The notes beneath the pieces are model-generated. The model was not told where the DNA came from. It saw only the letters and a program-made list of their open reading frames with translations, and did not search any database. DNA of 64,000 nt, taken from NCBI RefSeq assembly GCF_900156265.1, contig NZ_FTNE01000011.1, positions 1 to 64,000 of the forward strand, in the 5' to 3' direction. Source of the DNA: Acidiphilium rubrum. GTDB taxonomy: Bacteria > Pseudomonadota > Alphaproteobacteria > Acetobacterales > Acetobacteraceae. A program made the translations under genes and the position numbers. This document shows, piece after piece, positions 1 through 64,000 of the stretch (position 1 is the stretch's first letter; every line of letters starts with the position of its first letter).

Positions 1-1
1 G

Positions 2-349
2 CGGCTGCCGCCCGGCCGGCGGACCTCGTACCCCCACGCCGAGAGCGCCCTGGAAGAGTTCGTTTATGTTCTGGAGGGCACGCCGGACGCCTGGATCGAC
101 GGGAACCTGGTTCGCCTGCGGCCCGGTGATTCGGTCGGGTTTCCGCCCGGCACGGGAATTGCGCATACATTCATGAACAACACACCAATTGAAGTCCGAC
201 TGCTGGTGATCGGTGAGCCGACCAACGAGAACCGGATCCGCTATCCGCTGAACGCGACCTATGAAGCCGCCTGCCCGGAGCGCTGGGTTGACCCGCCCGA
301 CCGGCCGCTCGGGCCGCACGACGGTCGACCGAAGGTCGAGACGGCTTAG
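2..349 (+). CDS. Cupin-domain protein, 3' part only
   Basis: The reading frame is open from the window edge to a TAG stop and gives 115 residues; the start lies upstream of the window. A small beta-barrel cupin is recognisable from the segment SALEEFVYVLEG, then the glycine turn RPGDSVGFPPG and the second-motif histidine in GIAHTF. This is the usual order of cupin motif 1 and motif 2. Many single-domain cupins bind a metal through these His/Glu residues, but the first-motif histidines are not clear here (HAES may be the relevant one). The polar tail after the barrel is about 40 residues. The substrate cannot be inferred. The family call is fairly safe and the function is unknown. Confidence 0.75.
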   Translation, partial: RLPPGRRTSYPHAESALEEFVYVLEGTPDAWIDGNLVRLRPGDSVGFPPGTGIAHTFMNNTPIEVRLLVIGEPTNENRIRYPLNATYEAACPERWVDPPDRPLGPHDGRPKVETA

Positions 350-822
350 GACAGCCGACGTGCCGTTGAGGATCGGGACGGCGTGATCGGGGGCCATATG
401 GGATTGCTACGGCGTCGGCGGTTACAATAAGGCTTGGACTCCAACATTGAATTCGTTTTCGTCAAGAGCTTTGAATGCGCTGAGTGCGGCACTTTCGGTG
501 GAGGTGCCTCCGCTCCCAGCCGTGCGGAACTCTTGATTTTTGAACAAACCAAAATACAGCAGCATGCGTTACGCCCCGATGCTATAACGACGTTGGTTGG
601 GGGCGGCGGTCACCCCGAACGGCGATCGAGCGGCTCTAGCACGATCCAGTGGCATTTGAGGCGTAGTCCGCACTTACAGTGGCGCGGTCAGAATGGTGGG
701 TATCAAGGGATACCCACCCTACGATCTTTACTGAAGGATCAGAGAGTTTTTTTGCTTCTTTTTTTGCAAAAAAAGAAGTGCTTGCCTTGCCTTACTTGTT
801 GACCGCCGCGGCACCCGATCGA
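350..822. other. Gene-poor interval with hairpins
   Basis: I see no convincing gene in these 473 bases. A possible 122-residue plus-strand frame here shows no recognisable domain and runs into the AT-rich repeat, so I treat it as chance. At 695-718 there is a perfect 10-bp stem with a 4-base loop (GGTGGGTATC/GATACCCACC around AAGG). It is followed by the AT-rich hairpin at 755-778. The interval separates the cupin gene from the 3' end of lpxB and may hold decayed sequence. Confidence 0.5.
755..778. repeat. Family-2 AT-rich hairpin (single)
   Basis: An 11-bp perfect stem CTTCTTTTTTT/AAAAAAAGAAG with a 2-base loop, preceded by GTTTTTTTTG. It matches the right-hand hairpin of the paired family-2 elements seen at 24448, 46592 and 59627. 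It lies 44 bases beyond the lpxB stop codon. The T-run is on the wrong side to make it a textbook terminator for lpxB. Confidence 0.8.
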
Positions 823-1968
823 TTACTGCCCGAGGACTTCGAGGGCGGCGGTGGCGGCGGCTTCGTTGGGGGGGAGGCCGTCGGGGGCTTTGAGGCGGGA
901 CAGGGCTTGGGTGAAGCCGGTGCGTTGGGTGGCGGCGATGGCGGGGTTGGTGAGGATGTCCTCGATGGTGGTGGCGAGTTGGGTGGGGGCGCAGTCGGAC
1001 TGGAGGCGTTCGGGGACGAGGGCGTGGTTGGCGAGCAGGTTGATCATGGCGACGTGGGGGACGGTGATCAGGCGGCGGGCGAGGGCGGCGCTGAGCGGGT
1101 TGACGCGGTAGGTGACGGCCATGGGGACGCCGGCGAGGGCGAGTTCGAGGGTCGAGGTGCCGGATTTGGTCAGCGCGGCGGCGGCGGCGGCGAAGGCGTC
1201 GTAGCGGGTGGCGGGGTCGGTCACGATGATCGGGCGGGTCGGCCAGCTTGCGGCCTGGGCTGCGAGTTCGGGGGCGATGGCAGGGGCGGCGGCGAGGACC
1301 GGGACGAGCGCGGGGTGGTGTGGGGCGAGGCGGGCGATGGTTTCGCGGAAGACGGGCATCAGGCGGGCGGTTTCGGTGCGGCGGCTGCCGGGCATCAGGA
1401 TGAGGGGTTGGGCGCCGCCATCGAGGCCGAACTGGGCGCGAAAGCGGATGGCGTCGCCTTGATCGGCGCCGGATTGCAGGACGGGGTGGCCGACGAAGAC
1501 GGGGTTGAGGCCGTGGGGGGCGAAGAAATCGGGTTCGAACGGCAGCAGGCAGAGCAGGCGGTCCCACAGGCCGGGGAAGTGGCGGACGCGGCCGGGGCGC
1601 CAGGCCCAGACCTGGGGGGCGACGTAGTGGACGCGTTTGAGGCCGAGCGGGGCGATGGCGCGGAGGACGCGCAGGGTGAAGCCGGGGCTGTCGATGGTGA
1701 TGACCAGCGCGGGGCGGCGGGCGGCGATGTCCGTGATGGTCTGGTGCAGGCGGTTGCGGAGTTTGATGACGCGGGGGAGGATTTCGGCGATTCCCATGAC
1801 GGCGAGATCCTGCATCGGGAACAGGGTGGTGAGGCCTTGTTCGGCCATGCGGGCGCCGCCGATGCCGGTGTAGGTGAGGTCGGGGCGGCGGCGGCGGAGG
1901 GCTTCGATCAGGCGGGCGCCGAGGACATCGCCGCTGGCTTCGCCGGCGATCAGGTAGACCAGGGTCAC
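823..1968 (-). CDS. lpxB: Lipid-A-disaccharide synthase
   Basis: LpxB, the family-19 glycosyltransferase that joins UDP-2,3-diacylglucosamine and lipid X to form the lipid A disaccharide at the inner face of the inner membrane. The 381 residues match the family length. The N-terminus (YLIAGEASGDVLGARL) is the classic LpxB start, followed by GIGGARM and the conserved HYVAPQVWAWRPGR segment; PGSRRTE lies in the C-terminal nucleotide-binding half. The start is a GTG whose bases overlap the stop of the upstream hydrolase gene (GTGA), so translation is probably coupled. It is the last gene of a minus-strand run that begins at the cytochrome c gene. No lpxA, lpxD or fabZ neighbours are present, so the usual lpx cluster is split in this organism. 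Confidence 0.95.
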   Translation of the reverse strand: MTLVYLIAGEASGDVLGARLIEALRRRRPDLTYTGIGGARMAEQGLTTLFPMQDLAVMGIAEILPRVIKLRNRLHQTITDIAARRPALVITIDSPGFTLRVLRAIAPLGLKRVHYVAPQVWAWRPGRVRHFPGLWDRLLCLLPFEPDFFAPHGLNPVFVGHPVLQSGADQGDAIRFRAQFGLDGGAQPLILMPGSRRTETARLMPVFRETIARLAPHHPALVPVLAAAPAIAPELAAQAASWPTRPIIVTDPATRYDAFAAAAAALTKSGTSTLELALAGVPMAVTYRVNPLSAALARRLITVPHVAMINLLANHALVPERLQSDCAPTQLATTIEDILTNPAIAATQRTGFTQALSRLKAPDGLPPNEAAATAALEVLGQ

Positions 1969-2834
1969 GCGAGGGCGACCACGCTGGCGGGGGCGGGGTT
2001 GTCGGGCCAGTCCGTGTGGTTGCGGACGGCGGGGTCGGCGCGGGTGGCGGCGAGGGCGGCGGGGTCAAGGTTGACGTACAGGAGGTCGGGCGCGTCGAGG
2101 GGGCCGCGGGCGATCAGGCCATCGTCGGGGAAGCCGCGATCGACCGGGCCGAAGGCGCAGGCGTAGCCGCGGTTTTCATCGAGCGTGGCGGACCAGGGGG
2201 CGATGCCGGTGGTGGGGGCGACGGCGGTGAAGCACTGGTTTTCGAGCGCGCGGGCGCGGGCGGAGAGGCGGACGCGGTTGAAGCCGTGCAGCGTATCGGT
2301 GCAGGTGGGGATCAGGATGATATCGGCGCCGGCGAGGGTTTGGGCCCGGATCAGCAGGGGGAATTCGGAATCGTAACAGATGGCGATGCCGATGCGGCCG
2401 AAATCGGTTTCGAACACGCGGGGTGGGCCGCCCGGGGTGATGCCCCAGCGTTCGGCTTCGAAGCGGGTCATGACGCGTTTGTCCTGAAAGGCGATGCGGC
2501 CGGCACCGTCGATCAAGGGGGCGCGGTTGCGGATGCGGCCGTCCGGCCCGCGCATCGGGACGGTGCCGGGGAGCAGCATGATGCCGTGGGTGCGGGCGAG
2601 GGTGCGGCAGGCGGCGACCAGGGCATCGGCGTGTTCGACCACGGCGGCGAGTTCGGCGGTGACATCGGGTGACGTGACGAAGGCGCCGGCGAGGGCCATG
2701 CTGGCGTATTCGGGCAGGACCAGGGCGTCGGCCTGGCCGGCTTTGGCGGCGCGGAGGAGGGTTTCGATCCGGGCGGCGAAATCATCGAGGCTGGTGGGGC
2801 GGAGGATCGGGAAGGGCGAGAGGGCGATGTGCAT
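1965..2834 (-). CDS. Carbon-nitrogen (nitrilase superfamily) hydrolase
   Basis: A 289-residue nitrilase-superfamily enzyme of the kind that hydrolyses C-N bonds in amides or carbamoyl compounds. The catalytic triad is visible: Glu42 in VLPEYASM, Lys119 in FQDKRVMTRFE and Cys153 in IAICYDSEFP. The closest general type is the stand-alone amidohydrolase branch that often sits beside a GNAT gene. That pairing occurs here: the GNAT gene ends 10 bases upstream, and the lpxB GTG start overlaps this gene's stop. The substrate is unknown. It is not closely similar by eye to the second nitrilase-family gene at 60.6 kb. The family assignment is firm; any specific reaction would be a guess. Confidence 0.88.
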   Translation of the reverse strand: MHIALSPFPILRPTSLDDFAARIETLLRAAKAGQADALVLPEYASMALAGAFVTSPDVTAELAAVVEHADALVAACRTLARTHGIMLLPGTVPMRGPDGRIRNRAPLIDGAGRIAFQDKRVMTRFEAERWGITPGGPPRVFETDFGRIGIAICYDSEFPLLIRAQTLAGADIILIPTCTDTLHGFNRVRLSARARALENQCFTAVAPTTGIAPWSATLDENRGYACAFGPVDRGFPDDGLIARGPLDAPDLLYVNLDPAALAATRADPAVRNHTDWPDNPAPASVVALA

Positions 2835-2844
2835 GATGGCGGGG

Positions 2845-3435
2845 TTATAGCGGTTTCAGCCAGGCTTGCAGATGGTTTTCGGTTTCGGCCTCGGTGCCGA
2901 TTTCACGCCAGCGCATGGTGCAGATCAGGCCTTGGTGGGGGGTGAAGCCGCGATGGCGCCAGAAATCGTCGAGCGGGGTGGTGCGAGGCGGGCGGCGGGG
3001 GTCGGCCGGGTTGCGGATGACGGCGCAGAAGGCGGCGTGGGTGACGCCGTGGATGGTGCGTGCGTGGGCTTCGCGCGCCGTGAAGAAGGCGACGCCGGCA
3101 CCCTGGCCGCGATAGGGTTCGAGCAGGACGGATTCGCCGAAATAGCAGATCGCGGCGGGGTCGAAGCCGGCGGCGCGGAAGGGGGTTTGCAGGGATTCGG
3201 CTTCGTCGGTCAGGGGCAGGCAGGTGGAGGCGCCGACGATGGTTTGATCATCGCGGGCGATGATGATGGCGGCGTGCCGGCTTGCCGCGTAGGTGGCGAC
3301 GTAGTGGCGTTCGTAGGCGGCATCGCCCTCATACAGATAGGGCCAGGCGCGGAACACGGTCATGCGCAGGTCGGCGAGGGCTGCGAGGTGCGGCAGGATG
3401 GCAGCACCGCGCAGGGTCTCGATGGTCAGCGGCAC
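2845..3435 (-). CDS. GNAT-family N-acetyltransferase
   Basis: A 196-residue GNAT acetyltransferase that would transfer an acyl group from acyl-CoA to an amine. The fold is suggested by CYFGESVLLEPYRGQGAG (beta-4 strand leading into the acetyl-CoA pyrophosphate loop, R/Q-x-x-G-x-G/A) and by the segment IIARDDQTIVGAST. It starts with GTG nine bases after the cytochrome c gene ends, and no strong ribosome binding site is visible. It lies directly upstream of the nitrilase-family gene. GNAT-nitrilase pairs are common in proteobacteria, which suggests one pathway for a small amide or amine. The acceptor is unknown. Confidence 0.82.
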   Translation of the reverse strand: MPLTIETLRGAAILPHLAALADLRMTVFRAWPYLYEGDAAYERHYVATYAASRHAAIIIARDDQTIVGASTCLPLTDEAESLQTPFRAAGFDPAAICYFGESVLLEPYRGQGAGVAFFTAREAHARTIHGVTHAAFCAVIRNPADPRRPPRTTPLDDFWRHRGFTPHQGLICTMRWREIGTEAETENHLQAWLKPL

Positions 3436-3443
3436 CTTGCGGC

Positions 3444-5171
3444 TCAGCTGCCTTGTTTGGACGGTGCTGCCGCCATGGCCTGTGCCTGATCCATGAAGCG
3501 TTTCAGGGCGGATTTTTTATCCGACAGGGACATGCCCGATTGGGTGGCGACGACCGGGCAATAGGCGGTGAGCAGATATTGCGACATCTGGTCCTTGGTG
3601 ATGCCGGGGTTGGCTTTCTTGACGGCGGCCATCAGCATGGATGTGCGGTTTGCCAGGGTATCGGGCGTGGCGCCGGCCATGATCTGCATTTCACCGGCGC
3701 CGGGGCCGATCAGGCTGTCGGTCAGGAGGGGGCAGCCGAGTTTGCGGGCGGCGGCGGAGGCGATCGGCGGCAGGTCGAGATAGTCGGCGTCGGCCAGGGC
3801 GATTTTATGGGGTGGGGCGGATTTGCGGAAGGCGAAGACGCTGGCGGCGGTGGCATTCGGCACGCCGTGGTTGCCCCAGGCGGTGCGGACGTAGTTGGTG
3901 ACCGCGGCGATCTGGTGATCGGACAGGATCGAGCCGAAGGCGGGCATGACGGGGCCGTTGGCGTGCCAGGGGATCATGCCGCCGAGCACGATGCCGATGG
4001 TGTTGTCGGCCGGGCCGCCGGTGACGGCCTGATTGCCGGCGAGGTTCGGGAACACCTGGGCGATGCCCTTGCCATCGGCCTGGTGGCAGGCGGCGCAATT
4101 GGTGGTGTAGAGCGCGTGACCTTCGGCGAGTTCGGTGGCGGGGATGGTCATGGGTTTGACGGGGTTGGTGCGCGGCTTGGTGGCGGTTTGCAGATAGGCC
4201 GCGAGGTCGTTGATGTCGGAGACGGGGAGCTGGCTCAGGCTGTAGTCGACCACCGATTTCATCGGGCCGAACGCCGAGCCGTTCACCATGTTGCCGCCCT
4301 CGTGCAGATAGGAGACCAGATCGGCCCGGTTCCAGGCGCCGACGCCGTATTGCCTGGAGGAGGAGATGTTGGGTGCGTACCAGGGTTCGCCGAGGATCTG
4401 CGCGCCGGCCAGGGTGTCACTCGATTTGATCGCGAACAGCAGGTTGCGCGGCGAGTGGCATTCGGTGCAGTGGCCGAGCGCTTCGGCGATATAGGCGCCG
4501 TTGCGGACCGCGGGGCTCCAGGATTTCTGGTAATGGACCGGGTGGGCGCCGAAGAACAGGATGCGCCAGCCGAGCAGGACGGCGCGGATGTTGAAGGGGA
4601 AATTCAGGGCGTTGGGGACGTGCGGGGCATCGACCGCAGGAATCGCATCGAGATAGGCTTTGATCGCCAGCACGTCCGGCTTCGAGAGCTTCGAATAGGA
4701 GGTGTAGGGCATCGCCGGGTAGATGTATTTCGGGAACACCAGCAGCGAGTGGCCGGGCGAGATGCCGTAATGCAGGGCGTTCCAGAATTGCTTGTTGGTC
4801 CAGTTGCCGATGCCGTTGGTTTTGTCGGGCGTGATGTTGGGGGAATACATCGTGCCGAACGGCGTGACGAAGGAGAGGCCGCCGGCGAAGGGCTTGGCGC
4901 CGGGGGCTTCGTGGCAGGGCATGCAATCGGCCGCGGTGGTGAGGTATTCGCCGCGTTGCACGACGGCGACCTGCTGCGGGCTCATGCCGGTGGTGTTGGG
5001 TTTCGGCATGGCGGCAAAGGCGCCGGGCGGGCTGACTTCGGAGGTGGGCAGATAGGCCTGGCCGATATCGCCCAGCGCCATGCCCGCCCCTACCGCGAGG
5101 GCAGCCACCGCAAGTGCGCCGGCGGCAATCCACACCGGCAATCTCGACCCAGACCGTGACGATGATGGCAT
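3444..5171 (-). CDS. Three-heme membrane-anchored cytochrome c
   Basis: A 575-residue cytochrome c of the type that serves as electron-transfer subunit of membrane alcohol, gluconate or other periplasmic dehydrogenases. An N-terminal hydrophobic segment (about residues 12-33) anchors it, with the rest in the periplasm. Three heme c motifs are present: CMPCH 83-87, CTECH 235-239 and CAACH 359-363. Methionine ligands are likely in the segments after each motif. After the third heme domain (ending near 435) there is a tail of about 130 residues with two cysteines (480 and 538) that is not part of the usual 450-470-residue subunit. No dehydrogenase subunit gene is adjacent, so its partner is elsewhere or it acts with a different donor. 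It heads the minus-strand run to lpxB. Confidence 0.88.
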   Translation of the reverse strand: MPSSSRSGSRLPVWIAAGALAVAALAVGAGMALGDIGQAYLPTSEVSPPGAFAAMPKPNTTGMSPQQVAVVQRGEYLTTAADCMPCHEAPGAKPFAGGLSFVTPFGTMYSPNITPDKTNGIGNWTNKQFWNALHYGISPGHSLLVFPKYIYPAMPYTSYSKLSKPDVLAIKAYLDAIPAVDAPHVPNALNFPFNIRAVLLGWRILFFGAHPVHYQKSWSPAVRNGAYIAEALGHCTECHSPRNLLFAIKSSDTLAGAQILGEPWYAPNISSSRQYGVGAWNRADLVSYLHEGGNMVNGSAFGPMKSVVDYSLSQLPVSDINDLAAYLQTATKPRTNPVKPMTIPATELAEGHALYTTNCAACHQADGKGIAQVFPNLAGNQAVTGGPADNTIGIVLGGMIPWHANGPVMPAFGSILSDHQIAAVTNYVRTAWGNHGVPNATAASVFAFRKSAPPHKIALADADYLDLPPIASAAARKLGCPLLTDSLIGPGAGEMQIMAGATPDTLANRTSMLMAAVKKANPGITKDQMSQYLLTAYCPVVATQSGMSLSDKKSALKRFMDQAQAMAAAPSKQGS

Positions 5172-5341
5172 GGCTGATCCTGCTTCATAAAAATGGGGCG
5201 GCGCGATTGCACCCTGGACGTGTCCTAATTCGCCATAAAACCGGAATGATCAAGTGCTGGTCGGGCCGGGTCTTCACAGATGGTGACGGTGTTGCTAGAA
5301 GGCGCGGGTCCGGCGCTGCGATGGCCTCGGCGGGCAGGAAT

Positions 5342-5417
<76 letters not shown>

Positions 5418-5555
5418 TTCCTGCTCCGGATGTCCTGCGGGCTCAGGCGCCGCCGCCATTGTAACCTGAAATATATTCACACTCGTGCGATAGTTGTTGA
5501 AAAGCAACGGCGATGCGGTTCACAGTGCACGGCGTAACGAACCATCGGAACCGCA

Positions 5556-6203
5556 ATGCAGTCAGAGTCGATAAGACCAGTCGATCGGATCTCGCGTAAA
5601 CGGGTCGAAAAATTCTCCGAGCGGCGGATGGAGCTTGCCGACGCTGCGTTGGTGACGCTGGCGCAGCTTGGCTATGCGCGCACCAGCCTGCGCGAAATTG
5701 CCCAGAACTCCGAATTTTCCCACGGGGTGCTGCATTATTATTTCAACGACAAGGTCGATCTGATCACCTGCTGCGTGAAGCTTTACAAATCACGCTGCGT
5801 GACGCGCTATGATGCGGTGATCGAGCAGGCGATGAGTTACGATGAACTCGCGGACGGCTTTCTGGACAGTTTGTGCACCACCGTTCGCGAGGAGGCGCAT
5901 CTGCATCGGCTCTGGTATGACCTGCGCTCGCAGGCGCTGTTCGAGCCCGCGTTCCGGGCCGATGTGCTGGCGATCGATCGGACGCTCGAAGCGATGATCT
6001 GGCGGGTGATGACGCGGCTTGCGGCGCTGCAGGACACGCCGCTGACCGTGCCGGCCGCATTGGCCTATGCGATTTTCGATGGCCTGTTCCAGCAATGCCT
6101 GCTCAAACATCTGGCAGGGGATGCCGGTGCCATTGGGGTGATGCGCGCAAGCGGCTTGTCGAGCTTGCAGCATATGTTCGACACGGTGAGGCCGCGCCGG
6201 TGA
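5556..6203 (+). CDS. TetR-family transcriptional regulator (BetI-like)
   Basis: A 215-residue one-domain repressor with an N-terminal helix-turn-helix and a C-terminal ligand-binding helical domain. The DNA-binding part is typical (ARTSLREIAQNSEFSHG then VLHYYFNDKVDLI, about residues 45-75). The C-terminal domain has the arrangement seen in BetI/PsrA-like proteins that sense choline, fatty acyl or other small ligands. It stands alone between two tRNA genes, with no divergent partner, so its target genes cannot be read from context. The ATG start follows an 80-base AT-richer leader. Confidence 0.88.
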   Translation: MQSESIRPVDRISRKRVEKFSERRMELADAALVTLAQLGYARTSLREIAQNSEFSHGVLHYYFNDKVDLITCCVKLYKSRCVTRYDAVIEQAMSYDELADGFLDSLCTTVREEAHLHRLWYDLRSQALFEPAFRADVLAIDRTLEAMIWRVMTRLAALQDTPLTVPAALAYAIFDGLFQQCLLKHLAGDAGAIGVMRASGLSSLQHMFDTVRPRR

Positions 6204-6309
6204 GACGGCCGGGGCGGTTGGGTTTTCCGGCGGTTTTTTTCAAAAATGCGGTCGCCGGCTTGCCGCCCTTGCGATCCTGAGCGCGTTCAGCTAATCCACG
6301 CCGATCAGT

Positions 6310-6386
6310 GCACCCGTAGCTCAACTGGATAGAGCACCAGACTACGAATCTGGGGGTTAGGAGTTCGAGTCTCTTCGGGTGCGCCA
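6310..6386 (+). tRNA. tRNA-Arg (ACG)
   Basis: A 77-base cloverleaf: acceptor GCACCCG/CGGGTGC, D-arm GCTC...GAGC, anticodon stem CCAGA/TCTGG with loop CTACGAA (anticodon ACG, normally edited to ICG), T-loop GTTCGAGTC, discriminator G and encoded CCA at 6384-6386. Confidence 0.97.
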
Positions 6387-6413
6387 CTTTCCTTATCGCG
6401 AAGGACCAGCGCC

Positions 6414-6599
6414 ATGACCGATCCGGCGCCGATCGACCCGAAACTGCTCGAAGTGCTGGTCTGCCCGCTGACCAAGGGACCGCTCGTCTATGATCGCGCC
6501 AATAGCGAATTGATCAGCGAACGGGCCGGATTGGCGTTTCCGATCCGCGACGGCATTCCGATCATGCTGATCGACGAAGCCCGCAAGCTCGACGCGTGA
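6414..6599 (+). CDS. Trm112-like small protein (UPF0434/YcaR family)
   Basis: A 61-residue protein of the Trm112/YcaR family. The pattern [16 protein letters not shown], then [16 protein letters not shown], is the full family signature; the fold is a small beta domain. One cysteine remains (VCPLTKG) of the zinc site found in some relatives, so zinc binding is doubtful. Eukaryotic Trm112 activates methyltransferases; the bacterial role is not established. Its stop overlaps the GTG start of the next gene (GTGA), implying coupled translation. It starts 28 bases after tRNA-Arg. Confidence 0.9.
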
Positions 6600-6949
6600 C
6601 CGCGCCGCAACCCACCGAAATCAGACTGAAACGCGCCGAACGCGTGCTGGAGATCAGCTTTTCCGACGGCACACACTTCGCCCTGCCGGCCGAATACCTG
6701 CGGATCGAAAGCCCCAGCGCCGAAGTGCAAGGCCATAGCCCTGAACAGCGCCAACTGGTCGCCGGTAAACGCGCCGTCGGGATCACCAGCCTCGAACCCA
6801 ACGGACACTACGCCATCCGCATCACCTTCGATGATGGCCATAACACCGGCATCTATTCATGGGATTACCTGCACAGGCTGGGCCGTGAATACGACTACCG
6901 CTGGGCCGCCTACCTCAAAGCCATCGACGCCGCCAGCCTCGCCCGATAG
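6596..6949 (+). CDS. DUF971 (gamma-butyrobetaine hydroxylase N-terminal-like) protein
   Basis: A 117-residue DUF971 protein, related to the N-terminal domain of gamma-butyrobetaine dioxygenase. The family pattern is complete: [26 protein letters not shown], then [32 protein letters not shown]. The free-standing bacterial form often neighbours iron-sulfur or carnitine genes, and its role is not settled. It begins with GTG inside the stop of the Trm112-like gene. It ends 15 bases before repeat copy A. Confidence 0.88.
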
Positions 6950-6964
6950 TGGGTCGGCCTTGGG

Positions 6965-7213
6965 TAGAAAGGCGGGGGGCTTTGCCCCCTCGACCCCCAC
7001 TAAGGGCGGAGCCCTTAGAACCCGCTAGTTTTAGGCAAGGGGAGGGCGCTGCCTCGGTGGTTCCGTCGATCTGGCCTGGGTCGCCCTCCCCTTGCCTAAA
7101 ACTAATGGATTTTAAAGCCCGGCGCGCGTCGCGCGCCTCATCGTATGATAGCGGGCATCTTGCCCGCGGGGCCTTTAACGGGGGTCCAGGGGGCAGAGCC
7201 CCCTGGCCTTCTT
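6965..7213. repeat. Family-1 palindromic repeat, copy A (with nested insert)
   Basis: One of four copies of a ~200-bp intergenic element. Order: small hairpins GGGGGCTTTGCCCCC and AAGGGCGGAGCCCTT, a long inner arm containing TAGTTTTAGGCAAGGGG, a 37-base centre, the complementary inner arm, then the outer right arm. This copy is about 50 bp longer. Its right arm carries an extra stretch after TTTTAAAG that itself holds two palindromes (7121-7137 and 7151-7167). It fills the gap between the convergent DUF971 and permease genes. Confidence 0.9.
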
Positions 7214-7242
7214 ACTCACGGCTGATCCCGCGATCGGTGGTG

Positions 7243-8859
7243 TTACTCGGCGGGCATGAATAGTTCGGGTTCGCCGGCGAGGATGGTGGCTTTGGCTTCT
7301 TCGGGGTCTGGGACGCCTGAGTTGATGGCGACGAACAGGATTATGATGCTGAAGATGACCAGGATGATGGAGTCGGTCAGTTCGCCGAGTGTATTGGTGC
7401 CGCCGGTCAGGGCTTTTGGGCCGAGGTAGGTCAGCAGCCACAGGCCGAAGAAGTAAGGTGCGAGCCACCAGGCGCCGCGCCAGTGGAGGTTGGCGATGCC
7501 GACGCCGGCGATGGCTTCGTAGGCGACGTAGATGACGGTGAAGCCGAGGATGAGTTCGAACAGGAAGTCATCGGTGGCGGCGCCGCTCCAGAAGATGATG
7601 AAGTTGGAGATGATGAAGGCGACCGAGGCGATCAGGTTGCCGCCGGCGAGCAGGTAGGGGCGTTTGTAGCGATCCGGCGGCAGGGTTTTGCGCAGGGTCA
7701 TCATGACGACGGGGCCGGTGCCGTAGGAGAGCACGGTGGCGGAGGAGATGAAGGTGACGATGCCTTGCCACGAGGGGAACGGCACGAGGAACAGCAGGCC
7801 GACCAGGAAGGTGACCAGGACGCCGACCAGCGGGACGCCGGCGACCGAGAGTTTGGCGAAGAAATTGCCGCCGATCAGGCCTTCCTTGCCGGTGGCGTAG
7901 AGCACCCGCGAGGTTGTGGTGAAGTAGATGATGCCGGTGCCGGTGGGCGAGACGAAGGCATCGATGTAGAGCAGCACGGCCAGCCAGCCCATGCCGATGA
8001 GCGAGGCGAGGCCGGCGAACGGACCGAATGCGCCTTTGAAATTGACGTTGGCCCAGCCTTTGGCGATGTCCGACGGGTTCAGCGCGCCGATGAACGAGAT
8101 TTGCAGGCCGACGTAGACGACCAGGCCGATCGAGACCGAGCCGATGATGGCGATCGGCAGGTTGCGTTTGGGGTTGCTCGATTCACCGGCGAGTTCGACC
8201 GCCTGACGAAAGCCGAGGTAGGAGAACACGATGCCCGAGGTTGCCACGGCGGAGAACACGCCGGATGCGCCGGCGGGGGCGAAGCCGTGCGAGGAGAAAT
8301 TGCTGGCGTGGAAGCCGAACAGCAGGAAGACGATGATGGTGAGCACGGGGATGGCGATTTTCCACCATGTCAGGGTCGAATTGATGGCCAGCACGGTCTT
8401 GATCGCCAGCATGTTCACCACGGCGAAGACCGCGAGCAGGGCGGCCGACACGATGAAGCCGAGCGTGGTCAGCACGCCGCCTTTATCGACCAGGCCGGTG
8501 ATGTAGTTGCTGGCGTAGGTGATCACTGCCGAGGCTTCGGCCGGTGCGACCGAGGCGTAGCCGAGGAACACGACGAAGCTCAGCACGGTCGCCATCAGAT
8601 TGCCGTGGGAGAGTTTTGGAAATGCGATGACGGCGCCGGCGCGCGGAAAGGCGGTGGCGAGTTCGGCGTAGACGAAGGAGAGCAGCAAGACCGCGACGCC
8701 GCCGATCAGCCAGGCGATGATCGCGGAGGGGCCGGCGATTTTGGCGGCGGTGAGCGGCCCGAGCAGCCAGCCCGATCCGATGATTCCACCCAGGCTTGCA
8801 AACAAGAGCCCGATGATGCCTGCATCGCGTTTAAGTTTAATTCCAGTACCTTCAGCCAT
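7243..8859 (-). CDS. APC-superfamily amino acid permease
   Basis: A polytopic inner-membrane amino acid transporter of 538 residues with about 12-14 hydrophobic segments. The first helix carries the APC signature LFASLGGIIGSGWLLGP (unwound helix with the GSG substrate-contact motif). The length and the FLGYASVAPAEASAVITYAS segment recall the aspartate:proton symporter/YveA-like branch, but the substrate is uncertain. I place the start at the ATG at 8859, preceded by AGGGGATAATTG. A TTG one codon upstream is possible but less likely. It is convergent with the DUF971 gene across repeat copy A and divergent from the CsbD-like gene. Confidence 0.85.
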   Translation of the reverse strand: MAEGTGIKLKRDAGIIGLLFASLGGIIGSGWLLGPLTAAKIAGPSAIIAWLIGGVAVLLLSFVYAELATAFPRAGAVIAFPKLSHGNLMATVLSFVVFLGYASVAPAEASAVITYASNYITGLVDKGGVLTTLGFIVSAALLAVFAVVNMLAIKTVLAINSTLTWWKIAIPVLTIIVFLLFGFHASNFSSHGFAPAGASGVFSAVATSGIVFSYLGFRQAVELAGESSNPKRNLPIAIIGSVSIGLVVYVGLQISFIGALNPSDIAKGWANVNFKGAFGPFAGLASLIGMGWLAVLLYIDAFVSPTGTGIIYFTTTSRVLYATGKEGLIGGNFFAKLSVAGVPLVGVLVTFLVGLLFLVPFPSWQGIVTFISSATVLSYGTGPVVMMTLRKTLPPDRYKRPYLLAGGNLIASVAFIISNFIIFWSGAATDDFLFELILGFTVIYVAYEAIAGVGIANLHWRGAWWLAPYFFGLWLLTYLGPKALTGGTNTLGELTDSIILVIFSIIILFVAINSGVPDPEEAKATILAGEPELFMPAE

Positions 8860-9071
8860 CAATTATCCCCTGTTTTGACTTATCGGCGGACCTTAACGCC
8901 GTTTTAATGAAGATGGAAAGATATTAAATGACAGCTATGTGACTGACCCTCTTTACAAAACTGGGTTGGCGGGCGTGCGGACGTTTGTTTTGGCGCGGCT
9001 TGTTTCGCGCGGGGTCGAACGCCATCTGCATTTTTCGCCAATTCCGGCCAAGCAGATCGAGGATGAGAACC

Positions 9072-9434
9072 ATGGATGAAGACGAAATCAAGGGTGCCGC
9101 GAAGGATATCGGCGGCAAGATCAAGGACGGTGTCGGCGGGTTGACCGGCGACGAATCGCTCCAGGCCGAAGGCAAGGCCGACCAGCTCGCCGGCAAGGCC
9201 CAGAAGCTCTATGGCTCGGCCAAGGACACCATCAGCGAAGCCGCCGAAGCCGCCAGCGAGGCTTTCACCAGCCATAAGCCGCATGTCGATTCCACCGGCA
9301 ATGCCTATGTCGATGACAGCCTGATGGGCCGCGCCTCCGACATGATCAAGGAGCAGCCGCTGCTCGCCATGCTCGGCACCGCCGCCGCCGGCTATGCTCT
9401 GGCCTTTCTGCTCCACGGCCGTAGCCGGAACTGA
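9072..9434 (+). CDS. CsbD-like stress protein with membrane tail
   Basis: A 120-residue CsbD-family protein, small and highly charged, commonly induced by general stress. The N-terminal half repeats the CsbD pattern (EIKGAAKDIGGKIKDGVGG, then ADQLAGKAQKLYG). The C-terminal 20 residues form a hydrophobic helix rich in small residues (LAMLGTAAAGYALAFLL), so the protein is probably membrane-tethered, as in DUF883-type relatives. The ATG at 9072 is chosen because GAGGATGAG lies just upstream. An in-frame GTG/ATG further up would add an unlikely cysteine/arginine-rich leader. Its last 43 bases overlap the 3' end of the convergent exporter gene. Confidence 0.85.
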   Translation: MDEDEIKGAAKDIGGKIKDGVGGLTGDESLQAEGKADQLAGKAQKLYGSAKDTISEAAEAASEAFTSHKPHVDSTGNAYVDDSLMGRASDMIKEQPLLAMLGTAAAGYALAFLLHGRSRN

Positions 9435-10264
9435 GGCGATACGATCAGAACGATCGAACACAGCAGGGCGACGAGGCCGAGCGCGTCGCCCCGCGTGAAC
9501 GCCTCACCCAGGATCACGACGCCCGCGAGCGTCGCGGTGGCCGGCAGCAGTGCCGTGAAGGCGCCGGCGACGCCGGCCTTCACGCGCTTCATGCCGTGAT
9601 ACCATAGCAACAGCGCCAGCAAGCTGGCGGTGAGGCTATGCACGACCAGCAAGGCGCCGATGCCCAGCGTGAAATGCGCGGCCGGAAACTGCACGATCGC
9701 CAGCGGCATGCAGAACACCGCACTTGCCGCCTGCATCCAGAAACTCGCCTGCGCGACCGGCAATTGCCCCGCCGCACGCCGGGCGAGCAGGGCGTAAACC
9801 GCCTCGCCACAAACCGCGCCGAACACCAGCCCATCACCCAGCAGGCTGAACCCGCCACCGCCGCGCGCCAACGCCGCAATCCCCAATCCCGCCAGACCGA
9901 CCGCAAGCCATTGAAGCCAGGAGAGACCCTCCCGCAGCAGAATCGCGGCACCCAGCGCAATCACCGCCGGTAACGTCGCCAGTACCAGACCCGCCTGGAC
10001 CGCACCCGTGCGCTGCAAACCCGCCAGCAACAGGACATTATACGCCAGCGTGCCAAACCCCGCCTGTAAGGCCAGATTGCCCAGCACAAGTCGCCCCGGC
10101 ACACGCTCAAGCCGCGCGAACGGCACCAAGACCAAAGCCGCCAGAACCGACCGCAACCCCAGAATCACGAAAATCGGCAAATGCCCGGCCAAAACCTTCA
10201 AAATCACCACATTCACCCCGACCATCATCATGGACAGGGCCAACGACGCGTATGCGGCGATCAT
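9392..10264 (-). CDS. EamA/DMT-family transporter
   Basis: A drug/metabolite-transporter (EamA) protein of 290 residues with ten predicted membrane helices built as two five-helix repeats. The second repeat begins near AVCGEAVYALLARRAAG, the canonical EamA restart. Members export amino acids, nucleobases or other metabolites; the substrate is unknown. The ATG at 10264 is preferred over a TTG at 10279, because the latter is only five bases from repeat copy B. The 5' region of the gene is almost entirely repeat, so its promoter either lies in the repeat or transcription comes from the upstream acyltransferase gene. The 3' end overlaps the CsbD-like gene tail to tail by 43 bases. Confidence 0.85.
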   Translation of the reverse strand: MIAAYASLALSMMMVGVNVVILKVLAGHLPIFVILGLRSVLAALVLVPFARLERVPGRLVLGNLALQAGFGTLAYNVLLLAGLQRTGAVQAGLVLATLPAVIALGAAILLREGLSWLQWLAVGLAGLGIAALARGGGGFSLLGDGLVFGAVCGEAVYALLARRAAGQLPVAQASFWMQAASAVFCMPLAIVQFPAAHFTLGIGALLVVHSLTASLLALLLWYHGMKRVKAGVAGAFTALLPATATLAGVVILGEAFTRGDALGLVALLCSIVLIVSPQFRLRPWSRKARA

Positions 10265-10273
10265 GAGTGAGGG

Positions 10274-10472
10274 AAGCAAGGCCAGGGGCTCTGCCCCTGG
10301 ACCCCGTTAAAGGCGGAGCCTTTAAAATCCATTAGTTTTAGGCAAGGGGAGGGCGACCCAGGCCAGATCGACGGAACCACCGAGGCAGCGCCCTCCCCTT
10401 GCCTAAAACTAGCGGGTTCTAAGGGCTCCGCCCTTAGTGGGGGTCGAGGGGGCAAAGCCCCCCGCCTTGCTT
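10274..10472. repeat. Family-1 palindromic repeat, copy B
   Basis: A 199-bp copy in the opposite orientation to copy A. It is bounded by AAGCAAGG and CCTTGCTT. The arms and centre have the same relative orientation as in A and D. It fills nearly all of the gap between two minus-strand genes: 8 bases from the DUF482-like stop and 9 bases from the EamA start codon. Confidence 0.92.
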
Positions 10473-10480
10473 GCCTCAGC

Positions 10481-11659
10481 TCAGGGCTCGGCACGATACG
10501 GAGATTGTTCGCCCAGCATGGCCATTTCGTCGGCGATGGCGGGGCGTTCGGCGTCGAGGAAGTCGGCGACGGCGGCGTTGAGGCCGGGGTGGAACAGGTA
10601 GTGGGCGGAGAAGGTGCGGCTGGGCAGGTAGCCGCGCTGGATTTTATGTTGGCCTTGGGCGCCGGCTTCGACGCGTTTGAGGCCGAGGCTGATCGCGAAT
10701 TCGATGGCCTGATAGTAGCAGAGTTCGAAGTGGAGGAAGGGGACGTCTTCGGTGGCACCCCAGTTGCGGCCGTAGAGGGCTTCGTCGCCGAGCAGGTTGA
10801 GGGCGCCGGCGATGGGTTTGCCGGCGCGGAAGGCCATCATGACGACGACGGCGTCGCCGAGGCGTTGGCCGAGCAGGCTGAAGAAGCTTTCGGTGAGGTA
10901 GGCGCCGCCCCATTTGCGATCGACGGTGGAGAGGTAGAATTGGTGGAAGGCCGCCCATTCGCGTTTGCCCATTTCCGAGCCGCGGAGGGGGCGGATTTCG
11001 AGGCCGGCCTGCGCGTCGCGGCGTTCACGGCGGATGGCTTTGCGTTTGCGGGAGGCGAGCGCGGCGAGGAAGGCTTCGAAATCGGCGTAGTCGTGGTTAT
11101 GCCAGTGGTATTGCACGCCCATGCGTTGCAGCCAGCCGGCTTTGCCGAGGGCGTGCCATTCGTCTTCGGTGCAGAAGGTGGCGTGGACTGACGAGCATTT
11201 GAGTTGTTTGGCGCCGATTTTCAGCGCGTCGGCGAGGGATGCCATGTCGAGCCCGGGGGCGAGCAGCATGCGCGGGCCGGGGACGGGGCTGAAGGGTGCG
11301 GCGATCTGGAGTTTGGGGTAGTAGCGGCCGCCCGCGCGTTCGAGAGCGTTGGCCCAGGCGTGGTCGAACACGTATTCGCCGTAGGAATGGGCTTTGGCGT
11401 AGGCGGGTGCGGCGGCGGCGAGGCGGCCGGCGGCGTCGCGCAGGGCGGCGTGATAGGGGTACCAGCCGCTGCGACCGCCGACCGAGCCGCTGTCTTCCAT
11501 GGCGGCGAGGAATTCGTGGCGCACGAACGGGTTGCCGTTGCCTGCGAGCAGGTTCCACTCGGCGGCGGGGATGTCGTGAATGCTTTGATGCAGGCGCAGG
11601 GTGAGGTCGCGGGGCGTGCCGTCCATCGCTTCAATATGCAGCACCGGCGGCGTCTGCAT
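10481..11659 (-). CDS. FemAB/DUF482-like N-acyltransferase
   Basis: A 392-residue protein of the DUF482 (COG3146) family, GNAT-fold acyltransferases related in structure to FemAB peptidyltransferases. Recognisable family segments are NPFVRHEFLAAMEDSGSV, then YPYHAALRD, then SSVHATFCTEDEW, then RKAIRRERRDAQ, then KWGGAYLTESFF and a C-terminal VEAGAQGQHKIQRGY. The acceptor is unknown, and older annotations tying it to peptidoglycan are not firm. The ATG start has a weak upstream signal. It may be transcribed with the EamA gene, although repeat copy B lies between them. Confidence 0.85.
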   Translation of the reverse strand: MQTPPVLHIEAMDGTPRDLTLRLHQSIHDIPAAEWNLLAGNGNPFVRHEFLAAMEDSGSVGGRSGWYPYHAALRDAAGRLAAAAPAYAKAHSYGEYVFDHAWANALERAGGRYYPKLQIAAPFSPVPGPRMLLAPGLDMASLADALKIGAKQLKCSSVHATFCTEDEWHALGKAGWLQRMGVQYHWHNHDYADFEAFLAALASRKRKAIRRERRDAQAGLEIRPLRGSEMGKREWAAFHQFYLSTVDRKWGGAYLTESFFSLLGQRLGDAVVVMMAFRAGKPIAGALNLLGDEALYGRNWGATEDVPFLHFELCYYQAIEFAISLGLKRVEAGAQGQHKIQRGYLPSRTFSAHYLFHPGLNAAVADFLDAERPAIADEMAMLGEQSPYRAEP

Positions 11660-11820
11660 AGGATTTTGCGGGCTGTCCTTGTAAAATAATCGGGGCGCGG
11701 GGTGCTGCGCAATTTCCGCGAAGTCGGCGTGGGGTGTTCTGACCGATAAAACCGTTGTGGCTCAGCGGATTGCGTGGGGCGGCGGGGTCGGGCAGGTTTG
11801 GGTATTCCAAGGAGTTTCAT

Positions 11821-14490
11821 ATGGCCGAGCGTCCTGTTGCGATCCCCGCCCCTGTTGCCGAGCACCGCCTGGCCGATTATCGGCCGCCGGCGTTTCTGGT
11901 CGATACCGTCGATCTGATTTTCGATCTGGACCCGAAGGCGACGCGGGTGCGGGCGACGCTGGCGCTGCGGCGCAACCCGGCGCATGGCGATGCGGCGGCG
12001 CCGCTGGTGCTGGATGGCGAGGACCTGACTTTGAATGCGGTAGCGGTCGATGGGGTGGCGCTCGATGCTGCTGCCTATCGGCTGGGTGAGCATGGGCTGG
12101 TGATCGCGGATTTGCCGGATGCGTGCACGCTGGATACCGATGTCACGATCGATCCGGCCGGGAATACGCAACTATCGGGGCTGTATGTTTCGGGGGGCGA
12201 TTTTTTCACCCAATGCGAGGCGGAGGGGTTTCGCCGGATCACGTTTTTCCCGGACCGGCCGGATGTGATGGCGCGGTTCAGCGCGACGCTGGTTGCGGAC
12301 GAGGCGCGGTATCCGGTGCTGCTTTCGAACGGCAATCCGGTCGATCGGGGGGCGATGCCGGATGGGCAGGCCTGGGTCAAATGGGTCGATCCGCATCCGA
12401 AGCCTTCGTATCTGTTCGCGCTGGTCGCGGGGATGCTGGTTTCGGTGCATGACGAGTTCATCACCGCGTCGGGCCGCACGGTGGCGCTGGGGATTTATGT
12501 CCGCCAGGGCGATGAGGACAAGGTGGATCACGCGATGGTCTGCCTCAAGCGGTCGATGCGCTGGGATGAGGAGGTGTTCGGCCTCGAATACGATCTGGAT
12601 ATTTTCAACATCGCGGCGGTGGGGGATTTCAATGCCGGTGCGATGGAGAACAAGGGGCTGAATATTTTCAACACCGCCCTGGTGCTGGCGCGGCCGGATA
12701 CCGCGACCGATGCGGATTATCTGCGGATCGACCGGGTGATCGCGCATGAGTATTTCCATAACTGGACCGGCGATCGGGTGACCTGCCGGGATTGGTTTCA
12801 GCTGTCGTTGAAGGAGGGGCTGACCGTGTTCCGCGATCAGGAATACGGGGCGGATACCACCGATGCCAGCCTGTCGCGGATCGAGGATGTGCTGCGGTTG
12901 CGCGGCTTTCAGTTCCGCGAGGACGGCGGGCCGCTGGCGCATCCGGTGCGGCCGCCGGCCTATCGGAAGATCGATAATTTCTACACGGCCACGGTGTATG
13001 AAAAGGGTGCGGAAGTGGTGCGGATGATCCGTACCATCATCGGGGCGGATGCGTTCCGGCGCGGCATGGATATCTATTTCGCGACCAACGACAATACCGC
13101 CGCCACGATCGAGGATTTCGTCGGCGCGATGCATGAGGCGTCGGGTTACGATTTTACCCAGTTCATGCGCTGGTACGATCAGGCCGGTACGCCGGCGGTG
13201 AGTTTTGCCGGCGCGTATGATGCGGAGGCGCGGCGCTATACGTTGACGCTGCGGCAAGCGACCGCGCCGACGCCGGGGCAGGCGGAGAAGGCGCCGTTCG
13301 TGATTCCGGTGGCGCTTGGTCTGATCGGGCCGGATGGGCAGGATCTGGCGGGCACGATCGATGGTGAGACGGTGGCGGGCACGCGCGTGGTGCTGCTGAC
13401 CGAGGCGGCGCAGAGCTTCGTGTTCACCGATGTGGCGGCGGCACCGGTGCCCTCGCTGTTCCGCAATTTTTCGGCGCCGATCCGGCTGAGCGGGTATGAC
13501 CGGGCGCAGTTGGCGATGATGGCGGCGCATGACAGCGACGGGTTCAATCGCTGGGAAGCCGGCCATGAATACGCGGTGCAGGTGTTGCTCGAGGCGATTG
13601 CGGCGCATCAGCGCGGCGCGGGCTTCACGCTCGACGACGGGTTGCGCGATGCGCGGGCCGCGGCGCTCGATCAGGCGGCGGCGGCGCCGGCGTTGGCCGC
13701 ACGGCTGCTCGGTCTGCCGGGGGCTTCGACGCTGGCGGACCGGATGGCGGTGGTCGATCCCGATGCGATCCACGCCGTGCTGACCGCCGCGCGCCGTGCG
13801 ATCGGGGGGGCTTTGCAGGCGCGGTTCCAGGCGATTTATGGGCAGACCGCGTATGACGGGGCGTTCGCGGTCGATCCGGCCAGTGTGGGTCGCCGCGCGC
13901 TGCGCAATGCGTGTCTGGCGTATATCATGGCGGGTGATGAGGCGGCGGGGATCGCGCTGGCGCAGGCGCAGATCGCGGCCGATACCACGATGACCGAAAG
14001 CCTCACGGCGCTGGCGCTGCTGGTCGATACCACCAGCCCGGCGCGGGACGAGGCGCTCGCCGCGTTCCACGCGCGGTTCCAGGGCGATGCGCTGGTGATC
14101 GATAAATTCTTCGCGATCCAGGCGATGAGCAGCGCGCCGGACACGCTCGCGCGGATCGAGGCGCTGACGCGGCACCCTGATTTCGACATCCGCAACCCCA
14201 ACCGCTACCGCTCGCTGGTGTTGGCCTTCGGGTATCGCAACGCGCTGTGGTTCCACGATGCTTCGGGTGCGGGTTACGATTTCGTCGCGCGCATGACGCT
14301 CGCGGCCGACCAGGTGAACCGCAGCGTCGCGGCGCGCGGCATGGAAGTGTTCGCGGATTGGAAACGCTATGATCCGGCGCGGCAGGATAAGATGCGCGCG
14401 GCGCTGGATCGCATCATCGCGGCGAACGATCTTTCGCCGAATACGCGCGAGATGGCCGAACGCGTGCGGCACGCTGATGGTGTGAGGTAG
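11821..14490 (+). CDS. pepN: Aminopeptidase N (M1 family)
   Basis: A cytoplasmic zinc aminopeptidase that removes N-terminal residues from peptides in the last steps of protein turnover. The 889 residues match the long gammaproteobacterial-type PepN. The exopeptidase motif GAMEN is at 273-277 and the zinc site HEYFH at 309-313, with Glu332 as third ligand in LKEGLTVFRDQE. A tyrosine transition-state residue is expected in the NFYTATVYEKGAEV segment. The ATG at 11821 is chosen because AAGGAG stands 8-13 bases upstream; an in-frame ATG 66 bases earlier lacks one. The gene ends five bases before repeat copy C and is convergent with the polyketide operon. Confidence 0.96.
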   Translation: MAERPVAIPAPVAEHRLADYRPPAFLVDTVDLIFDLDPKATRVRATLALRRNPAHGDAAAPLVLDGEDLTLNAVAVDGVALDAAAYRLGEHGLVIADLPDACTLDTDVTIDPAGNTQLSGLYVSGGDFFTQCEAEGFRRITFFPDRPDVMARFSATLVADEARYPVLLSNGNPVDRGAMPDGQAWVKWVDPHPKPSYLFALVAGMLVSVHDEFITASGRTVALGIYVRQGDEDKVDHAMVCLKRSMRWDEEVFGLEYDLDIFNIAAVGDFNAGAMENKGLNIFNTALVLARPDTATDADYLRIDRVIAHEYFHNWTGDRVTCRDWFQLSLKEGLTVFRDQEYGADTTDASLSRIEDVLRLRGFQFREDGGPLAHPVRPPAYRKIDNFYTATVYEKGAEVVRMIRTIIGADAFRRGMDIYFATNDNTAATIEDFVGAMHEASGYDFTQFMRWYDQAGTPAVSFAGAYDAEARRYTLTLRQATAPTPGQAEKAPFVIPVALGLIGPDGQDLAGTIDGETVAGTRVVLLTEAAQSFVFTDVAAAPVPSLFRNFSAPIRLSGYDRAQLAMMAAHDSDGFNRWEAGHEYAVQVLLEAIAAHQRGAGFTLDDGLRDARAAALDQAAAAPALAARLLGLPGASTLADRMAVVDPDAIHAVLTAARRAIGGALQARFQAIYGQTAYDGAFAVDPASVGRRALRNACLAYIMAGDEAAGIALAQAQIAADTTMTESLTALALLVDTTSPARDEALAAFHARFQGDALVIDKFFAIQAMSSAPDTLARIEALTRHPDFDIRNPNRYRSLVLAFGYRNALWFHDASGAGYDFVARMTLAADQVNRSVAARGMEVFADWKRYDPARQDKMRAALDRIIAANDLSPNTREMAERVRHADGVR

Positions 14491-14495
14491 GAAGG

Positions 14496-14694
14496 AAGCA
14501 AGGCGGGGGGCTTTGCCCCCTCGACCCCCACTAAGGGCGGAGCCCTTAGAACCCGCTAGTTTTAGGTAAGGGGAGGGCGACCCAGGCCAGATCGACGGAA
14601 CCACCGAGGCAGCGCCCTCCCCTTACCTAAAACTAATGGATTTTAAAGGCTCAGCCTTTAACGGGGTCCAGGGGCAGAGCCCCTGGCCTTGCTT
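14496..14694. repeat. Family-1 palindromic repeat, copy C (centre inverted)
   Basis: A 199-bp copy whose outer arms run as in copy A, but whose 37-base centre is the reverse complement of copy A's. Compared with the other copies, both inner arms change together (TTTAGGTAAGGGG pairs with CCCCTTACCTAAA; the others have C and G at those positions), so the stem is preserved. It fills the gap between convergent pepN and the reductase gene. The similarity of the two flanks continues imperfectly into the last codons of both genes. Confidence 0.92.
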
Positions 14695-14704
14695 ACTCCC
14701 GGCC

Positions 14705-15493
14705 TCACCCCACCGGTGGCCGTGTGGCGACGTGGAAGCGCATTGATTTGGTGAAGAGCAGGCGGAGGGGTTCTGGGATGATCGTGGAGAGCAGGGAGCC
14801 GAGGTAGAGGGGGCGGGGGAAGCCGATGACGGCCTGGTTGGCGGCGATGCCGCGGGCGATCAGGGTGGCGGCCTGGGGGGCTTTGAGTTTCATGGGTTGT
14901 TCGCCGATGTGGCTGTCGGTCATCGCACTTTCGACATAGCCGGGGCAGGCGACCGAGACGGTGACGCCGGTGCCGGCGAGGGCGGCGCGGAGGGCGAGGC
15001 CGTAGGATAATAGTCCTGATTTGCTGGCGCTGTAGGCGGGTGCGTCGGTCAGGGGCGAGAAGGCGGCGAGGGAGCTGACCAAGGCGATGTGGCCGCGTTG
15101 TCGGCTGCGCATAGCGGGCAGGATGGCGTGGGTGGTGGCGAGGGCGCCGAGCAGGTTGATTTCGATGACGCGGGCGGCGGTGGCGAAATCTTCGATGGTG
15201 CCATCGGCGGTGCGGCCTTCGAGCACGCCGGCGTTGGCGATCAGCAGGTCGATCGGGTGGGTGGTGTCGCTGGTGGTGAGGTAGGTTGTGAGGGTTGCGG
15301 TATTGCGGGTGTCGATGCTGGCGGTCTCGACGGTCGCGCCTTTGGCGCGTGCGGCGGTGGCGATGGTGGCGAGGCGGTTTTCGTTGCGGGCGATGAGGAT
15401 GAGGGTGACGCCGGGTGCGGCGTACTGGAGTGCGAGGGCGGCGCCGATGCCGCTGGAGGCACCGGTGATGACGATGCAGTGTGGCGTGGTCAT
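14705..15493 (-). CDS. Short-chain dehydrogenase/reductase, probable 3-keto reductase of the polyketide operon
   Basis: A classical SDR of 262 residues. The nucleotide-binding motif TGASSGIG is at 10-17, NAG at 87-89, and the catalytic set is Ser140/141, Tyr154 and Lys158 (YSASK). The C-terminal 40 residues are hydrophobic (LGSLLSTIIPEPLRLLF), as in membrane-associated 3-ketosphinganine reductase-type SDRs. Its start codon shares one base with the stop of the upstream oxoamine synthase (TGATG). As last gene of a PKS-oxoamine synthase operon, its likely job is to reduce the 3-keto group of the 2-amino-3-ketone formed by that enzyme. That role is inferred from context and from the analogous fungal and sphingolipid pathways, not shown by sequence alone. 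Confidence 0.85.
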   Translation of the reverse strand: MTTPHCIVITGASSGIGAALALQYAAPGVTLILIARNENRLATIATAARAKGATVETASIDTRNTATLTTYLTTSDTTHPIDLLIANAGVLEGRTADGTIEDFATAARVIEINLLGALATTHAILPAMRSRQRGHIALVSSLAAFSPLTDAPAYSASKSGLLSYGLALRAALAGTGVTVSVACPGYVESAMTDSHIGEQPMKLKAPQAATLIARGIAANQAVIGFPRPLYLGSLLSTIIPEPLRLLFTKSMRFHVATRPPVG

Positions 15494-16884
15494 CAGGTGG
15501 CGCGCTTGATCATCAGTTTGGCGATTGTGCCGAGCGAGATGCCTTCGCGTTCGACGCCCGCGACTTCTTCGGCGGTGGCGGCGACGGCGGCGCGGATTTC
15601 GGCTTCGGTGTGTTCCGACGAGATGAAGAACCGCAGCCGGGCGGATTTTTCCGGCACGCCGGGCGGCACGATCGGGAAGGCGTTGATGCCGCGTTTGAGC
15701 AGGCGTTCGGCCAGCAGGACGGTGCGCAGGGAGTCGCCGATGATGACCGGTGTGACGGCGTAGCCGGCGCTGGTGCCGACATCGAGCCCGGCTTCGCGGG
15801 CGAGGCGGAGGAACAACTGGCCGTTGGCCTGAAGGCGGGCGACGCGCGCGGGTTCGCGGCGCATGATTTCGATGGCGGTGAGGGCGGCGAGTGCCGCGGG
15901 GGCGGGCATGCCGACGCTGTAGACCATGCCGGGGGCGGCGAGTTTCAGAAAATCGATCAGCGGGCGGCTGCCGGCGACGTAGCCGCCGCAGCTGACCAGG
16001 GTTTTCGACAGGGTGCCGAGCCAGATATCGACCCGGCGGGGATCGATTCCGGCTTGTTCGGCGATGCCGCGCCCGGTGGCGCCGAGCACGCCGACCGAGT
16101 GGGCTTCATCGACCATCAGCCAGCAATCGAAGCGGTCCTTGATGTCCACCAGGCGGGCGAGGTCGGGACCGTCGCCGTCCATCGAGAACAGGCCTTCGGT
16201 GATGATCATGACGCGTTCGAATTTGTCGCGCGTGGCGGCGAGCATGGCCTCGAGGCCGGCGAGGTCGTTGTGCGGGAACGGCCGGCGGGTGGCGCCGCTG
16301 AGCTGGGCGCCGACCACGACGCAGTTGTGGATCAGGCTGTCGTGCAGGATCAAATCCTTCGGGCCGAGCAGGGCGGCGACCGTGGAGATGGCGGTGGCGT
16401 GGCCGCTGACGAACACCAGCGCGTCGTCTGCCTCATAGATGTCGGCCAGGGCGCGTTCCAGCTGGCGGTGGAAATCGCGCTCGCCGGCGGTGATCCGGCT
16501 GGCGGAGACGCTGGTGCCCCAGGTTTTTGTCGCCTCGATCACTGCGGCGGTGATGTCCGGGTGGCCGTTCAGGCCGAGGTAGTCGTAGGAGGCGAAATTG
16601 ACCACGGGCTGGCCGGCGATCACGCTGCGCGCACCGGCCATGGCGTCGTGCACCCGGTAGAACGGGAAGTTCAGATGCAGCGCATCGGCCACCGCGCGCT
16701 GGGTGCGGAAGGCCTGGTAGGCGGGCAGGGTTTCGAACGAGGTATCGAATTTACCGGCTGATGCCGCGCTGCCCGCACTGGTGCTGCCGGCGCGGGGGGC
16801 GGGTTCGACTGCGGGGGTTTTGACCATGGTTTCCAGCAGGGCGGCCTTGAAGCCACGGCTGAAGCGCCCGCCTTCGGTCTTCAT
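15493..16884 (-). CDS. Alpha-oxoamine synthase (SPT/KBL/BioF/ALAS family)
   Basis: A PLP-dependent enzyme of the alpha-oxoamine synthase family, which condenses an amino acid with an acyl thioester, releasing CO2 and giving an alpha-amino ketone. Of 463 residues, the first ~60 form an extra Ala/Ser/Pro-rich extension. The core begins near FPFYRVHDAMAGA and continues with NFASYDYLGLNGHP, the glycine-rich GTSVSASRITAGERDFH, the cofactor-ring His/Asp in VDEAHSVGVLGATGRG, and Lys294 in TLSKTLVSCGGY as the Schiff-base lysine. Its ATG overlaps the PKS stop (ATGA). Because the PKS has no thioesterase, this enzyme probably unloads the chain from its ACP by condensation with an amino acid such as alanine, serine or glycine. 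The amino acid used cannot be read from the sequence. Confidence 0.9.
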   Translation of the reverse strand: MKTEGGRFSRGFKAALLETMVKTPAVEPAPRAGSTSAGSAASAGKFDTSFETLPAYQAFRTQRAVADALHLNFPFYRVHDAMAGARSVIAGQPVVNFASYDYLGLNGHPDITAAVIEATKTWGTSVSASRITAGERDFHRQLERALADIYEADDALVFVSGHATAISTVAALLGPKDLILHDSLIHNCVVVGAQLSGATRRPFPHNDLAGLEAMLAATRDKFERVMIITEGLFSMDGDGPDLARLVDIKDRFDCWLMVDEAHSVGVLGATGRGIAEQAGIDPRRVDIWLGTLSKTLVSCGGYVAGSRPLIDFLKLAAPGMVYSVGMPAPAALAALTAIEIMRREPARVARLQANGQLFLRLAREAGLDVGTSAGYAVTPVIIGDSLRTVLLAERLLKRGINAFPIVPPGVPEKSARLRFFISSEHTEAEIRAAVAATAEEVAGVEREGISLGTIAKLMIKRAT

Positions 16885-19800
16885 AGCAGGGTCCCCGCGG
16901 TGCTGCGTTGCGCCTCGATCGCTTCGTTGACCGCCATCAGTTCGGAGACGCCGATGTCACGCGCGCCGTGCTGCATCAGCAGGCGGCGTTCGGCATCGCC
17001 GAGGCCTGCGGGGGCGTCGGCCGTGGTCGCGGCGGCACCGGCGATCAGGCGGGCGGCGAGATCGTTGACGCTGACGCCGGAATTGATCGCGACGACCGGC
17101 AGTTCGACGCCGAAGCGGGTTTCGATGCCCATGCGGAGTTCGATGCTCATGAGCGAGTCCATGCCCAGCTCATCGAGCCGGCGGGCGGGGTCGATATCCT
17201 CCGCGGCGAGGCGGAGGATGCGGGCGACTTCGGCGGCGACCAGTGCGGCCACCAGGGCGCGGGCTTCGGCGTCCGGCTTACCGGCGATCATGCCGGCGAG
17301 GTCGAGCCCGGCGTCCGCGCTGATGCTGTCGGCGGCGGTGAACAGGCCGGCGAAACTCGGGGTTTGCAGCAGTTTCAGGGCGCGCAGCATGCCGTTCGGG
17401 CGGATGGTGGCGCAGTAGACCGTGGCGGGCACCGCATTGCCGGCGGCGAGCAGGCCGCCGAGATAGCCGAGCGCCTCACGCGCGCGCATGGCGGCGATGC
17501 CGCTGATGCGTTCGAGTTTCGCCGCGGTATCCTGGTCGCGCGCCAGCACGCCGGCATCGGCGATGGCACCCCAGGCGACCGCGAGGCCGGGCAGGCCGCG
17601 GGCGCGGCGGTTGCGCATCAGCCCTTGCAGATAGCCGTTGGCGGCGACGTAGGCCGACTGGCCGGGGTTGCCGATCATGGTGGTGGCGGAGGAATAGGCG
17701 ACGAAATAATCGAGCGCGTGGTCGCGCGTGGCGTGGTCGAGATGGGCGGCGCCGGTGATTTTGGGGGCCAGGACCGCGCGGGTGCGGGCCGGGGCGAGGT
17801 TGGCGATCAGCCCATCGTCGAGCACCATGGCGGCGTGGATGATGCCGGCGATGCGGCCGTGATCGGCCGTGAGTCGCGCGATCAGGGCGGTGACGGCGGC
17901 CTGGTCGGTCGCATCGAGCGGTTCGACCAGGATGGTGGTGCCGAGGCTGGTCATCGCCTCGGCGCGGGCTTGCAGCGCGGGTTCGAGCGTGCCGCGGCGC
18001 GAGGCGAGGACGATGGTGCGCGCGCCCTGTTCGGCGAGCCAGGCGGCGGTTTCGAACCCGAAGCCGCTGGTGCCGCCGACCACGAGATGCACGCCGGCGG
18101 CCGGTTCGAAGCGGTGGACCGGCGCGGTCGTGGCCATCGGCGGGGATGGCGGGCGGACCAGCAATTTGCCGATGTGCAGGCCCGATTGCATCGACTGGAA
18201 CGCCTCCGCCGCTGCCGGCGCATCGAACGCGCGGTAGGGCAGCGGGCAGAAATCGCCGCGTTCGAAGCCGGCCACGATGTCCTGCATCAGGGCCTGGGTG
18301 AGCGGCAGGTTGGCGGCGAGCAGCTGATCGAGGTCGACGCCGAAATAGGTCAGGTTGCGGCGGAACGGGCGCAGGCCGAGGGCGGTGTTGGCGACATAGT
18401 CGCGCTTGCCGAGTTCGATGAAGCGGCCGAACGGCTTGAGGCATTTCAGGCTGGCGAGCATGGCGTCGCCGGCCAGGGAGTTCAGCACGACATCGACGCC
18501 GCCGATCGCGTCGCGGATGTCATCGGCGAAGGCGGTGCTGCGGGAATTGAAGATGAGTTCGGCACCGAACAGGGTGGCGAGCGCGCGTTTGTCGGGCGAG
18601 CTGACGGTGGCGATGATGCGGGCACCGCGGGCGCGGGCGATCTGCATGGCGGCGATGCCGACGCCGCCGGCGGCACCGTGGATCAGCACGGTTTCGCCTT
18701 CGCGCAATTGGGCGAGATGGACCAGCCCGTACCAGGCGGTGAGGAAGGCGACCGGGATCGACGTGCTCGCCTCGACCGCCATGCCTTCGGGCAGTCTGGT
18801 GAAGACCCGCGCATCGGCGGTGGTGTGGGTGGCGAAACTCTGGCGGCCGAAGCCCATGACGGCGTCGCCCGGTTGCAGCGTGGTGACGGCGCTGCCGGCG
18901 CGGACGACGCGGCCGGCGCATTCGAAGCCGAACACCGCACCGGCCAGACCATCGTCGAGCACGTCGTCATCGAGCAGGCCGGTGGCGAGCATGACGTCGC
19001 GGAAGTTCAGGCCGGCAGCGGCGATTTCGACCTCGACCTCGTGCGCGGCGGGGGCGGTGCGGGTGGCGGGCACCCAGTCGAACTGCGAGAGCACGCCTTT
19101 GGCCGGGAGTTCGAGGCGCGCGGCCTCGACCTGATGGCTGGCTTGCCCGGTGGTGACGCCGTTGGCGAGGCGGATGGCGGTGATGCCGGTGGCATCGATC
19201 AGCAATTCCGCCTCGGTGCCTGGTGCAGCGAGCAGCGCGGCGAGATGGGGGGCGGCGCTGTCCGGCGCGAGGCCGGGTGCGAGGTCGATCAGTCTGAGGG
19301 TGATATCCGGGTATTCGTTGACCGCGACGCGGGCGAAGCACCAGAGGGCTTCGGCGGCGGGGTCGCTGCCGTCGAGACCGCTGACCACCAGCCAGAGGCG
19401 GGTGGGCAGGGCAGCGGTGGCGCCGAGCAGGGCGGCGAGATGATCGATATTGGCTTCGAGGCTGCGGTCGGCGGCGGTGAACACGTAATCGATCGTCTGA
19501 TCCGGGTGCGCGGCGGCGATGCTGGCGCAGGCCGCGCCGAAACCGGCCGGATCGGCTGCGATGGACCGCACGGTGCGGCCCTGGGCGTGGATGGTTTGGG
19601 TCAGCGCGTCGAACAGCGCTGCATGGCCGATCAGCACGGCGGGCGGGGCGGCGGCGGCGGCCGCGGTTGCGACTGCGTCGGGCCGGGCGAGCAGGATGGT
19701 GCCGGTGCCCGCACCGGTCGGGTACGGTTCGATCGCGTGGCAACCCGCGTGCAGCAGGGCGCGGCTGGCATCATGGCGCGAGACGCTGCGCGGGGCGCCG

Positions 19801-22800
19801 GCATCGGTCGCGCCGAGCAGGACATCGAGCATGATCGAATCGGTCGGTTGCAGCACCGCGATCAGGCCGGCGGGGTCGATCCGCGCGGCGAGGCCGCGGG
19901 CGAGGGCGGCATCGTCGGTGATGGCGCCGGCGAAGGCCAGGGCGAGATCATATCTGGTTTCGATCGGGGCGTCATCGGTTTCGGTGAGGTCGAGGATGTC
20001 GATACCATCGAGCGTGCCGCGCCGGGCCTGGAGGTGGCGCAGGCGTTTGCCGTCGGTGCCCGCGATGGTGACGGTGGCGCGTTGGGCGCGGATCAGCGGC
20101 AGGAGCGCGTGCAGCAGCCCCATCGAGCCGGGTTCGCCGATCAGCAGGCGCAGCGGATCGGGCGCGGTGCGACCAGCGAGGCGGCTGACCAGAGCGAGGG
20201 CGGCCTGGTGCAGCGGGGCGGCGAGGATCGAATCGGTCTCGAACTGATCGATGATCGATGCGCTGACGACAGCGCGCGCACCGGTGGCGATGGCGGCCGG
20301 CAGGCTGCGCAGCGCCTGGGCGCCGAGCACGATTTCGGGCGTCGCACCGGCGTGTTCGGCGGCGAAGGCTTCGAGGATCAGGGTGGCGGCGGGCAGGCCG
20401 GTTTCGGATGCCAGGGTCCAGCGATCGCCGGTATTGGTGGCAAGGCCGGCGGCTTGCAGACCGGCGTAGAGGCTGGCGGCGAGCGGCGATGGCGGTTGGG
20501 TTTCGCTGCGAACGGCGAGCGCCTGATGGGCGAGCGCGCGGGCGAAGGCTTCGAGGATCTGCCAGGATTCGGGCCGTTCGGTCAGCACCTGATCCTGCAG
20601 AGCGGCCACGGCATCCTGGTACAGCGCGGTACCGGCGGCGAAGCGTTCGAGCCTGATGGCGGTCTGGTGGAACAGCGCGGGGGCGGCTTTGCGGCGGTCG
20701 AACACCACGGCCCGGAACAGGCCGCCGGTCAGGGTTGCGATCACGCTGTGATCGGCGGCATAGAGCGTGGCGGCGATCGAGAGCGAATGATCGGTCTCGC
20801 GATCGACCACGACGCGGGCGCGGGCGGGGATTGCGTCGTCCTGATCGATCCGCAGATTGGCGAAGCGGACCGGCAGATAAGCGTAGCGCTCGCCCTGGCG
20901 CAGCTTGATGTTTTCGAACAGCGCGTGGAACGCGGCATCGAGTGCCACCGGGTGCAGGATGTGCGGGCGGGTGAAGGCACCGGCGGACGCCTCGATCGGG
21001 GCGAGGTCGATTTCGATGATCTTGTCGTCGCGCCGTGCGGCGAGCACGCGGCGGAAGGAAGGGCCGTAATCGACCCCGGCATCGCTCGCGCTGGCGTAGA
21101 CGCGTTCGGCGGTCATGTGGTGTGGCAGCTCCGTGGGGGCGACGAAGGCGGGCGGTGCCGAGGCCGGGCGGGTGATGCGGCCCCTGGCATGCAGCGTCCA
21201 TTCATCGCCGGCGTGGCGCGGGCGGCTCCAGATTTCGACGATGCCGGTATCGCCGGCGAGGCGGACCGAGATTTCGCGCATCTGCCCGGCTTGCAGCGGC
21301 AGCCATTGCAGCAGGTCGAAATCCTCGAGCGCGATCGGGCCTTCGGGCCAGGTTTCGCGTGCGACGGCGAGCGCCATTTCGGCGAAGCCGGTGCCGGGGA
21401 CGATGATTTCATCATCGATCCGGTGATCGGCCAGATAGGGCACGATCGTGGCATCGAGCAGGTGGCGCCACTCGGTGCCGCCGGTTTGCAGGCGGCTGCC
21501 GATCAGCGGGTGCAGCGGGGTGGTGCCGTAGAAATCGAGCGCCTCGGCGGTGTGGTTGTGCGGAAACTGGCGGCGCTGCCAGGCGTAGGACGGCAGAGCG
21601 ACGCGATGCGCTGTGGGGGCGCCGAACACGCGCTCGGCATCGAACCGGGCGCCGGCGACCAGCGCACGGGCAAGGATGGCGGTGAGCGGATCGCCGGGCA
21701 GGGCGCCGTTTTTTTCTTCGACCAGGCTGGCGAGCACCGTGCCGTCGGCGCCGATGTCGCGCAGCGTGTCGGTGATGTTGTTGCCGAGGATCGGGCGCGG
21801 GCCGATTTCGATGAACAGCGTGCCACCCTGGCGGGCGGCGGCGGTGATCGCATCGCGGAAGCGGACCGGTTCGCGCACGTTGTGCCACCAGTATTCGGCA
21901 TCGAGGCGATCGCCGGCCATCACCTCGCCGGTGACGGTGGAGATGAAACCGGTGGTCGTGCTGCTGGCCGCGATGGTGCCGAGCGCTTCGAGCAGCGGGG
22001 CGCGGATCGGCGCGAGCAGGCCAGAGTGGAACGGATAGGCCAGATCGAGCACGCGGGTGGCGATGCGGCGCTTCTGCGCGAAGCGGACGAAGCGGCGGAT
22101 GGTGGCTTCATCGCCCGACAGCGTGACCGAGGTGGGGCTGTTGCTGGCGGCGACTTCGAGGCCGGTGAAGCCGGCTTCCGCGATCAGGGTGGTGGCCGCG
22201 TCATGCGACAGGCTGGCGACCGCCATGGTGCCGAGACCGTGGACATCCTCCTGCTGCTGGCTGCGGTGATAGATGATGTGCACCGCCTGCGCGAGGCTGA
22301 TGGCACCGGCAGCTTCGGCGGCGGCGACTTCACCGACACTGTGGCCGAGCACCATGTCCGGCGCGATGCCGGCGGCGGCGAGGGCAGCGGTGAGCGAGGC
22401 CTGCACCGCGAACAGCATGGGCTGGGCGATGCGGGTGAATTTCAGCCGTGCCGCCAGATCGGGGTCATGCAGGGCGTCGACCAGGGACCAGCCGGCGAGC
22501 GGCTGGAATGCGGCGTCGATCGCGTCGAACCGCTGGCGGAACGCGGCGGCGCGCTGATAGGCGGTGCGGCCCATGCCGGCCCATTGGCAGCCGTTGCCGG
22601 AGAACACGAAGCACAGGCGGGGTGGTGCGGCCGGCGCGGTGCCGGTGGCGATGGCGGGATTGCTGCCGGTTTGTGCGAAATGCCGCAGCGCCTGGGCCAT
22701 CGCGATGCTGGAGTCGACCGGCAAAGCGAGGCGGTGGCCAGCGAGGTCGCGCTGCCAGGCGACCGCGTTGGCGATGCGGGCGGGGGCGATGTCGCTCGTG

Positions 22801-24281
22801 ACCATGAAATCGGCGAAGGCGGCGGCGGTTGCGGCGAGGGCGGCCTTGGAATGGGCGGAGAGCATCAGCACCGCGGCGGTATCGGGCGCTGCGGGGGACG
22901 CGACGGCGGTTTCGATGCCTTCGGCGGCGCGCAGCACGACATGGGCGTTGGTGCCGCCGAAGCCGAACGAGGAGATGCCGGCGTGCAGCGTGCCGGTGGC
23001 GGCGAGCGGCACCGCTTTGGTTGCCACGGCGAGGTTGAGGGCGCCGAAATCGATCGCCTGGTTGAGCGTTTCGGTGTGCAGCGTGCGCGGCAGCAGGCGG
23101 TGTTCCATCGCCAGAATGGCTTTGAACATGCCGGCGAGGCCGGAGGCGGGTTCGAGATGGCCGATGTTGGATTTGACCGAGCCGATCGGCAGGATGTCCG
23201 CGCGTTTCTGGCCCAGCGCCTCGCCGATCGCGGTGGCTTCGGCGGGGTCGCCCACGGCGGTGCCGGTGCCATGCGCCTCGGCGAAGGACAGGCGGGCGGG
23301 GTCGATGCCGGCCTCGCCGTAGATGCGTTCGAGCAGGGCGCGCTGGCCCTCCATCGCGGGGAGCGAGATGCCGGAGGTGCGGCCGTCCGAATTGATGCCC
23401 GAGGCGAGGGCGACGGCGCGGACCTTGTAGCCGCGCTCGATTGCGACATCGCGCCGGGTGAGCACCATGGCGACCGCACCCTCGGCGCGGACATAGCCAT
23501 CCGCCGCGGCGGCGAAGGGCCGGCACAGGCCGGTGGGCGAGAGCATCGAGGCGCGCGAGAAGCCGATGAACGAGGTGGGCGAGAGCAGCAGGTTGACACC
23601 CGCGACGATCGCGACATCGATCCGGCCCGAAGCGATCGCGGCCTGGGCTTCGGCGAAGGCGACCAGCGAGGAGGAGCAGGCGGTGTCGATGGTGAAGCTG
23701 GGGCCGTGAAAGTCGAAGATGTAGGAAATCCGGTTGGACAGCACCGAGAGGGTGTTGCCGGTCATGAAATGGCTCTCGATCGCGGCGGGATCGGTGGTGT
23801 GCAGATTGCCGTAATCGAGGCTGGAGGCGCCGACATAAACGCCGACTTCGGTGCCCGCGAGCGCGCTGGGCGGGATGCCGGCGTTTTCGAGCGCGCCCCA
23901 GACGACATCGAGCAGGAGGCGTTGCTGCGGGTCGATTTCGGCGGCTTCGCGCGGTGAAATGCCGAAGACCGCCGGGTCGAACCCTAGCGGATCGTCGATA
24001 TAGCCGCCCGCGAAGGTGTAGCTGAAGCCGGGCTGGCTCTTGTCCGGATGGAAGAACCGCTCGGCGCGCCACCGGCCGGCGGGCAGCGGCCCGACCGCGC
24101 AGCGTTCATCGACCAGTAATTGCCAGAAGGCAGCCTCGTCCGCGGCACCGGGCAGGCGGCAGGCGATGCCGTTGATGGCAACCTGCGAACGGTCGGGGCG
24201 GGCGGGGTTCGTGGGTAACGAAATCAAATCACTGCTCTCTTTCGGGCTGGGCAACGCAAGAAGTTTAATATTTTGCAACAT
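16881..24281 (-). CDS. Highly reducing type I polyketide synthase (KS-AT-DH-psiMT-ER-KR-ACP)
   Basis: A single-module, 2,466-residue polyketide synthase. The KS has Cys202 (DTACSSSL), His337 (EAHGTGT) and His375 (KSNIGH). The AT has the active serine 648 in GHSVG. The DH has His953 and Asp1115. A region around 1200-1480 resembles a degenerate methyltransferase (weak motif near 1376, LLIGEPGSMG). The ER NADPH loop HGAAGGVG is at 1868-1875. The KR has GGTSGFG at 2069-2075 and Tyr2211 in QSAYVAANG. The ACP carries Ser2376 in GMDSL. There is no thioesterase. All reductive domains look intact, so iterative use would give a saturated, fatty-acid-like chain. The downstream oxoamine synthase is the likely release enzyme. 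An in-frame TAG sits just upstream of the ATG at 24281. No Shine-Dalgarno is visible there, and a hairpin abuts the start. Confidence 0.95.
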   Translation of the reverse strand: MLQNIKLLALPSPKESSDLISLPTNPARPDRSQVAINGIACRLPGAADEAAFWQLLVDERCAVGPLPAGRWRAERFFHPDKSQPGFSYTFAGGYIDDPLGFDPAVFGISPREAAEIDPQQRLLLDVVWGALENAGIPPSALAGTEVGVYVGASSLDYGNLHTTDPAAIESHFMTGNTLSVLSNRISYIFDFHGPSFTIDTACSSSLVAFAEAQAAIASGRIDVAIVAGVNLLLSPTSFIGFSRASMLSPTGLCRPFAAAADGYVRAEGAVAMVLTRRDVAIERGYKVRAVALASGINSDGRTSGISLPAMEGQRALLERIYGEAGIDPARLSFAEAHGTGTAVGDPAEATAIGEALGQKRADILPIGSVKSNIGHLEPASGLAGMFKAILAMEHRLLPRTLHTETLNQAIDFGALNLAVATKAVPLAATGTLHAGISSFGFGGTNAHVVLRAAEGIETAVASPAAPDTAAVLMLSAHSKAALAATAAAFADFMVTSDIAPARIANAVAWQRDLAGHRLALPVDSSIAMAQALRHFAQTGSNPAIATGTAPAAPPRLCFVFSGNGCQWAGMGRTAYQRAAAFRQRFDAIDAAFQPLAGWSLVDALHDPDLAARLKFTRIAQPMLFAVQASLTAALAAAGIAPDMVLGHSVGEVAAAEAAGAISLAQAVHIIYHRSQQQEDVHGLGTMAVASLSHDAATTLIAEAGFTGLEVAASNSPTSVTLSGDEATIRRFVRFAQKRRIATRVLDLAYPFHSGLLAPIRAPLLEALGTIAASSTTTGFISTVTGEVMAGDRLDAEYWWHNVREPVRFRDAITAAARQGGTLFIEIGPRPILGNNITDTLRDIGADGTVLASLVEEKNGALPGDPLTAILARALVAGARFDAERVFGAPTAHRVALPSYAWQRRQFPHNHTAEALDFYGTTPLHPLIGSRLQTGGTEWRHLLDATIVPYLADHRIDDEIIVPGTGFAEMALAVARETWPEGPIALEDFDLLQWLPLQAGQMREISVRLAGDTGIVEIWSRPRHAGDEWTLHARGRITRPASAPPAFVAPTELPHHMTAERVYASASDAGVDYGPSFRRVLAARRDDKIIEIDLAPIEASAGAFTRPHILHPVALDAAFHALFENIKLRQGERYAYLPVRFANLRIDQDDAIPARARVVVDRETDHSLSIAATLYAADHSVIATLTGGLFRAVVFDRRKAAPALFHQTAIRLERFAAGTALYQDAVAALQDQVLTERPESWQILEAFARALAHQALAVRSETQPPSPLAASLYAGLQAAGLATNTGDRWTLASETGLPAATLILEAFAAEHAGATPEIVLGAQALRSLPAAIATGARAVVSASIIDQFETDSILAAPLHQAALALVSRLAGRTAPDPLRLLIGEPGSMGLLHALLPLIRAQRATVTIAGTDGKRLRHLQARRGTLDGIDILDLTETDDAPIETRYDLALAFAGAITDDAALARGLAARIDPAGLIAVLQPTDSIMLDVLLGATDAGAPRSVSRHDASRALLHAGCHAIEPYPTGAGTGTILLARPDAVATAAAAAAPPAVLIGHAALFDALTQTIHAQGRTVRSIAADPAGFGAACASIAAAHPDQTIDYVFTAADRSLEANIDHLAALLGATAALPTRLWLVVSGLDGSDPAAEALWCFARVAVNEYPDITLRLIDLAPGLAPDSAAPHLAALLAAPGTEAELLIDATGITAIRLANGVTTGQASHQVEAARLELPAKGVLSQFDWVPATRTAPAAHEVEVEIAAAGLNFRDVMLATGLLDDDVLDDGLAGAVFGFECAGRVVRAGSAVTTLQPGDAVMGFGRQSFATHTTADARVFTRLPEGMAVEASTSIPVAFLTAWYGLVHLAQLREGETVLIHGAAGGVGIAAMQIARARGARIIATVSSPDKRALATLFGAELIFNSRSTAFADDIRDAIGGVDVVLNSLAGDAMLASLKCLKPFGRFIELGKRDYVANTALGLRPFRRNLTYFGVDLDQLLAANLPLTQALMQDIVAGFERGDFCPLPYRAFDAPAAAEAFQSMQSGLHIGKLLVRPPSPPMATTAPVHRFEPAAGVHLVVGGTSGFGFETAAWLAEQGARTIVLASRRGTLEPALQARAEAMTSLGTTILVEPLDATDQAAVTALIARLTADHGRIAGIIHAAMVLDDGLIANLAPARTRAVLAPKITGAAHLDHATRDHALDYFVAYSSATTMIGNPGQSAYVAANGYLQGLMRNRRARGLPGLAVAWGAIADAGVLARDQDTAAKLERISGIAAMRAREALGYLGGLLAAGNAVPATVYCATIRPNGMLRALKLLQTPSFAGLFTAADSISADAGLDLAGMIAGKPDAEARALVAALVAAEVARILRLAAEDIDPARRLDELGMDSLMSIELRMGIETRFGVELPVVAINSGVSVNDLAARLIAGAAATTADAPAGLGDAERRLLMQHGARDIGVSELMAVNEAIEAQRSTAGTLL

Positions 24282-24283
24282 AA

Positions 24284-24313
24284 CATGGCGCTACTCAAAT
24301 CCGTAGCGCCATG
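24284..24313 (-). promoter_or_regulatory. Inverted repeat abutting the PKS start codon
   Basis: Perfect 11-bp arms CATGGCGCTAC and GTAGCGCCATG separated by 8 bases, ending two bases before the PKS ATG on the minus strand. It could be a transcriptional operator or an RNA hairpin that hides the initiation region. No regulator gene is adjacent, so its role is unknown. Confidence 0.55.
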
Positions 24314-24447
24314 GGCGATGTTTAACAGGGCGCGGACCGATCGACCATGGACCGGGGCCGCCGACCTGATGCAGTGTTTGTGCCGGTCGAATTGGGCGCA
24401 CCGCAGAGGCCGTGGCCAGCGCGATGGCGGGCAAGGCATAAGGAGGA

Positions 24448-24566
24448 CTTCTTTTTTGTAAAAAAGAAGCAAAAAACTTTCTGACTCCGGGGCATGGGCG
24501 TTTCGACCGGCACGGGCCCAGATTAGCGAAGTTTTTTTTGCTTCTTTTTTGTTCACAAAAAAGAAG
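24448..24566. repeat. Family-2 paired AT-rich hairpin element
   Basis: Two AT-rich hairpins (CTTCTTTTTTG-TA-AAAAAGAAG on the left; on the right the same stem with loop GTTCAC) are joined to CAAAAAACTTT and AAGTTTTTTTTG. A GC-rich centre of about 50 bp separates them and contains GGGGCATGGGCGTTT. The two ends are inverted copies of each other, and each is itself a palindrome. The element lies between livF and the PKS upstream region. Confidence 0.85.
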
Positions 24567-24597
24567 AAGTTTCTTCTGAAAGTCGATTACGACCGGC

Positions 24598-25314
24598 TCA
24601 AGATGCCGCGCGGCCGAGATAGGCTTCCTGCATCTGGCCCGAGGCGAGCAGATTGCTTGCGTTGTCCTGGTGGATGATGCGGCCGACTTCCAGCACGTAG
24701 CCGCGGTCGGCCAGTTTCAGGGCGGCGCGGGCGTTTTGCTCGACGATCAGGATGGTGACGCCGGTATCGGCGATGCTGCGCAGGCTGCGGAAGATGCTCT
24801 GGATGATGATCGGGGCGAGGCCGAGGCTGGGTTCGTCGAGCAGCAGGAGTTTGGGTTTGGCGACCAGGGCGCGGCCGATCGCGAGCATCTGTTGTTCGCC
24901 GCCGGACAAGGTGCCGGCGAACTGGGCGCGGCGCTCGGCGAGGCGGGGGAACATGGCGTAGATCGCCTCGACGCTGGCGGGGATTTCACCGGCCGGGCGG
25001 GTGAAGCCGCCGAGTTTCAGGTTTTCCGCGACCGTGAGGGTGCCGAACACGCGGCGGCCTTCGGGCGATTGCGCGATGCCGAGGCGCACGATGCGGTCGG
25101 CATTGGTGCGGGTGATATCGGTGCCTTCGAAGCCGATGGTGCCGCCGGTTTTGGGCAGCAGGCCGGAGATGGCGCGCATCAGCGTGGTCTTGCCGGCACC
25201 GTTCGCGCCGAGGATGGCGACCACCTCGCCCGCCGCGACGGTGAGGGAGACGCCTTTCAGCGCCTCGATCTGGCCATAGGCGACGCGCAGATCGTTGATC
25301 GTGAGCAAGCTCAT
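24598..25314 (-). CDS. livF: ABC transporter ATP-binding protein, LivF type
   Basis: One of the two ATPases of a branched-chain amino acid-type (HAAT family) importer. The 238 residues are the normal LivF length. Walker A GANGAGKTT is at 36-44, with signature LSGGEQQ and Walker B LLLLDEPSLGLAP, and the LivF-type C-terminus ends at ASGQMQEAYLG. The ATG at 25314 overlaps the livG stop (ATGA); the frame remains open further upstream but those residues are meaningless low-complexity sequence. It is the last gene of the livKHMGF set. HAAT systems also carry urea, amides or other solutes, so the substrate here is not certain. Confidence 0.93.
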   Translation of the reverse strand: MSLLTINDLRVAYGQIEALKGVSLTVAAGEVVAILGANGAGKTTLMRAISGLLPKTGGTIGFEGTDITRTNADRIVRLGIAQSPEGRRVFGTLTVAENLKLGGFTRPAGEIPASVEAIYAMFPRLAERRAQFAGTLSGGEQQMLAIGRALVAKPKLLLLDEPSLGLAPIIIQSIFRSLRSIADTGVTILIVEQNARAALKLADRGYVLEVGRIIHQDNASNLLASGQMQEAYLGRAAS

Positions 25315-26093
25315 GCCGCGGTTGCCTCGTCGTCGTCCCGGCCGAGATAGGCTTCGATCACCGCGGGGTTGGTGCGGATCGCGGTGGCATTGCCTTCGGC
25401 GATCTTGCGGCCGAAATTGATCACCACGATATGGTCGCTCACCTGCATCACCACATTCATGTCGTGCTCGACCAGCAGGATGGTGACACCGGTATCGCGG
25501 ATCATGAAGATGGTATCGTTCAGGGCGGCCGATTCCGCATCGTTCAGCCCGGCGGCCGGTTCGTCGAGAATGATCAGCCTGGGTTGGCCGGCGAGGGTGC
25601 GGGCGAGTTCGACGCGGCGCTGCACGCCATAGGGCAGCGAGGTTGCCGGTGTGTCGGCCACGCCTTCGAGATCGAGGCGGCGGAGGATGTCGTGGGTGCG
25701 GGCGGCGAGTTCGGCTTCCTCGCGGCGCTGGGCGGGCAGGGCGAGCAGGCCCTGCCACCAGTGCTGGCGGGCGGCGAGATGGCAGCCGGCGCGGACGTTT
25801 TCGAACACGCTCATGTCGGCGAACAGGCGGATGGTCTGGAAGGTGCGGCGCAGGCCCAGCGTGGCGATGCGGGCGGGTTTGGCGCCGGTGATGTCGTTGC
25901 CCTGCCAGCGGATCGTGCCGGAGGCGGGTTTGTAGACGCCGGTGATCATGTTGAAGACGGTGGTCTTGCCCGCGCCGTTCGGCCCGATCAGCCCGACGAT
26001 CTGGCCCTGGTTGACGGTGAAGCTCAGATCGTCGACGGCGCGCAAGCCGCCGAAGCTGATGCCGATGCCGTCGAGTTCGAGCAGTGCGGTCAT
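25311..26093 (-). CDS. livG: ABC transporter ATP-binding protein, LivG type
   Basis: The second ATPase of the importer, 260 residues. Walker A GPNGAGKTT is at 37-45. The LivG-type segment GLRRTFQTIRLFADMSVFENV follows, then a degenerate signature (LPYGVQRRVELARTLA) and Walker B LIILDEPAAGLN. The longer C-terminal part ending NPAVIEAYLG separates LivG from LivF. It overlaps livM upstream and livF downstream by four bases each (ATGA), so the whole set is translationally coupled. Confidence 0.93.
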   Translation of the reverse strand: MTALLELDGIGISFGGLRAVDDLSFTVNQGQIVGLIGPNGAGKTTVFNMITGVYKPASGTIRWQGNDITGAKPARIATLGLRRTFQTIRLFADMSVFENVRAGCHLAARQHWWQGLLALPAQRREEAELAARTHDILRRLDLEGVADTPATSLPYGVQRRVELARTLAGQPRLIILDEPAAGLNDAESAALNDTIFMIRDTGVTILLVEHDMNVVMQVSDHIVVINFGRKIAEGNATAIRTNPAVIEAYLGRDDDEATAA

Positions 26094-27022
26094 GCAGCGC
26101 TCCGTCGGCGCGGCAGCAGGCCTTGCGGGCGCAGCACCATCACCGCGATCATCGCGATGCCGAACACGAAATAGCGGTATTCCGCGAGGCCCCGGAAAAT
26201 CTGCGGTACCACGAACATCAGCGCGGTGCCGAGCAGAACGCCGGGGATCGAGCCCTGGCCGCCGACGATGACGATGGCGAACAGGGTGACCGATTCGGTG
26301 AACACGAAGGACGAGGGGCTGACGGTGGAGAGTTGCACCGCGAACAACGTGCCGGCGAGGCCGGCGAGCGCGGCGCCGAGGGCGAAAGCCAGGGTTTTCA
26401 CCTTGCGGGCATCGACCCCGAGGGTGCTGGCGGCGAGTTCGTCCTGCTTGAGATAGCGCAGCGCGCGGCCGAATTCGCAGGCATCGAGATTGCGCATGAC
26501 CAGCAGGACGAGGCCGAGCAACACCCAGTCGAGCCAGAACATCGCGCTCTGGCTTTCGAGTTGCAGGCCGAACAGCGAGGGGACGCCGATGCCGGTGATG
26601 CCGTCCGACCCGCCGGTGATGCCGCCGGGGTTGTTCTGCATCGCGAGGACGAAGATGGCGTTGAACCCGATGGTCGCGACCAGCAGATAATCACCGCGCA
26701 GGCGGATCAGCGGGGCGGAGAGCAGCGCGCCGGCGGCGGCGGCGAGCAGCATGGCGAGCGGCAGGGTGAGCAGGATCGGCACGTTCAGCGTGGTGTTCAG
26801 AATGGCGGTGACATAGGCGCCGATGCCGAAATAGACCGCGTGCCCCATGTCGAACATGCCGGCGCGGCCGAGGATGACATCCTCCGACAGGGCGGTGATG
26901 GCATAGATTGCGAAAAACGCCGCGATCGAGACCCAGGAACTGTCGAGTGCGAAGGGCAGGGCGAGGCCAGCGGCCCAGAGCAGCGCGCCGAGCTTGAGTC
27001 CGTCCAGCTTGAACCCGCGCAT
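26090..27022 (-). CDS. livM: ABC transporter permease, LivM type
   Basis: An inner-membrane permease of 310 residues with eight to ten hydrophobic segments. The LivM hallmark GRAGMFDMGHAVYFGIGAY is followed by RLRGDYLLVATIGFNAIF, with the ATPase-contact loop around FGRALRYLKQDELAASTLG. The start is the ATG at 27022, whose A is the last base of the livH stop (TGATG). The frame extends upstream only as an antisense-like artefact. It pairs with LivH to form the translocation channel. Confidence 0.92.
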   Translation of the reverse strand: MRGFKLDGLKLGALLWAAGLALPFALDSSWVSIAAFFAIYAITALSEDVILGRAGMFDMGHAVYFGIGAYVTAILNTTLNVPILLTLPLAMLLAAAAGALLSAPLIRLRGDYLLVATIGFNAIFVLAMQNNPGGITGGSDGITGIGVPSLFGLQLESQSAMFWLDWVLLGLVLLVMRNLDACEFGRALRYLKQDELAASTLGVDARKVKTLAFALGAALAGLAGTLFAVQLSTVSPSSFVFTESVTLFAIVIVGGQGSIPGVLLGTALMFVVPQIFRGLAEYRYFVFGIAMIAVMVLRPQGLLPRRRSAA

Positions 27023-27924
27023 CAGACCTTCTCCGCGACGCGCTCGCCCAGCAGGCCGGTGGGGCGCACCAGCAGGATCACGATCAGCAGGCCGAAGGTG
27101 ATCGCGTCCTGCCAGGAGCTTGAGACGTACCCGGCCGCAAAGGCGTTGAACAAGCCGAGCAGCACGCCGCCGAGCATCGCACCCGGAATGTTGCCGATGC
27201 CGCCGAGAATCGCCGCGATGAAGGCATAGAGCCCGTAGGTCCAGCCCATGGTGAAATAGGCTTCGCGGTAATAGATGCCGATGAACAGGCCGCCGATGGC
27301 GCCCAGCCCCGGGCCGATGATGAACACGCTGGTGATCACACGGTTGACGTTGATGCCCATCAGCCGCGCCGCGTCCTGATCGATCGCGGCGGCGCGGATC
27401 GCGGTGCCGAAGCGGGTGTGGTTCACGAAGAGATAGAGTGCGGCCATCAGCACCAGCGAGGCGAGGATGATCATCACCTGGATGAAGCTGATGGTGGCGC
27501 CGGCGACGTGCCAGGTGGTCGCGGGCAGCAGGTTCGAGGGGAACACATGCACCTGCGGACCCCAGACCAGCATGATGCCGTTTTCGATCATCAGCGACGC
27601 ACCGAGGGCGGAGACCACCGCGGCCAGACGATCGGCCTTGCGCAGGGGGCGGTAGGCGATGCGTTCGAGCACGACGCCCGCCACCGCGATCGCGATGATC
27701 GAGACCACGAAGGCGAGCAGCAGCAGTGCGGCACCCGGATGGCCGCCGCCGGCCGAGCCGGTCAGCATGGTCAGGCCGACGAAGGCACCGAGGATGCACA
27801 GATCGCCATGGGCGAAGTTGATCAGCCGCATCACGCCATAGACCATGGTGTAACCCAGCGCGATCAACGCGTAGATGCCACCCACCGTCAGGCCGTTGAC
27901 GATCTGCTGGATGAATGTGCCCAT
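27022..27924 (-). CDS. livH: ABC transporter permease, LivH type
   Basis: A 300-residue permease of the HAAT family. The N-terminus (QQIVNGLTVGGIYALIALGYTMVYG) and the segment MRLINFAHGDLCILGAFVG are diagnostic for LivH. The coupling loop TRFGTAIRAAAIDQDAARLMGI is present. It lies 12 bases downstream of the substrate-binding protein gene and is coupled to livM. Confidence 0.93.
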   Translation of the reverse strand: MGTFIQQIVNGLTVGGIYALIALGYTMVYGVMRLINFAHGDLCILGAFVGLTMLTGSAGGGHPGAALLLLAFVVSIIAIAVAGVVLERIAYRPLRKADRLAAVVSALGASLMIENGIMLVWGPQVHVFPSNLLPATTWHVAGATISFIQVMIILASLVLMAALYLFVNHTRFGTAIRAAAIDQDAARLMGINVNRVITSVFIIGPGLGAIGGLFIGIYYREAYFTMGWTYGLYAFIAAILGGIGNIPGAMLGGVLLGLFNAFAAGYVSSSWQDAITFGLLIVILLVRPTGLLGERVAEKV

Positions 27925-27936
27925 GGCGGGCGCCGC

Positions 27937-29079
27937 TCAGCCCGCGGTCGGAGTGGGGTAGAGAATTTTATAGCTTCCGTCCGGCTGGACCTCGAACGCG
28001 ACGAACGGGCTGCCGGTGCGCTCGCCCTTGGCGTTCCAGGCGAAGGTGCCGGTGAGGCCCTGGAACGATTTCATGCCGTGCAGATAGGTTTCGAGCGCGG
28101 CGGGTTTGACCGATTTGGTGGCTGCGATCGCCTGCATCACCGCGCGCATGCCATCGGCGTTGGTCAGCGTGAATACCGAAGGCGGCAGCGCGCCGTATTT
28201 GGTTTTGTAATCGGCGACGAATTGCTTGGCGACCGGATAGGGCAGGTCGGCCGGTGCGGGGACGTTGATGATGATCGAACCCGCTGCCGCCGCGCCCGCG
28301 ATTTTGGCGAAGGCGACGTTCTGATTGGCGTCGCCGCCGACGAAAGTGGCTTTCATGCCGAGTTGGGTCATCTGCGCGCGGATCAGCCCGCCATCGGAAT
28401 AATAGCCCGAGAAATACAGCGCATCGGGTTGCAGCGCCTTCAGTTTGGTCAAAACCGGCGAGAAATTCTGCGAGCCGGCGTTGATGAAGGATTTATCGAC
28501 GATTGTGCCGTGCGCGGCCTTGACGTCCGCGACCACGGCTTCGGCCAGACCGGTCGCGAAGCTCGAATGGTCGGTCAGGACTGCGATTTTCTTGTAGTGC
28601 TGCACATCGACCAGATAATGCGCGGTGAATTTGGCTTCCGCCGAATTGGGCGCCGCATTGCCGAACCAGGTCTTGTAACCGTGCTTGAGCAATTCATTGC
28701 TGGTGCCATCGGAGGTCTGGATCACGTCGGCCCGGGCATAGATCGGCTCGGCGGCGAGCGCGGCGCCGCTGGTGTAGGAGCCGATGACGGCGACGACATG
28801 GTCGTTGACCAGCTGGCGCGCGCAGATTGCGGCTTGCGCTGCCTCGCCCTGGTCGTCACAGGTGATCACCTCGATCTTGCGGCCGAGCAGCCCGCCCTTG
28901 GCATTCTGCTGCGCCGCCAGCAACTTCACCGCCCGCGCGATCCCCTGGCCTTCGTCGGCGTAGGTGCCGGTGATCGGCGCCTGGACACCGATTTTGATCG
29001 GCGGTGCAGCATGGGCCGCGCCGGACGCCGCGAGCAGTGCGACCGATACGCCGAGGCCGATTGTCGATGTCCTGAGCAT
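27937..29079 (-). CDS. livK: Periplasmic substrate-binding protein, LivK/HAAT type
   Basis: A 380-residue type I periplasmic binding protein. A signal peptide of 24 residues ends in AHA. The mature protein starts APPIKIGVQAPITGTYADEG, the usual LivJ/LivK opening, and includes an AVIGSYTSGAALAAEPIY ligand-pocket segment. Two cysteines (EVITCDDQGEAAQAAICA) are placed as in other members. Family members bind branched-chain amino acids, amides, urea or aromatic acids. The position next to the glyoxylate/purine genes raises the possibility of a purine-related solute, but the sequence does not prove it. A GGGGAACC-type ribosome site precedes the ATG. Confidence 0.88.
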   Translation of the reverse strand: MLRTSTIGLGVSVALLAASGAAHAAPPIKIGVQAPITGTYADEGQGIARAVKLLAAQQNAKGGLLGRKIEVITCDDQGEAAQAAICARQLVNDHVVAVIGSYTSGAALAAEPIYARADVIQTSDGTSNELLKHGYKTWFGNAAPNSAEAKFTAHYLVDVQHYKKIAVLTDHSSFATGLAEAVVADVKAAHGTIVDKSFINAGSQNFSPVLTKLKALQPDALYFSGYYSDGGLIRAQMTQLGMKATFVGGDANQNVAFAKIAGAAAAGSIIINVPAPADLPYPVAKQFVADYKTKYGALPPSVFTLTNADGMRAVMQAIAATKSVKPAALETYLHGMKSFQGLTGTFAWNAKGERTGSPFVAFEVQPDGSYKILYPTPTAG

Positions 29080-29168
29080 TCGAGGTTCCCCTGTCTGGTT
29101 ATCATCGTTCGTTGCAGATGAACGTCATCCTACACCATGAAACGCCGCCACCGACAACCGGACCGGCA

Positions 29169-29215
29169 GTCGGGGGCGTGGCCCGCCTTGCTGACGGGCT
29201 GGCCGCGCCCCCGAC
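29169..29215 (-). other. GC-rich hairpin between the glycerate kinase gene and livK
   Basis: The arms GTCGGGGGCG-T-GGCC and GGCC-G-CGCCCCCGAC, around a loop of about 18 bases, form a strong stem in the 142-base gap upstream of... the glycerate kinase stop on one side and livK on the other. Genes on both sides read on the minus strand: the glycerate kinase ends at 29222 and livK begins at 29079. No T-run follows, so it is not a classical terminator. It could dampen readthrough or protect the 3' end of the glyoxylate operon transcript. Confidence 0.5.
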
Positions 29216-29221
29216 CGTGGG

Positions 29222-30493
29222 TCAGGTGATCAGGATTGCGCGGAAATCATTGACGTTGGTGCGGGTGGGGCCGGTGGTGATCAGGTCGCCCAGCCGGCTG
29301 AATACCGTGTAGCCATCGTTATCGGCGAGGGCGACGGCGGGGTCGATGCCGGCGGCGCGGGCGCGGGCGATGGTGTCGGGCGTGAGGCGGGCGCCGGCGT
29401 TGGATTCGGTGCCGTCGATGCCATCGGTATCGCAGGCGATGGCGTGGATGCGCGGGTGGCCGGCGAGGGCGATGGCGAGGCCGAGCAGGAATTCGGCGTT
29501 GCGGCCGCCGCGGCCGTTGCCGCGCACGGTGACGGTGGTTTCGCCGCCCGAGATCAGCACGCAGGGCGGGGTGGCGGGTTGGCCGTGGGTGGCGCTGCTG
29601 TGGGCCATGGCGGCCATGACGCGGGCGACGTCGTTCGCTTCGCCTTCGATGGCATCGCCAAGGATGATCGGCGTGATGCCGGCGGCGCGGGCGACGCCAG
29701 CGGCGGCTTCGAGCGCGTGCCAGGGGGTCGCGATCATGATGCTGGTGGCGCGGTCGAACGCGGGATCGCCTGGTTTCGGGGTTTCGGCTTCGGGCCGGCG
29801 CAGCCACGCGGCGACCGCGGCGGGCGGTTCGATGCCGTAGCGCGCGAGGATGGCGGCGGCCTCGGCGCGGGTCGAGGCGTCCGGCACGGTCGGGCCGGAG
29901 CCGATCACCGAGGGATCGTCGCCCGGAACGTCCGAGATCATCAGCGTGATGATGCGGGCCGGCGCGCAGGCGGCGGCGAGGCGGCCACCCTTGATGGCGG
30001 AGAGATGTTTGCGCACGCAGTTCATGTCGTGGATCGGCGCACCGCTGCGCAGGAGGGCGCGATTGATCGATTGTTTGGCGGCGAGATCGATCCCCGGCGC
30101 GGGCAGGGCGAGCAGGGCGGAGGCGCCGCCGGACATCAGGCACAGGACCAGATCATCCGCGGTGAGGCCCTGGACCATGGCGAGCATGCGGGCGGCGGCG
30201 CGCTGGCCGGCATCGTCGGGGACGGGGTGCGAGGCTTCGACCACCTCGATCCGGGCGAGGTGATCGACGCCGTGGCCGTAGCGGGTGACCACCAGGCCGG
30301 TGAGCGGCCGATCCGCCGGCCATGCAGCCTCGACCACCGAAGCCATGGCGGCGGCGGCCTTGCCGGCGCCAATGACGATGGTGCGGCCCTTGGGCGGCGG
30401 CGGCAGATGCGGTGCCATGCAGTGGGCGGGCAGCGCGGCGGCGACGGCGGCGTGGAACATGCGTTCCAGCAGCGCGGTGGCGGGTTCGCTCAT
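29222..30493 (-). CDS. ttuD: Glycerate 2-kinase (TtuD/GckA, MOFRL type)
   Basis: A 423-residue glycerate kinase of the MOFRL family, which phosphorylates D-glycerate to 2-phosphoglycerate. Diagnostic parts are IVIGAGKAAAAMASVVE, VVEASHPVPDDAG, LCLMSGGASALL, NCVRKHLSAIKGGRLA, ISDVPGDDPSVIGSGPT and the C-terminal MOFRL region (ISGGETTVTVRGNGRGGRNAE, then DTDGIDGTESNAGA). The ATG at 30493 is chosen because the protein then begins at the normal family N-terminus; the frame extends upstream without homology. It is the last step of the gcl-hyi-glxR operon, 19 bases after glxR. Confidence 0.93.
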   Translation of the reverse strand: MSEPATALLERMFHAAVAAALPAHCMAPHLPPPPKGRTIVIGAGKAAAAMASVVEAAWPADRPLTGLVVTRYGHGVDHLARIEVVEASHPVPDDAGQRAAARMLAMVQGLTADDLVLCLMSGGASALLALPAPGIDLAAKQSINRALLRSGAPIHDMNCVRKHLSAIKGGRLAAACAPARIITLMISDVPGDDPSVIGSGPTVPDASTRAEAAAILARYGIEPPAAVAAWLRRPEAETPKPGDPAFDRATSIMIATPWHALEAAAGVARAAGITPIILGDAIEGEANDVARVMAAMAHSSATHGQPATPPCVLISGGETTVTVRGNGRGGRNAEFLLGLAIALAGHPRIHAIACDTDGIDGTESNAGARLTPDTIARARAAGIDPAVALADNDGYTVFSRLGDLITTGPTRTNVNDFRAILIT

Positions 30494-30512
30494 CGGGGCG
30501 GCGGCTCCGGGC

Positions 30513-31400
30513 TCAGGCCGCGCCGATGTCGTGGTTGGCGAGGCGTTCGAGCACGCGGACCATGCCGGAGTGATCCCACGCAGCACCGCCGGCGGCGCTG
30601 GCCGCGTTGAACAATTCCTGGCAGGTCGCGGTGTTGGGCAGGCTGACGCCGAGGGCGCGGGCCCCATCGAGCGCGAGGTTGAGGTCTTTCTGGTGCAGTT
30701 CGATGCGGAAACCGGGTGTGACGTTGCGCGCGATCATGCGTTCGCCGTGGACTTCGAGCACGCGCGAGCTGGCGAAGCCGCCCATCAGCGCGGCGCGGAC
30801 GCGGGCCGGATCGGCGCCGGCCTTGGAGGCGAACACCAGCGCCTCGCCGACCGCCTCGATGGTGAGGGCGACGATGATCTGGTTGGCGACCTTGGTGGTC
30901 TGGCCATCGCCGTTGCCACCGATCAGGGTGATGTTCTTGCCCATCAGCTCGAAGACGGGTTTGAGTTTTGCGAAGGCGGCGTCCGGCCCGCCGACCATGA
31001 TGGTCAGGCTCGCGGCCTTGGCGCCGACCTCGCCGCCGGAGACCGGTGCGTCGAGATAATCGCAGCCGAGCGCGTTGATGCGTTCGGCGAAGGCTTTGGT
31101 CGCGATCGGCGAGATCGAGCTCATGTCGACCACGATCTTGCCGGGCGTGAGGCCCGCGGCGACGCCCTGGGCGCCGAACAGCACGGCTTCGACATCGGGC
31201 GTGTCGGGCACCATGGTGATGATGATGTCGGCGACGGCGGCGAGGCTCGCGGCATCGGCGCAGGATGTGGCGCCGGCTTCGACCAGGGCCGCACTCTGGC
31301 GGCTGGCTTGCAGCACGAACAGTTCGTGGCCGCCGGCGAGCAGATGGCCCGCCATCGGCCGGCCCATGATGCCGAGGCCGATAAATCCGATGTTACTCAT
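30513..31400 (-). CDS. glxR: Tartronate semialdehyde reductase
   Basis: A beta-hydroxyacid dehydrogenase of 295 residues that reduces tartronate semialdehyde to D-glycerate with NAD(P)H. The Rossmann motif GFIGLGIMGRPMAGHL is at the N-terminus, the substrate-binding DAPVSGGEVGA follows, and the catalytic lysine region is TKVANQIIVALTIEAVGEAL. The closest known types are GlxR/GarR. The ATG at 31400 overlaps the hyi stop (ATGA). Placement between hyi and glycerate kinase makes the assignment secure. Confidence 0.93.
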   Translation of the reverse strand: MSNIGFIGLGIMGRPMAGHLLAGGHELFVLQASRQSAALVEAGATSCADAASLAAVADIIITMVPDTPDVEAVLFGAQGVAAGLTPGKIVVDMSSISPIATKAFAERINALGCDYLDAPVSGGEVGAKAASLTIMVGGPDAAFAKLKPVFELMGKNITLIGGNGDGQTTKVANQIIVALTIEAVGEALVFASKAGADPARVRAALMGGFASSRVLEVHGERMIARNVTPGFRIELHQKDLNLALDGARALGVSLPNTATCQELFNAASAAGGAAWDHSGMVRVLERLANHDIGAA

Positions 31401-32185
31401 AGGACGCTCTCCGTGCGATAGTGGTTCAGCCAGCCGAGGCCGGCGGTGGTCGTGGTTGCGGGTTTGTATTCGCAGCCGATCCAGCCTTGGTAGCCCAGAT
31501 CGTCGATCAGATGAAACAGATGGGCGTAGTTGATTTCGCCGGTGCCGGGTTCGTGGCGGCCGGGATTGTCGGCGAGCTGGATATGGCCGATGCGGGGGAA
31601 CTGCGTCTCGATGGTGCGGCTCAGATCGCCCTCCATCGCCTGGGCGTGATAGATATCGTACTGTAGTTTCAGGTTGGGGGACGCGACGGCATCGATGATC
31701 GCGAGCGCCTGATCGGTGCGGTTGACGAAGAAGCCTGGAATGTCGCGGGTGTTGACCGGTTCGAGCAGCAAAGTGAGGCCGGCTTGCTGCAGGGCGGTGG
31801 CTGCAAACGTCAGGTTTTCGATCAAGGTGTCGCGGGCGATGGCGTGATGCTCGGGTGCGACGATGCCGGCGAGGCAGTTGAGCGCGGGGCAGCCGAGGGC
31901 GGTGGCGTAGTCGATCGCGCGGCCGACGCCGTCGCGAAACTCGCCGGTGCGGGCAGGATCGCAGGCGATGCCGCGTTCGCCGGCTTCCCAATTGCCGGCG
32001 GGCAGGTTGTGCAGCACGAGGCGCAGGTTGTGTTCGGTCAGCGCGGCCTGCACGGCGGCTTTGGGGAAGGCGTAGGGGAACAGGAACTCGACGGCGTCGA
32101 ACCCGGCGGCGCGCGCGGCGGCGAAGCGGTCGAGGAACGGCAGGTCGGTGAACAGCATGGTCAGGTTGGCGGCGAAACGCGGCAT
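31397..32185 (-). CDS. hyi: Hydroxypyruvate isomerase
   Basis: A TIM-barrel isomerase of 262 residues that interconverts hydroxypyruvate and tartronate semialdehyde. Family landmarks are MPRFAANLTMLFTDLPFLDRF, DAVEFLFPYAF, LLLEPVNTRDIPGFF (metal-binding Glu), LQYDIYHAQAMEGDL, HIQLADNPGRHEPGTGEINY and GWIGCEYKP. AAAGGAG stands eight bases before the ATG. It follows gcl by 14 bases and overlaps glxR by four. Confidence 0.95.
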   Translation of the reverse strand: MPRFAANLTMLFTDLPFLDRFAAARAAGFDAVEFLFPYAFPKAAVQAALTEHNLRLVLHNLPAGNWEAGERGIACDPARTGEFRDGVGRAIDYATALGCPALNCLAGIVAPEHHAIARDTLIENLTFAATALQQAGLTLLLEPVNTRDIPGFFVNRTDQALAIIDAVASPNLKLQYDIYHAQAMEGDLSRTIETQFPRIGHIQLADNPGRHEPGTGEINYAHLFHLIDDLGYQGWIGCEYKPATTTTAGLGWLNHYRTESVL

Positions 32186-32199
32186 GGTCGGCTCCTTTA

Positions 32200-33969
32200 T
32201 TACAGCACCAGATTGGGATCGAGGCAGAGAATGTCTTCGAATTCGTTGACCGCATCGATTTCGGTGCCCATGGCGATGTTGGTCACGCGTTCGAGGATGA
32301 ATTCGATCACCACGGGGACCTGGAACTCCGCCATCAGCGCCTGGGCGCGGGCGAACGCGTCCTTGAACTCGTTGGGGCTTTTCACCCTGATCGCCTTGCA
32401 GCCGAGCCCTTCGGCGACCGCGACGTGATCGACGCCGTAGCCGCGCACATCGTCCTGATCGGGACCGGCGTTGATGTTGTCGAACGCGAGGCTGACCTCG
32501 AAATCCATCGAAAAGCCGCGCTGCGCCTGACGGATCAGGCCGAGGTAGGAATTGTTCACCACCACGTGCAGGTAGGGTAGTTTGTGCTGGGCGCCGACCG
32601 CCAATTCCTCGATCATGAACTGGAAATCATAGTCGCCGGAGAGGGCGACGATGGGTTTGTCCGGGCAGGCGGCGCGCACGCCGAGAGCGGCCGGCAGGGT
32701 CCAGCCGAGCGGGCCGGCCTGACCGCAATTGACCCAGTTGCGCGGCTGATAGACCCGCAGGAATTGCGCACCGGCGATCTGCGACAGGCCGATGGTGGCG
32801 ACGTAGCAGGTGTCGCGCGCCAGAATCTCGTTCATTTCCTGATAGACGCGCTGCGGCTTCAGGGGCACCTGGTCGAAATGCGTCTTGCGCAGCATCACCG
32901 CCTTGCGATGGCCGCAGGCGGCGGCCCAGTCCGACCGGTCGCGCAGTTGGCCTTGATGTTTCAGATCGGTGGCGACGGCGATGAACTGGTCGAGCGCCGC
33001 CCCGGCATCGGAGACGATGCCGAAATCCGGGCCGAACACGCGGCCGATCTGGGTCGGCTCGATATCGACATGCACGAAGGTGCGGCCCCGCGTGTAGGTC
33101 TCGATCGAGCCGGTGTGGCGATTGGCCCAGCGGTTGCCGATGCCGAGCGCGAAATCGGCGGCGAGGAAATTGGCGTTGCCGTAGCGGTGGCTGGTTTGTA
33201 GCCCGACCATGCCGGCCATCAGCGGATGATCGTCCGGGATGGTGCCCCAGCCCATCAGCGTCGGGATCACCGGGATGCCGGTGAGCTCGGCGAAGGCGAC
33301 CAGGCGGTCGGCGGCGTCGGCGTTCAGGATGCCGCCGCCGGCGATGATGACCGGGCGTTCGGCGGCGTTGAGCATGGCGATCGCTTTTTCGGCCTGGCGG
33401 CGCGAGGCGGCGGGTTTGTGGACCGGCAGGGGTTCGTAGGTATCATCGTCGAACTCGATTTCGGCCATCTGCACATCGATCGGCAGGTCGATCAGCACCG
33501 GTCCGGGGCGGCCGGTGCGCATGGTGTGGAACGCCTGCTGGAACACCATCGGCACCAGGGCGGGTTCGCGCACGCAGACCGCCCATTTGGTGACCGGGCG
33601 GGCGATCGATTCGATATCGACGGCCTGGAAATCTTCCTTGTACAGCCGCGCGCGGGGGGCCTGGCCGGTGATGCACAGCATGGGGATGGAATCCGCCTGG
33701 GCGGCGTAGAGCCCGGTGATCATGTCGGTGCCGGCCGGACCGGAGGTGCCGATGCAGATGCCGATGTTGCCGGCGGCGGCGCGGGAATAGCCATCCGCCA
33801 TGTGGGCCGCCCCCTCGACATGGCGCGCCAGGATATGGCGGATGCCGCCATCCGCCTTGAGGGCGGCGTAGAGCGGGTTGATCGCGGCACCCGGCACGCC
33901 GAACGCGGTGGTCACACCCTCGCGGCGCAGCACGCGCACCGCCGCCTCGATCGCTTTCATTTTGGCCAT
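32200..33969 (-). CDS. gcl: Glyoxylate carboligase
   Basis: A thiamine-diphosphate enzyme of 589 residues that joins two glyoxylates into tartronate semialdehyde plus CO2. The acetolactate synthase-like fold is clear: [35 protein letters not shown], and the thiamine-binding region [17 protein letters not shown] with NNSYLGLI. The segment after GVPG lacks the usual catalytic glutamate of ALS-type enzymes, as is typical of glyoxylate carboligase. A very good ribosome site (GGAGGGG) precedes the ATG. It is the first gene of the operon leading from glyoxylate to 2-phosphoglycerate and is divergent from the IclR gene. Confidence 0.96.
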
Positions 33970-34040
33970 TTTACCCCTCCATCGGATTGTTTTTGATTGG
34001 TGATCTGAGCATTGCGCCTGGCGGCGCGGTTTGCAATAAT

Positions 34041-34059
34041 GTTTTCACGATGTGAAAAC
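34041..34059. promoter_or_regulatory. Perfect palindrome in the gcl/IclR divergent region
   Basis: GTTTTCACGATGTGAAAAC: two exact 8-bp arms around GAT, in the 132-base divergent region between gcl and the IclR-family gene. IclR-type regulators bind short palindromes in such regions, so this is the natural operator candidate for the adjacent regulator, controlling both itself and the glyoxylate operon. Binding is inferred. Confidence 0.6.
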
Positions 34060-34101
34060 GGCATCGGAATCATGTGTTATGACAATGGCTTGTGAGGTTC
34101 C

Positions 34102-34929
34102 ATGCGGGCACGAATTTCGGGGGAAACACCAGCTGCGGCGGCGCGGGCGGTGGCGCCGGTGGAGCGGTCGATGCAGGTGCAGTCGCTGGTGCGGTCGCTG
34201 GCGATCCTGAACCGGTTGGCCGCGGCGGATGAGGGTGTGACGTTGACGGAGATCGCTCAGCAGGTGGGTCTGTCGCCCTCCACCGCGCATCGCCTGCTCA
34301 CCACGCTGGAGCATGAGCGGTATGTGCATTTCGATGCCGAGCGGCGGTTATGGTCGGTGGGCGTGCAGGCGTTCGTGGCGGGCAATGCGTTTTTGAAGAC
34401 CCGCAGCGTCGCGGGGCTGGCGCGGCCGCATATGCGCGCCCTGATGGAGGAATCCGAGGAGACCGTGAACCTCGCGGTCGAGGATCAGCACGAGGCGGTC
34501 TATCTGGCGCAGGTCGAATGCCGGCAGATGATGCGCGCCTTTGCCCGGCCGGGCGGGCGGGTGCCGCTGCATTGCTCGGGCGTCGGCAAGGCGCTGCTGT
34601 CGGCGATGAGCGATGCCGAGATCGGCCGGGTGCTGCACCAGCGCGGCATGGCGCGCATGACGGTGAAGACGATCAACCACACGGCGGGCTTGCGCGCCGA
34701 TCTGGCGGCCGCCCGCGCGCGGGGCTACGCGATCGATGATGAGGAGCACGCGATCGGGCTGCGCTGCATCGCCGCGGTGATCTTCAATGAAAGTGCCGAG
34801 GCGGTGGCGGCGATTTCGGTGTCCGGCCCGGTGGCGCGGATCAGCGATGCGCGGATTCCCCTGCTTGGCCAGCAGGTGAAGCGCAAGGCGGAGGCGATTA
34901 CCGCGCTGTTCGGCGGGCGGGGGCCATAA
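34102..34929 (+). CDS. IclR-family regulator (AllR-like)
   Basis: A 275-residue IclR-family protein. A winged helix-turn-helix lies at about residues 30-90 (SLVRSLAILNRLAAADEGVTLTE, then LSPSTAHRLLTTLE). The effector-binding GAF-like domain contains PLHCSGVGKALLSAMSD and GYAIDDEEHAIGLRCIAAV. It matches the group that senses glyoxylate or allantoin-pathway compounds (AllR). Its position, divergent from gcl-hyi-glxR-ttuD and upstream of xdhA, fits control of purine and glyoxylate use. The first ~25 residues are a variable tail. The specific effector is inferred. Confidence 0.9.
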   Translation: MRARISGETPAAAARAVAPVERSMQVQSLVRSLAILNRLAAADEGVTLTEIAQQVGLSPSTAHRLLTTLEHERYVHFDAERRLWSVGVQAFVAGNAFLKTRSVAGLARPHMRALMEESEETVNLAVEDQHEAVYLAQVECRQMMRAFARPGGRVPLHCSGVGKALLSAMSDAEIGRVLHQRGMARMTVKTINHTAGLRADLAAARARGYAIDDEEHAIGLRCIAAVIFNESAEAVAAISVSGPVARISDARIPLLGQQVKRKAEAITALFGGRGP

Positions 34930-34942
34930 GTCAGCGCTTATG
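34925..34942. promoter_or_regulatory. Palindromic motif upstream of xdhA
   Basis: CATAAG-TCAGCG-CTTATG: perfect 6-bp arms with a 6-base spacer, overlapping the stop codon of the IclR gene and about 100 bases before the xdhA start. The same arrangement, with the shared core GCGCTTATG, recurs at 39846-39863 before uraH. It is probably an operator for a purine-responsive regulator not identified here. Confidence 0.55.
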
Positions 34943-35043
34943 ATGTCAATTTGGCCTCACGGGTCCGATTTCGCTTGATTAGATCGACGCCGATGTGCCC
35001 CAATCATGGGTTCGCAGGGTCGAATCGTCAGCGGAATCAGGAC

Positions 35044-36582
35044 ATGATGCAGCAGCCGATCAGTTTTTACTTCGACAACCGGATTGTCAGGGTCGCTGAT
35101 CAACCGATCACCGCGACCGTGCTGGCGTGGCTGCGCGGTGCAGTGCGGCGAACCGGCACCAAGGAAGGCTGTGCCGAGGGGGATTGCGGCGCGTGCACCG
35201 TGATCGTCGCGGAACTGGCCGATGAGGCGGGCGATGCGGGCGGTATTCGGGCGGGCAATCTGGTGTTGCGGCCGATCAATGCGTGCATCCGGTTCTTGCC
35301 GACGCTGCATGGCAAGGCGCTGTTGACCATCGAGGATCTGGCGGGGCTGACCGATCGGGCCTTGCACCCGGTGCAGCAGGCGATGGTGGATTGCCATGGT
35401 TCGCAATGCGGCTTCTGCACGCCGGGCTTCGTGATGTCGCTGTTCGCGACCTATTTGCGCCATCAGGCGGCGCAGACCACGCCGGACCGGGCGGCGATTG
35501 CGCATGATCTGGCGGGGAATTTGTGCCGCTGCACCGGGTATCGCCCGATCCTCGATGCCGCCGCGCGCATGTTCGCCTTGCCGCCGGCGACGCTGGATAC
35601 CGCGCCGATCGAGGCGGCGCTGCGGGCGGTTGCGGCGGAGACCGGTGCGGGGTTGAGTTATGCCGCGGCCGGTCAGGCGGGGCCGGGCGCGCGGTTTTAT
35701 GCGCCGCGCGAGGTCGATGCGCTGGCGGCCTGGTACGCCGAACGGCCGGAGGCGACTTTGCTGGCCGGGGCGACCGATATCGGGCTGTGGGTGAACAAGC
35801 GGTTCCGCGATGTCGGGGATCTGCTCTATCTCGGCGATGTTGCGGCGCTCCGCTGCATTGAGCGCGAGGGCGATGTGCTGCGGATCGGCGCCGGGGCGAC
35901 GCTGGAAGCCGCCTGGGCGGCGCTGATCGGGCTGGAGCCGGCTTTGGGCGAAATGGCGCTGCGGTTTGCCGGGCCGCCGGTGCGCCATGCCGGCACGATG
36001 GGCGGCAATGTCGCCAATGGTTCACCGATCGGCGATGCGGCACCCGTTTTGATGGCGATGGATGCGCGACTGGTGTTGCAGCATGGCGCGCAATCCCGGG
36101 AGGTGCCGCTCGATGCGTTTTATTTGGATTATATGCGCAACGATCTGGCGAAAGGCGAGTTTCTGCGCGCGATTCTGGTGCCGTTGCCGGACCCTGATAC
36201 CAGGATGCGGGCATATAAGATATCGAAGCGGTTCGATTGCGATATTTCCGCGCTCAGTTGCGGCCTGGCGGTGACGCTCGAGGGTGAGACGATCAGCCGT
36301 GTTCGGCTCGCGTTCGGCGGCATGGCGGCGACGGTGCGGCGCGCCCGGCACGCCGAGGCGGCATTGCACGAGGCGGTGTGGGGCGAAGCTGCGGTGCGGG
36401 CGGCGATGGCGGCGCTGGATGAGGATTTCACGCCGCTCTCCGATTTGCGGGCGAGCCGCGGGTATCGGCGGCTTGTCGCGCGGAACCTGCTGTGGCGGTT
36501 CTGGCTGGAGACGCGCAGCGCCGCCCCGCTGCCGGCGGCTTCGGTGCGGGTGCGCACGTTTGCGATGGCGGGGGCGGTATGA
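35044..36582 (+). CDS. xdhA: Xanthine dehydrogenase small subunit (2Fe-2S and FAD)
   Basis: The electron-transfer subunit of the molybdenum xanthine dehydrogenase, which oxidises hypoxanthine and xanthine to urate. The N-terminal ferredoxin-like domain has Cys43, 48, 51 and 81. The second 2Fe-2S domain has CGFC at 122-125 and CRC at 161-163. The FAD domain has LLAGATDIGLWVNKR and AGTMGGNVANGSPIGDAAPVL, then a CO-dehydrogenase C-terminal region. The 512 residues suit a two-subunit bacterial enzyme. The ATG at 35044 is chosen because the upstream 93 bases give no family sequence. Its stop overlaps the xdhB start (ATGA). Confidence 0.95.
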   Translation: MMQQPISFYFDNRIVRVADQPITATVLAWLRGAVRRTGTKEGCAEGDCGACTVIVAELADEAGDAGGIRAGNLVLRPINACIRFLPTLHGKALLTIEDLAGLTDRALHPVQQAMVDCHGSQCGFCTPGFVMSLFATYLRHQAAQTTPDRAAIAHDLAGNLCRCTGYRPILDAAARMFALPPATLDTAPIEAALRAVAAETGAGLSYAAAGQAGPGARFYAPREVDALAAWYAERPEATLLAGATDIGLWVNKRFRDVGDLLYLGDVAALRCIEREGDVLRIGAGATLEAAWAALIGLEPALGEMALRFAGPPVRHAGTMGGNVANGSPIGDAAPVLMAMDARLVLQHGAQSREVPLDAFYLDYMRNDLAKGEFLRAILVPLPDPDTRMRAYKISKRFDCDISALSCGLAVTLEGETISRVRLAFGGMAATVRRARHAEAALHEAVWGEAAVRAAMAALDEDFTPLSDLRASRGYRRLVARNLLWRFWLETRSAAPLPAASVRVRTFAMAGAV

Positions 36583-38987
36583 ACCAGGATTTCAGCCCGG
36601 ATCGCGCTGCGTGCGGATTTGCGCGCGATATTCCACTGGTGCTCGATGCGGGCGAGGCGGCGGCGCTGCGCGCAGGCGCGCGGGTGGGGATCAGTGCCGC
36701 GCATGAATCGGCGCATCTGCATGTCGCCGGGGCGGCGCCCTATGTCGATGATGTGCCGGAAGCCGCCGGCACGCTGCATGCGGCCCTTGCGCCCTCGCCG
36801 GTCGCTTCGGGCGTGCTGCGATCGATCGATCGGGCAGCACTGCTCGCCATGCCGGGCGTGGTCGCGGTGTTGACGGCGGCGGATATTCCGGGGGCGAACG
36901 ATTGCGGCCCGGTGATCCATGACGATCCGATTCTGGCCGATGGCACGCTGCGCTATCGGGGGCAGCCGGTGGCGCTGATCGTTGCGACCGCGCGTGATCT
37001 GGCGCGTCTGGCCGCCGCGCGGATCGGCCCGTGCCTCGATATCGAACCGGCAACACCGGTGCTGACGGCGCGCGAAGCCTATGCGCGCGGTGACGCGCTG
37101 CTGCCGCCGGCAAGCCTGATCCGCGAATCGGCACCAGGCGCGCTGACGGCCGCGCTGGCGGCGGCACCGCATCGGCTCGGCGGGCAGTTCAGCCTGGGCG
37201 GGCAGGAGCAGTTTTATCTGGAGGGGCAGATCGCCTACGCGCTGCCCACCGAAAATCAGGGGCTGCGCGTGCTGTGCTCCACCCAGCATCCGAGTGAAAT
37301 GCAGCATCTGATCGCCCATGCGCTGGGTTGGCGCAGCCATCAGGTGCTGGTCGAATGCCGGCGGATGGGCGGCGGCTTCGGCGGCAAGGAATCGCAATCG
37401 GGGCTGTTCGCGTGCTGTGCCAGCATTGCCGCGGCGCGGCTGGGCAGGCCGGTGAAGCTGCGGCTCGATCGCGATGATGATTTCATCATGACCGGGCGGC
37501 GGCATCCGTTCGAATATGATTACGATGTCGCATTCGATGACGACGGCCGGATTACCGGCATCGAGGCAACGCTGATCGCCAATGGCGGGCATTCGGCGGA
37601 TCTTTCGGGTGCGGTGATGACGCGCGCGCTGTGCCATCTGGATAACGCGTATTATCTGCCGGAGGTCGCGATCAACGGGTTTGTCGCGCGCACCAATACC
37701 CAGAGCAACACGGCGTTTCGCGGGTTCGGCGGGCCGCAGGGGGCGTTGCTGATCGAGATTGTGATGGACCGGATTGCGCGGCATCTCGGGCGTGATCCGC
37801 TCGCTGTGCGACGGGCGAATTTCTATGGGGTGGCGAGCCGCAACGTGACGCCGTATCGCCAGACGATCGAGGATAATGTGGTTGCGGCGCTGGTCGATGA
37901 GTTGGTGGCGCAGGCGGATTACCAAGGGCGGGTTGCGGCGGTCGCTGCGTTCAACCGTTCTAATTCCGTACTGAAAAAAGGGATTGCGCTGACGCCGGTG
38001 AAATTCGGCATTTCGTTCAACGTGCCGCATCTCAACCAGGCCGGCGCGCTGGTGCATGTGTACGCCGATGGCAGCGTGCTGGTGAACCATGGCGGCACCG
38101 AGATGGGGCAGGGGCTGAACACCAAGGTGGCGCAGGTGGTGGCGGATGCGCTGGGTATCGGGTTTGCGGCGGTGCGGTGCAGTGCCACCGATACGTCGAA
38201 AATCGCCAATACTTCGGCCACCGCGGCATCGACCGGCGCTGATCTGAACGGCATGGCGGCGCGGGATGCGGCGATGACGATTCGCAACCGGCTCGCCGAT
38301 TTCGCGGCGGCCCGCCATGGCGGTGAGGCCGCCGATGTCCAGTTTGCCAATGACGTGGTGCGGGTCAGTGGGATCGCGCTGGCGTTCGCAACCCTGGTGC
38401 GCCAGGCCTATGAGGCGCGGGTGCAGCTGTGGAGCGACGGATTTTACGCGACGCCGAAAGTGCACTGGAATCCAAAGGGTTTGCACGGGCGGCCGTTCTA
38501 CTACTTCGCCTATGGTGCTGCGGCGAGCGAGGTGATCATTGATACGCTGACCGGCGAGGTTTCGCTGCTGCGGGCGGATATTCTGCACGATGCCGGGCGC
38601 TCGCTGAACCCCGCGATCGATATCGGGCAGATCGAAGGCGGTTTCATTCAGAGCATGGGCTGGCTGACCACCGAAGAGCTCGTGTGGCACGCAACCGATG
38701 GGCGGTTGCTGACGCATGCGCCCAGCACCTACAAGATTCCCACCGCGAACGATTGCCCGGCGGCACTGCACACCAGATTGTTCGACAACCCGAACACCGA
38801 GCCCACCATTCATCGCTCGAAGGCGGTTGGTGAGCCGCCGATGTTGCTGGCGTTTTCAGTGCTGCTTGCGATTCGCGATGCGATTGCCGCAACCGGTGGG
38901 CCGGGCGCCGACCCGGATTTGCGCGCGCCGGCGACGCCTGAAGCGGTGCTCGATGCGATCGCCTCGCTCGATGCGATCCGGCCGTGA
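36579..38987 (+). CDS. xdhB: Xanthine dehydrogenase large (molybdenum) subunit
   Basis: The molybdopterin subunit, 802 residues, that binds and hydroxylates xanthine. Landmarks are AAPYVDDVPEAAGTLHAAL, the molybdopterin loops GGQEQFYLEGQ and RRMGGGFGGKE, the substrate-binding arginine region NTAFRGFGGPQGAL, HGGTEMGQGLNTK, and the catalytic glutamate in KAVGEPPMLL near the end. It is coupled to xdhA at the 5' end and to xdhC at the 3' end. The start is the overlapping ATG at 36579. Confidence 0.96.
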   Translation: MNQDFSPDRAACGFARDIPLVLDAGEAAALRAGARVGISAAHESAHLHVAGAAPYVDDVPEAAGTLHAALAPSPVASGVLRSIDRAALLAMPGVVAVLTAADIPGANDCGPVIHDDPILADGTLRYRGQPVALIVATARDLARLAAARIGPCLDIEPATPVLTAREAYARGDALLPPASLIRESAPGALTAALAAAPHRLGGQFSLGGQEQFYLEGQIAYALPTENQGLRVLCSTQHPSEMQHLIAHALGWRSHQVLVECRRMGGGFGGKESQSGLFACCASIAAARLGRPVKLRLDRDDDFIMTGRRHPFEYDYDVAFDDDGRITGIEATLIANGGHSADLSGAVMTRALCHLDNAYYLPEVAINGFVARTNTQSNTAFRGFGGPQGALLIEIVMDRIARHLGRDPLAVRRANFYGVASRNVTPYRQTIEDNVVAALVDELVAQADYQGRVAAVAAFNRSNSVLKKGIALTPVKFGISFNVPHLNQAGALVHVYADGSVLVNHGGTEMGQGLNTKVAQVVADALGIGFAAVRCSATDTSKIANTSATAASTGADLNGMAARDAAMTIRNRLADFAAARHGGEAADVQFANDVVRVSGIALAFATLVRQAYEARVQLWSDGFYATPKVHWNPKGLHGRPFYYFAYGAAASEVIIDTLTGEVSLLRADILHDAGRSLNPAIDIGQIEGGFIQSMGWLTTEELVWHATDGRLLTHAPSTYKIPTANDCPAALHTRLFDNPNTEPTIHRSKAVGEPPMLLAFSVLLAIRDAIAATGGPGADPDLRAPATPEAVLDAIASLDAIRP

Positions 38988-39844
38988 TACCGTTGGGTGT
39001 TTGCATCGAAATATCGACGGTGCTGGGTTCGGCACCGCGCGAGCCGGGGGCGCGGATGCTGGTGCGGGCGGGCGATACCGAGGGCAGCATCGGCGGTGGT
39101 CAGCTTGAATATGGCGCGGTGGCGACGGCGCGGCGGTGGCTCGCGGCGTGGCGGGATGATCCTGCCAGTGCCACGGCAGTTTCGGAAACCGCAGCGCTGG
39201 GGCCGCAGCTTGGCCAGTGCTGCGGCGGGGTGGTGAGCCTGCGGTATCTACCCTGGTTTGCCTCGGATCTGCCGCCGGAGCCTGCGTTGTTTCATTTGCA
39301 ACTGCATGGCGCGGGCCATGTCGGGCGGGCGCTGGTCGCGGTGCTGGCGGCGTTGCCGTGTTCGATCGACTGGATCGATTGCCGCGAGGAAGCGATGCCG
39401 GCGTATGATTTCCGTGGTGCGGCGCGGATCGAGCGGCGGCTGGTCGTGGACCCGGCTTGTGCTGTCGCAGACGCACCGGCGGGGAGCCTGTTTCTGGTGA
39501 TGACGCATAGCCACGCGCTGGATGCGGAGATTACCGCGGCGGCGTTGCAGCGGGGCGATGCGGCCTATGTCGGGCTGATCGGCTCGGCGACCAAGCGGGC
39601 GCGGTTTGAACATCGCTGGCGGCGGCAGGGTTTTTCGCAAAGCGTGATCGAGCGGCTGACCTGCCCGATCGGGGTTGCCGGGATTGCGGGTAAGCAGCCG
39701 GCGGTGCTGGCTTTGGCGATCGCTGCACAATTACTTCAGGCATGTCCATCGCAGCCCGGCACTGCATCGATCGCTCCGATACTGGCCGCCGCCGGGTGCG
39801 AGACGTGCGGCACGACGGCATCGTGCGGGGCGCAGACCGAATGA
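38984..39844 (+). CDS. xdhC: XdhC, molybdenum cofactor chaperone for xanthine dehydrogenase
   Basis: A 286-residue XdhC-family protein that binds sulfurated molybdenum cofactor and inserts it into the large subunit. The N-terminal XdhC/CoxI domain reads REPGARMLVRAGDTEGSIGGG with the cysteine pair LGQCCGGVV. The C-terminal Rossmann-like domain contains LHGAGHVGRALVAVL, MTHSHALDAEI, YVGLIGSATKRARF and CPIGVAGIAGKQPAVLAL. Translation starts at a GTG inside the xdhB stop (GTGA). Its own stop lies within a palindromic operator-like motif. Confidence 0.94.
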   Translation: MIPLGVCIEISTVLGSAPREPGARMLVRAGDTEGSIGGGQLEYGAVATARRWLAAWRDDPASATAVSETAALGPQLGQCCGGVVSLRYLPWFASDLPPEPALFHLQLHGAGHVGRALVAVLAALPCSIDWIDCREEAMPAYDFRGAARIERRLVVDPACAVADAPAGSLFLVMTHSHALDAEITAAALQRGDAAYVGLIGSATKRARFEHRWRRQGFSQSVIERLTCPIGVAGIAGKQPAVLALAIAAQLLQACPSQPGTASIAPILAAAGCETCGTTASCGAQTE

Positions 39845-39845
39845 T

Positions 39846-39863
39846 CATACGAATGCGCTTATG
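39846..39863. promoter_or_regulatory. Palindromic motif upstream of uraH
   Basis: CATACG-AATGCG-CTTATG, extended symmetrically to GATCATA...TATGATC (39843-39866, perfect 7-bp outer arms). It shares spacing and the GCGCTTATG half with the motif before xdhA. It overlaps the xdhC stop and lies about 70 bases before uraH, suggesting a second promoter inside the purine run under the same regulator. Confidence 0.55.
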
Positions 39864-39934
39864 ATCGGCATTTGCGCTCATCGCGTCATCCGCCGGCGTG
39901 ATAAGTGCGGGATCAGCGATCATCGGAGACCAGC

Positions 39935-40267
39935 ATGACCAGTTTGACGACTCATATTCTCGACACCGCGAACGGCCGCCCGGCGGGCGGGGTCACGGTG
40001 CGGCTGCAGAGCGTGGCAGCACCCGCAATACCGGTGGCCAGCGCGGTGACCGACGCCAATGGCCGGGCAACGCTGGCGAGCGGCGATCTTGCGAGCGGCG
40101 TGTACGATCTGGTGTTCGCGATGGCACCGTATTTCGCAAACCCATCGGCAGAGCCTGCATTTCTCAGCGACATCGTTCTGCGTGTCGGCATCGATGCAGC
40201 ACAGCCGCATTATCATATTCCGCTCCTGGTATCGCCGTGGAGCTACACCACCTACCGTGGAAGCTGA
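39935..40267 (+). CDS. uraH: 5-hydroxyisourate hydrolase (transthyretin-like)
   Basis: A 110-residue transthyretin-related enzyme that hydrolyses 5-hydroxyisourate to OHCU. The family signatures are at both ends: LTTHILDTANGRPA (catalytic His7) and the C-terminal YRGS tetrapeptide at 107-110, with PYHIP-like HYHIPLLVSPWSYTTYRGS before it. GGAG stands 7-10 bases upstream of the ATG at 39935, so ten upstream in-frame residues are not counted. It precedes puuD by six bases. Confidence 0.96.
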   Translation: MTSLTTHILDTANGRPAGGVTVRLQSVAAPAIPVASAVTDANGRATLASGDLASGVYDLVFAMAPYFANPSAEPAFLSDIVLRVGIDAAQPHYHIPLLVSPWSYTTYRGS

Positions 40268-40273
40268 ACCCAG

Positions 40274-41473
40274 ATGATGAGTTACCTGACCGGCTGGGCG
40301 ATGGCCCTGTTGATCTGGCTCCATGTGATCGCGGCGATCGCGTGGATCGGGGAATCGTTCTATTTCGTGATGCTCGATAACAGCCTGCACAAACCCGATG
40401 ACGCGGCGGCACAGCAGCGCGGCGTGTTCGGCGAGCTTTGGGCGGTGCATGGCGGCGGGTTTTATCATTCGCAGAAATATCTGGTCTCGCCGCCGCGCAT
40501 GCCGGCTGATTTGCACTGGTCGAAATGGAAATCCTACGCCACCTGGCTGTCGGGTTTTTCGTTGCTGACGGTGATGTATCTGCTCCAGCCGGGCACCTAT
40601 CTGATCGACCCTGCGGTCGCCGCGCTCACGCCGCTGACCGCGGCGATTGCGGTGCTCGGTTTTCTGCTGGCCGGTTGGGTGGTGTATGATGCGGCATGCC
40701 GCCTGCTGGGTGCGAGCGATCTGGTGCTCGGCATCGTGATCGCCGTGTTCGTTGCTGTGGCCTGCTATGTTTCGACGCATCTGTTTTCGGCACAGGCGGC
40801 GTTTCTGATCGTTGGTGCCATGCTGGGTACGATCATGTCGGCCAACGTGTTCTTTCTGATCATTCCAGGCCAGCGCAAGATGGTCGATGCGCTGGCGCGC
40901 GGCGAGACGCCGGACCCGATGCCTGGCAAGCGCGGCAAGCAGCGTTCGGTGCACAACACGTATTTCACACTGCCGGTGGTGTTCGCCATGCTGAGCAGCC
41001 ATTTCAGCATGCTGTATGGCGGTTCGGCGAGTTGGTTGAATTTGTGGCTGGCGATGATCGGCGGCGCGCTGATCCGCCAGTATTTCGTCCTGCGCCATAC
41101 CGGTCGCCAGGATTGGAAACTGCCGGCGGTTGCGGCGGCACTGTTCGTTGCGGTGATCATTCTGGTCGCCCCGGCCGGCGACCTCAGCCTGACCGGCCCG
41201 GCGCCGGCGGGGAATGCGCCGATCGTGAAAACCGCAGCCATCATGCCGATCGTGCGGCAGCGGTGCGCCGCCTGCCATGCGGCACACCCGCGCCTGATGG
41301 CGAGCGCGCCGGCAGGGTTGATGTTCGATACCGCGGCCGAGGTGCAGCAGCACGCGGCCTTGATCGACCAGCAGGCGGTTCAGGCAAAGTCGATGCCACC
41401 GGGCAACATCACCCATATCACCAAGGAAGAACGCGGCGAGATCGGCGCGTGGTTTCGGGCCGGTGCGAAATGA
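40274..41473 (+). CDS. puuD: Membrane urate hydroxylase with cytochrome c domain
   Basis: PuuD, which replaces soluble urate oxidase in many alphaproteobacteria. An integral membrane domain hydroxylates urate to 5-hydroxyisourate and passes electrons to a C-terminal cytochrome c domain, avoiding peroxide. The 399 residues contain about eight hydrophobic segments (VIAAIAWIGESFYFVMLDNS at the N-terminus, then WAVHGGGFYHSQKY). The heme motif CAACH at 331-335 is followed by a methionine-containing tail (AKSMPPGN). Being between uraH and uraD fixes the role. The stop overlaps the uraD start. Confidence 0.95.
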   Translation: MMSYLTGWAMALLIWLHVIAAIAWIGESFYFVMLDNSLHKPDDAAAQQRGVFGELWAVHGGGFYHSQKYLVSPPRMPADLHWSKWKSYATWLSGFSLLTVMYLLQPGTYLIDPAVAALTPLTAAIAVLGFLLAGWVVYDAACRLLGASDLVLGIVIAVFVAVACYVSTHLFSAQAAFLIVGAMLGTIMSANVFFLIIPGQRKMVDALARGETPDPMPGKRGKQRSVHNTYFTLPVVFAMLSSHFSMLYGGSASWLNLWLAMIGGALIRQYFVLRHTGRQDWKLPAVAAALFVAVIILVAPAGDLSLTGPAPAGNAPIVKTAAIMPIVRQRCAACHAAHPRLMASAPAGLMFDTAAEVQQHAALIDQQAVQAKSMPPGNITHITKEERGEIGAWFRAGAK

Positions 41474-41988
41474 GCCGCGAGCCCGACATGATCGAGGCGC
41501 TCAATCGCATGAGTGCTGCCGGGTTCGCCGCCACGCTGGCCGCTGTTTACGAGCACTCGCCCTGGGTCGCCGAGCAGGCGGCACAATGCCGGCCATTTGC
41601 AACGATCGCGGTTCTGGCGGGGACAATGCAGAAGCTGGTGCGTGATGCTGATCCAGAAAGGCGTTTGCAACTGCTCCGCGCCCATCCCGAACTCGGGCAG
41701 GGCGGACACCTGACCGATCATTCATCGAGCGAGCAGAGCTTCGCCGGCTTCGATCAGCTCACGCCCGAAAGCGCGGAGCAGCTGGCATTCCTCAATCGCC
41801 GCTACCGGGAGCGTTTCGGGTTTCCCTTCATCATTGCGGTGCGGGGGCAGAAGGATGCGCCCGCGATCATCGAACGGCTTGAACAGCGGCTCGGCAACGA
41901 TCCGCCAACCGAGATGACCATTGCGCTTGAAGAGATCGGCCGCATTGCGTGGTTTCGCCTGCAACAGTTAAGAGAGCCCGCGCGCTGA
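41470..41988 (+). CDS. uraD: OHCU decarboxylase
   Basis: 2-oxo-4-hydroxy-4-carboxy-5-ureidoimidazoline decarboxylase, 172 residues, giving (S)-allantoin. The pattern EHSPWVAEQAAQCRPF contains the catalytic histidine, followed by LLRAHPELGQ, then EQSFAGFDQLT, FLNRRYRERFGFPFIIAVRGQ and EIGRIAWFRLQQL. It starts with ATG inside the puuD stop codon (ATGA) and ends 79 bases before guaD. Confidence 0.96.
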   Translation: MSREPDMIEALNRMSAAGFAATLAAVYEHSPWVAEQAAQCRPFATIAVLAGTMQKLVRDADPERRLQLLRAHPELGQGGHLTDHSSSEQSFAGFDQLTPESAEQLAFLNRRYRERFGFPFIIAVRGQKDAPAIIERLEQRLGNDPPTEMTIALEEIGRIAWFRLQQLREPAR

Positions 41989-42067
41989 ACCAGCGGCGCT
42001 CACCTGTTTTACTATGACGGCACCGCGCGATCTCCCGGCGCGCGGCGCAATTCGGTCCAACATCTGA

Positions 42068-43402
42068 ATGCGGTCTATCACCATGGTATCTGCGCTGCGC
42101 GGTCCTTTTTTGAGCTACACCGGCAATCCGTTCGAGGCGGATGACCCCTCGTGCTTTCATTATGAATCCGATGGGCTGATCCTGATCGATCGCGGCCGTA
42201 TCCGCAGTGCGGGGGCGTATGATCCGGCGGTGCTGCCCGCGGGGGTGGTGCCGGTGCACTACCCCGATCATCTGATCATACCGGGATTTATCGACGCGCA
42301 TGTGCATTATCCGCAGATGCCGATGATCGGCGCGCACGGGCGCCAGTTGCTCGACTGGCTCAATCACTACGTGTTCGAAACGGAACAGCGCTATAGCGAC
42401 ATCGATTTCGCGCGCATTGTGGCGAAGGCGTTTTTACGCGAGTCGTTGCGCGCAGGCGTGACGACGCCGATTACCTATTGCACGGTGCATCCGGAATCGG
42501 TCGATGCCTATTTTGAAGAAGCATCGAAACTCGGGCTGCGCACCGGGGCCGGCAAGGTGATGATGGATCGCAATGCGCCGGCGGGCCTGCGCGATACCGC
42601 ACAGACGGGCTATGACCAATCAAAGCGTCTCGCCGCGCGCTGGCACGGCCACGGGCGGCTGTTCTACGCCGTCACACCGCGCTTCGCGCCGACCAGCACC
42701 GAAGCGCAGCTCGAGCTCGCGGGCACGTTGCGCCGCGAGATCAATGGGCTTTACATGCAGACCCATCTTTCGGAGAATCGTGCGGAACTCGCATGGGTTG
42801 CCGATTTGTTTCCTGCCAGCCGCGATTATCTCGATGTGTACGACCGGTTCGGGCTGGTCGGCCGGCGCTGCCTGTTCGGCCATGCGATTCACCTGAGCGA
42901 GCGCGAATGGGCGCGGCTCGCGGAAGCGGAGGCGACGGTGGTGCATTGCCCGACCTCCAACCTGTTTCTCGGCTCTGGTCTGTTCAATCTGAAGCGCGCG
43001 CTGGTTTCGGCCAATCCGGTGCGTACCGCGCTGGGGTCCGACCTCGGTGCCGGGACGAATTTTTCACCGCTGGCAACGCTGGCCGAGGCCTACAAGATCG
43101 CGCAGTTGCGCGGCGATGCGCTGAGCCCGCATCAGGCGTTTTATCTTGCGACCCTCGGCTCCGCCCGCGCGATCGATCAGGCGGAGCATATCGGGCGCAT
43201 CGCGCCGGGGCAGGACGCCGACCTGGTCGTACTCGACCCGAAGGCGACGCCTCTGCTGGCGGCGCGGCACGGGTTTGTCACCTCGCTGGAGGAGCTTTTG
43301 TTCGTGCTGATGACCCTCGGGTCCGATCGGGTGGTGCGGGCGACCTACGTGGCCGGGTACAAGCGGCACGATCGGGATGATCCGGCGGGCGTTGCGGCAT
43401 GA
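42068..43402 (+). CDS. guaD: Guanine deaminase
   Basis: An amidohydrolase-superfamily zinc enzyme of 444 residues that deaminates guanine to xanthine, feeding XdhAB. The metal-binding motif is IPGFIDAHVHYPQ, with the guanine deaminase pattern THLSENRAELAWVADLFP, the histidine region LFGHAIHLSEREW, HCPTSNLFLGSGLF and SDLGAGTNFSPLAT. The start at 42068 is uncertain; the ATG five codons later is also acceptable. Its stop (TGA at 43400) lies in the same frame as, and directly before, the allC remnant. Confidence 0.95.
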   Translation: MRSITMVSALRGPFLSYTGNPFEADDPSCFHYESDGLILIDRGRIRSAGAYDPAVLPAGVVPVHYPDHLIIPGFIDAHVHYPQMPMIGAHGRQLLDWLNHYVFETEQRYSDIDFARIVAKAFLRESLRAGVTTPITYCTVHPESVDAYFEEASKLGLRTGAGKVMMDRNAPAGLRDTAQTGYDQSKRLAARWHGHGRLFYAVTPRFAPTSTEAQLELAGTLRREINGLYMQTHLSENRAELAWVADLFPASRDYLDVYDRFGLVGRRCLFGHAIHLSEREWARLAEAEATVVHCPTSNLFLGSGLFNLKRALVSANPVRTALGSDLGAGTNFSPLATLAEAYKIAQLRGDALSPHQAFYLATLGSARAIDQAEHIGRIAPGQDADLVVLDPKATPLLAARHGFVTSLEELLFVLMTLGSDRVVRATYVAGYKRHDRDDPAGVAA

Positions 43403-43618
43403 CCGCGCCGCAATTCGAGGCCGGAGCACCGGGTCGATGCACGGGCCATGATCGATCGCGGTCCGTTTGCGATGTTGTTTATCCGCTGCAAATTCGGCAT
43501 CAGTCACCACCCGGCCGAGTCGATCATGGCCGGGGATGCGGCGCTCGCCGTTGCCGTGCTGACCGATTTTCTGACCCGTTTCGATCCCCGCGTTTCCAAT
43601 CAAGGACCATCCCAGTGA
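43399..43618 (+). pseudogene. Remnant of allantoate amidohydrolase (3' end of allC)
   Basis: An open stretch follows the guaD stop in the guaD frame and encodes about 70 residues. Its last part (AMLFIRCKFGISHHPAESI, then about 20 more) aligns with the C-terminal end of AllC-type allantoate amidohydrolases (E. coli AllC ends MIFIPSINGISHNPAERT plus tail). The rest of the ~410-residue enzyme is missing. The ATG at 43399 that overlaps the guaD stop, and the TGA at 43616 that overlaps the next gene's GTG, look like the original operon junctions. A large internal deletion of a once coupled allC gene is therefore likely. Product function is not expected. Confidence 0.75.
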
Positions 43619-44853
43619 CCCAGCAAGCTGCCACCACGATCGCGACCTTTCTGCACGGCGAGCGCGCGCGCCAGACCGCATTTCTGGCGGCGCTGGTCCG
43701 CGCACCGTCCGACAATCCGCCCGGCGATTGCGCGGGCCACGCCGAGGTTGCGGCACAATTGCTGGAGGGGCTGGGCCTCACCGTCGAACGCCATGTCGTG
43801 CCGGCCGCGCGCGCTGGCGAAACCGGCATGATCAGCGCGACCAATCTGGTGGTGCGCCATCGCTTCGGGCCGGGGCCGGTCGTCGCACTCAATGCGCATG
43901 GCGACGTGGTGCCGCCCGGTGATGGCTGGACGCATGATCCCTATGGCGCGACGATCGAGGATGGCTGGATGTTCGGGCGCGGGGTTGCGGTGTCGAAATC
44001 CGATTTCGCGACCTATACCTGGGCGCTGCTCGCGTTGATCGCGCTCGATGGACCGCTGCACGGCGCCATCGAGCTGCATTTCACCTATGACGAGGAAGCC
44101 GGCGGTGCGATCGGGCCCGGGCTTTTGCTGGAGGAGGGGATGTCGAAACCCGACCTCGCGATCGGTGCCGGATTTTCCTATGCCGTGGTCAACGCCCATA
44201 ATGGCTGCCTGCATCTTGAAGTGCAGGTCGAAGGCCGCTCGGCGCATGCCGCCATGCCGTTCACCGGCATCGATGCGCTGGAAGCGAGCACCGCCGTTCT
44301 GGCCGCGCTATACGCCCAGCGCCCGATCCTGGCCGAGACCACATCCGCGATCGGCGGCATCGGCAGTCCGCAACTCACGGTCGGGCTGATCAAGGGCGGC
44401 ATCAACACCAATGTCGTGCCCGATCGCGTCACCTTCCGGCTCGACCGGCGCATGATCCCTGAGGAAAATCCCGCAACGGTCGAGGCGGAATTGCGCGCGA
44501 TCATCGAGCAGGCGGTGCGGGCGGTGCCGGGCGCGACCGTGACGGTCCGCCGCATTCTGCTCGCCGAGCCGCTGGTTCCCGCGGCGGGGGCGGACGCGCT
44601 GACCACGCTGCTGTGCCGCCACGCCTCGCGGATCATGGGCGAAACCGTCACCGCCAAGGGCGTGCCGCTCTATACCGATGCGCGGCACTATGCCGCCGCC
44701 GGCGTGCCGATCGTGCTGTATGGCGCCGGGCCGCACACGATCGAAGAGGCGAACGCGCATCGGGCGGATGAAAAACTGCCGTTGAGCGATTTGTACAAAG
44801 CCACCGAAGTCGTGGCGCTGACGCTTGCGGAGCTGTTCGGCGCGACGCCATGA
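43615..44853 (+). CDS. M20-family metallohydrolase of the purine operon
   Basis: A 412-residue M20 (ArgE/DapE/CPG2-like) enzyme with catalytic and dimerisation domains. Visible site residues are His/Asp in VVALNAHGDVVPP, the Glu pair in FTYDEEAGGA, a dimer-domain histidine in EGRSAHAAMPF and a C-terminal His in ANAHRADEKL. The usual bridging aspartate segment (ADMKG in ArgE) reads AVSKSD here. It starts with GTG in the stop of the allC remnant and overlaps puuE at its end. The substrate is unknown. In this operon it could act on allantoate, ureidoglycolate or another ureido or acylamino compound, but this is inferred only from position. Confidence 0.85.
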   Translation: MTQQAATTIATFLHGERARQTAFLAALVRAPSDNPPGDCAGHAEVAAQLLEGLGLTVERHVVPAARAGETGMISATNLVVRHRFGPGPVVALNAHGDVVPPGDGWTHDPYGATIEDGWMFGRGVAVSKSDFATYTWALLALIALDGPLHGAIELHFTYDEEAGGAIGPGLLLEEGMSKPDLAIGAGFSYAVVNAHNGCLHLEVQVEGRSAHAAMPFTGIDALEASTAVLAALYAQRPILAETTSAIGGIGSPQLTVGLIKGGINTNVVPDRVTFRLDRRMIPEENPATVEAELRAIIEQAVRAVPGATVTVRRILLAEPLVPAAGADALTTLLCRHASRIMGETVTAKGVPLYTDARHYAAAGVPIVLYGAGPHTIEEANAHRADEKLPLSDLYKATEVVALTLAELFGATP

Positions 44854-45767
44854 GCTTGGCCGCGCCCTATCCGCGCGATCTGGCGGGATACGGGCGCACC
44901 CCGCCCGATCCGCAATGGCCGGGCGGGGCCAGGATATGCGTGCAGTTCGTGGTCAATTACGAGGAGGGCGGCGAGAACAATATCCTGCACGGGGATGCGG
45001 CGTCCGAGGCGTTTCTGTCGGAGATTCCCGGTGCGGCGCCCTGGCCGAACGCGCGGCACTGGAACATGGAATCGGCGTATGAATATGGCGCGCGCGCCGG
45101 GTTCTGGCGGCTCTGGCGACTGTTCACCGGCCGGCAGATCCCGGTTACGGTGTATGGCGTCGCCACCGCCCTGATGCGCGGGCCCGAGCAGGTCGCGGCA
45201 ATGCAGGAGGCCGGCTGGGAAATCGCGTCCCACGGGCTCAAATGGATCGATTATCGCGATGTGCCGCGCGCCGTCGAGGCGGCGCATCTGCGCGAGGCGA
45301 TTGCGCTGCATACGCGCATTACCGGCGCGGCACCGAGCGGGTTTTACCTTGGCCGTTGCTCGATGAACACGCGTGAGCTGGTGATGGCGCAGGATTGTTT
45401 CGCCTATTCATCGGACAGCTATGCCGATGATCTGCCCTATTGGGTCGCTGCGGCGAACGGCAGCCACCTGGTCATTCCCTACACGCTCGATGCCAATGAC
45501 ATGAGGTTTTCCACCAGCCCCGGTTACGCCTCCGGCGATGATTTCTTCGCCTATCTGCGCGACAGTTTCGATTGGCTGCTGCATGAGGGCCGCGCCGGCA
45601 GTCCGAAAATGCTGAGCGTCGGCCTGCACTGCCGCCTTGCCGGTCGGCCGGGGCGGGCGGCGGCGCTGGCGCGCTTTATCGACCACGTCGCGGCGCAACC
45701 CGATGTGTGGGTTGCGCGGCGGATCGACATCGCGCGCCATTGGCGTGCGGTTCACCCGCCGGGCTAA
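44850..45767 (+). CDS. puuE: Cofactor-free allantoinase PuuE (polysaccharide deacetylase fold)
   Basis: PuuE, a 305-residue member of the carbohydrate esterase 4 fold that opens the allantoin ring to allantoate without the usual dinuclear metal site. The N-terminus YPRDLAGYGRTPPDPQWPGG, then QFVVNYEEGGENNILHGD and WNMESAYEYGARAGFWRL are diagnostic. IASHGLKWIDY and the C-terminal MLSVGLHCRLAGRPGR follow. Its ATG overlaps the M20 stop. Its TAA stop overlaps the TAG of the convergent formylglutamate amidohydrolase (four shared bases, CTAA). Confidence 0.94.
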   Translation: MSLAAPYPRDLAGYGRTPPDPQWPGGARICVQFVVNYEEGGENNILHGDAASEAFLSEIPGAAPWPNARHWNMESAYEYGARAGFWRLWRLFTGRQIPVTVYGVATALMRGPEQVAAMQEAGWEIASHGLKWIDYRDVPRAVEAAHLREAIALHTRITGAAPSGFYLGRCSMNTRELVMAQDCFAYSSDSYADDLPYWVAAANGSHLVIPYTLDANDMRFSTSPGYASGDDFFAYLRDSFDWLLHEGRAGSPKMLSVGLHCRLAGRPGRAAALARFIDHVAAQPDVWVARRIDIARHWRAVHPPG

Positions 45768-46531
45768 CGCGCGGATTGTTCGAGTTGTTCGAGCGCGCGC
45801 GGCAGCAGGCGGGCGAGGCGGGTTGCCCAGGCGGCCTCGCCGGCTTTGGTTGCAATCAGATCCTGGCGGATTTCGAGTTCGGCGTAATCGAGCCCGTTGC
45901 GTTCGGCGTGCACCGGCACGCCGTAGTCGGTTGCATCCGAGACCGCATAGGGGTCGTTTTCCGTGACGATCAGATCGCCCTCCGCACGCAGCAGATCGGC
46001 CAGGATCAGTGAAAAGCGAGGGTTGCGGTTGAACAGCACGGCGGCGTGCATCGGTCGCGCATGGCCGTGAAAGACCGGTGTGAAACTATGCATGGCAATA
46101 TAGATCGTTCGTTGGCCGCGTGCGCTGCGGGCCGCGATCTCGCCGGCGATCATGCTGTGATAGGGCGCGAAGATCGCCTGCATCCTTGCGTGTTTCGCCG
46201 CATCGTCCAGGCCGTGATTGCCGGGGATCGGGGTCGCTTCGGAAACCTCGGGAAAGGCGCTCGGCGCCGCCGGCGGGCGGTTGCAATCGATCACCAGGCG
46301 CGAATAAGTCTGCAAAATCGCGGTGGCACCGAGCTGTAGCGCGAGTTGTTCGGTCACGCCGGCGATGCCGATATCCCAGCCGATATGCCGCTGGCGGTCT
46401 GCCTCGCTCACGCCGAGGTCGCCGAGCGCGTGGGGAATGCGGCGCCCCGCATGATCGGCGGTGAGCAGGAAGGCGCTGGTGGCGTCGGGGTAGAGGCGGC
46501 GGCAGGGCGGCGGTTCGTCGGGGAGCAGCAT
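45764..46531 (-). CDS. N-formylglutamate amidohydrolase
   Basis: A 255-residue FGase-family enzyme that hydrolyses N-formylglutamate or a related formylated or acylated amino acid. The pattern FLLTADHAGRRIPHALGDLG, HIGWDIGIAGVTEQLALQ, LVIDCNRPP and IYIAMHSFTPVFHG is complete. HutG-type enzymes serve histidine breakdown, but no hut genes are here, so the substrate may differ. The ATG at 46531 is chosen over upstream in-frame codons that fall in the AT-rich repeat. It converges on puuE. Confidence 0.88.
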   Translation of the reverse strand: MLLPDEPPPCRRLYPDATSAFLLTADHAGRRIPHALGDLGVSEADRQRHIGWDIGIAGVTEQLALQLGATAILQTYSRLVIDCNRPPAAPSAFPEVSEATPIPGNHGLDDAAKHARMQAIFAPYHSMIAGEIAARSARGQRTIYIAMHSFTPVFHGHARPMHAAVLFNRNPRFSLILADLLRAEGDLIVTENDPYAVSDATDYGVPVHAERNGLDYAELEIRQDLIATKAGEAAWATRLARLLPRALEQLEQSAR

Positions 46532-46591
46532 GGGTGGGAGAGTATCGGGTTTTGGGTCGGGAGGCGAGGTTGGGCGTGAGGGAAGGGAAGG

Positions 46592-46710
46592 CTTCTTTTT
46601 TGTAAAAAAGAAGCAAAAAACTTTCCAACCCTGGGGCACGGGCGTTTTCAAAGGCACGGACCCAAATTAAAAAAGTTTTTTTTGCTTCTTTTTTGTTCAC
46701 AAAAAAGAAG
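46592..46710. repeat. Family-2 paired AT-rich hairpin element
   Basis: Same design and orientation as the element at 24448: left hairpin CTTCTTTTTTG-TA-AAAAAGAAG, CAAAAAACTTT, a ~48-bp centre with CTGGGGCACGGGCG and GGCACGGACCCA, then AAGTTTTTTTTG and the right hairpin with loop GTTCAC. The centre is clearly homologous to those at 24448 and 59627. It lies between the 3' end of holA and the start of the formylglutamate amidohydrolase gene. Confidence 0.87.
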
Positions 46711-46732
46711 ACTCTTCCCTTGCCTTCGCTTT

Positions 46733-47734
46733 CTACCCCCGCGCCCGCTGCGCCAACCCCAGCAGCGTCTGCCGCGCGATCGCCTCCGGCACGCTGCCGG
46801 TGCGTTTGCAATCGGCTTCGGCACGAAGAGCGCGGTCGATCGCGGCGATAATCGCGGGTTCGCGCCAGCTGCCGGCGGCCTTGATCACCGCGCCCTGGCG
46901 GCGGAAAAACACCGGCGGTCGGCGGGCCGCGAGCGCGTCGCGCGGGTTGGCACCGTGCGCGATCGCCTCCGCCATCAGGCGCAGGCCGGAAAGCTCGGTC
47001 AGCAGCACCCGAAGGATCGCCACCGCCGCCGCGCCCTCATCGATCGCGAGGCTGATGGCGTGGTCGGCCGCCCTTGGGTTGCCGGCGAGCGCTGCGTCGA
47101 TCGCATCATGCATCGAGGCGGTGCCCTGGTCGTCGAGCACGGCGTCGATATCGGCGATGGTGATCGTGCCGCCGGGGCCGGCGTAGAGAATGAGGCGTTC
47201 GGCGGCATCGGCCAGCGCGCCGGATTCACCGCCCAGCCGCCCGGCGGCGAGGGTCAGCGCGTCGCGCGCGATGCCGACCCCGGCGGCGCGCAAGGCGGCT
47301 TCCAGCATCGGGCCGCGCGCCGCGGCATCGGGGATGTAGCAGGCGATCGCGGCGGCATCGCTGTGCTTTTCGGCGAGCGTACGCAGCTTCGAGCGGCCGT
47401 TGAGGTCGCCGCCGGTCGCGATGACCAGGGCATCGCCCCGTGTGGCAAGTGCCGCCTCGAACGAGGGTGCCTGCTTGTCGCCGACATCGCGGATCAAAAT
47501 CACCTTGCGCCCGCCGCCAAACGCCTGCGCAGTCGCTTCCTCCGGCAGCCGATCCGCCTGCTCCGCATCAAGCTCGGCAAGCCGGAACGGATCGTCGAGC
47601 GAGCCGGCGATGCGCCTAGCCAGGGCGCGCGCCCGGTCGGTAACCAGGGAGGTATCCGGGCCGTAGATCAGTACCAAACGGGTGGCACCGGGGTTGGCCA
47701 GAAACCGATCGGCCTGGCGCGCGTCTAGTTTCAT
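46733..47734 (-). CDS. holA: DNA polymerase III delta subunit
   Basis: The clamp-loader delta subunit, 333 residues, which opens the beta sliding clamp at the replication fork. Typical parts are RLVLIYGPDTSLVTDRARAL, VILIRDVGDKQAPSFEAAL, IACYIPDAAARGPML, LAAGRLGGESGALADAAERL, ADIDAVLDDQGTASMHDAID and a C-terminal helical domain. It normally follows leuS-lptE directly. Here a 200-bp family-1 repeat separates it from lptE, and no ribosome binding site is visible before the ATG at 47734. Confidence 0.93.
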   Translation of the reverse strand: MKLDARQADRFLANPGATRLVLIYGPDTSLVTDRARALARRIAGSLDDPFRLAELDAEQADRLPEEATAQAFGGGRKVILIRDVGDKQAPSFEAALATRGDALVIATGGDLNGRSKLRTLAEKHSDAAAIACYIPDAAARGPMLEAALRAAGVGIARDALTLAAGRLGGESGALADAAERLILYAGPGGTITIADIDAVLDDQGTASMHDAIDAALAGNPRAADHAISLAIDEGAAAVAILRVLLTELSGLRLMAEAIAHGANPRDALAARRPPVFFRRQGAVIKAAGSWREPAIIAAIDRALRAEADCKRTGSVPEAIARQTLLGLAQRARG

Positions 47735-47752
47735 GGGGTGGTGCCGTTTGAG

Positions 47753-47952
47753 AAGAAAGGCCAGGGGCCCTGCCCCTGGACCCCGTTAAAGGCGGAGCCT
47801 TTAAAATCCATTAGTTTTAGGCAAGGGGAGGGCGACCCAGGCCAGATCAGCGGAAAGTCCGAGGCAGCGCCCTCCCCTTGCCTAAAACTAGCGGGTTCTA
47901 AGGGCTCCGCCCTTAGTGGGGGGTTCGGGGGGCAAAGCCCCCTGATCTTCCT
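47753..47952. repeat. Family-1 palindromic repeat, copy D (inside the leuS-lptE-holA operon)
   Basis: A copy oriented as B, with a slightly diverged centre. Beyond its ends the host sequence forms an extra perfect 15-bp inverted repeat, GGGGTGGTGCCGTTT (47735-47749) and AAACGGCACCACCCC (47957-47971), so the whole 237-bp unit can fold. It sits between lptE and the holA start codon. Confidence 0.92.
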
Positions 47953-47983
47953 TCCCAAACGGCACCACCCCAACGGCCCGGCA

Positions 47984-48499
47984 CTACGCCCCATGATCGG
48001 GGTGAGCGCGGAAATAGAGTGCCAACTGCATCGCGATCTGGTTGGCCAGTTCGCGCGCCAGCTGGTGGCGCATGATGCCGCCATCAAGCGTGTTGGCGAA
48101 ATACTGGTTGTCGATGATGTTTTCCGCGTCCATCGCCTGGGCGTTGCCTTTGGCGAGCGCCGTGGTCAAATTGCCTTCGGGCGTGAGTTCCCAATGCGCG
48201 GTGGCGAGGAAGCGGTTGCGCGTGTTCGAGGTATCCTGCTGCACGCCGATGATCTGCACCGAAATCCCGTACTGCACGGTCAGGTGATAGCGATAGAAGC
48301 TGGGCGCGCCATCGCGCTGCAACGCCGCTTCCAGCGCCTGGTGCATCACCTGACCCTGGCGATCGGCCAGCGGTGCGATGTCGATTTCATCCATCTGCGC
48401 CGCGATGCGCGCGGGCTGGCCGGCCTGGGGGCCGTACAGCGGGTGAAAGCCGCAGGCCGACAGCGCCAGCACGCAGGGCAGGGCGAGGTACCTACGCAC
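47984..48499 (-). CDS. lptE: LPS assembly lipoprotein LptE
   Basis: The outer-membrane lipoprotein that plugs the LptD barrel and helps place lipopolysaccharide in the outer leaflet. The 171 residues start with a lipoprotein signal (LALSAC, lipidated Cys16), then [11 protein letters not shown], the LptE opening. The small beta/alpha domain includes [19 protein letters not shown]. The GTG start lies inside the leuS 3' end (8-base overlap), so it is coupled to leuS. The start choice gives a proper signal peptide. Confidence 0.9.
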
Positions 48500-51104
48500 G
48501 GATCACGAAATTCAAAATCCGGTCCGGCACATGGATGCGCTTGACGATGGTGACACCGTCGAGCGCCTGCGCGATTTTCGGCTCGGCCATCGCGGCCGCG
48601 ACCGCGGTTGCCGCATCCGCCCCCGGTGCGAGGTCGATGGTGCCGCGCAGCTTACCCATGATCTGGACCGCGAGCGTCACCCGATCGCGCCGCAGCAGAT
48701 CAGGCTCGGCGGTCAGCCACGGCAGGTCCGCCACCAGCGGCGCGCCGGATTCGATCAACGCATGGGCTTCCTCGGCGACATGCGGAATGATCGGCGCTGC
48801 GAGGCGGATCAGCGCCGTCACCGCTTCGCGCCGTGCCGCTGCCATGCCGGGTGCGGCCTTGGCCTCGGCATCGGTGATCGCGTTGCTCAACTCATATAGC
48901 CGCGCGATCGCCACGTTGAAGGCGAACCCATCGATCGCTTCGGTCACCCCGGCGATCGCCCGATGGGTCGCCTGGCGCAGCACGCGTGCAGCGCCACTGG
49001 CCTGATCGAGCGGTGTGGCATCGGGTGCATCCTGCGTCAGGCTGCGCGCGAGCCGAAAGAGTCGCTGCACGAAGCGGAACGCGCCCTGCGCCCCGGCCTC
49101 GGTCCATTCGACATCGCGCTCCGGCGGATTGTCCGACAGGGTAAACCAGCGCGCCGCATCCGCGCCGAACCGCTCGATCACCACGCTGGGATCGACCGTG
49201 TTGCGCTTGGATTTCGACATTTTCTCGATCGGGCCGACGATCACGGGCCGTCCGTTGCTGGTCGCCGTACCATCGCTGTGCTTGACCACCTCATCGGGGT
49301 AGAGCCAGCGGCCGTCTTCGGATTTATAGCTCTCATGCGTCACCATGCCCTGGGTGAACAGCCCGGCGAAGGGCTCATCGACCCCGACATGGCCAAGCCG
49401 GTGCATCGCCCTGGTGAAGAACCGCGCGTAGAGCAGGTGCAGGATCGCGTGTTCGATGCCGCCAATATATTGATCGACCGGCATCCAATGCTTCGTCGCC
49501 GCCACATCGGTCGGGGTTTCGGCATGGGGGGCGCAGAACCGGGCGAAATACCACGAACTGTCGACGAAGGTATCGAACGTGTCGGTCTCGCGCAGGGCCG
49601 CCGCCCCGCATTGCGGGCAGGCGACGTGCTTCCAGGTCGGGTGATGATCGAGCGCGTTGCCCGGCCGGTCGAACGGCAGATCATCGGGCAGGCGCACCGG
49701 CAAATCCTTGGCCGGTACCGGCACCGTGCCGCAGATTTCGCAATGGATCACCGGGATCGGGCAGCCCCAGGCGCGCTGGCGCGACACGCCCCAGTCGCGC
49801 AGGCGCCAGTTCACCACTCCCTGGCCGATGCCGCGCTGTTCCAGCTCGGCGATGACGCGCGTTTTGGCGGCAGCGACATCGAGCCCATCGAGAAAGTCGG
49901 ATGCCACGATCACGCCATCGCCGGTCAGCGCGACGGTGCCGACCTCGGCCGCCGGCTCGCCTTTGGCCGCGACGACCACGGTCACGTCGAGCCCGTATTT
50001 GCGGGCGAAATCAAGGTCGCGCTGGTCATGCGCCGGGCAGCCGAAAATGGCACCGGTGCCGTATTCCATCAGCACGAAATTCGCGATCCACACCGGATAG
50101 GTCGCGGCGGTGAACGGGTGTTTCACCCGCAGACCGGTATCGAACCCGCGCTTTTCCGCGGCTTCGATCGCGGCTTCGGACGTGCCGCTACTCTGGCAAT
50201 CGGCGATGAAGGCGGCGGCCTCGGCGTTCCGGGCCGCAACCGTGGTCGCCAGCGGATGATCCGGCGCGATCGCGAGGAAGCTCATGCCGAACAGCGTATC
50301 CGGCCGCGTCGTATAGACCTTGACGTGATCGATGCCGTCCAGCGGGGTGGCGAGGGCGAAGGACACATTCGCCCCTTCGCTCCGCCCGATCCAGTTGCGC
50401 TGCATGGTGCGCACCCGCTCCGGCCAGCGGTCGAGCGTATCGAGCCCGGCGAGCAGATCTTCGGCGAATTCGGTGATCTTGAAAAACCATTGGCGCAGCT
50501 TGCGCTTTTCGACCAACGCGCCGGATTTCCAGCCGCGCCCGTCGATCACCTGTTCGTTCGCCAGCACGGTGAGATCGACCGGGTCCCAGTTGACCGCCGA
50601 CTCCCGCCGGTAGGCGAGGCCCGCGCGCCAGAAATCCAGAAAGATCTTTTGCTGCTGGCCGTAATATTCGGGGTCGCAGGTGGCGAATTCGCGCGACCAG
50701 TCGATCGACAGGCCGACCAGTTTGAGGTCGTTGCGCATCGCTTCGATGTTCTGATGCGTCCATTGCGCCGGATCGACGCCGCGCTCACGCGCCGCGTTTT
50801 CCGCCGGCAGGCCAAACGCATCCCACCCCATCGGGTGCAGCACATCGAACCCCTGGGCGCGGCGGGTCCGCGCGATCACATCGCCGATTGCGTAGTTCCG
50901 CACATGACCGATGTGGATTTTCCCGGATGGATAGGGAAACATTTCCAGAACGTAGCATTTCGGCCGCGTGCCGCTCGGCTGGTCGGTCGTGGTAAAGCAC
51001 CCGGCCGCGGCCCATGCCGCCTGCCAGCGCGGCTCGGCCGCCCGGAAGTCATAGGCGTGGTCGGAGCCTTGATCGGGCGCCAGATCGGGCTGGTTCTGGT
51101 CCAT
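48492..51104 (-). CDS. leuS: Leucyl-tRNA synthetase
   Basis: Class I leucyl-tRNA synthetase of 870 residues. HIGH is at 64-67 ([18 protein letters not shown]) and KMSKS at 628-632, with the editing (CP1) domain between them. PLEUS-type sequence [19 protein letters not shown] and the zinc-like [15 protein letters not shown] are present. The anticodon-binding and C-terminal domains are complete. It starts four bases after the DUF3576 gene and overlaps lptE. Confidence 0.97.
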
Positions 51105-51108
51105 CCGT

Positions 51109-51681
51109 TCAGCCGTTCAACTGCCCGGCCGCCTTGAGTTGCGCGGCGCGCGCCAGGATGCGATCCTCGATGCCGTTGGCGGTAGCCGGATCGACCGGTT
51201 GATCGACCCAGTCGCCACCCTGGCGGATCTGGCGGAAAATCGACACTTTCACATCGTTGGCCGAGAGCATGCTGCCCAGCACATACGCCGTCGCCTTGAA
51301 ACGCTCGTTCGGCGTCGCGGGCGGCGAATACCAATCCGTGATGATCACGCCGGCGAACGGATCGGCCGAGGCGAGCGGCATGAAGCTCAACGTATCGAGC
51401 GAGGCGCGCCACAAATAGGCATTGACCGCAACACCGGTCGCCGAACCGGCCGGCGCGGCATGACCACCGCCGCCGAGCGTGAGCAGATTGCCCAGGCCGC
51501 CGCCGGGATGGTTCATCGCGGGCGGGGTGTACTGCGTCTGCGGGTTGTTGATCTGTGCCGCCGTCAACGGTTTGCTGCTGCTGCATGAAGCAAGACCGAG
51601 GGCCGCGACCGCCAGAAATGCCAGCGCCGGGCCTTGGTTGAAACGCTTTGTGACCAGTTTGCTGTGAAGCCGCACGTTCAT
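51109..51681 (-). CDS. DUF3576 lipoprotein
   Basis: A 190-residue DUF3576 protein, a family largely limited to alphaproteobacteria and commonly found just upstream of leuS, as here. The N-terminus has a lipoprotein signal ([10 protein letters not shown], Cys33). The conserved core reads [33 protein letters not shown] and [27 protein letters not shown]. The function is unknown; a role in envelope biogenesis is suggested only by the lptE linkage. Confidence 0.9.
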
Positions 51682-51831
51682 CTCCGCTCAGTCGCAGCAG
51701 GAAGTCTGCGCGACACTGTGGGGTGTTTAGCCTTGCTGCCGCCTGACGCCAAGGGCAAGCGCGGCACGAGCAGGCAGGGCGCTGTTTTTTGAAATAAACC
51801 GTGCATCCCTGACCCGAGTGCGACCGGCCAC

Positions 51832-51865
51832 AAAAAAGGGGGCGACGGCTCACACCGTCGCCCCC
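51832..51865 (-). terminator. Rho-independent terminator of the porin gene
   Basis: A perfect 11-bp GC stem (GGGGGCGACGG/CCGTCGCCCCC) with a 6-base loop, followed on the minus strand by TTTTTT. It lies 33 bases beyond the porin stop codon. Confidence 0.93.
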
Positions 51866-51898
51866 GTTCGTTGTTCGGCGTATCAGCCGATCGTCAGA

Positions 51899-53224
51899 TC
51901 ACCACTTGAGAGCGGCACCCGCGCCGATCGCCTGGCTGTGCATGCGGTTGCCCACGGTGGTGTTGGTCTTGCTGTTGGCGAAGTCGAAGCCGTACTGCTT
52001 GCGCTGGCCATACAGATAGGTGACGAACAGACCGAGGTTCGGGGTGACGGCGTAGTTGGCACCGACCGCAACACCATTGTCCTGCTCGGTACGGCCGACG
52101 CCGTTGCCCGGCAGATGCGCACCGGCGCTCTGGTTGTTGAAGTAGTAGCCGCCCACGGTGACCGGGCCGGCGGTGTATTCGGCGCTGACCAGCCAATCAA
52201 AGGCATTACGCTGGCCGGGGAGCAGGAAGGTGTAGCCGTTGTTGACCTGGCCGTCCTTCGCGTTCGCGCCAACCATGAACCCCGCGTAGGAAATCTGACC
52301 GCCAACAGTGGCGATGCCCAGACCCTTGTAGCCGGTCTCATGCGTGATTGCGCCGGTCTCCGGTGACACGATCGTCTCGATCGAAGACCCCGTGCTGTTG
52401 CCGATCGGCGAGGACTTGATGTAGCCGCCCGAAACCTTCACACCGACGCCGCTGAATTCGCCGGTATACTGAACCATCGCATCGAGCGTGTTCTTGCGGC
52501 GGGCATTGCCGGCGCCACCAGGCGCGCTGGCGAGGGCCGCGCAAGTGCTCTGCGCCACGGTGCAGGCGGCGAGACCTTCCTTGATGCCGTTCGAATTCGG
52601 CTCAAAGCCGATACCCGCGTTGAAACCGGCGAAGGTCGGCGTGAGGTACACGATTTTGAGGGTGGTGTAGAGCGCCCCGGTGTCCGAGAACAGCCAGGTC
52701 GGGTGCGCAGCGCTCGGCACGATCGAGCCGATGCCGCCGTCCGAATTCCACTGGTTGCCGTCGCCGAAGTTTTCGAACACGCCGTCCTGCATCAAAGTCC
52801 ACGGGCCATCGCCCTGGCCGATCCGCACGATGCCGGCCTGCTTGGTGCCCAAATAGGCATAGGCGCGGCGGATCACGAGAGATTCCGTGCCGTTCGCAGC
52901 AGCATTTTCCTGCATGCCCTGGCCGGGATTAGTGTAGGCATCGCGAATTTCCGAAGCGACACCGTATTCGAACCCGCCGGTCGTCATCGCATCAAAACCG
53001 GGATACAGGCGCAGGAACCCTTCGTTGGCGATCGGGTTCAGCTTGTAGCCGCCATAGCTGTTGACCGAGGAGCCAACGGCATCGAGCTGGTACGTGAACA
53101 AACCGTTCAAATGAACGACCAGCGTGCCCGGCTTCGGCGGTGTGGCTGCCTGTGCGTGCGCGGCACCGGTTGCTCCGGCTACCATGCCCAACGTGGCCAC
53201 CGAGGCCAGTAGGAATTTGCGCAT
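51899..53224 (-). CDS. Outer-membrane porin
   Basis: A 441-residue beta-barrel porin of the general Gram-negative type seen in many Acetobacteraceae. The signal peptide (about 24 residues, ending AHA) is followed by a mature protein of alternating polar/aromatic strands, including LVVHLNGLFTYQLDAVGSSV, FLRLYPGFDAMTTGGFEYGV and RRAYAYLGTKQAGIVRIGQGDG, and ends in an aromatic residue (ALKW). The ATG at 53224 is chosen because GGAGG lies five bases upstream; an earlier ATG overlaps that site. It is a monocistronic unit with its own terminator and is likely highly expressed. Confidence 0.92.
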   Translation of the reverse strand: MRKFLLASVATLGMVAGATGAAHAQAATPPKPGTLVVHLNGLFTYQLDAVGSSVNSYGGYKLNPIANEGFLRLYPGFDAMTTGGFEYGVASEIRDAYTNPGQGMQENAAANGTESLVIRRAYAYLGTKQAGIVRIGQGDGPWTLMQDGVFENFGDGNQWNSDGGIGSIVPSAAHPTWLFSDTGALYTTLKIVYLTPTFAGFNAGIGFEPNSNGIKEGLAACTVAQSTCAALASAPGGAGNARRKNTLDAMVQYTGEFSGVGVKVSGGYIKSSPIGNSTGSSIETIVSPETGAITHETGYKGLGIATVGGQISYAGFMVGANAKDGQVNNGYTFLLPGQRNAFDWLVSAEYTAGPVTVGGYYFNNQSAGAHLPGNGVGRTEQDNGVAVGANYAVTPNLGLFVTYLYGQRKQYGFDFANSKTNTTVGNRMHSQAIGAGAALKW

Positions 53225-53431
53225 ATAAACCTCCATGTTGCCGGTCTCCCGGCGTTAACCCTGTTTTCGACCCGGCCAATGCTTCAACATCAACCTCTTC
53301 ACTACCGCGCCAAAATACAGACGTCGGAAGCGTGCGAGCGGATAAAACGCATTTACCGAGACGGAAGCAACATGCCGAACCGCTGTTTTCGGCTATTTCG
53401 ATCGCCTGTTGTTTCGATGCCACAGTATATG

Positions 53432-54016
53432 TCACTCAGATGACAGGGCCTCGATCGCGCCGAACCCGCCGCAACCAGCCCCAAACCGCCGCCCCACCGC
53501 GCCGGTCACGCCGCCCAGCGCCAGCACCGGCACGCGGCAACGCCGTGCCAGCGCCGCCCATCGCACCGGCCCCAGCGCACCCGCACCCGGATGACTCGCC
53601 GTTGCGAATGCCGGCGATAGAAACACCAACGACGCAAGCCCCCCCCGCGCCGCGATCATTTGCCCACAATCATGCGCCGAAGCGGTGTTGACCACGCCGC
53701 GATAACGCGCCCGCGGCGGCACACCGCCCCGCAGATGCACCCCCGCACCCAACGCGGCCGCCAGCCGCCAATCGCCGGCAATCACCAGCGCGATCCGCCG
53801 GCTCCGACACAGCGCCGCCACCTGTCGCGCCAGCGCCGCCCGGCCGGGCGCATCGTCATGGCGGAACACCACGCCGCTGATCCCGCGCGGCAGCGCCGCA
53901 ATCGCGGCCAACAGATCAGGCTGGCGACGTTCATCGCTAAACAGCCACAAAGTCGGATGCCGCGCCCGCCGCCGGCGCTTGACCGCGCGGGCCAGGCTGA
54001 TCAGGTGTTGATCCAT
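53432..54016 (-). CDS. Thiamine phosphate synthase/TenI-like protein
   Basis: A 194-residue TIM-barrel protein of the ThiE/TenI family. The C-terminal half shows the pattern well: NTASAHDCGQMIAARGG, FLSPAFATASHPGAGALGP, then VPVLALGGVTGAV. The N-terminal half is shorter and Arg/Ala-rich. It is shorter than a standard ThiE (about 210) and lacks clear pyrophosphate-binding aspartates, so it may be a TenI-like or degenerate member. Its ATG overlaps the ATG of yggS on the other strand (CATG). Confidence 0.75.
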   Translation of the reverse strand: MDQHLISLARAVKRRRRARHPTLWLFSDERRQPDLLAAIAALPRGISGVVFRHDDAPGRAALARQVAALCRSRRIALVIAGDWRLAAALGAGVHLRGGVPPRARYRGVVNTASAHDCGQMIAARGGLASLVFLSPAFATASHPGAGALGPVRWAALARRCRVPVLALGGVTGAVGRRFGAGCGGFGAIEALSSE

Positions 54017-54680
54017 GACCGATGATCATCCGATTCCCGACATCGCCGCAACCATCGCTGCCCTCAACCGCCGCATCACCCAGGCCGCCGCCGGGCGCGC
54101 GGTCACGCTGATCGCGGTTTCGAAAACCAAACCCGCCACCGCGATCGAGGCCGCCCTCGCCGCCGGCCAGTTGGTGTTCGGCGAAAACCGCGTCCAGGAA
54201 GCCGCGCTGAAATTCCCGCCGCTGCGCGTGACCCACCCCGACATCGACCTGCACCTGATCGGCCCGCTGCAAACCAACAAGGCACGCGACGCCGTGCTGC
54301 TGTTCGACCAGATCGAAACGCTCGACCGCCCCAAACTCGCCGACGCGCTCGCCGCCGCCGCCGAGCGGGAAGGGTCGATGCCGAACCTGCTGGTGCAGAT
54401 CAACATCGGCGATGAACCGCAAAAAGCCGGCGTCGCGCGCGCCGAGGCCGATGCGTTCATCCGCGCCATGCGCGCCCGCTTCGGCGCCGCGCTGCGCGGG
54501 CTCATGGCCATCCCGCCGGTCGGGCAGGACCCGGCACCCTATTTCCGCGACCTCGTCGCGATGGCCGATCACCACGGCCTGCCGGTTCGCTCGATCGGCA
54601 TGTCGGACGATTTTGAAATCGCCATCGCCTGCGGGGCGACGCAGGTGCGGATCGGGTCCGCCTTGTTTGGCGGGCGGTAA
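54015..54680 (+). CDS. YggS/PLPBP pyridoxal phosphate homeostasis protein
   Basis: A 221-residue PLP-binding alanine racemase-fold protein without known catalysis, involved in vitamin B6 balance. The PLP lysine is Lys37 in IAVSKTKPATAIEAAL, followed by VFGENRVQEAALKFP, LHLIGPLQTNKARDAVL and GMSDDFEIAIACGATQVRIGSALFG. It shares its start region with the divergent ThiE-like gene and ends just before a family-2 hairpin. Confidence 0.94.
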   Translation: MTDDHPIPDIAATIAALNRRITQAAAGRAVTLIAVSKTKPATAIEAALAAGQLVFGENRVQEAALKFPPLRVTHPDIDLHLIGPLQTNKARDAVLLFDQIETLDRPKLADALAAAAEREGSMPNLLVQINIGDEPQKAGVARAEADAFIRAMRARFGAALRGLMAIPPVGQDPAPYFRDLVAMADHHGLPVRSIGMSDDFEIAIACGATQVRIGSALFGGR

Positions 54681-54697
54681 GGCAGGGGAAACAAGGC

Positions 54698-54731
54698 CTA
54701 CTTTTTTGTAAAAAAGTAGCAAAAAACTTTT
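54698..54731. repeat. Family-2 AT-rich hairpin (single, CTAC/GTAG variant)
   Basis: CTACTTTTTTG-TA-AAAAAGTAG followed by CAAAAAACTTTTA. Compared with other copies, the T-to-A change in CTTC is matched by A-to-T in GAAG, so the stem is kept. It lies between the convergent yggS and small-kinase genes, and its end overlaps the kinase stop codon. Confidence 0.85.
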
Positions 54732-55275
54732 ATTCGTCAGTATAGAGCTGTGTTTTTACTTTTCTGATCGTGCTTGGCACTGAATCGGTGGTGGTCAGCC
54801 TCAGGATGGGGGCGGTCTGCGTTGCCAGCCATGTTTCGTGGCTAAGCAGGCTGCGGTGCTCCAGGCCACCGCCGTCATACGATTCCGCCCATTCCATGAA
54901 CGCGGTGTGGATTGCCGCCATGTCGCCGCCCGGCGCGATGCGCTCACCATACCGGTCCACCTCACGCCGGCGCAACCGCGCCATGCGCTCGACCGGATCA
55001 AGCCGCAGAAACACGATCAGATCATAGAACGGCGCAATCTCGTCGTCCCATCGCAGGGCCGATCCCGAAAACACCCATGCCCCCGAAATCGGCAGCCGCG
55101 CCCGCAGCAGAGCGCGCCGTTCATCGGCATCGCGCTTGGTGGTGAACGGCGGATTGGTCGGGAGCCATAAAAAATCATCGGAATCCGCATGAGGCACGCC
55201 AAGCGCCGCCGCCAGCGCGTCTCCCAGCGTCGTCGTGCCGGACCCCGAAGCACCCAGGACATAGACGCGCGGCAT
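54730..55275 (-). CDS. Small P-loop kinase-like protein
   Basis: A 181-residue P-loop NTPase of the adenylate/shikimate-kinase-like AAA group. The Walker A region reads VLGASGSGTTTLGDALA, with Thr where Lys is normal. This is a feature of one small-kinase subfamily. The LID-like region RLDPVERMARLRRREVDRYG is Arg-rich, and DDFLW follows the first strand. Substrate unknown. The ATG shares a base with the stop of the GNAT gene (TAATG). The stop falls in a family-2 hairpin tail. Confidence 0.82.
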   Translation of the reverse strand: MPRVYVLGASGSGTTTLGDALAAALGVPHADSDDFLWLPTNPPFTTKRDADERRALLRARLPISGAWVFSGSALRWDDEIAPFYDLIVFLRLDPVERMARLRRREVDRYGERIAPGGDMAAIHTAFMEWAESYDGGGLEHRSLLSHETWLATQTAPILRLTTTDSVPSTIRKVKTQLYTDE

Positions 55276-55766
55276 TATCGGTCGATCGCGGCGATCGATC
55301 GGCTCATATGAACGATCGTGCGGCCATCGTCCTTGACCTCCTCATGATCGATCGCAAAGCCAAGTTGTTGGTACAGCGCAATGTTGCTGGTCATTTTCCG
55401 GTTGGTATAAAGCCGCACCCGGCCAAGTCGATGGTCCGCCGCAACACTGTCCGCATGCGCCATCAACCGCCTGCCATGGCCACGACCGGCATGCGCCGGC
55501 AGCACCGCGATATTCTCGATAACAAGACAGCCAGGCTCCGGCACCAGTTCGATCAGCGCAATGATCGTGCCATCCGATTCAAGCACGTCGATCAGATGAT
55601 CGCGCACCGCGACGGCATAATCCACCAACATCGGCACCGGCTTACGCCCGATGATCGGCACCCATTTCGCATAGGCCGCATCGGTCACCGCGGCAATCAC
55701 ATCGGCATCGGCCACGGTCGCGCGGCGTAGGACCGGACCGATCGCGGTTTCGATTGTATCGGTCAT
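55275..55766 (-). CDS. GNAT-family N-acetyltransferase
   Basis: A 163-residue GNAT acetyltransferase. Motif A is clear: VIENIAVLPAHAGRGHGRRLMAHA (beta-4 then the Q/R-x-x-G-x-G/A loop), followed by VRLYTNRKMTSNIALYQQLGF. The N-terminus LRRATVADADVIAAVTDAAYAKW is typical of the branch that acts on small amines. The ATG at 55766 is used because upstream codons run into the AT-rich repeat. It is coupled to the small-kinase gene, so the two may work together. Confidence 0.87.
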   Translation of the reverse strand: MTDTIETAIGPVLRRATVADADVIAAVTDAAYAKWVPIIGRKPVPMLVDYAVAVRDHLIDVLESDGTIIALIELVPEPGCLVIENIAVLPAHAGRGHGRRLMAHADSVAADHRLGRVRLYTNRKMTSNIALYQQLGFAIDHEEVKDDGRTIVHMSRSIAAIDR

Positions 55767-55843
55767 CACGGGACGATATCGGTTTGACAAAATTTGACAA
55801 GCCGATTCGTCGAGGATTGACGGCAAGTCGTAGAAAGCAAGAC

Positions 55844-55959
55844 CTTCTTTTTTTGAAAAAAAACAAGCAAAAAAACTTTTATCCATAAGGCCGCCGAAGA
55901 TAAAACCAACGACGACCCAACGAATAAAAGTTTTTTGCTTCTTTTTTACAAAAAAGAAG
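55844..55959. repeat. Family-2 paired AT-rich hairpin element, divergent centre
   Basis: Left hairpin with one C-C mismatch (CTTCTTTTTTT/AAAAAAACAAG), then CAAAAAAACTTTTAT, a 44-bp centre unlike the other paired copies, ATAAAAGTTTTTTG and a perfect right hairpin (CTTCTTTTTTACAAAAAAGAAG region, 55938-55959). It lies between glnA and the GNAT gene. Confidence 0.82.
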
Positions 55960-55977
55960 TCTTGCCTGACCTGAACC

Positions 55978-57411
55978 TCAAACCGAGTAATACATCTCGA
56001 ACTCAACCGGATGCGGCGTATGCTCGAACCGGTACACTTCCGACCATTTCAGCTCGATATAGCTCTCGATCTGTTCCTTGCTGAACACATCGCCGGCCAG
56101 CAGGAAGTCGTGATCGGCGGCGAGCGCGCCCAACGCCTCACGCAGCGAACCGCAGACGGTCGGAATGCCTTTCAGCTCTTCCGGCGGCAGATCGTACAAA
56201 TCCTTGTCCATCGGATCGCCCGGGTGGATCTTGTTCTTGATGCCGTCGAGCCCGGCCATCGCGATGGCCGAATAGGCCAGATACGGGTTGGCCGAGGCAT
56301 CCGGGAACCGCACCTCCACGCGCTTGGCCTTCGGATTGGTGGTGTAGGGAATCCGGCACGAGGCCGAGCGGTTGCGTGCCGAATACGCCAGCAGCACCGG
56401 CGCCTCGAACCCGGGGATCAAACGCTTGTAGCTGTTGGTCGAGGGGTTGGTGAACGCGTTGATCGCCTTGGCGTGCTTGATGATGCCGCCGATGAAATAC
56501 AGGCACATCTCCGACAGATCGGCATAGCCGTTGCCGGCGAACAGCGGCTTGCCGTTCTTCCAGATCGACTGATGGGTGTGCATGCCCGATCCATTGTCGC
56601 CATAGATCGGCTTGGGCATGAACGTCGCGGTCTTGCCGTAGGAATGCGCGACGTTGTGGACGCAGTATTTATAAATCTGCATCTGGTCGGCCATTTTGGT
56701 CAGCGAGCCGAACCGCGTGCCCAGCTCGTGCTGGCTCTGCGCCACCTCGTGGTGATGCTTTTCGATCGGCAGACCCATCTCGCCCATCGTCGCCAGCATT
56801 TCCGCGCGCAGATCGCTCTCGGAATCGACCGGCGGCACCGGGAAATAGCCACCCTTGATGCCAGGCCGATGCCCCATGTTGCCTTCCGGATAATCCTTCA
56901 GCGACGAACCGGGGCCTTCCATGCTGTCGATCTGATACATGCCGAAATTGCCGCCGGTGCCGAACTTCACCGAATCGAACACGAAAAATTCGGCCTCGGC
57001 GCCGACCACGATGGTATCGCCAATGCCGGTCGACTTCAGATACGCCTCGACCCGCTTGGCCGTGCCGCGCGGGTCGCGCGCATAGCCCAGACCGGTCGAG
57101 GGCTCGATGATATCACAGAACAAAATCATGCTCGGCTTGGCCGCGAACGGGTCCATCACCGCGGTCTCGGCGTCCGGCATCAGGATCATGTCGGATTCAT
57201 TGATCGCCTTCCAACCGGCGATCGAAGACCCGTCGAACATGATGCCGTCGCGAAACGCGTCCTCGTCCATCGTCGAAATATGCTGGGACGTGTGCTGCCA
57301 CTTGCCACGCGGGTCGGTGAACCGCAGGTCGACGAAATCGGCCCCGTTCTCCTTCATCATCGCGATCGCTTTTGCTACTGCATCGCCGCTGCCGGCTGGC
57401 TTCTTCGCCAT
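55978..57411 (-). CDS. glnA: Glutamine synthetase type I
   Basis: The ammonium-assimilating enzyme (glutamate + NH3 + ATP to glutamine), a dodecamer of 477-residue subunits. Family landmarks are [34 protein letters not shown], the ATP-binding [16 protein letters not shown], ArgII-type [10 protein letters not shown] and [17 protein letters not shown]. The adenylylation tyrosine is Tyr406 in [10 protein letters not shown], so the enzyme should be controlled by GlnE. The ATG at 57411 follows GAGGA. It is transcribed after glnB, 62 bases downstream, behind a sigma-54 promoter. Confidence 0.97.
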
Positions 57412-57473
57412 CTTGGTCCTCACTGCTGGTCAGATTGATGATGCCGCACGATGCGGCACCGTTACGGAAACTG

Positions 57474-57857
<384 letters not shown>

Positions 57858-57911
57858 TTATCTCGGCGGGCAAATGCACGCACCGGCCCTTGTCCGGCCG
57901 GCAACACTGCG

Positions 57912-57928
57912 ATGCATATGCCGTGCCA
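57912..57928 (-). promoter_or_regulatory. Sigma-54 promoter of glnB-glnA
   Basis: On the minus strand TGGCACGGCATATGCAT matches the sigma-54 consensus TGGCAC-N5-TTGCA in all but one core position, with exact GG-N10-GC spacing. It would start transcription near 57900, about 88 bases before the glnB ATG. Nitrogen control by NtrC is expected. I could not find a clear NtrC palindrome; GGCA-N7-TGCC near 57971-57985 is a weak candidate. Confidence 0.7.
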
Positions 57929-58093
57929 ACGACACCTGACGCCAGGGATCGTTGCGTTGCTCACGGGATCGGCATAGCCTGTGCCCAAAACAAGTGCAGT
58001 TCATGCCTAGTTTACGAACGCCGCACGCCAAACCCCTTGCCCTTCCGTCGTCTCGCACGATACTGCACACAAATTGCCTCAGGGAGCCAGACC

Positions 58094-59269
58094 GTGAAAT
58101 CGCCCAACCTCATGCTCGACGCCATCGGCACGACGATCTTCACGGTCATGTCCGCCCTCGCGACCCAGCACGGCGCGATCAACCTCGGCCAGGGTTTCCC
58201 CGATACCGATGGACCCCAGGACGTGATCGATGCCGCCGCCGCCGCCCTGCGCGATGGCCGCAACCAATACCCGCCGCTGACCGGCGTCGCCGAACTGCGC
58301 GAAGCCGTCGCCGCCGCCAACCACCGTTTCTACGGCATCACCGTTGATCCAGCGACCGAAGTGGTCGTCACCTCCGGCGCCACCGAGGCGATCACGGCGA
58401 GCCTGATGGCGCTGCTCAATCCCGGTGACGAAGCCGTGCTGATCGAACCGCTCTACGATACCTATCTGCCCGTCGTGCGAATGCTCGGCGCCACCGCCAG
58501 GCTGGTCCGCCTGAACCCGCCGGACTGGCAGCTGCCGCGCGCCGAGCTCGAAGCAGCGTTCGGCCCCAAAACCAAACTGCTACTGCTGAATTCACCGATG
58601 AACCCGACCGGCAAGGTCTTCTCCGCCGACGACCTCGCGTTCATCGCAGCCCTGCTGACCCGACACGATTGCTACGCCGTATGCGACGAGGTTTACGAAC
58701 ATTTGATCTTCGATGGTCTGAAACATACGCCCCTGATGAGCCTGCCCGGCATGCGCGAACGCTGCCTGCGCATCGGCAGCGCCGGTAAAACCTTCAGCCT
58801 GACCGGCTGGAAAATCGGCTACGTCACGGCCCCCGCGCGCCTCGCCACGCTGGTCGCCCGCGCGCACCAAAACCTCACCTTCACCACGCCGCCCAATTTG
58901 CAACGCGCCGTCGCCATCGGCCTCGCCAAGGACGATGCCTATTTCGCTGCCATGGGCACCGACCTCGCCGCCAAACGCGACATCCTCGCCGCCGGCCTCC
59001 GCGACATCGGATTCATCGTGCTGCCGAGTTCCGGCTCCTACTTCATCACCACCGATTTCACCCCCCTCGGCTTCGAAGGCGATGATGTCGCCTTCTGCCG
59101 CCACATCACCGAACACGCCGGCGTCGCCGCCATTCCGGTCTCCGCCTTCTATCCCGCTGACGCGCCGACCCACTACGCCCGCTTCGCCTTCTGCAAACGC
59201 GAAACCGTGCTCCGCGAAGCGATCGATCGCCTCAGCCGGCATTTTGCCGCGCGACAGGCAGCGGAATAG
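58094..59269 (+). CDS. PLP-dependent class I aminotransferase (methionine/kynurenine aminotransferase-like)
   Basis: A fold-type I aminotransferase of 391 residues close to YbdL/kynurenine aminotransferase. The N-terminus INLGQGFPDTDGPQDVIDAA is typical, followed by NQYPPLTGVAELREAVA, TSGATEAITASLMALLNPGD, NSPMNPTGKVFS and the Schiff-base lysine in IGSAGKTFSLTGWKIGY. The GTG at 58094 with AGGGAG seven bases upstream fits; the 68 upstream in-frame codons are unrelated. The substrate is probably methionine, an aromatic amino acid or a related oxo acid. It is divergent from glnB. Confidence 0.88.
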   Translation: MKSPNLMLDAIGTTIFTVMSALATQHGAINLGQGFPDTDGPQDVIDAAAAALRDGRNQYPPLTGVAELREAVAAANHRFYGITVDPATEVVVTSGATEAITASLMALLNPGDEAVLIEPLYDTYLPVVRMLGATARLVRLNPPDWQLPRAELEAAFGPKTKLLLLNSPMNPTGKVFSADDLAFIAALLTRHDCYAVCDEVYEHLIFDGLKHTPLMSLPGMRERCLRIGSAGKTFSLTGWKIGYVTAPARLATLVARAHQNLTFTTPPNLQRAVAIGLAKDDAYFAAMGTDLAAKRDILAAGLRDIGFIVLPSSGSYFITTDFTPLGFEGDDVAFCRHITEHAGVAAIPVSAFYPADAPTHYARFAFCKRETVLREAIDRLSRHFAARQAAE

Positions 59270-59290
59270 GGTAGGAAAGTTAAGGAAGCG

Positions 59291-59312
59291 CTACTTTTTT
59301 GAAAAAAAGTAG
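59291..59312. repeat. Family-2 AT-rich hairpin (single, CTAC/GTAG variant)
   Basis: CTACTTTTTTGAAAAAAAGTAG followed by CAAAAACTTTTG. The paired T-to-A and A-to-T change is the same as at 54698. It lies 21 bases after the aminotransferase stop. Confidence 0.83.
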
Positions 59313-59390
59313 CAAAAACTTTTGTTTGTTTTAGGGCCGTTCGCTGCCGTCAGGTCGGCGCCGCTTCGCTGGATAGGCCACCCGCGCCCG

Positions 59391-59611
59391 GCCAAAATCC
59401 CCGCCATCCGCCAACTCCGCCTTGCCGATATGGACATGGCCGCGGCGGTCATGCGCGCCTCGTTCGACGACCGGCTGCCGCAGCCCGCCATTTCTACCAA
59501 GCCCATGGGTTCATCTCCATCGCCTGTACCGACGGGACCGGCAATGAGGACCAAGCGCCCGACGTTCGATATCGATGGACCCCAGCGCCGCTGGAAGCCA
59601 AGCGAGACTAA
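59391..59611 (+). pseudogene. GNAT acetyltransferase remnant with internal deletion
   Basis: The first part encodes IRQLRLADMDMAAAVMRAS followed by FDDRLP, the start of a GNAT protein. Directly after, in another frame, come ARHFYQAHGFISIACTDGTG and EDQAPDVRYRW to a TAA stop, which is the GNAT C-terminus. The middle (about 80 residues including the acetyl-CoA loop) is missing and the frame shifts at the junction near 59480. It lies between two family-2 repeats. Confidence 0.75.
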
Positions 59612-59626
59612 CGCAAACGCAAGAAT

Positions 59627-59745
59627 CTTCTTTTTTGTGAACAAAAAAGAAGCAAAAAAAACTTTGTTAATCTAGGTCCGTGCCGGTGAAACCGCCCATG
59701 CCCCAGCTCAAAAAAGTTTTTTGCTTCTTTTTTTCAAAAAAGAAG
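59627..59745. repeat. Family-2 paired AT-rich hairpin element, inverted orientation
   Basis: Left hairpin with loop GTGAAC, CAAAAAAAACTTT, a centre whose reverse complement contains CTGGGGCATGGGCGG and GGCACGGACCTAGATTA (homologous to 24448 and 46592), then AAAAGTTTTTTG and the right hairpin. It is the inverse of the other two homologous copies. It lies immediately upstream of the hypothetical gene at 59793. Confidence 0.86.
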
Positions 59746-59792
59746 TGCTTTCTTCCTTTCTCACCCCCCGCCCACCGTGGTTATCTCCCCTC

Positions 59793-60431
59793 GTGCGCAC
59801 CGCCCCAACCCCGCTGACGATCTCACTCCTCGACCGCTTCGCCCTCATCATGGCGATGCTGGCCGAAATCGCCGTCAACCAGGGCCACGCGCAACACCTT
59901 CCGGGGGCCAAGATCATCGCCATCTGGCAGCGCCTCACCAGCATCGCCGCCCGTTTCGCGCGCGCTGTATTGCGCGGCCCCACCCCAAGCCGGAAGCGCC
60001 TCACGCCCGCCAAACCCAACCGCGCCAAGCGCCCCTCCCTGCCGGATGGCTTCGGCTGGCTGCCCCGCGTCTTCCCCGGCACGCACGACATGCCCGCGGC
60101 CGTCACCTACCCCGCCCAGCAACTCCGCGACCTGCTCGCCGATCCCACGATGGCCGAACTGATCGAAACCAATCCCGCCATCGGCCGCATCCTCCGCCCC
60201 CTGTTCGAAGCCCTCGGCATCGAACGCCCGGCCATCCTCGCAATCCCCCAACCAGCGCCGGCCGCAGCCGTGCAGCGCGAACCCGCCCCACCGCCCGCCG
60301 TCTGGCTCCCTCCCGATCCGCCCCCGGCCTGGACGCAGCCAACCTCCGAGGACGGGACGCAACGACCACCAACCCGCACCGAACCCACCACCCCACCGCG
60401 CTTATTTCATTACGATTACGAAACAATATAA
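59793..60431 (+). CDS. Unrecognised protein with proline-rich tail
   Basis: I do not recognise this 212-residue protein. The N-terminal third is helical (LTISLLDRFALIMAMLAEI, then IIAIWQRLTSIAARFARAVL). The middle has RPSLPDGFGWLPRVFPGTHD and AVTYPAQQLRDLLADPTMAEL. The last 60 residues are Pro/Ala-rich and end in LFHYDYETI. The GTG at 59793 is taken as start, because an ATG 24 codons earlier is inside the family-2 repeat. Even codon use and a coherent globular region suggest a real gene. It is followed by 156 bases without a gene. Confidence 0.6.
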   Translation: MRTAPTPLTISLLDRFALIMAMLAEIAVNQGHAQHLPGAKIIAIWQRLTSIAARFARAVLRGPTPSRKRLTPAKPNRAKRPSLPDGFGWLPRVFPGTHDMPAAVTYPAQQLRDLLADPTMAELIETNPAIGRILRPLFEALGIERPAILAIPQPAPAAAVQREPAPPPAVWLPPDPPPAWTQPTSEDGTQRPPTRTEPTTPPRLFHYDYETI

Positions 60432-60587
60432 CGCCCGTCATGCGCACATCCAGAACCCCGCGCCTCACAACGCCTCAGATCCGGCGCGCGCACCAAGCCT
60501 CGACCGCGTCCCGATTGCAACCGAATGGCGCGCGGATCGCATCACACGATCTTGCTTGCGCACGGCACTTGGCGCACCATACCGACC

Positions 60588-61430
60588 ATGCATGATCCGC
60601 TCCGTCTCACCGCCATTCAGCTCGCACCCGGCGCCGACAAGGCTGCAAACATCGCCCAGGCGCGCGGCCTGATCGAAGCCGCGGTGCCGCAGGATCGGCC
60701 ACAGCTGATCGCCCTGCCGGAAATCTGGACCTGCCTCGGCGGCGACCGTGCGACCAAGTTCGCCGCCGCCGAAACCCTGCCGGAACCCGGCGGCACCGGC
60801 GGTGCGGCCTATGAGTTTCTGCGCGAGATGGCGCGCACCCATCAAATCCACGTCCACGGCGGCTCGATTGGCGAATCGGGCGGCGACAAACTGTTCAACA
60901 CCACGCTGGTGTTCGACCCCACCGGCACCGAAATCGCCCGCTACCGCAAAATCCATCTGTTCGACATCGTCACGCCGGATGGCCAGGGCTACCGCGAAAG
61001 CGCCATCTACGGCGCGGGCGACCAGCTCGTCACCTTCAAGCTCGGCGCCGCCACCATCGGCCTGACCATCTGCTACGACATGCGCTTCCCCGAACTCTAC
61101 CTCGCGCTGCGCCGCGCCGGTGCGGACATCATTCTGGTCCCCGCCGCCTTCACCCTGCAGACCGGCAAGGACCATTGGGAGGTGCTGCTGCGCGCCCGCG
61201 CGATCGAAACCCAGTGCTGGATCGCCGCCCCCGCCTGCACCGGCACGCATTTCGACGGCTCGAACGAACCGCGCGTCACCTACGGCAATTCGCTGATCGC
61301 CGACCCGTGGGGCATCGTCACCGCCCGCTGCTCGGATGGTCCGGGCTTCGTGACGGCGCGGATCGATCTCGCGAAATCCGCCAAACATCGTGCTGACATG
61401 CCGGTTCTCGAACACCGAAAACTGGTGTGA
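60588..61430 (+). CDS. Nit1/omega-amidase-like carbon-nitrogen hydrolase
   Basis: A 280-residue nitrilase-superfamily amidase of the Nit1/Nit2 type (deaminated glutathione or 2-oxo acid omega-amide hydrolysis). The triad is Glu45 in IALPEIWT, Lys121 in [10 protein letters not shown] and Cys162 in [11 protein letters not shown]. The C-terminal [17 protein letters not shown] is typical. The ATG at 60588 is chosen from family length. Its stop overlaps the nadK GTG start (GTGA), so they form one unit. Confidence 0.9.
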
Positions 61431-62188
61431 CCAAAATCCACTTCGCCGCCGCCGCGACCGAACAGGCGCGCGCGGCGAGGGAAAAACTCGTCGCCGCCTA
61501 CGGCACCGTCGCGCCGCAGGAGGCCGAAGTGGTCGTCGCCCTCGGCGGCGATGGGCTGATGCTGGAAACCATCCACCGCATGCTCGACTACAAACTGCCG
61601 GTCTATGGCATGAACTGCGGCTCGGTCGGTTTCCTGATGAACGACTTCGCCGAAGCCGACCTGCCCGCCCGCATCGCGCGCGCCATGAGCAACGACCTGC
61701 ACCCGCTGCGGATGCACGCCGTCACCATGACCGGCGCGGTCGAGGAAGCGCTCGCCTTCAACGAGGTCAGCCTGCTCCGCCAACTCCGCCAGGCCGCCAA
61801 AATCCGCATTCTGGTCGATGGTAAAATCCGCATGCCCGAACTGATCGGCGATGGCGTGCTGATCTCCACCCCGGCCGGCTCCACCGCCTACAACCTGTCC
61901 GCCTACGGCCCGATCGTGCCGCTCACCGCCAATCTGCTGCCGCTCACCGCGATCGCCGCGTTCCGCCCGCGGCACTGGCGCGGTGCCTTGCTGCCATCGT
62001 CGTCGGAGGTCGTGTTCGAAATCCTGGAGCCGGAAAAACGCCCGGTCTCCGCCGTCGCCGACTCGACCGAGGTGCGGCGCGTCATCTCGGTCGCCGCCAG
62101 CGAAGACCGCTCGGTCTGCGCCCGGATATTATCCGACCCCGACCGCGCCCTGTCCGAGCGCATCATCCGCGAGCAGTTCACGGTGTAA
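61427..62188 (+). CDS. nadK: NAD kinase
   Basis: NAD kinase, 253 residues, which makes NADP from NAD and ATP. The GGDG motif is at 40-43 ([11 protein letters not shown], catalytic Asp42). [12 protein letters not shown], then FNEVSLLRQ, and [24 protein letters not shown] complete the family pattern. The short length is that of the alphaproteobacterial form. It starts with GTG coupled to the Nit gene. Confidence 0.95.
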
Positions 62189-62206
62189 TGTGCCGGCGCG
62201 GGCTGG

Positions 62207-63076
62207 TCAGTTCAGGTCGGGCTCGTCGAACACCGCATAGGCGCGGCCGTTCGCATCGCGCGCCTTGATCACCATGTCCGGCCGGTGGTGAATGCCCGAG
62301 TAATGCGTGATCAGCGATTTGCGCAGCGTGCCGGGCTGGCTGGGCGAACCGCGGTGGATCAGCCGGCTGTGCCAAATCAACACATCGCCCTTCTTGCCCA
62401 GAAACGGCACCACCGGAATGCCGCAACCCGCGATCTTCGCCTCGATCGCCGGGGTCACGAATCGCTCGGCGTATTTCGGCCATTGGTTGATGCCATGCGC
62501 CGGCTCGATCCGGGTGAGCTCTTCCTCGGTCAGATGCGCGCGCACCCGCGCGCCGCGCATCAACCCCCAGCGATGCGAGCCCGGCACGTATTCGAACGGC
62601 CCGCTGTCGGGTGCGATATCATCAAGCGCGATCCATACCGCCGCATACCAGGTGTTGACGAAATCCGGGTTCAGATAATCGTCCTGATGCCATTCGCGCC
62701 CGGTGGTCACCCAGGCGGTCAACGCCAGATGAAACAACATCTCTTCGCCGACCAGCGCGCCCAGCAGATCCATCAGCGGCGGATACAGCGCCACATCGCG
62801 CAGGCTCGGCAGCCCGACATAGCAATGCCCGTATTGCCAACCCGCCAGATGCCCCTTGACACCGGCGCGATAGGCGGCCCGCCGCTCGATATAGGGGTCG
62901 AGCAGGGCATCGGGGATGAAACCGCGCTTGATCACCACGCCATCCCGCCGCCACGATGCCTGATCGGCGGTCAACCCCGCCTCATCGACCCCGGGTCGAT
63001 CGAGCGGCGGCAAGGTTGCGGGGTCGGGGAACTCGACCAGATCCTCGAATGTCACCATGGTCTCCGATTCCGACAT
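62207..63076 (-). CDS. Phytanoyl-CoA dioxygenase-family protein
   Basis: A 289-residue Fe(II)/2-oxoglutarate-dependent dioxygenase-like protein. The facial triad is visible: His130 and Asp132 in GREWHQDDYLN, and the distal His241 (or 236) in LIWHSRLIHRGSPS with the 2-oxoglutarate arginine in LRKSL. The segment WIALDDIAPDSGPFEYVPGSHRWG is typical of PhyH. Such enzymes hydroxylate fatty acyl, ectoine or natural-product substrates; the substrate here is unknown. Convergent with nadK. Confidence 0.9.
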   Translation of the reverse strand: MSESETMVTFEDLVEFPDPATLPPLDRPGVDEAGLTADQASWRRDGVVIKRGFIPDALLDPYIERRAAYRAGVKGHLAGWQYGHCYVGLPSLRDVALYPPLMDLLGALVGEEMLFHLALTAWVTTGREWHQDDYLNPDFVNTWYAAVWIALDDIAPDSGPFEYVPGSHRWGLMRGARVRAHLTEEELTRIEPAHGINQWPKYAERFVTPAIEAKIAGCGIPVVPFLGKKGDVLIWHSRLIHRGSPSQPGTLRKSLITHYSGIHHRPDMVIKARDANGRAYAVFDEPDLN

Positions 63077-63135
63077 CGCCCGTTCTCCCTTGTATCAGCA
63101 GAGTCTAACGGGCGGCGCCGGGTCGGGCAACCGCG

Positions 63136-64000
63136 TCAGGCCAGCAGATGCGCCACCGCGTCGCGCTCTTCCTTCAACTCGTTCAGCGTGATCGCGAACC
63201 GCTCGGTCGCGAATTCATCCATCGCAAGCCCCGAAATCCGCGTCACAACACCGCGCTCGGCGGTTACCGGCACACCGAACATGATGTCCTCTGGCACGCC
63301 ATAGCTGCCGTCCGAGGCAATCGCCATCGACACCCATTTACCGTGCGAGCCCACCACCCAGTCGCGCATCTGATCGATCGCGGCATTGGCGGCCGACGCG
63401 GCGGATGACGCACCGCGCGCCTCGATCACCGCCGCACCGCGCTTGCCGACGGTGGGAATGAACACCTCGCGGTTCCACGCCTCGTCATCGATCATCGCGG
63501 CAAGCTTGCGCCCGCCCGACTCGGCGAAGCGATAATCGGGATACATCGTCGGCGAGTGGTTGCCCCAGACCACCAGTTTCTCGATCGTGCCGACATCGAT
63601 GCCGGCCTTGCCCGCCAGCATCGAGGCGGCACGGTTGTGATCGAGGCGGATCATCGCGGAAAAACACGCGGGCGACAGATCGGGTGCCGATTTCATCGCG
63701 ATATAGGCATTGGTGTTGGCCGGGTTGCCGACCACCAGCACCCGCACGTCGCGCGATGCCGCCTCGTTCAGAGCGCGGCCCTGCACGGTGAAAATCTCGG
63801 CATTGGCGCCCAGCAGATCCTTGCGCTCCATACCCTTGCCGCGCGGCCTGGCGCCGACCAGAAACGCGATATCGGCATCCCGGAACGCCACTTTCGGATC
63901 ATCGGTCGCCGCCATGCCCGCCAGCGTCGGGAAGGCGCAATCCTCGAGCTCCATCATCACGCCCTTGAGCGCGCCCTGCATCTGCGGCAGATCGAGCAGC
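63136..64000 (-). CDS. mdh: Malate dehydrogenase, 5' end beyond the window
   Basis: The C-terminal 288 or so residues of an NAD-dependent malate dehydrogenase of the two-domain (type 2) group; the N-terminal Rossmann glycine motif lies outside the window. Visible parts are [15 protein letters not shown], the [14 protein letters not shown] mobile loop with substrate arginines, [29 protein letters not shown] and the active-site histidine in [14 protein letters not shown]. It oxidises malate to oxaloacetate in the citric acid cycle. Confidence 0.94.

Follow-up and report, generated by a model that had tools for sequence, protein, structure and literature searches.

Organization of the operon and proposed pathway

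What does a bacterium make with a PKS whose gene runs directly into those of a PLP alpha-oxoamine synthase (AOS) and an SDR? The question is raised by a three-gene operon of Acidiphilium rubrum, located on the minus strand at positions 14705-24281 of the window, as we call the whole 64-kb stretch of DNA analyzed. The first-pass annotation had described three genes coupled by overlaps, and the coordinates and junction letters confirm this: the PKS gene (16881..24281, minus strand, 2466 aa) and the AOS gene (15493..16884, minus strand, 463 aa) meet in an ATGA junction (4-nt overlap), and the AOS and SDR genes (SDR: 14705..15493, minus strand, 262 aa) in a TGATG junction (1-nt overlap). The flanking genes, encoding a peptidase M1 of the aminopeptidase N type (11755..14490, plus strand) and branched-chain amino acid type ABC ATPases (24598..26093, minus strand), lie outside the operon. 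The gene set goes beyond chance, since PKS-AOS(-SDR) homologues are co-located in many further genomes.

Judging from the sequence, it is likely that this operon would encode a self-contained sphingoid-base pathway, with a sphinganine-type lipid as its predicted product. Iterative, fully reducing rounds of the PKS would yield a long acyl chain, probably saturated, carried by the enzyme's own ACP. The AOS, which may dock on the PKS, would join this acyl thioester to serine with loss of CO2 and release a 3-ketosphinganine-type product, the 3-keto group of which would be reduced by the SDR to yield a sphinganine-type 2-amino-3-hydroxy lipid. This product might also carry a head group. Serine use, the long chain, and the sphinganine product are predicted by homology with PfSgaABC. 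In Pseudomonas fluorescens MYb115, PfSgaAB makes C24, C26, and C28 sphinganines, and SgaC is the presumed reductase (PMC12134224). The Pseudomonas plasmid cluster L048, with the locus-tag spacing published for MYb115 (PKS to AOS 5, AOS to SDR 25), serves here as a proxy for PfSgaABC. The fungal fumonisin and sphingofungin pathways, likened by description, follow the same logic of reducing PKS, oxoamine synthase, and ketoreductase (PMC12134224). The amino-alcohol lipid chemistry initially proposed for the operon agrees with PfSgaAB, of the same make-up, and with the trees reported below. The accompanying statement that the arrangement has no assigned product is outdated, because the Pseudomonas system has a product, the delta group (see below) has been known since 2021, and the RkpA/WcbR type was tied to capsule earlier.

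The polyketide synthase

Pfam analysis of the PKS reports KS, AT, DH, ER-type (ADH_N, ADH_zinc_N), KR, and ACP domains but no thioesterase domain (E <= 0.001), as expected for the single-module, fully reducing PKS described before. Together with the motif alignment and the tree, this assigns it to the SgaA/RkpA/WcbR type, and its own catalytic motifs are intact, as judged from an alignment of 27 PKS rows. A stretch of ~550 residues separates the DH match from the ER match and returns neither a Pfam methyltransferase match nor a recognizable SAM-binding motif; this segment may be a degenerate methyltransferase-like region, which would give the order KS-AT-DH-(degenerate MT-like)-ER-KR-ACP. The AT motif is YPFH, which corresponds neither to HAFH, the classic malonyl motif, nor to YASH, the methylmalonyl one. 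Because it has a single module, and by analogy with PfSgaA, the enzyme is probably a monomodular type I PKS that acts iteratively.

In Planktothrix and Streptomyces, PKS and AOS are found in one annotated protein. Two further candidate fusions were rejected. The single PKS-AOS ORF of locus L054 (genome G188) is treated as an assembly artefact because a base at the ACP is unresolved and the sequence beyond it is a different one; its rows were kept in the AOS, PKS, and SDR trees and are not counted as a fusion. The long alternative open frame of locus L061 (genome G138) differs from the PKS frame.

How does the chain leave a PKS in which no thioesterase domain is found? A trans-acting thioesterase or acyl-CoA ligase might free it, the AOS then taking acyl-CoA. 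Such a route would agree with the in vitro activity of PfSgaB, assayed with acyl-CoA surrogates (PMC12134224), and with eight partial matches to the PF00975 thioesterase in the host genome, four of them over the cut-off. However, each of these matches spans 74-119 of 226 positions, and all lie outside the window's contig, while the coupled genes and the PKS-AOS single proteins found elsewhere favor direct transfer. We regard release in trans, searched for with the thioesterase family PF00975, as unlikely, and infer that the AOS may unload the ACP directly.

The oxoamine synthase

The AOS is assigned to a PKS-linked clade of PLP alpha-oxoamine synthases by profile and structure matches, tree position, and residue counts. 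It stays below the cut-offs of all three SPT models (NF047599, 257.0 bits for a cut-off of 500; NF047600, 267.5 for 640; NF047603, 181.1 for 670), as well as those of the BioF, KBL, and ALAS models (TIGR00858, 345.2 for 426.45; NF005394, 281.7 for 460; TIGR01821, 214.8 for 338.55). It shares family and catalytic residues with the canonical bacterial SPTs but differs from them in its scores and in belonging to a separate clade. Among solved structures, a BioF/KBL-type enzyme matches it best, on a par with SPT (5.9e-56 versus 7.1e-56). The top NCBIfam name is BioF, under its cut-off, which might suggest that the AOS merely serves biotin or heme synthesis, a caveat that the first-pass annotation had itself raised. 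This is extremely improbable, because BioF-like and ALAS-like genes are present separately: besides the window AOS, three AOS genes were found in the host genome, two of them over the ALAS cut-off and one BioF-like, its 422.9 bits falling just short of the cut-off. Its position in the AOS tree and its coupling to the PKS also argue against such a role. None of the four AOS genes found in the host passes the canonical SPT cut-off (all below 259 bits for NF047599, cut-off 500); SPT-based surveys would therefore miss the operon.

The additional N-terminal region noticed at first is indeed present. This extension (residues 1-45; 16750..16884, minus strand) contains an LLxx(M/L) motif shared by 22 of the 30 rows listed and missing in the other eight, including those of Pseudomonas, Caballeronia, Paraburkholderia, Methylobacterium, and Acidisoma. 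It is possibly a PKS docking element.

Regarding the active site, Lys294, His186, Asp259, His262, and Arg418 are invariant in all 63 rows of the AOS clade. In SmSPT, Asn52 contacts the serine hydroxyl through a water molecule (PMC10196870); the corresponding position is a Tyr in 63/63 clade rows. Ser129, aligned with SmSPT Ser81, is conserved in 61/63 rows and also occurs in the host BioF-like paralogue. Serine use is therefore unreadable from the pocket. The Tyr, present across the whole clade, could point to an enzyme using alanine or glycine and yielding a 1-deoxy or other amino-ketone lipid. However, L048 is itself among the 63 Tyr rows, and PfSgaB, an SPT, takes serine almost to the exclusion of alanine and glycine (PMC12134224), which leaves this alternative only a slim chance. 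By analogy with PfSgaB, the window AOS is predicted to be a serine palmitoyltransferase-type release enzyme.

The SDR

The SDR shares 43-44% identity with the SDRs of the Pseudomonas, Caballeronia, and Paraburkholderia clusters, 36-39% with its best host paralogues (query residues 7-230 and 8-190), and only 29-33% with those of the rhizobial clusters. It exceeds no NCBIfam cut-off among the best 25 of 210 families, and no KDS reductase is found among the best 60 of its 563 structure matches. The hydrophobic C-terminus ascribed to it earlier is not borne out, a crude hydropathy scan marking no C-terminal segment. Gene context and PfSgaC lead us to predict that it is a 3-ketosphinganine reductase, taking the place of SgaC.

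Shared descent and the stand-alone form

In the AOS tree (69 rows, leaving out 21 loci that repeat others and the distant L046, with L067 dropped as identical to L028), 63 rows group in a single clade (100/98), from which three canonical SPTs and three host paralogues are separate. Acidisoma aside, 58 of the remaining 62 clade rows share their locus with a PKS of the same type (only its C-terminal part in short loci), and the other four lie at contig ends. A group of stand-alone copies including the window operon is recovered in each tree: 12 rows for the AOS (99/95), 10 for the PKS (100/100; 34 selected rows in total), and 11 for the SDR (86/85; 27 selected rows in total). The window operon therefore shares descent with the other PKS-AOS-SDR operons and groups with the stand-alone copies. 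The deeper branches conflict between the PKS and AOS trees, for instance in the placement of the Pseudomonas and Caballeronia rows. In the SDR tree, one host SDR paralogue (L093) falls inside a 23-row group together with the cluster SDRs. At L037, one of the 12 stand-alone loci, the 10 kb following the AOS contain no related SDR.

Like SgaA, SgaB, and SgaC, as represented by L048, the window operon combines a monomodular fully reducing PKS, an adjacent AOS of the same clade (57% identity), and a related SDR (43% identity). In L048, however, PF05159 and LTA-synthase-like genes separate the AOS from the SDR, which comes fifth after it, whereas the three genes of the window operon are directly coupled and stand alone. 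A PKS-made sphinganine pathway being already known from Pseudomonas, what the window operon adds is a stand-alone form without adjacent capsule genes; it also brings an acidophile into the set of organisms predicted to make sphingolipids with a PKS. A 2021 survey reported "delta group" type-1 PKS clusters in Acetobacteraceae, including Acidiphilium angustum, without a product (PMC8776678). Likened by description and by gene content (PKS, PLP aminotransferase, and oxidoreductase, in acidophilic species), they are probably the same thing as the window operon.

Linkage to capsule genes

Earlier work connected the RkpA/WcbR PKS type with capsule clusters and associated rkpA/rkpGHIJ with what may be a lipid anchor of the capsule (PMC3908369, PMC3557214). 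The rkp-1 cluster of Sinorhizobium and the wcb cluster of Burkholderia resemble the window operon in their RkpA/WcbR-type PKS and PKS-AOS-SDR genes; capsule genes are linked there, whereas the window operon has no linked PF05159 capsule genes. The S. meliloti locus L047 holds export, PKS, AOS, SDR, sulfatase-family, and PF05159 genes. We assume that these bear the rkp gene names, that wcbT and wcbP are the AOS and SDR, and that PF05159 stands for the KpsC/KpsS role.

Could the product of the window operon then be a capsular polysaccharide's lipid anchor, the role proposed for the rkp-1 clusters? We surveyed 299 genomes placed in one family by the search tool, with limits chosen for this analysis (E 1e-90 for AOS, 1e-150 for SPT); the NCBI labels differ (Acidiphilium sp. 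PA, Acidocellaceae; Acidisoma, Acetobacteraceae). PF05159 is present in 80 of the 98 AOS-positive genomes, six of which score under 350 bits (G022, G068, G088, G116, G226, G269), versus 37 of the 201 AOS-negative ones; these genomes are not independent, and the Fisher p for the co-occurrence is too small because they share ancestry. For at least 68 of the 98, the AOS gene has PF05159 no more than 12 kb away, the match of G088 having no listed position. Of 15 distinct PF05159-type-linked loci, five of which had supplied queries, 10 contain LTA-synthase-like genes. All this would suit an anchor. However, the 64-kb window contains no PF05159-like or LTA-synthase-like match, and PF05159 returns no match in the host genome or in 8 of 10 stand-alone-type genomes, two of the genomes being only 85% and 89% complete. 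Among the matches listed, PF05159 is within 12 kb of the AOS in none of six genomes with the stand-alone type. The gene-content scan covered loci of at least 11 kb, which places two of the 12 stand-alone loci (L039, L055) outside, and one flank of some stand-alone loci is short (in L038, 455 bases). Likewise, the Acidisoma LTA-synthase-like protein finds no match in the host genome in a search without positive control, and the sole host PF00884 protein over the cut-off carries the CxPSR motif, presumably a sulfatase signature. An anchor role for the window operon is thus quite improbable, and a sphinganine-type product remains the preferred reading.

Lyso-phosphatidylglycerol is a capsule anchor, and LtaS chemistry underlies the LTA-synthase-like reading. 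We tentatively propose, as a possibility short of an even chance, that the "lipophilic molecule" of the rkp/wcb clusters could be a PKS-made sphinganine, which an LTA-synthase-like enzyme would convert into phosphoglyceryl-sphinganine, a lyso-phosphatidylglycerol mimic serving as capsule anchor. The Acidiphilium-type operon would then be a version of this module detached from the capsule, furnishing a host that lacks canonical SPT with a free-standing sphingoid lipid. In the excerpts of open-licence literature, a corpus without subscription papers and preprints, no link was found between the 2025 Pseudomonas sphinganines and the rkp/wcb capsule-lipid genes; the present comparison joins them and offers a testable answer on the product of the capsule-cluster PKS. 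The lack of linked capsule genes makes the stand-alone operon a convenient one to study. Lastly, SPT and AOS occur together in 17 of the 299 family genomes, and are therefore not mutually exclusive.

Operon organization

The three-gene operon claimed in the first-pass annotation was recovered as described, and comprises on the minus strand a PKS gene (16881-24281), a gene for a PLP alpha-oxoamine synthase (AOS, 15493-16884) and an SDR gene (14705-15493). The PKS proved to be a reducing one devoid of thioesterase, as had been proposed: Pfam detected KS, AT, DH, ER, KR and ACP domains and no thioesterase domain, and the motifs are intact in the alignment. A peptidase M1 gene flanks the operon on one side, and ABC genes of the branched-chain amino acid type on the other. 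Since the GC3 of the operon genes (0.86-0.87) is similar to that of neighbouring genes, the operon bears no compositional sign of foreign origin. The window lies in an Acidiphilium genome, and Acidiphilium sp. PA is the closest named relative, with an AOS of 96% identity. A near-perfect 26-base palindrome, found at 24541-24566, 46685-46710 and 59627-59652 (6 matches counting both strands of the window, against 0 in 100 shuffles), looks like a dispersed repeat element; its first copy and a partial one (24448-24475) lie upstream of the PKS gene.

Identity of the AOS

The AOS falls under every NCBIfam cut-off, with BioF as the top-scoring model. Its counterpart in a Pseudomonas PKS cluster likewise stays under them all, and we therefore see no curated NCBIfam model for the PKS-linked AOS clade. 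This clade gathers 63 of the 69 rows of the AOS tree (support 100/98), separate from three canonical serine palmitoyltransferases (SPT), one BioF-like and two ALAS-like proteins. Its first branch is an Acidisoma row without an adjoining PKS; among the remaining 62 loci, 58 contain a PKS of the same type and four reach a contig end. The catalytic residues are invariant across the clade, and a Tyr occupies, in all 63 rows, the position of SmSPT Asn52, described as making a water-mediated contact to the serine hydroxyl (PMC10196870). Canonical SPT occurs in 97 of the 299 genomes of the search tool's family and was not found in the A. rubrum genome, which possesses two genes above the ALAS cut-off (G000:C33 and G000:C39; loci L003 and L004). 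In Planktothrix and Streptomyces plasmids (L080, L081), PKS and AOS are annotated as one protein. An Acidisoma plasmid (L082, 11037-23929) carries AOS and SDR genes without PKS. Adjoining genes encode a sterol desaturase family protein and an LTA-synthase-family protein, and include PF05159 and capsule ABC genes; this set is a PKS-free version of the PKS-AOS-SDR module.

Distribution and capsule linkage

Counting A. rubrum, the AOS is present in 3 of 13 Acidiphilium genomes (E <= 1e-70) and in 9 of 385 genomes of a class-wide sample (E <= 1e-140); family-wide, it is found in 98 of 299 (E <= 1e-90). PF05159, a capsule-gene marker, occurs in 117 of these 299, 80 of which carry both. Of the 98 AOS-positive genomes, no fewer than 68 have PF05159 within 12 kb of the AOS; in 12 its nearness is not established, and 18 lack it.

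The window belongs to a group of 12 stand-alone loci, and clusters with two more Acidiphilium and other Alphaproteobacteria in the AOS, PKS and SDR trees alike. One member, L037, has no related SDR nearby. The available flanks of 10 of the 12 loci gave no match for PF05159-like, LTA-synthase-like or capsule export genes; weak ABC-ATPase cross-matches were returned in the window and in L035, as was a weak PhyH match at 62 kb of the window. PF05159 is near the AOS in none of the six family genomes of this type (G000, G010, G018, G139, G188, G259), and anywhere in only two of the ten such genomes examined (G018, G259), on another contig or far off; the A. rubrum genome has no PF05159 gene. Among Acidiphilium relatives, one (L035) shares only the ABC side with the window, and the other (L036/L051) shares neither flank (45% identity limit, available flanks).

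A PF00884 membrane protein is frequent in capsule-linked clusters (Pfam was run on five such proteins, of L047, L048, L049, L050 and L082). Its annotation reads LTA synthase family in four loci, L048, L049, L079 and L082. The L047 record (CP090106.1) is labelled S. meliloti pSymB, yet measures 3.72 Mb, presumably closer to the chromosome size, and the label may be wrong.

Proposed function and known systems

The most likely working of the operon, which we hold with good confidence, is that the PKS would build the chain iteratively, the AOS would release it decarboxylatively with serine, and a reduction would yield a sphinganine-type base; the weakness of the SDR evidence lowers this confidence slightly. 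For the Acidiphilium product, the length of the chain, the amino acid used, the hand-over from the ACP and any head group are inferred.

Because comparable chemistry is already documented and clusters of this type have been published, we assign the operon to a kind already known. PfSgaAB of P. fluorescens MYb115 is described as producing sphinganines of C24, C26 and C28, and most likely their phosphoglycerol derivatives as well; PfSgaB, assayed with acyl-CoA, is an SPT that prefers serine almost exclusively, PfSgaC is the presumed KDS reductase, and 6,101 homologous clusters are reported (PMC12134224). The main text of that study contains no word starting with capsul, rkp or wcb. Capsule clusters are the described source of RkpA/WcbR PKS (PMC3908369), and rkpA, together with rkpGHIJ, reportedly serves to produce, modify and transport a lipophilic molecule, which may act as lipid carrier or anchor of the capsule (PMC3557214). 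Acetobacteraceae type-1 PKS were divided in 2021 into four groups, with capsular genes in the alpha and gamma clusters, and a PLP aminotransferase and an oxidoreductase accompanying the PKS in the delta group, of which A. angustum is a member (PMC8776678).

The published MYb115 locus tags are consistent with the gene spacing of L048, a Pseudomonas plasmid cluster, in which the AOS and SDR genes are separated by PhyH, PF05159, GNAT and LTA-synthase-like genes. A PhyH-family protein is encoded in the window too (62207-63076, minus strand), and may or may not be linked to the operon. If the MYb115 gene set equals that of L048, the MYb115 phosphoglycerol sphingolipids would most naturally be made by an LTA-synthase-like enzyme.
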